Source: Spirogloea muscicola
Taxonomy: Eukaryota > Streptophyta > Zygnematophyceae > Spirogloeales > Spirogloeaceae
Length of the DNA: 25,251 bases
Assembly (NCBI GenBank): GCA_009602725.1
Contig: WELB01000137.1
Location: 329,846 to 355,096, forward strand
Direction of reading: 5' to 3'
The position numbers and the translations under genes were made by a program. Shown piece after piece: positions 1-25,251 of the stretch. The notes beneath the pieces were generated by a model. It ran no database searches and had not been told where the DNA came from. It saw only the letters and a list, made by a program, of their open reading frames with translations. Numbering within the stretch: position 1 is the stretch's first letter; the number at the start of each line of letters is the position of its first letter.

Positions 1-292
1 GACGCGAGGATATGCTCCCAGCCCAGATGGGTATGCCGGCAGCCTATCTGTCATTTCTGCGACGTCGAGTGTCAACCTGTCTGCAACGAGCTCAGGCGTA
101 TGCTCTGCATCAGAAAGCTGGTCGAGCCTTAGCTGCTGGCACAAGAGCTAGTCAATTGCCGTCCGGTATTCGAGCGTCAGCTAGCGACCTCTATGTGCTG
201 ACTCGTGGTTGCTGAGCGGGTCAGCTTAGCAGCAGGTGACGTACATTTGTCCAATGTGCTTGCCTTTGTACTTGGCCACACATGGCCTCCCC
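1..292 (+). mobile_element. LINE 3'-terminal fragment (end of ORF2 plus 3' UTR)
   Basis: The frame running to the stop at 213-215 encodes the last part of a non-LTR retrotransposon ORF2. It contains PAQMGMPAAYLSFLRRRV, then LQRAQAYALHQKAGRALAAG, and ends DLYVLTRGC. The minus-strand fragment at 20447-20896 carries the same tail (MGLPATYLSLLQRRV, HQKAGRAL, DLHVLTRDY). The sequence after the stop (TGAGCGGGTCAG, then TGTGCTTGCCTTTGTACTTGG at about 256-277) recurs beside the LINE pieces at 20379-20450 and 21385-21447, so it is a shared 3' UTR. The 5' part is cut by the window edge. No reverse-transcriptase domain is visible. Confidence 0.75.
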
Positions 293-317
293 ATCTCTTA
301 ATATACACGCATTTCCT

Positions 318-408
318 ATCGGGGTGGGCCGCCAGGAGCGCATCGCGGGCAGCGCGGAGAGCCGCCTGGAAGGGCAACGCGCCGCTCTCCACTTCAGCCA
401 CCAAAAAG
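318..408 (-). mobile_element. LINE ORF2 internal fragment, antisense
   Basis: The minus strand encodes VESGALPFQAALRAARDALL, nearly identical to VETGTLPFQAALRSARDALL in the larger LINE at about 19.7 kb. Only about 25 codons match. The similarity ends abruptly where it meets the plus-strand LINE 3' UTR at about 292-320, so two LINE relics of opposite orientation are joined here, inside or just beyond the separase 3' UTR. Confidence 0.7.
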
Positions 409-443
409 GAATCAACGAAGGCTCCCTCGAGCTTTGTTCATTC

Positions 444-491
444 TTTTGGGCTGGCCATTCCCAGCCCCTATTCTATATGGGCGAGCACTTC
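444..491 (+). repeat. GGGCTGG-hairpin mini-repeat, copy 1
   Basis: Runs from TTTTGGGCTGG through CCCAGCCCCTATTC to GGGCGAGCACTTC. GGGCTGG pairs with CCAGCCC as a hairpin with a short loop. It is preceded by TTTGTTCATTC, which also precedes the copy at 21284. It belongs to the family described at 18784-18831. No target-site duplication was seen. Confidence 0.7.
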
Positions 492-555
492 AGATTTTGG
501 CGTACTCTCAAAGCTGCTGCTGAGAACGGTATGGACATAGAGGAAGTTCACGAGT

Positions 556-3500
556 TCATCCAGCAGCAGACAGGCAGCCTGTCCGACGCTGGATGGGCGT
601 GGGCACGCCATAGCAAACCGGTGATGCGCCAATAAGATGTGGTAGCCGACAAGATCCACGGGCGACTACAACAGCCCATCCGAGGAAGTCGTCTGAGGTT
701 GGCAAGGGAACATGGGCATTGAGCTCTCCATCGGAGAGACCATTGCCCTCGCTGTCGCTGTCGTCCACGACGATTCGCCTCCGCTGCATCACTGCCTTGC
801 GTCGCTGGATGGCTACTCTTCGCTGAGATGTCTTTCTTGCACTGGGGCTGTGATTATTCTTTGAGGCGGCTGGACCGGCTGCTGTGCCAGCGGCTGCCAG
901 CCAGCGCTGCAGCACGCAGCGGCTGAAGCGGTCAATGTCGCCGTCAGTGACGTCCCAGAGGTTGGCGATGGCTGTTGGGCAACCCCCTATGAGGTATGCA
1001 AGCGGCACGCCCGAGGGCTCGTAGTCCCCAGCCCGGGCGAGCCGCCCGCTGCTGCAGCCCATGAGCAGCGCCGCGGCGCAGCGGTCCAGCCTCCGCACTT
1101 GTTGCGCTGGAAAGTATTGCTCACCTGCAGCCGCGAGGCCAGGAAAGGCCGAGCAAAGAGCGTGAAGGACTGAGATAGCTAAGCTTCTGTATGACTACTA
1201 AGACAGAATGAGAGGGAGGCTAGAGATAGCAGATGAGATCAGGTGATCACTCACCACTTCCATGACCACAATATATGAGCAGGTCATGAGCCTGCAGCGC
1301 CTCGCCAAATGCCTCTGGTGATGGCTCCTCCCCAATCAGGCCCTGCGGCATGTGAAAGTTGACCAGCAGTTACAGTAATTGAAGCTTGTGCTCGCTAAGA
1401 ACTGCCACAATTGATGATGACCGTAGCATACCTGCCAATGTGCTTGTGAGCGAAAGTACTCCTCAAAACCCGCCTGTGTTGACATAAGGTCCCCTTTTGG
1501 GTTCAAGATGTAGAATGCATGCTGAGGGTCAACGCATCTCTGAGCCGTTGCAGAGCCATCACCAGTGGTGAAAGCCGCTGCCAATGGTGGAAGCAGCTGC
1601 TTGGTCGTTGCCAAATTGGCCTGGTGCACAAGAGTAGCCTGGAGGCAGGCCAGTGAAGGCATGCGGTACACCTGCTGATTCCGCAAGCATGGCAAGCTTT
1701 CCCAAGGCAGGTGCTGCAGTATGGCAGTAGCAGGTTGCACCAGTGAGAAAGGCTGGCCCCATGGCAGTAGTGAGCCCTTGGCAGTGCGTGCATGAGGTTT
1801 TTGAGGCGTCAAGCTCAAACAGAGGCAACAGGAAGCGAGGGTCATCTAAGGCTTCAAACCATCTCTGTGATCAGTCCATAAGCTCTTGCACGAGCATGCA
1901 ATGTGGCCCCATGTATGCTGCTGAGAGGGTGATGCTGCACATGATCTGTGGCTACTGACCTGGAGTGTGGCATCGAGGATGAGGTGCACAGGCAGGTGCA
2001 AAGCAACACTGCTGCGGCTGCTAGCCACATTGCTGTGATTTGTGCCACTTTGTTGAACCTGAGGTTTTGATGAAGACTCAGCAGTTGCTTGGTAGCAGGC
2101 AACACCATCAGAGTTCAACGCCTTGGCGGCGTCCCGGAACAGTGCTGTGACCTTTGCCAAGCACTCTGCCTCTTCTATTCGGCTTGGTTGCTCTCTGCCC
2201 CCTGTGGCTGCTTCGTCCCATCCAACCACCGCAAGCCCGGCCACGCTCGCACGACCTGGCCGCCAGCCAAGGAGCCCAGCAAGGCCTTCCCTTAGTTCTT
2301 CGTCTGAGAGACACCTGAGGCTTTGAAGCAACAGACGTGCGGCCTCCTCAAGGACGCCTTGATCGAAGTGTAGGCCACTCATGCGCTGCCGAATCTTGCG
2401 GAGCTCGGCACCCAGCTTCTTGGCAAGCTGCTCAAAGGCCTTGGGATCGTTGCAGCTCTCTGGCTCCCCCAGGAGCAGGCACTTCCATGGCCCCAGAGCA
2501 CACGCCTCAACACGGCTGCGTCTCAGGACAATCCAGATGCAAGAAGTAGCAATGGCCGTGAGACTGCTGGTGAGCAACCATTACAATGTGCTATTGAGCA
2601 ACTCATTTCTTTATATGGTCGTCAAGCTGAGGGGCATGCAGAGAGAGATCACAGTTGGTGTCACAGAGTCAGGCTCTTATGCAAGTGAGGATCATGGTGA
2701 AGGTAAGGGTGGGCACCTCAAGAGGTCAGCAAGCTGGAAGTCCAGCTGGATGCGCCACTGCCACCACGCGCTCTTCTGCTCTCTGGTGCTTGTGCTGCCT
2801 TCCTGCGTCGCTGTGGACCGTCTGCTCTCCTCCAAGATCTCGTCGAATTCTGCCACTATCTCAGGCAGTAGGTCCTGTGATGCACACGCTTCCATTCCAT
2901 CTTCGCTGCTCCTAGGCGTCACACATCCATCCGATACGCTGCCACTTTCATCCGAGTGGTTGTGTTCACGGCCTGCGTGTAGTAGGCAAAGTCAGGCCTG
3001 TGAGAAAGGTGGTGCACAAATGTGCAATAAGAGCACATAGCGCCAATGCACACCGGCATGGCGCCAAAGACACTATGAGCACAGACTGCACCTGCCATTG
3101 GCCTAAAGAGCACGGAAATTGGTGGGCGATCACTTGAAATTCGGCTCAGAAGCAAGCAGGAGCCCTTGGCTGCTTCATCTGGCTGCACCATGCTGATCTG
3201 GCAAACTGCCCACCCCTTTGGCATGTTGTCATGACAACCTTTTGAGAAGGCTTCACCACATTTAGATAGTACTGCCAGTGGCGACGGCTGCACCCTGAAG
3301 TGAAGGGCTATGTTAGTTGGTGGTCTCTGAAGTCTCTCATGGAGGAAGTACAGTATATGGAATTAATATGTCATGCAGACTTGCCAAGAAACGTAATACT
3401 TGTCATGCTCCTTGCTTTGAGGTTCTATGTTTGCAATGCTATGCAAAGGAGTGGGATGATGTTTGACCTCAACAGGGAGCCAATCTTTTCGAGTGAGTCA

Positions 3501-6500
3501 GCTTGCCCGAGCCTAGATTTACTGTTATCACACTGTTCCACAGTACAAGATAATTCAAGCGTTAACAAGAAGAGCCTGGCACAGTCAACAGCCCAGATTC
3601 ATCATAGTAAACCCCAAGAGAGGATCAAAACTTGCATCACCACGTTTCATGACATGAGTGGTCCTTACGTTACGGAAGCTTGCAACTTTTGTAAGAATTG
3701 TCTGCAGTTGCAACTGCCTGGAACTGGCTCCAAGTGCCTGGGAGTGGAATAGAGCTGCCATTTGGGCTAGTGCATTGGACCGCGTCTCATGTGTACTGTG
3801 GTCCAGTAGACAATAAAGGGTGGCCAGCAATCGAGTTACCTGCCATACGAGAGTGTCACCGGTCAGATGTAACGAGTGTGTGGAGCTGAAGTCCAGCAGT
3901 CAATGAAAGGCTTGTCTAAGGCTTCAGTCAAGCATAGGTCGAAGATAGACTTCCATACCTTAGTAAGGAGGAGCGGCATGCTGGCAGCAAGCACATGTGA
4001 GCGGTGCACGTGTTGCAGGGCCTTCTTGATGCAGGCCCTGCTGAGCCCATCCTGCAGGAGCAAGAGCCTGGCAGAGAGGTAGGAGTGAGATGCCAGTGCT
4101 TCTTGGAGGTCTATCCAACCTTGCTCGCCCTCTTGGAGAGCAGCCCGGCCTTTCTGGAAGGAGCTCTCCGCTTCAGCCAGGTGCCCATCCAGCATCCAGC
4201 ATTTTCCTGGGGTGTACATGTGTAAAGGCTGGCCAATATGAGGGGGTTGTCCATTTGGCTATGATGACCAGTTTTTCTGGCAGCGATGTGGAAGATGCAA
4301 AATTATGATCAGCTCACCACGCGGCTATTTAATAAGTCTTGATGACAAAACAGCACTTATACTTGATTTGGCACAGCCAACAGTTGCCTTGGATCAGTCA
4401 CTCCAGAAGGGTCACCTTGCTGGATGTGGATGATAGCCAGCAAAGGCATGATGTGCTTGCAGTGGCAGCCAGTAAGACCGGGGCTTGGAGATGTCTTGAT
4501 TTCGTTGGCAGAAGGCAGAGGGCTTCTGCCATCATCATGCAATGTCACTGTGATGCCGTGCACCCTTCCAGAGCATGCTCTTGTGCGATGTGGCCTGTCC
4601 CTCGTCCTGGCTGTGCTGCACACAGCCTCCTCTAGACTGCCATTCGAAGCTGCTTGACTGCGCAGGCTTGGGCGTCCAGCCAGACCTTGTCGGTGTTCAG
4701 CCTGCAATGCGTCAACAAGCTCAGGTGCTTCCATTGTCGTTCTCAAGCATCATGGGTGCTCAATGTATCTGCAGGGCAGATGCAGCACATTGCTCCACAG
4801 CATGTCAGGCCTTTCCTAATACCTGGTTGTCTAGTATCTCCGCGTGGATGTTGCAGTTGTCTGCTGTGTGTGCAACCAACATTTCCATAGCCGTGCAGAA
4901 GTGCCTGCGAACTTGTACTAGCCTTGCATCCTCTTGGGGCAGTGACTCTTGGCCCTGCCCTGACAGGACCTCAGACTCGCAGCAGTCCTCTACTCCTGCT
5001 CTTGCAAGCTCTGCTTCCTTCCTTTCTAAATTGCCCAATTCCACTTCCAGCGAAGCACGGTTTAGGACCTGGCACAGTGTGCAGCCGTCAGGTGTGACAG
5101 CACTGCTCAAGTTGGTGCGGATAGCTTCTAAGCTCTCTCGCGCATCCTCCACTCTGTGCTGCTTGCGTAGAATCCTTGCTGCAGGTGGCAGATGTCACAG
5201 CATTAGGTTTTTGTTCATGGATGACTCTGGCTCATATTAGCCGTATCATGGCTGGTGTCAGTATAGTACTTTGACAAGGTATATTCAAGAGGATGAGGGT
5301 CAATGTACTTCATTGATAGTCAGATTGATCAACCAAACGGCAAGCAGGCAGTAGTCTGTGGCAGGTGATGACCTTGAGCTAGAGCAAACACTGCTTCCAA
5401 ATGCGGAAGCTTTTCAGCACTGGAGAGCTTTTGCCCCTCTCTCAAGTTCCGGTACGCATCGCCCACACAGCCAGCCATCTCAGACAGGAGGCCGACCTGT
5501 CAGCAGTGAATCAGATCAGATTGTCTGTTGGCAATAATACTCACTCCTTGTGAAGACAATGATGTAAGTCTTCTCTTTGCTGTTGGCAGCAGAGGAGGCT
5601 TGCCTGCTATTGTGAAGATCAGGATGCATAACACCTACTGTAGCAGTATGCAGATGGATTTAACGAGACTCTCAGCTCTTCGATCGATCTTTGACTGACT
5701 GTCTGCTGACCTGATACAGGCTGTTGAGATAGTCACCAATCAGTCGCCACTTAGTGATTGGTGGACTCAAGCCCGTGCCAGAAGGTGCCTTGAGAGAAGG
5801 CCACATGCCAATAGGTATATGAGCCAGTCGAGCAGCTTCAAGTGAATCAGCTGGCGAGTTTGTTGTTGGTACTTTGCTGCCCCCAGCAGTTGATTGCTTG
5901 GTTTGTGCAGTGGCATGTGTGAAGGCGCTGTATCGGAGCCTCAGCGCTTCTGTTGCATGGTGTAAAGCCTGCAGGCGATGGCTGTGCGAGTGTTCAGAGC
6001 TGCATCATCTTAGCAGCAGCTCGGATGCTACCTACATGCTGAAAGCAAATGTCTGCAGGCTGGGCTCAATGACAGATTGACAACCATACCTCCACAATCC
6101 TTCCAGCTGATCTGTGAATGTGAGCCAGTAATGAATGTTTGCCAGCTTGCTGAAGAAGTTGGCGCAGGGTTGCTTTTGTCTGTAGAGAAATGGCAGAAAT
6201 TGATGGAAGATTGTGATGGTAATGTGCAGAGCAACACACATTTACAAGTGTTGTGATTTGCAGTGAAGTAGCTCGCATCTTAAGTTGCTTGCAGCAGAGG
6301 AGAGGGGATAAGCGTTACCTTCGGTGCAATGAAGCTTCCTGGCGACAGAGCTTGCTCGATTGCAACCTGACCTTGTTCCAGTTGCAACTTTGCACTCAAA
6401 ACAGACCCAGGGCAGTGTATCTTGCAGGCATCGGCAGCCTCCTCCAAGTGCAAATCTGTTGCATCTTGCTTGGATTTAAAAGGGTAGATTGATGAGTTGA

Positions 6501-9500
6501 AGTAGAGTGGACAGAGCACATGCTGAGAGCTGTTGTCTGCCCACATCATTGCTAGATGCTCAGCTGGGGAGCCTCCATGGGTGACATTTGCAATGCAGAA
6601 GGCCAGATGTTGTGCTTGCTTCAGGCGCAAATCTTGACCCTGCACGAGCCAGAATTTTGAAGGAAGAAGTCAAAGCCGAGTCGAGCCGAGTCGAGTCTGC
6701 CACCAGTTGAAAGCTGATTCAAATAACAGCAGGAGCTTGGTACAGTCGTTTTACAATGAACATTAGTGAAGAAAGTGACCACGGCACAGTGCTAAACTTC
6801 CAAGCCAAAATTTTGGAGGAGTTTCCTCACCAGAAGGGACAGGATGTCTGCCAATGTTTGAAGGTTTCTCACTGAAGTAGAAGGACACCTTATTCTGCTA
6901 TTCAGTGTATCCTTGTTTTCTTGGGTTTGCAGGCCTGAACCACTCTTACATCCAGCTGCACCGAGCATCTGCCTCCACAATTCAAAGGCTCTATCCACCA
7001 AAGGGAGGTTGACCTGGACCCAGCATCATACCAGGCTTACACTTAGCTTCAGCTTTCACTTAGCTCTCACTTAGCAGATAAATATGACCATGCTGGCGGG
7101 TACCAGGTGGAAGGCTCTTACATGCCCTTGACCTTTGCCCTCAAAGTCGAGGACGACTTTCAAGCAGAGAACCACTGCAAGCTCATCACTTGAGGTATCA
7201 AATTCAGCGGACCTTGATTTCGCAACATGGTGAGCAGCATCCTGCAGAGAGCACATTCAACATTATTTCCAGCAATTGAGATATCTGTAGATTCCGTCCC
7301 TTGTACTACACAGATGAATGCACAATGACTTGGACTGCCAAGTGCAGGAGCCTTCACTAAAGTGTAAATGTGTGCAAATGCGTGCAAGCAGTGAGTCAAG
7401 CAAGAATGCTCACCAGTAGCATGAGAGCTTCGTCAATGTCAGCAGAAATGTCATCCAGCCTAACTGGTTGTGAACTTTGAGCCAGGCGAGCTCTTTCGAG
7501 GAGAACTCGGGCTCGTTCTTGTGGATGTCTGTCCTTCTCGTGAATGCTCAGAAGAAGAGCTAGAACCTGCTCTTTGGCAATGCTGCCCAGCTTAGGACTG
7601 TCCTTTTGTTCTGCATCCTGGGCAGCATACTCCTGACACAGACAAAGAGCAGGATGAAGCCTATAAGTAGTGCGGCACATGTTATGCCTGATGTCGCATA
7701 GAGGACTGAGGACATGATCCATGGAACCAAGGCTATGGCATTTCTCGCATCTTGTAAGCTTGAAGGACTACCTCCTCAGCAAGAGATGCCAGAATGCTGC
7801 TGCACATTAATGAGTCATGATCTTGTAGTTGTTTACAGAGAGGTTCTGTTCCATCACCGCTCTTGAAAGCAGAGCCTGCGTGAGCCTGTGTAATTTGAAA
7901 AGCACACACATATACATTGCATTAGTCAAATGGCATTTGCCCAAGTGCTTCCTTCTCCCCCAGATATGCTCTTTGACCTCAGGTCCTCAACATATGTCAT
8001 CATTGTCATTGGTCACAGAGGTTGAGAAGCACCAGGTATTAGCTCACCTTCAGCCAAAGACGGACAAGCTTCTTGGGCACATCGAGTGACTGATCAGGGC
8101 TCAAAGAAGGACCCCACTTCTGCAGGACCCTTACTGCCACATCTGCAGCAGCTTGAACTTGCGAATTGCGCCGCAAGCAGTCTGCAAATGCATGCCCTTT
8201 TGAAATGGCATCTTCAACAAGGCTTGATTTGTATTGGCCGCTAGACTGCTCCGATGCCTCGGCTGACCAGGTTGCAGCCTGATAAGCCCTTTCAAATGGT
8301 ACTGAAGCCTGCACAATAGTCAACAATTTGTCATGCAGATGAAGGGACTCAACAAATGTATGAATGTGCACAAGCGTCTGTGTGAAACAGCTATTGTACT
8401 CACGGCAACAGCAACCTGGGCAGATTAGACAAACATCTCATATAACAGGCTCGGGCTTGCGTAAGACGTTATTGAATGTTGATGTAAGAGATGACGCACA
8501 CACCATGTCGTGATGGTGCAAGTTGAAATATTGCACTCCAGTATTGTACAGAGCAGAGACAACTCTCTTGCCAACTTGGAGGCCCTGTTTGTGGTCTGCA
8601 AGCAGCAGGTTGCACATATCTTCCAGAATCATCTGAGAAAGGCAGCATGGCTTTAATGAGCAATTGACAATCAGCTGCTTCAAGCTGAAGGAAGCTTCGT
8701 CAGTGAAAAGGTAGCTTCCGTTAGTGGTCTGCACTTCCGACATTGATCTGCACCGTGGGAAGTGCTGTACTGGCAACACAAACTTGGAGCAGATTTTGTG
8801 TGTGCAGATCAGAATCCTCAATGGACCACCTCCAGCTCACCTTTTGGCTGCTGCTGACTGGTAGCACGTCAGGCAAAGGCCCATCCAAGCCTATGCACGA
8901 GCGGGTGAATGCCTGCAGCAGCTCAAGGCTGGCAGTGTGTTGCCCCAGGCCGCCACTTGCCTATGCTGAAATGCACCAGTCAGTCAGAATGATGACCTGC
9001 TTGTGCGATTGAGCCTTAAATGACTAAGACCGTAACTTTGCTGCAGCTAGATCAGGTCGTGATGACAATGACGGCACAGTATGGTTGGATAGACACCTGT
9101 TTACAGTGAGCCAAGGCCCTGGTCCACAGGACCCAGCTCAGCTTTGTCATCTCAGGAGGCCCTCTGCTGAAGTGAGCACACAGAGCCTCAACCATCTGTG
9201 TGCAAGGCAGGTGCCACCCGTCAGAGCCATGCTTGCTTGCATATGACCAAGTCTGCCACTAAGAAGGAAATGACATAAGGCCTGATCTGGGCCTTGGCAA
9301 ACTGCACGGCATGCATAGCTGCTACCACTTGATCGAGTGGTTTGGCTAGGCGATTCAAAGTCGCACCTTGATTACGGAGCAGGAGCTCGGAGAATTGGTG
9401 CAGCTCGCCTCAGCGACACTCACAATCTGCTCTGCTGCAGCATGCGAGATGACACTGCTGCCTGCACTTGCCACGAGCTTGTGGAGCGCCCGCAGGATGG

Positions 9501-10281
9501 CAGCACGGTGCTTGGCGCCCGTCAGGTGGTCACATTTCCTGCATGATGTGAGACGATGAGCGATCTTGCGCTAAGCTAGACGGCAGGCGTGCACTTTATG
9601 GGGAAAACAGACTTGATTCTGCTGTGTCTGCAAGGATAGGGAAGTGTCAGTTGGAGTTATGATGATAATATATCCGTAGCTAGTAGCGTAACGCTCAGAC
9701 AACAATTTCCTACAATTCATTGGAAGAAAAGAAGAAGAATAACAAAAAATCAGCTTCTGACAACTTAGAGAAAGATCCTCTTCTGCCAATGGAAAGGTGT
9801 GCTGAAGCCAGTCAGTCTCCCAGACGGTGCAGAGGGGGGAAGAACGTTACCGCAGCCACGGTTCGACGTCGGCGGCCAGAAGCAGAGCGCGGCGAACTTC
9901 CACAGCGGTGACGCTGGCCGCCTCGGCGGAGCACAGGAGCACAGAGAGGACGGCGCCGATGACGAGCGTCACCCGGCCCGCTCCGGGTGCGTCCTCCGGC
10001 AGCGGCAGCCGCGGCGCAGGCAGCAAGTCCCTGGGCCGCGGCGGCGGCGGCGGCGGGCAGAGGCCGCGCAGGAGCGCCTCCGCCTCGACCAGCGCGGNCG
10101 CGGCTGGCGGGGGTGCGGCGGGCCAGAAGCTGGCCCCAAGTTCGAACCGAGGGCAGCCCGCGCGAAAAAACTTGCCGACCGGGCAGCCCTGGAAACTCTC
10201 CCCAGCCAGACGTGGCGGAGCGCGACGATGGCTCAGTGGGGGCGGCGGCCGTTGCGAGCGGCCGGCAGTGGGGGCAGACAT
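556..10281 (-). CDS. ESP1: Separase (caspase-like cysteine protease, peptidase family C50)
   Basis: Separase cleaves the cohesin kleisin subunit at anaphase onset to release sister chromatids. I infer 25 exons: 10281-9851, 9538-9367, 9258-9097, 8960-8841, 8764-8504, 8415-8404, 8308-8048, 7885-7772, 7632-7414, 7241-7122, 7013-6831, 6639-6319, 6179-6090, 5968-5711, 5496-5373, 5178-4823, 4701-4416, 4206-3959, 3839-3669, 3287-3092, about 2900-2717, 2515-1960, 1713-1432, 1342-1255, 1124-556. These give about 1,927 residues, within the family's usual range. The N-terminal two thirds is helical, TPR-like and poorly conserved. Recognisable blocks are MPKGWAVCQISMV, WWQWRIQLDFQLADLL, LGPWKCLLLGE, LILDATLQHLPWESLP, the His motif YCGHGSG, the Cys motif LLMGCSSGRL, then PLAYLIGGCPTAIANLWDVT and the terminal SPVCYGVPT. 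An Arg-rich then acidic insert (VVDDSDSEGNG) precedes the last block. The start is the least certain part: exon 1 is GC-rich and holds an N at 10098. The acceptor near 2900 is also provisional. Confidence 0.93.
1054..1264 (-). other. ESP1: Separase catalytic His/Cys dyad, split by an intron
   Basis: The catalytic His of YCGHGSG is codon 1264-1262. The catalytic Cys of MGCSSG is codon 1056-1054. A phase-1 intron (1254-1125) lies between them. In the spliced product they are 26 residues apart, the same spacing as in human separase (His2003, Cys2029), so the protease core looks functional. Confidence 0.9.
6672..6696. repeat. Short direct repeat in a separase intron
   Basis: A 10-bp unit (CCGAGTCGAG) occurs twice in tandem, with part of a third, inside the intron between the exons starting at 7013 and 6639. 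It is a minor simple repeat with no inferred function. Confidence 0.5.
7040..7075 (+). repeat. Three spaced copies of CACTTAGC in a separase intron
   Basis: CACTTAGC occurs at 7040-7047, 7057-7064 and 7068-7075 in the intron between exons 7241-7122 and 7013-6831. It may be simple sequence or a splicing-related element. Nothing in the sequence decides. Confidence 0.5.
8404..8415 (-). other. ESP1: 12-nt microexon of separase (Val-Ala-Val-Ala)
   Basis: Between the donor after codon ATG (8504) and the exon at 8308, the minus strand reads CTGCCCAG, then GTTGCTGTTGCC, then GTGAGTAC. This is a strong acceptor, 12 coding bases and a near-consensus donor. Flanking exons are phase 0, so the microexon adds four residues (VAVA) without shifting frame. 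It joins HHHDM to ASVPFERAYQAAT in a TPR-like helix. Skipping it would also keep the frame, so it may be optional. Confidence 0.65.
10098..10098. other. Ambiguous base in the GC-rich separase first exon
   Basis: A single N lies beside (GGC)-rich sequence. The reading frame across it is assumed. An assembly error here could alter the predicted separase N-terminus. Confidence 0.9.
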
Positions 10282-10445
10282 TTTGCCCCTGCCCGCGGTG
10301 CACGGGCAGCCCCGCGGTCTGGTCGTCTCCGTGAGGGCCGGGGTGGCAACCGCGCGCGCTCACAGCTCTGTAGAGAGTGCATCCGGAAAACAAGAAAGCA
10401 ATTCCGGCTCTCTATCTATTTGCTCTCTATTTTGGCTCCTCAGTA

Positions 10446-10535
10446 TAGCTTAACAGACATGCATGTGCTCACTCGGGGTATTAGTGTCCCCCATAGCTAG
10501 CTCATTACCCTCTGTTGGCGAGCACTTTCTCTACT
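10446..10535 (+). mobile_element. Possible LINE 3' scar with partial mini-repeat
   Basis: The plus strand encodes LTDMHVLTRG, like the ORF2 ends DLYVLTRGC and DLHVLTRDY elsewhere in the window. It is followed at 10508-10532 by CCCTCTGTTGGCGAGCACTTTC, which resembles the CTCAATGGGCGAGCACTTTC half of the hairpin mini-repeat. The match is short and degenerate. Confidence 0.35.
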
Positions 10536-10639
10536 GGACGACATTTTAATCCTAAGAAGGAAAGACTCTTCCAGGTAGGAGACGATGGCTGCATTTGGCC
10601 AGCCCAGAGCAAAGAATGGCCAAAGTAACTAAGGGACCA

Positions 10640-10740
10640 GATAAGCGGTAAAGCGCACTGCGACTCAAGTATCTGCAGTGCACTTGCGGGCAGGGCGCAC
10701 TAAGGCTGGTGCTTCTGCTTTTGGCTGTGGTAACAATTCC
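10640..10740 (+). mobile_element. Possible LINE ORF2 C-terminal scrap
   Basis: The plus strand encodes VHLRAGRTKAGASAFG, similar to LHLRAGRALAAASGSG in the LINE pieces at 18.7 and 21.0 kb. Nearby, at about 10595-10620, GGCCAGCCCAGAGCAAAGAATGG recalls the mini-repeat hairpin arm with its flank. This is a degenerate relic at best. Confidence 0.35.
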
Positions 10741-11316
10741 TCGGCTGCAAGCTACTTGATGTTGCGGCTGCTGACTGGGAAGAACTGGTGCACTTGCTAT
10801 AACCTTGACTCACCCTGCTGCTTTTCTCCCAAGTTCCTACCTGCTAATTGCAAAGAAGTCCACAGTCCAGTCGTGCAACACAACAGCCATATCAACTGCT
10901 AAAAAGAGAGCAACACAGTGGTGCTTGACAAATTCAGACGTCCTTTGACTCTGCACACTAGGCGATGACAGGCCAAGCAGTGCCGAAACTACTGCACAGC
11001 TGCTTCAGACAAAGCATACGGACCCTTTCCCACACACTTTGCTGTCCAGGTGCCTCATCTTATCTTGCAAGACACACTGCTACCTCAGTGTAACAGGAGA
11101 AACTCTGGCTCATTATTGTCTACACCAGTAGTAATTAAAACATGCCACAATAGACCTGCAAGAGCCACGAGCTCATCCACAAAATGGCAATTCTGGTATC
11201 TCACACATAATATGAGCAGAAGAACAAAACGTGGAAGTATTACACTTCAAAAAGGTAGCAGTGAGCAACATTGTTGCTGCTCTACTACGAGTGACAAGAA
11301 TGAATGAATGGCTTGA

Positions 11317-11321
11317 TTACA
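11317..11321 (-). terminator. TGTAA poly(A) signal of PPK1
   Basis: TGTAA on the minus strand lies about 170 nt beyond the PPK1 stop. TGTAA is the usual poly(A) signal of chlorophyte algae. Its use here is inferred. Confidence 0.5.
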
Positions 11322-11491
11322 AATGTGCAGCAGCAGCAGCAGAAGAACGTCAGACGTCGAATGAGGCACTGAATCTCAAGGAAAAGGTCTCTGAGTTCCA
11401 GCTGAAGTGCACTGGCACCCCAAGGAGGTGGCGACATAGTAGTCTTTAAGCAAGCCACTGGCCCTCCTGAACTTCCATGCAAGTATGGTAA

Positions 11492-14400
11492 TCAGGATCT
11501 CAAATACACGGGCTTCACACTGCTCCCGTCTTTCTTCTTCAGCTTGACCTTCTTCGCCTTCTGGCTCTGCTTGGCCACCACGTCCATGAGGGCGCTGTGC
11601 AGGCCCAAGCTCTCCGCCTTGCTAGCAAGCCTGCCAAGGCCACTCTGACGTTTTGTATCTGGGGTTCCTTGAAGAAGCTCGTAACGCCCGTCTGACCGCA
11701 GTTCCCAAGCTTGGCACCTGTCAGCTAGGCAAGCGTCCAGAAAGTCCTGCATACAGGGCCAAGTACATGTGCTGCCTTAGGCCCTCATTGGCACAGACCA
11801 GTTGTGCGGCAAAATCTGAGATATGTGTATGCTGGCAGAACTTATCACATGCAGAGCCGAGATAACTCACTTGCAGCTCTCTCTTGATGGCCTCGTCCTG
11901 AATTGGTGTGACAACCTCGACACGCCTGACCAAGTTGCGGGACATCCAATCAGCGGAGCCAATGAAGTACTTGGGATCACCCGCTGCACACCGCAACCAA
12001 ATGAACTCAGCGAATTGAGGAGTGTCAGTGTCGGTTATCCAATTCAAGTAGAATGCACATGATTGCATGCTCACTACTGCCATGACTAATCTGGCATCAC
12101 TTTGTTAAGTGGCCGTGTGCCCACCATTCTCGAAGCGGAAAATGCGATGGTGCTCTATAAATCTTCCAATGATGCTGATGACACGAATGTTCTCACTGCA
12201 GGGCAACATCCTCAGTTGCGCATTCAGGACAATGTTCTCCAAGGACAGCAACGCAGCAAGCACAGCGCCTTCTCGAAAGACACTACTATGATACTCGCTA
12301 CCAGTTGCTACCAGTTGAGAATAGAAATATCTGGGTAATGTCTGCCAAAGGAAGAAAGACTTGTATACGCTCCACATGCACATTACCTGATCTTTGGAAC
12401 ACCAGGCCGTATCCGACACATGCCTCGCACGATGCAGTCAATCTTCACCCCAGCATTGGAGGCCTCATAGAGCTTGGCTACCATGACCTGAGGCACAAAA
12501 AGATATAAACGAGATCAATAATTACAGTGCATGTTCTGTCCTTACAAGATAAGAGTATCTCGCTTGCAATCAGGCAGCAAATTGAGCGGACTCACCTGGT
12601 CGTCAAGGCCATTGCACTTTACAACAATACTAGCAGGCAAACCTGCTGCTGCATTTGCAATCTCCCTGTAGACAGCAAAATGGGAATATGTTTAGATATC
12701 AAGGATACCCAAAATACTGACTACTATGGACGCATTAGTATATGTTGCCTCTTCAAACAAGTATACTATTTCCCCTCAGTCTGTAAGCTTGCTGTATTTC
12801 CTCATTCTGTGAGCTTGCCTGTCAATCAGATGGACAAACTCCTTCCTCATCGTGCCAGGAGCCACAAGGAGCTTGCGGTACGCAAGCTGCAGATACAGAA
12901 ACATTCCAGGCACGTTATCAGAAGATGCAGTCCTGCTTTGACAATGACAGTGAAGGTGCACCCCGCCAAAGAATCTGTGCGTAGAAGTTACCTGTCTGTG
13001 ATAGCCTGTAAGGTACTTGAAAAGGTCTGCCACGTCTCTGCCCAACTTCACATCGCAGCTGCCAGAACAAGACATAAAATAAGCTCTGTCACCTCATAGC
13101 ACTTAAGCAGATGCTGGTCTGGCAGCTGATGACTTTGCTAAGCCTGCCAGTATACCCACCTGAAAAGGCCAAAGTCAGTGTACACAGATGCTGTACGTGG
13201 GTTGTAGTTTCCTGTGCCAATATGCACATAGGTTCTGAGCCCGTCCTCCTCCTGCAGGCGAATGGATAAAGCGCAATCAAGTTGAAAGCAATCAGTACAA
13301 ATAAGTTGGACTGGTTGACAGGTCATCTAAAAAAAGACCAACCTGTGTACAGGATGAGGTCTCCTTACCAAGATGGATCACAATAGCTGTCTTAAGTGCC
13401 TACTTGATAAAGGCTGCATGAAGCAAATCCAAAACAAAGCAGGTTCTCAAGCATATAGACACTGCAGTCAATCTAGTAACTCTTACTTGATCTTCTGGTT
13501 ACAAGATTTTTGACAGGGACTGCTTCAGTTGTGCATCAGACTAACTTTGTGAGCCATCACATTGCAGATTGGCAGAATCTGAAAGAAGCTCAATTAGGAA
13601 GGTCAAACCTGCCGAACGACCATGGTGCACTTGCAGTGTGTCTTCAAGCCTATCAACCCGTATGCAACATTGCAGCCAGCATCCTGCAGATGTGCAGTGC
13701 TGGTAAGTATCGAGGAGCATATGGCGTGGCAGGTACCTTGCCATACGCTTTTAAGCACACCGTCAACTCAAACTTCCTTGTATAGGACTGGGGTGCAATT
13801 GAGGCTTAGGTCTTGCAGCATCTTAGCAGGTCATCAGAGTGAGACCCTTGTTGAGCTGCTATGTCTGGTGGAGCTGCCACAATAGGGGAAGGCAACGGAG
13901 AAGCTCACCTCAAGATTTTGAGCAAAGCCCACATTGCGAGCTTCGTCAAATCTAGCCTTGAGCTCGACCAGGACAGCTACCTGTAGGAGACATTGAGAGA
14001 CAGATACAACGTATAACCCAGTAGCTCATCTATTTCAGGCCTCATTACGAGCCTGTTTCTGAACTTGACATTGGTAGAAGAGTGTCAGCAATGACACGCC
14101 TCTGAATGTTAGTCTAGCCCAAGATTGTCCCAAACATCTATTCCTATAGCGCCATCCTTGGTGGAGAATCCATGGACATGCACCTGTTTGCCACACTCTG
14201 CAGCATGTGCCAAAGCAGAGATGACGGGACTATCGGCGCTTGTCCTGTACAAGGTAGCCTTGATGGCCGCAACCTTGGGATCCGCAGCAGCAACCTCCAC
14301 AAAGTGTTGAGTGCTTGTTGCAAAGCTGTGGTACGGGTGATGGACTATGATGTCCCCACTTTGGATAACGCTGAACATGTCGTCTCCCTGCATGACCATC

Positions 14401-17400
14401 GCACATCTGCATGACTTTCAAATACTTGCTAAAACCATGGGCTTTTGCCAGTCATGATAACGTTGCGAGCATCTCTTCCACTTGATCTAGGATTCCAACT
14501 GTTCTATGAGTGATATATCTGACTGTCCATGCATGATCAAGCTACTGCCAGCTAGGGCATGTGCGCGTCAAAAGTGAGGGCCTCAGCCTGCATTCGTAAG
14601 CTCTCAAGGCCTGTCAGAGAGTTATGAGCAGTAACACTCTGGAATAATGCACGTGGCTTACCCCCAGTAGACGGGGATGCGTCTTCGGTGACCACGGTGA
14701 ATACTGGAGGGGCGTCTCCATGTCAAATTTGAGGGGGATGGCGTCAAGCTCCCCAAGTGCCAATGGCCCGCTGATGTGGTACACGTCTATCTTGTCACTG
14801 AGCTCCAGCTCGGCTGTGAGCCGCTGCACGACATGCTGCGGCATCTCGCTGTCTACCTCCAGCCGGACAAAAGGCGCAAACTTGCGCTCTCGCATCTGTT
14901 CGAAGTAAAATAGAGGCGGCATGTGAGGGAGTGTGCTTGCTGAGCGCAACTAGAGCATATTAGAGCTGCCCAGAGCAAGACAAGTCTAAGCACATTCTTT
15001 CAAAGTATCACAGTAATGTGTACAAGCAGGGGTAAAATGATGTAGACAAATTTCATTTGGTAAACATCTGTATACAGCAGAGCACACCTCATCTGTTATC
15101 ATCTCCAGGAGGTCCTCTGCCTCATCCTCGTTCCTAGCTACATCTGCATTCCTGGTGACTCTGAACATGTGAGCAGACAGAATCTGCACGGCAGAAAGGA
15201 ATACACAAGGAAATGGCCTCTGTCAGCAACGTCAATTCTATGTAATTGTCGTGCCTGGCATACTGGAGTGAAAGAGGTGAAGGCTGCTCATTGCCACATT
15301 TCACCCTAGCACGAGAATTGCACTTCCATTTACAAAGCACTCGTAATGCGAAGGGAGCTGCAGGTTGCACAGACGACCTGACCTGCATCCCACCAAATAG
15401 CAGGTCGAGGTTGTTGGTGATGACCTGCTCCATTGGCACGAACGTGTTGCGTAGATGCCTGTCACAGGTTTTCCAGCAGCTTACATCAGAATTTGCTTAA
15501 TTGTCCTGCAACTGTCAGCAGGCTGTACGTGGCATGAGCACTGCCTTGAGAAGGAGGAACGCACTCATCATCTTCGTCAAAGGCAAGCCCTTTCCAACGG
15601 TCTGCGCCAGAGGGCACGCTGACGATTGCGAATTGTGTTGAATCATCATATGGATCTCTGAGCATCTGGTGGAGGGATAGAAAAGGTCAGCCTTGACGAC
15701 AGCAGACTTCAATGTCGAGAATAAGCACAACAAGCTGAAGCTCCATGACGACTCCCACGTGCTGATATTGACTTGTGCCGAAACACCTGCCTTTGATGAG
15801 CTTCAGGAACGTCGATATCACCAACATTTCAATGTTGACCTTTCTATGCTTCAGTCTCATCTAAACAGGTGCTCACCACTGCAATGCTTAAAGTCATGTT
15901 CCCAATGAAGGGGAAGGGGTGGCCAGGGTCAACAGCAAGTGGTGTGAGGATTGGTTCAAGAGAGGACTTGAAGTAGCTCCGAAGCTGCAAGCGGGCAGGT
16001 TCTTGTATCAATGGGTGCAGACTAGAGTTAAGCACAGCATAAGTACAAGCTAACCAAGGATAGCAATGTACAGACAGTGTGCGCTCAGTAAAGAGCACAG
16101 TGCTGCTCACATCCTGCTTCGACTCATTGCTGAGCTCCTTGTAGTCCAACAGGTGTACGCCTGACTCGCGCAGTGCCGGCATTATGTCTTGGAGCAGGCA
16201 CTCCAGCTGCGTGTCCACCATGTGCCTCACCTCACTGTCAACGGCCACAGCCCCCACTGGAGGCTTGTACACTTAGCACTGGGCAGCAAGCATTCCTCAC
16301 AAGATTACTGAGATGCTGGCTTGGTGCCAGCAGCTCTCCAACGATTGGCTGCTTGGCCGCGCTTGCTGATGTGGGAAAGCTATGCTCTTATGCGTGCTCA
16401 CTTAGCGACCACTTTGAGTTGCTGTTTGGGCGTCCAGGCCATGTCCTTGCGCTCGCCGATCAGGTTCTCCACGCCTGCAGCCTCCTGCCGCTTGAGTGCG
16501 CCAACCCGCTTGCTGAAGAATTCGTCCAGGTTGCGGCCAGTGATTGCAAGAAATCTCAATCTCTGCCACATTTTGATAACAATTCAAATGTTGCTCAACT
16601 TGATCTTTAATTAGTTTCTCGGACCGACTGCAAGGCTTTTCTAAGTGACTTGTTGTGGACTTCTATAAAAGTTGCAGCTTTATCATCCCTGGCAACTCCA
16701 GAGTAAAAGATATGCCACAAGAGTCATCTGCTATATTCGATTACTAATTGACAAAGTTTTCCAGTCATTCAGGTATAGCGTTTTCAGGTAAGGCATGGCC
16801 TCTGTTTGAGCATGGCTTACCTCAAACAGAGGCGTGCTGTGGTCAAGAGCCATGCCCATGACGCGCCAATTGAATGCGAGCCAGCTGCACACAAAAAACA
16901 GGGCCACTGTGACTTCTCGTGCTGGTGCTGTCGAAGTCAGAGATCTGAGCGGATCTTGAGGTCCAGACCTCAGCAAATGTCGGAACTTGTAGAAGGGGAA
17001 GAGTCGTACCTGAGCTCCTTGTTGTAGACCGCGTCGGAGAGCATCATCGAGTCGATGTCGAGGCCCGACACGTCCTCCAGCAGCCCGTCCTGCTTCACCG
17101 GGGGCATCAGCCCGGGCTTGTGGCCGGAAGCGCCAGCAGGTACCCTGCGCCGGCCTCCGTCTTCATGGCCATCCAGGTCCGTCTCCTCCTCCTCCTCCTC
17201 GAAGGCTGCCGCGTGGCCGTCGGCCGACCTCACAGGCACCGCCGCGGCCTGCGACAGCTGCTCCTTGATGGCCACCACCGTCTCGCGCTCCGCCTTCAGG
17301 ATGCTCTGCAGCGCCTCCGCCCGCTCCGTGGCCTCCTCCAGTGCCTCGCACGTGACCAGCTCGGTGACGCCGCCGCCGCCGCCGCCGTCGTCGGCCGTCA

Positions 17401-17599
17401 CGCGGGCGCGCCCGCTGCCAAGGCGCTGCAGCAGCTGCCTGTCGCGCGCCGAGCGCGTCACGGCGCACTGCACCCGCTGCGAGCCGGCAGTAGCGCGGCG
17501 CGCTAGCTGCAGCGCCGCCGGCTGCGGCGCCGCCGGCAGCAGGCGGACGCCAATAAGCGACGGCGCGGCAGGCCCGTGCATCGAGATCCTGGCAGCCAT
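11492..17599 (-). CDS. ppk1: Polyphosphate kinase 1 (PPK1), intron-rich, likely plastid-targeted
   Basis: PPK1 reversibly polymerises the gamma-phosphate of ATP into inorganic polyphosphate. Twenty exons give 2,778 nt, or 925 residues: 17599-17010, 16884-16821, 16562-16402, 16234-16111, 15984-15877, 15665-15529, 15458-15383, 15183-15088, 14895-14662, 14387-14184, 13980-13909, 13683-13609, 13251-13160, 13058-12992, 12886-12819, 12665-12596, 12487-12387, 12195-12125, 11983-11871, 11746-11492. Bacterial PPK1 is about 690-730 residues; the excess is mostly N-terminal. Residues 1-45 are Arg/Ala-rich, poor in acids and end VQC-A, like a chloroplast transit peptide. An acidic, partly coiled linker follows to about 185. 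Then come [23 protein letters not shown] (Asn229 = E. coli Asn45), [27 protein letters not shown] (Arg578 = Arg375), LKARFDE (Arg608 = Arg405), LKTHCK (His638 = His435), [11 protein letters not shown] (His657 = His454), SENIRV and [13 protein letters not shown]. Spacings between these residues equal those in E. coli, so an active enzyme is likely. The C-terminus is Lys-rich. Confidence 0.95.
12666..12818 (-). other. ppk1: GC-AG intron in PPK1
   Basis: The exon ending GATTGACAG is followed by GCAAGC instead of GT. The intron ends CTGTCTACAG before GGAGATTGC. Using it joins AG to G, making Arg in [21 protein letters not shown], which matches the conserved PPK1 block at this point. AG|GCAAG is the usual form of GC-AG donors. 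Confidence 0.8.
13222..13638 (-). other. ppk1: PPK1 catalytic histidines (HKD-like motifs)
   Basis: His638 is codon 13638-13636 and His657 is codon 13224-13222. They sit in separate exons divided by the 13608-13252 intron and are 19 residues apart after splicing, as are His435 and His454 of E. coli PPK. The first is the expected phospho-acceptor. Confidence 0.88.
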
Positions 17600-18308
17600 G
17601 CCGCCTGCCGCATCCACGCGCCGCAAGCCGGTCTCGACGAAATGCGACGATCGCTACGGCCGACTCCGGCGGCCTCTCATCCGAGGACAGCGCAGGCGGC
17701 AGAAGCCTTCTCCAATGCGCCGGTCTCTGACGCCTCGGCGGCGGCGGTGGCGGCAGCAGCGGCGGCGGCGGCGACGGCGGCTGCGGCGGCGGCGGCGGCG
17801 CAGCGGCGGCTGCGGCCCGAAGCTGGCACAAGACAAGTGGCCGCCATGGAAGAAAAGAACTACATGAGCTGCCCTCCTTCTTCGGGAGAGGTGCTGGTAA
17901 CGAACATGTGTTACATCGGGGAGAGAGGGTGGCCCCCCGGGCCAAGCCGCCGGTCAAGGCTCAGCTACCAACCGGGGGGGGCGGGTTGGTACCCTCCAGG
18001 CGAGGGGCCTGGTAAGAGAAACGATGTGGCGGCGGGGAGGGAGGTGAGATGGCCAGGGGCGCTTCCTCAGGAAGCCGGTTAACCCGGCTAACCGTGCTCA
18101 AGGGTTTCAAACGGCCCACGGCGGCCCCCGCCCCCGCCACGGTGGGGGAAATTAGTTTACTAACCTCCCCACCCCCTGCCGGTGACGGGACGCTCCAACT
18201 TACCGGGAGAGTTATCATCAACTTACCCGGTCTACCCGGTCCACCCGGTTTCCCTGCATCGACTCGTGTTTTCAATGGCAAGAAGCGCGGCCAGTGTTTT
18301 GTAAAAAG
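17600..18308. other. PPK1 5' region: GC-rich, no gene seen
   Basis: This holds the PPK1 5' UTR and presumably its promoter, read on the minus strand. An upstream out-of-frame ATG lies 14 nt before the chosen start. The region includes a (GCG)n tract, an imperfect inverted repeat (GTAAC...GTTAC at about 17899-17914), and at about 18220-18250 three tandem 9-bp units of the type TTACCCGGT. Open frames here are low-complexity and match nothing I recognise. Confidence 0.5.
17736..17816. repeat. (GCG)n-rich simple repeat
   Basis: Imperfect GCG/GGC triplets run for about 80 nt upstream of PPK1. They create spurious poly-Ala and poly-Arg frames on both strands. Confidence 0.85.
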
Positions 18309-18369
18309 AGAGAAGGCGCGCGGGGCGCATGAAATGATATGGAGGCCAATGCAAGCCGATACGTTGTTC
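18309..18369 (+). repeat. 61-bp dispersed repeat, copy A
   Basis: Begins AGAGAAGGCGCGCGG and runs through GCGCATGAAATGAT and GGCCAAT to TTGTTC. The minus strand at 24690-24629, inside an SPT2 intron, matches with about seven substitutions and one indel by eye (near 87% identity). It does not look coding. The family is not recognised. Confidence 0.75.
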
Positions 18370-18477
18370 CACGCAGAGTCTAGGGCAAACTAAACAGGGC
18401 TACGTAATACCGGGAAAAAGAGAAAAAGAAGAATGGACAATATCCAAAGCCAAACGGGAAAAAATAGAAAAATTGAA

Positions 18478-18553
18478 GCGCGGCCAGATTGACTGGTGGC
18501 TGGGAAAAGAAGAAAGCGCGGCCAGATTGACTGGTGGCTGGGAAAGGCCAGCC
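18478..18553. repeat. 38-bp tandem duplication
   Basis: A unit beginning GCGCGGCCAGATTGACTGG starts at 18478 and again at 18516. The first 30 bases are identical. The second copy runs into GGCCAGCCCAAAAGAATGG, a hairpin arm and flank of the mini-repeat family. The tract therefore seems to be a duplicated variant of that repeat in the LINE 3' UTR. Confidence 0.8.
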
Positions 18554-20098
18554 CAAAAGAATGGACAAGGTCTGAGGGAGCTTGAGTGCGCACGACTAGG
18601 ACTAAGACATCAGCCAGGGAACGCTCAGTAATCTCTAGACAGGAGATGCAGACCCGAGTAGCTAGCTGGTGGAAAGACGTCGCCCTGACGGAAGCCGGAG
18701 GCCGCCGCCAAAGCTCGGCCTGCGCGCAAGTGAACCGCGAAGGCGAGGGACCGCTGCATCGAGACGGCCAAACGCATACGAAAGAAGAAAGGGCTCGCCC
18801 ATTGAGGATAGGGGCTGGACAAGCCAGCCCAATACGAAACACCTGAGCGAGGGACCCGGCTACGTTGAAGCCGGGCTGCTCGCCCTGCTGCCCGAGGCGG
18901 CGGGCCGCTGCACGCCGCGCTAGGCGGTGGAGCAAGTCAAGCCATTTGGAGCCAAAGGCTCCGTGCACGTCCACTGCCAGTGGAATGAACTCGTCGCCCA
19001 CCGGGTGGTCCGAGTACTTCCGTTTCTTCTCGCCCGCCGCTTGGCCGACTGCGTAGCCCGCCTCCTCCGATAAGCGTTTTGCGCTGCTGGAAACAAAGCT
19101 GTCAGTTGTGACGACGTCTGCAATGAGCCGAGGCCCCCCGCCGAGCGCGCTGGCGACGACGTCGGCGCGTCGGGTGTGGATGCGGCCATCCGCCCCAGTG
19201 GTCGGAGGCATGACGCTGGTGTTCTCGAGTGCCACCGCATAGCCGGCCTCGACAAAGATGCCAAACATGGCATTCCGCAGCAGGTCGTGCGTTCCTGTCC
19301 GCTCCCCGCCCCATGCGCACCTGAGCATGTGAGCTGCCAACCATGCCGCGTCGGAAAACCGCGCTCTCCGCACTCACACTGCTGTACTCCACTGAGGCAG
19401 GGTGGGTGGAGGCCGAGGAGGCGGTGCACCGCCGTACGGAAGGCGTCATCGGGCATTCGGAGTGCGTTGTGGATAGGCAGGGCACACAACCAAGCTGCCG
19501 CCCCTGGTGAGGATGCCGAGAGCAACCGCGCGCGCCCCCGGAGGTCGGCCGATGGCAAAAGCCCCATCGCCGTGGTGAAGGAGGCCGCATCAACCTCTGC
19601 CATGAAGCGAGGTTGGGCCCGGAGGTCGGCCGTGCGCGCGAGGTGCGCGAATGGGACTGCCCGTGGCACCAGGGCGGGGTGATCTGCAAGCAGCGCATCC
19701 CGGGCAGAGCGGAGAGCCGCCTGGAAGGGCAACGTGCCAGTCTCCACGTCCGCTGCCGCCTGCTCCAGAAGGCGACCCCCATGTCGGATGAGACGCTGAG
19801 CCACCGACGACGCAACCTGCGCCCAACTCCCCAGGTGGGCTGCCCCGCAGGCACGAGCAAGCGGACGGCAGCCCAGACCCCCGCGGCTCACAGGCAGGGA
19901 GGCCTGGTGCACGGCAGCCGACGTCGCCAGGAAGGCCGGGTGTTGGACCAGGACCGCTGCGCTGGCGAGGATACCTGCATCAAAGGTTGCATAGGCAGCC
20001 TGCGTCGCCGGGAAGGGGGGGAGGGCTTGCGCCAGGTAAAGGGGACGTTGGGCTATGCTGCGCGTCAGCATGGCGAGCCCTAGCTGCATGTTGCGCAA
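18540..20098 (-). mobile_element. 5'-truncated LINE ORF2: post-RT region, Cys/His motif and endonuclease-like domain
   Basis: On the minus strand, 20098 to about 19375 encodes a post-RT region (LPVSRGGLGCRPLARACGAA, then LPFQAALRSARDALL) ending in CECGE. A one-base frame change near 19370 leads to HMLRC and TGTHDLLRN, making a C-x-C...H-x3-C motif. Next come RRAD and, 14 residues on, IADVV (codons near 19161 and 19118), a PD-x12-14-D type signature of restriction-like endonucleases. The stretch continues KKRKYSDHPVGDEFIPLAVD. The frame is interrupted at 18776-18839 by a mini-repeat insertion, then ends HLRAGRALAAAS...LLSRDY with a stop at 18625. No RT catalytic domain is in the window. RT elements carrying such an endonuclease exist in green algae (Dualen/RandI); the assignment is an inference. 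Confidence 0.8.
18784..18831 (-). repeat. GGGCTGG-hairpin mini-element with 8-bp target-site duplication
   Basis: A 48-bp insert inside the LINE ORF. On the minus strand it starts TGGGCTGGCTTGTCCAGCCC, continues CTATCCTCAATGGGCGAGCC and ends CTTTCTTC. It is flanked by ATACGAAA at 18776-18783 and again at 18832-18839 (plus-strand reading). The inner part folds as GGGCTGG/CCAGCCC with a 5-nt loop, and GGGC-TC-GCCC is a second small hairpin. The insert plus one duplication is 56 bp, which shifts the LINE frame; without them the LINE frame runs on to its normal end. It has no coding capacity. Confidence 0.85.
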
Positions 20099-20183
20099 AG
20101 AAAGAGGTGCCCATAAAGGACTGCACTACCAAACACGACACCGCACTAAGGAAGCTCAGTACCCGCGAGCGAGCAACATCAGG

Positions 20184-20240
20184 TTTTAGGGCTGGCTTTG
20201 CTAGCCCCCCTTCTCACACACGCATTTCCTTCTCTATGCT
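20184..20240 (+). repeat. Hairpin mini-repeat, divergent copy
   Basis: TTTTAGGGCTGGC, TTTGCTAGCCCC, then CTTCTCACACACGCATTTCC and TTCTC. The hairpin arms are kept but the GGGCGAGC box is replaced by an unrelated segment; ACACGCATTTCC also occurs at about 305-316. A variant family member. Confidence 0.5.
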
Positions 20241-20275
20241 AAGCAGTAGCAGGTCAGAGATGCTAGGCTCCTGGA
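20227..20275 (-). mobile_element. LINE ORF2 terminal scrap
   Basis: The minus strand encodes QEPSISDLLLLS, like QEPSISDLRLLSRGY at 20923-20985. It is truncated at its 5' side exactly where the mini-repeat at 20274 begins. Confidence 0.6.
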
Positions 20276-20326
20276 AGAGAAAGTGCCCGCCCATTGAGGA
20301 TAGGGGCTGGAAAAGCCAGCCCAAAA
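20274..20326 (-). repeat. GGGCTGG-hairpin mini-repeat
   Basis: On the minus strand: TTATTCATTTTTGGGCTGG, TTTTCCAGCCCC, TATCCTCAATGGGCGGGCAC, TTTCTCTTC. It is nearly identical to the copies at 18784 and 21284 in the hairpin and middle part. It abuts a LINE scrap. No duplication of the flanks is visible. Confidence 0.8.
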
Positions 20327-20378
20327 ATGAATAAACACTGTGCGAGAAGGAATATTCCGTGTTTTAGAAACAAATGTA

Positions 20379-20896
20379 GGCCAAATGGCTAAGTACAAAG
20401 GCAAGCACATCTAATGATCTAGATAACCTACAGCAGATTGACCCGCTCAATAATCACGGGTCAAAACATGAAGGTCACCAATCGATGCATGAATACTAGA
20501 TGCCAGAAACGGAGCCCTTCTGCCTCCAACTAGAGCTCGCCCAGCTTTCTGGTGCAAGGCACTAGCCTGAGCACGCTGCAAACAGGCCGAAACTCGTCGT
20601 TGCAAGAGCGACAGATATGTAGCTGGCAAGCCCATCTCAGCCGGATATACATCTGCACGTCGAGTGTAGCCTAGATTTGCAGTGTTTTGAAGGAGAGTGT
20701 GAAAACGAGGACCCAGACAGCCAAAGATGTCGATTGCTGCTGGCAGGAGCTGATCGCATTGGGGGTAATCGGAGTAGTGCCGCAGTTTTCTTTGTTCTGC
20801 ACCGCCCACTGCGTGCCCAACGATGTGTTTTGATGCTGGGCCCTTATATGCCTCCGAGAAGGGGGCCAGGGGAAGTGCTAAGATAAACAAGCACAC
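20379..20896 (-). mobile_element. LINE 3' end (ORF2 C-terminus plus 3' UTR), second lineage
   Basis: An open frame ending at 20447 encodes RKLRHYSDYPQCDQLLPAAI, then MGLPATYLSLLQRRVSACLQ, HQKAGRALVGG and DLHVLTRDY. It parallels the KKRKYSDHPVGDEFIPLAVD...HLRAGRALAAAS...LLSRDY order of the LINE at 18.5-20.1 kb, but without the inserted mini-repeat and with clearly diverged sequence. The 3' UTR (TGAGCGGGTCAATCTGC, later TGTGCTTGCCTTTGTACTT) matches those at 1-292 and 21385-21447. It is 5' truncated near 20880. Confidence 0.75.
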
Positions 20897-20922
20897 AAAG
20901 AAACAAAGCAGCTACGAATCAC

Positions 20923-21080
20923 TCAGTAACCCCTGCTAAGCAGCCGCAGATCAGAGATGCTGGGCTCCTGGAAGTGGGTCCCCTGGCCAGAGCCAGAGGC
21001 AGCAGCGAGGGCTCTGCCGGCACGGAGGTGCAGCGCGCGGGCCATAGACCTCTGCAGCGCGACGGCCAAGCGCATGCAGT
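20923..21080 (-). mobile_element. LINE ORF2 C-terminal fragment
   Basis: The minus strand encodes MRLAVALQRSMARALHLRAG, then RALAAASGSGQGTHFQEPS and ISDLRLLSRGY with a stop at 20923. It is close to the end of the LINE at 18.6-18.8 kb. Its 5' limit is a cluster of GGGCGAGC boxes. Confidence 0.75.
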
Positions 21081-21156
21081 ATGGGCGAGCCTCAACGGGC
21101 GAGCCCTTTCTTCTCTCATTTCTCTCTCAGGGCGAGCACTTTCTTCTTTCTACCGA
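21078..21156 (+). repeat. Cluster of three GGGCGAGC boxes with CTTTCTTC tails
   Basis: ATGGGCGAGCC, then AACGGGCGAGCCCTTTCTTC, then AGGGCGAGCACTTTCTTC. These are three copies of the 3' half of the mini-repeat without the GGGCTGG hairpin. They suggest stacked truncated insertions. Confidence 0.65.
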
Positions 21157-21283
21157 GGCCTGCCTGGAGATTTATCAGTCTAGGGGTATTTCTGTGACCG
21201 GCTTTTGTGGCTGGCTTTTCACACCTGGGTGGGCTGGCTGTCTTAGTGCTTGCCCTGGCCCCCTGCTTGTACTTTGTTCATTA

Positions 21284-21334
21284 TTTTTTGGGCTAGCTGT
21301 TCCAGCCCCTATCCTCAATGGGCGAGCCCTTCTC
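21284..21334 (+). repeat. GGGCTGG-hairpin mini-repeat
   Basis: TTTTTTGGGCTAGC, TGTTCCAGCCCC, TATCCTCAATGGGCGAGCCC and TTCTC, preceded by TTTGTTCATTA as in the copy at 444. One mismatch weakens the 5' arm (GGGCTAG). Confidence 0.8.
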
Positions 21335-21353
21335 TAATTTCACCCCCTTTGTC

Positions 21354-21447
21354 TATTAGCGACCTTATGTGTTGACCCATGCTTACTGAGCGGGTCAATT
21401 TGCAGTTGGTGTCTTCGAATGTGCTTGCATTTGTGCTTGGCCATTGT
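21354..21447 (+). mobile_element. LINE 3' terminus (last codons and 3' UTR)
   Basis: AGCGACCTTATGTGTTGACC matches the ORF2 end at 182-201 (AGCGACCTCTATGTGCTGAC). It is followed by TGAGCGGGTCAATTTGCAG and TGTGCTTGCATTTGTGCTTG, the 3' UTR shared by three LINE pieces in the window. Heavily 5' truncated. Confidence 0.65.
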
Positions 21448-21530
21448 AGCTTTTTATTGTTCCAAATATTGGAAACTCTCGTTCAGTAGAGCTGCTTCTT
21501 TCCTGTGGGCGGCTGCTTCAGTCGCGGACT

Positions 21531-21568
21531 GGGGGGGGGGGGGGGGGGGGGGGNGGGGGGGGGGGGGG
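21531..21568 (+). repeat. G homopolymer of about 38 nt containing an N
   Basis: 37 G and one N (21554) in a row. The true length is unknown. The run sits exactly where the GGGCTGG arm of the adjoining mini-repeat copy should be. Confidence 0.9.
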
Positions 21569-21607
21569 TTGTCCAGCCCCTCTTACTCTATGGGCGGAAA
21601 CTTCTCC
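21569..21607 (+). repeat. Mini-repeat remnant after the G run
   Basis: TTGTCCAGCCCC, TCTTACTCTATGGGCGG, AAACTTCTC. This is the 3' arm and box of the hairpin mini-repeat, with the 5' arm replaced by the homopolymer. Confidence 0.6.
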
Positions 21608-21671
21608 GCAGGCCGGTGTGGGGGGTTTCAACCTGAACGTGAAGTATGAGCAGAATATGTGGGGCTGATGG

Positions 21672-22050
21672 TGTAACGAATGCTGTAGATCGCCAAGCCC
21701 GGGCTGCCGGCAGCGCAAGGAGAAGCGGGAGGCATTGGGATGGGGCCGCAACGGTAAAATTGACAAACGGTTACTGCAGTGGCAAGGGTCCAGGGGTCCG
21801 AGGTTGGGTGAAGAACTCACCCCCTCTCCCATCTCGGGTGCCCCCTTTATAGCCCGACGGACTGCGAGCCCGGCCATACGGGCCCGGGTGGGATATTCGG
21901 CACCCAGTCTCTCGTTGATGACCCGTCCACGACCTGTCGACGGCTAACAACGGCTACCACCGACAATCTACCCGTCACTCGCAGCTGACGGTCACTACCC
22001 CCAGGCTATCGTCAGCCGTCTATCATCCCCGTCAATACTAACGGCTAACA
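21672..22050 (-). mobile_element. Candidate solo LTR or promoter-like segment
   Basis: On the minus strand the segment starts TGTTAGCCGTTAG, has a clear TATA box (GGGCTATAAAGGGGGCA; TATAAA at 21851-21846) and can be ended at CGTTACA, giving TG...CA ends. CGGCTAACA motifs recur inside. The 5-bp flanks (GGCAT and CCATC) do not match, and no primer-binding site or gag-pol is present. It could be an ordinary promoter or another repeat. Confidence 0.25.
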
Positions 22051-22724
22051 ATGCCGTCAAGGCAGTCTACAGCGCTGCCACCTCCCGTCGCCGTTCCAGC
22101 GCCAGCACCATGCTGTCTCGCGTGTCACGACTCCGGGTTGCGCCGCTCTCAGCTCTATACCAAAGCCACGCTGCCCAGCCTGGTGAAATTGTCCGTCTCC
22201 AGGCATCTGTCAAGCCTTTCCTGCGGCACTGACAGTCAATTTATTTATCAGCCGGATGAGGTATCTAATCTCCAGGCATCTGTCAATACATTACAGCTGC
22301 ATTGACATTCCAGCCATGTAAATTCGTTACAGATGGCTGTGGAAAACCCCGAAGCAAGCCATCCAGCAAAGCACATTGACAAAGATGCCACTTGGCAAGC
22401 AGATCACCCAGATGCGCTCTGAGTGTTGTTTTCTAGCTGTACTCAAGTGGCGCAAGCTTTGCACTATCAATCCATGCAGACTTAGCCAATGAAGAGATTT
22501 AGAGGACCAGCACGACTTGCATCAGCAGCAGAATTAGCCTCTGCAGAAGAGGCCTCTCTTCTCCACAGTAGCTGTGGCAGTATGGCAGAAAGTGCAGGCA
22601 GACATTTTTGTCAGCCTGCAGTTGGCAGCTAACACAAGGGACTAAGTCCTAATAGGCAAACCCAGCTTTGGTCCCATGCAATTGGAGGCCCAACTAGAGG
22701 CCTTGAGCCCTGCTCAGTCACCCG
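22051..22724. other. Intergenic and SPT2 3' UTR, no gene seen
   Basis: No convincing coding frame on either strand. The right part is the presumed SPT2 3' UTR. The phrase CTCCAGGCATCTGTCAA occurs twice (about 22197 and 22269), each time followed by a CAGCTGCA- or CTGCGGCA-type sequence and TTGACA or TGACAG, so it is a short direct repeat. Confidence 0.5.
22327..22331 (-). terminator. Possible TGTAA poly(A) signal of SPT2
   Basis: TGTAA on the minus strand, about 395 nt past the SPT2 stop. A second one lies at 22295-22291. Chlorophyte-type signal; its use is inferred. Confidence 0.35.
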
Positions 22725-25209
22725 TCAACCGTCATCAAGGAGGCCATTGTGCCGCTTTCTCTCGCGCTTCCGGCGCAACCGGTCTTGCCGCTCCTTCTCC
22801 AGCAATGCCTCCTCCCTTGCGTCCTCCTCCCGGGCAAGCCGGGCGCTGCATGAGCTCAACCCCAAAGAAGTTAGGGGTGGGGCCGGTCAGACGCCTCATC
22901 TGAAGGTTGCTTGCTCCGCACCTTGCCTGAATTACGCAACTGCACTGACGATGCCATTGAAAGGTGGAACGGAGAAGGATGTAGTACGTATCACTTACCT
23001 GCGTCGCTCCTCAGCCTGCACACGTGCGAAGCTGACCTCCATGTCGCGGTCATCACGGTCGTCCATACCGCGATACTTGTTCGGGTCATAGCTGCACATG
23101 TTGGGACTTGCGAGCTTCCTCAGCGACCGTTCAAGAGCCTGCACAGCTGCAGCAGGTCAACCTCAAGAAAGAGGGCCTCGCATAACAATGTCAATGATAG
23201 TTTGCTTGGCTAACCCGAACATCTTGCGGATCATAGATGACACGCCGTCATAGGCGGCCGCGCCGCTGGCTTGGTCGTCGTCATCAGATGCCACAAACGA
23301 GTCATCATCGTCGTACTCGTCCTTCACCACCTCGGGCTTGTGCCGCTTGAGGTAGGGGCTCTGAACAGCACCAATGGGCCGCTTTGATGGAGCGAGCTCT
23401 ACACGTCCGCGGTGCATAGGTGGCTTCTGCAGGTGCCACAAGCAATGCACATTTTGTCTTCGTAAGGAGCAACTATCAGCAACCTTCTGAATCTCAGATA
23501 TCTTCGCAAGCTGTGACAAGACTCCAAGCGCTGAGCTCCCCATACAACCTCAGTACACCACCCTGCACCTCACCCTTTGTGTAACAACCCGAAGCATGAA
23601 AAGTGAAACCCTAAGCAAGGGGCCTTCCGATTGCAGAGTACCTCAGTGGCCCTGAGGATGGGTCGGGGAGGAGTTGACGCAGTGGACGTTGACCGCTGTG
23701 CCTCTGTCAACGTTCGAGCCACCGGCTGCCTCAGCAGCCCTGCTGATGCGCTTGCTTTGCTACCAGCGCCGCTAAGGGGCACCTTGGTGGGCGGGCCAGC
23801 TCTGCCATTGGCAGGATGCTCAGCTAACGATGCCCCTCTGGCTGTGCCGGCGGACGCGCTCGCTGATGAAGCAGGGGCGCCGCGAGCAGCCGGCTCTGCA
23901 GCGCCTCTTCTGGCCGCCATCGACGTGGCGCCCATTGGTCGCCCATCCGTACGGCCTCCGGCAGGCCGAGCAGTTGCCTGTGCACTGCCAGATCTCTGGC
24001 TGACAACCTTCTCTGACAGCCCAGCGGGATGACCATTGCGAGCCACAGTCTTTTTCATGGCCGTCATCAGCGGCCGGCCACTGCTGGCTTGGGGGTCAGG
24101 CCCCCTTCCTCCGCCAGAGCCGCCGGGCTTGGCATTGCGTGGGCCATCTGGCGGCAGGTCACGTTCGCGCACTGACGCCCTCTGGGACGCCCTCGCCTCT
24201 GCTGGCCGAGGCAACTTGCCGCTGCCGCCGCCGCCGCCCCTGCCTCTGCCAGCACCATTGCTGCTGGGCATCGAAGGATCAGAGCCACGGCCGCTGGTGC
24301 TCGCCTCGCCAGTTTGCCCTGCAAGGACAATAACTACAACTGAGTCAGACTGGCTCGTGGTACAATTAGCACAATAGTTGGTCATAGCTGTTGTGTGAAA
24401 GGCTTAGCCAGGGTGGTGGGTGCTACGCTCCAAGGAGCCCCACGTGCAGGAGGAGTGCCGTCTGGGGCGCTGCCGCCGAGCAGGAGCATGTACTTCCGCG
24501 CCTCCCGCAGGCGCTGCGCCCGCTCTCGCTTCTGCTCCCCAAGGCCGCCGCCGCCACAGGAGCGTGACTAGCTTGTCAACAGCAGCCAGCATCCAAAGCG
24601 CTCGCTGTTCTGCTACAACTTTCTGCCTGAACAATATATTGGCTTGAATTGGCCACCAACATCATTTCATGCGCACCGCGCGCCTTCTCTTGCTGTGCTA
24701 CGAGCACCAGCACGACCACTGTAAGAACAATAAAAGCGGCTGCAATTGCCCATCAGAAGGAAGGGCATAATTCTGTGCGTACATCTGAAGCTACGGCAGG
24801 ACAGAATTGCCTCGAAGCAGGGACACCCACGGCGGCTCGTCGGCCGCCTGGCGGCCGCCGGCTGGCCGCGGCGTCCGGCTCGGCGGCTCGAACCGCCGCC
24901 TGCAGATGAGGAAACCGGACAAGGACGAGTTAAGACCAGGAGCTGCAGAACCGCCGGCCAGATTCGCCTGGCAGCAGAGCCGAGCTCGATCCGCGGGCTC
25001 CGCACCGCGTGCTTTTGCGCCGCGGCGGCGCGGCGGGCGAGCCCCTCGGCCTGCCGGCGTGCCGCCTCGTCGTCCGACACGCGCTGCACGACCGCCCGCT
25101 CCGACGGCCCGAAGAACGTCCCGTAGCTGCCGCCGCGCCGCCATCGCCGAGGAGACGAGCCATCAGCGGCTGCCGCCGCCGCTGCTGCCGCCGCCGCCGG
25201 CAATGGCGG
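22725..25209 (-). CDS. SPT2: SPT2 family histone chaperone (5' end outside window)
   Basis: SPT2 binds H3-H4 through its C-terminal domain and helps keep nucleosomes during transcription. Exons inferred: 25209-25006, 24899-24831 (less sure), 24531-24444, 24318-23642, 23426-23215, 23091-22999, 22845-22725, about 487 residues in frame. The N-terminal block SYGTFFGPSERAVVQRVSDD and the block LREARKYMLLLGGSAPDG resemble plant SPT2 proteins. A long Gly/Arg/Ser/Ala-rich disordered exon follows. The diagnostic C-terminus spans three exons: KDEYDDDDSFVASDDDD, SSMIRKMFGYDPNKYRG, RDMEVSFARVQAEERR, then SARLAREEDAREE and a basic tail before TGA. The first visible exon lacks an ATG; CTGAC and an AG acceptor precede it at 25210-25226, so a start exon should lie to the right. 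One intron carries copy B of the 61-bp repeat. Confidence 0.9.
24629..24690 (-). repeat. 61-bp dispersed repeat, copy B
   Basis: On the minus strand: AGAGAAGGCGCGCGGTGCGC, ATGAAATGATGTTGG, TGGCCAATTCAAGCCAATA, then TATTGTTC. It lies in the SPT2 intron between 24830 and 24532 and matches 18309-18369. Confidence 0.75.
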
Positions 25210-25251
25210 CTGCGCGCTCACGAGTCAGCGGGCGGGGGCTGGCGCCGCGCC

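Follow-up and report, generated by a model that had tools for sequence, protein, structure and literature searches.

A 48-bp insert interrupts the reading frame of a LINE

The DNA analysed here, a stretch of 25,251 nucleotides from Spirogloea muscicola (hereafter the window), carries on its minus strand a LINE whose reading frame is broken by a 48-bp insert at 18784..18831. The insert, with its sense strand also on the minus strand, is flanked by two perfect 8-bp copies of ATACGAAA at 18776..18783 and 18832..18839 (both unstranded), and the bases adjoining the two copies are unlike (C and A before, G and C after). Given the base composition of the site, the chance of an 8-base match at one given place is about 1.6e-5.

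Upstream of the insertion in the sense direction, the 3' part of the ORF region of the host LINE occupies 18840..20125 (minus strand, more than one frame; the listed ORF ends at 20125), and the end of the ORF with its stop lies downstream at 18625..18783 (minus strand). Translated separately, the upstream flank gives ...NVAGSLAQV as far as base 18840, and the downstream flank, from base 18783 on, gives FRMRLAVS...HLRAGRALAAAS...LLSRDY and the stop. Joined by a single target copy, the two are in the LINE's own frame, which is shifted by the 56 extra bp (the 48-bp insert plus one duplication). A sequence-only reading of this DNA had already described a 48-bp insert between perfect 8-bp copies with unlike neighbouring bases, and a LINE frame broken by 56 bp and restored across the pre-insertion site; the coordinates of the former were confirmed, and the latter was borne out by translation.

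Beyond the insert, the host LINE is damaged, because its ORF passes between frames near 19370 (ORFs 18390-19373 and 18920-20125). No Pfam match was found in the two ORFs of the host LINE in the window. At the DNA level, parts of 19126-20091 showed approximately 67% identity to two longer elements elsewhere in the genome (L109 and L110).

Several other LINE fragments were observed in the window. The intervals 20189-20340 and 20855-21640 contain more LINE 3' ends nested with truncated pieces, on both strands; among them are tails at 20276-20340, at 21272-21336 and, in part only, near 21090-21113. A tail-type hairpin homologous to a LINE 3' end lies on the plus strand at 432-495. Additionally, a long G run with one N (21532-21570), which perhaps marks a sequencing or assembly limit, adjoins a tail-like fragment, TGTCCAGCCC.

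Empty sites in other copies of the host LINE

For the empty-site search, a 601-bp query from the LINE was used, and 40 of 3862 first-look candidates were scored. Among these 40, both LINE halves were present without the 48 bp at 28 places elsewhere in the genome. The two halves overlapped by exactly 8 bases in 19 of the 28 places and by 10 bases in five; the remaining places had overlaps of 3, 4 and 17 bases (one each) or a 4-base gap (one). Eight more places aligned as a single piece that was shorter than the query, by 56 bases in six of the eight and by 55 or 61 bases in the others.

Eight empty junctions (L028-L035) were read, and all eight lacked the insert, indicating that it is no part of the LINE at this place. 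These junctions read CGGAA at the position where both window copies of the duplication read CGAAA, and that the two window copies share the same letter is required by duplication. In the sequence-only reading, finding these 64 bp in all copies of the LINE was named as the outcome that would make the insert part of the LINE itself; the insert was missing from 36 empty places, by which that possibility was ruled out. The earlier view that a real insertion event duplicated 8 bp here is supported by the empty sites and by the window sequence.

In five other copies of the host LINE (L036-L040), tails of various lengths and subtypes were seen inserted no more than about 25 bp from the same ORF position. 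Because the query held both the insertion place and the tail, it selected such copies, and no insertion hotspot is claimed.

The insert is the 3' end of an abundant LINE

A 40-bp core of the insert occurred exactly 596 times in the 153-Mb genome (297 forward and 299 reverse), at many places dispersed over many contigs, and the reversed-pattern control occurred 0 times genome-wide. On the GAAGAAAGGG side, the sequence shared by the printed copies ended about 12 bases or less from the core. On the opposite side, it continued in all 20 inspected copies, mostly as AAAAAAGAATGAACAAAGAACGAGAAGG. When seven long loci were compared (one of them, L025, represented by its second, near-exact copy), the shared stretches were 78-83, 89, 121-122, 204-208 and 276 bp long, all measured from the fixed edge.

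One of the longer copies (L024) continues into an ORF ending in ...AGSLAQVYRMRLAVS...HLRAGRALAAASG...LLSRGY, the same kind of protein end as that of the host LINE in the window. Among the 100 core places listed out of 596, at least four (two on C2, one on C10 and one on C18) lay exactly 102 bp from a LINE ORF match. At least 11 places, among the matches listed, were 99% identical to residues 2-478 of the LINE protein query. The longer copies and the 102-bp spacing to the ORF thus identify the insert as the final 48 nt of the 3' tail of a relative of the host LINE. Its sequence matches the 3' terminus of longer copies without a difference, so that it represents the very end of an element and not a complete one. 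One further LINE protein match, at C111:340983-342398, falls in a 5371-aa open frame that greatly exceeds the LINE ORF in length.

Variable 5' ends and flanking repeats

The 5' ends and flanking repeats were surveyed in 60 of the 100 listed core places (596 counted), with L024, itself among the 60, as the reference. The survey left out seven of the first 67 listed places (C1:1175497 and C2:571498, 571736, 572035, 1176495, 1207306 and 1212852) and the last 33 of the 100. The 5' end lay inside the examined DNA in 50 of the 60 copies, at distances of 40 to 559 bp from the edge of the core, and no obvious spike in length was seen among these 50. One copy (L095) matched the reference across all 940 bases examined. 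Three of the 50 copies end at an N, leaving 47 usable, some with approximate ends at which identity fell to 73-86%; the 13 copies excluded from the repeat count have a 5' junction outside the examined DNA or beside an N.

Exact flanking repeats of at least 5, 6 and 7 bp were found in 22, 16 and 8 of the 47 copies, respectively, compared with 8.05, 2.76 and 1.03 on average, and at most 18, 8 and 5, when the flanks were shuffled 500 times. Many of the 5-6-bp repeats could be chance or purine-run matches. No exact repeat of 5 bp or longer was present in 25 of the 47 copies; junctions that are blunt or carry deletions, wrongly placed 5' ends, or mutation could account for these. The family thus keeps one end constant while its 5' ends vary, and its target repeats are enriched and differ in length, unlike those of a DNA transposon that always duplicates 8 bp.

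A hairpin common to the 3' tails

A tail stem-loop with a 7-bp stem (GGGCTGG/CCAGCCC) and a 5-nt loop lies within the insert at 18812..18830 (minus strand). The hairpin is real but modest (z of -2.1 to -2.6). Of 38 non-redundant tails obtained from 140 places in the window and in loci elsewhere in the genome, 36 (omitting L009 and L097) were aligned together with the host LINE's own divergent tail hairpin, which lies in the stretch 18500..18556 (minus strand). The 37 tails could be aligned on a GGGCTGG/CCAGCCC stem. The stem positions were paired in 92.6% of 258 cells, compared with 39.9-68.6% in slid controls. No covariation was detected among the 37 tails, as shuffles paired at 92.7% and no pair was changed on both sides, so the pairing reflects sequence conservation and not covariation support. 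As a feature conserved in sequence, the 3'-tail stem-loop is common to the copies, and by analogy with LINEs whose protein binds such a structure it is probably the recognition site of the LINE protein.

A second tail type, GGGCTGGC...CAGCCCTTGCCCCCATT...GCCACTTCTT, was found at L022:325-389, L092:893-958, L023:2339-2404 and L096:716-781. It has the same layout as the first type, and different repeat families of this genome therefore appear to share the tail design.

Longer copies encode a reverse transcriptase

At a C10 place with the core at base 61 (L108), an open frame of 688 aa matched RVT_1 (4e-13), and the exact tail was present. Two further elements, L109 and L110, contained open frames of 1350 and 1558 aa with RVT_1 matches of 8.4e-16 and 1.8e-17, respectively, and tails that diverge from the core. 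Longer copies thus encode reverse transcriptase. The ORFs of L108 and L110 were identical at 660 of 667 residues. The L110 tail (L110:190-254) was seen to differ at several bases, even though L110 and L108 share 99% protein identity.

Among solved sequences, only three distinct ones were matched by L109, all of them proteins of R2 retrotransposons (best 7.2e-7). With E values up to 10 considered, Pfam gave no endonuclease domain for L110 or for the ORF of L108, which is shorter. Both proteins have a C-terminal Cys/His cluster followed by RVDLVA...LLLDVVTTD, which we take to resemble the restriction-like endonuclease of R2-type LINEs. In L110, a weak zinc-finger match below the Pfam cut-off was also observed upstream of this cluster.

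Copies as short as the one in the window

Copies of similar length were searched for with a pattern consisting of the tail stem followed by NNB, which spans 29 tail bases and is blind to copies with A as the third base after the stem. It matched 10 places genome-wide, including five longer copies with an altered A run and five hairpin-only copies (the window insert, L082, L104, L105 and L106). Judged by eye, the flanking repeats were 8 bp in the window, 9 bp or more in L082 (TTTGGTAGG, longer if shared bases are counted), 8 bp in L104 (CTCTTAGG) and 7 bp or more in L105 (ACTCCTC or longer); no clear flanking repeat was seen by eye at L106. A truncation hotspot at the base of the hairpin was sought with this pattern and was not seen among the 10 places and five hairpin-only copies.

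Six places (L111-L116, all read) keep the outer tail and diverge where the hairpin begins. Two of them, L114 and L116, contain a stub of about 27 bp without the hairpin, with a repeated 10-bp flank, CTCTAATTTG, and filler bases; their flanks are identical, so they are possibly one event, perhaps later duplicated. Another two, L111 and L112, also with identical flanks, keep remnants of the hairpin and appear internally changed, not truncated, and L115 consists of two tails in tandem. Considering the other hairpin-only copies and the shorter stub, the window insert is among the shortest in a continuous series of lengths.

Origin of the insert

The insert is almost certainly a dead, extremely 5'-truncated copy of the abundant LINE, generated by target-primed reverse transcription and nested in a related LINE. 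This explanation accommodates what was observed, namely the 3'-end identity, the fixed and variable ends, the enriched repeats, the empty sites and the reverse transcriptase domain in a copy with the exact tail. Counting against it are the 25 copies in which no flanking repeat was detected, the absence of a clear repeat at L106, the negative Pfam result for an endonuclease and a stem that shows no compensatory change. In the mechanism that we infer, the LINE protein would have bound the stem-loop at the 3' end of the RNA and then nicked the target. Reverse transcription would have been primed from the nick, by a presumed nick-and-prime chemistry, and may have halted after approximately 48 nt, a little beyond the base of the stem. 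Joining of the second strand would then have produced the 8-bp target duplication. The target was the ORF end of a related LINE copy, the frame of which was broken there.

The perfect 8-bp duplication and the high copy number would also suit a miniature DNA transposon (a hAT-like MITE), and the 8-bp duplication would suit an introner, a mobile element that is removed from transcripts like an intron; PMC9860276 describes one from Aureococcus whose target duplication is 8 bp long. The sequence-only reading had pointed to a tiny non-coding element resembling hAT transposons or introners. That part of it is not supported, because the same 48 bp ends copies of many lengths: the insert is the fixed end of much longer copies, the other end of which is variable, and the length of the flanking repeat is not fixed at 8 bp. 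A terminal inverted repeat was absent from the insert (best 5 of 10 positions), as the same reading had observed, and with a single fixed end and no inverted repeats, a hAT-like MITE is so improbable that we dismiss it. The introner fares equally poorly and is likewise dismissed, since the unit is the end of a LINE and no GT..AG pair was found at the insert ends in nine registers on either strand (canonical pairs only). Overall, the earlier reading was right about a genuine insertion but not about a tiny independent unit; the insert is an incomplete element.

A third alternative is a minimal SINE-like hairpin RNA of about 48 nt, forming a unit of its own and mobilised in trans by the LINE protein. 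The five hairpin-only copies including the window insert, all recovered with one pattern, speak for such a unit. However, they show no excess, being spread over three end positions genome-wide (the pattern misses copies with A as the third base). Among the 60 sampled copies, 11 end in the 20 positions from 56 to 75, which scales to about five per position for 596 copies. Moreover, the stub in L114 and L116 is shorter and has no hairpin. An independent SINE-like RNA is therefore very unlikely, if slightly less so than a MITE or an introner. It is just as unlikely that the 48-nt tail hairpin alone was sufficient in trans for the LINE protein, with hairpin-only RNAs (tail fragments) inserted as unusually small SINE-like retroposons and not as aborted copies of a full LINE RNA.

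Relation to known elements and implications

The truncated LINE copy fits a well-known mechanism, and the finding is ordinary for LINE-type elements. Non-LTR elements are often 5' truncated by incomplete reverse transcription, and target duplication through offset nicks has been described (both in PMC2881922). The family of the insert is like 5'-truncated LINE insertions in its fixed 3' end, variable 5' ends, short and variable target repeats and dispersal. It differs from them in that the insert is very short, with the 3' tail alone copied, and in that the family tail is a stem-loop and not a long poly(A).

LINEs whose protein is obliged to bind a stem-loop in the 3' tail are known, as PMC4176376 describes. 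Stringent-type LINEs (ZfL2-1, ZfL2-2 and UnaL2) resemble the present family in having a stem-loop at the 3' end, here common to the copies and to two tail types, whereas the stem in this family has no compensatory changes and its recognition by the protein is putative. R2-type LINEs are alike as the sole solved structures matched by sequence. R2-type LINEs insert at one ribosomal DNA site, whereas the copies here are found in many places on many contigs. No paper was found in a literature search.

A case resembling a new class of tiny transposon is thereby settled: what looks like a hairpin unit flanked by perfect 8-bp repeats can be no more than the final bases of a LINE. In genome scans, short inserts with duplicated flanks should be compared with LINE 3' ends before MITEs or introners are named. 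As an abundant family with near-identical copies, this LINE would be suited to asking down to what length aborted LINE copies can still become fixed.
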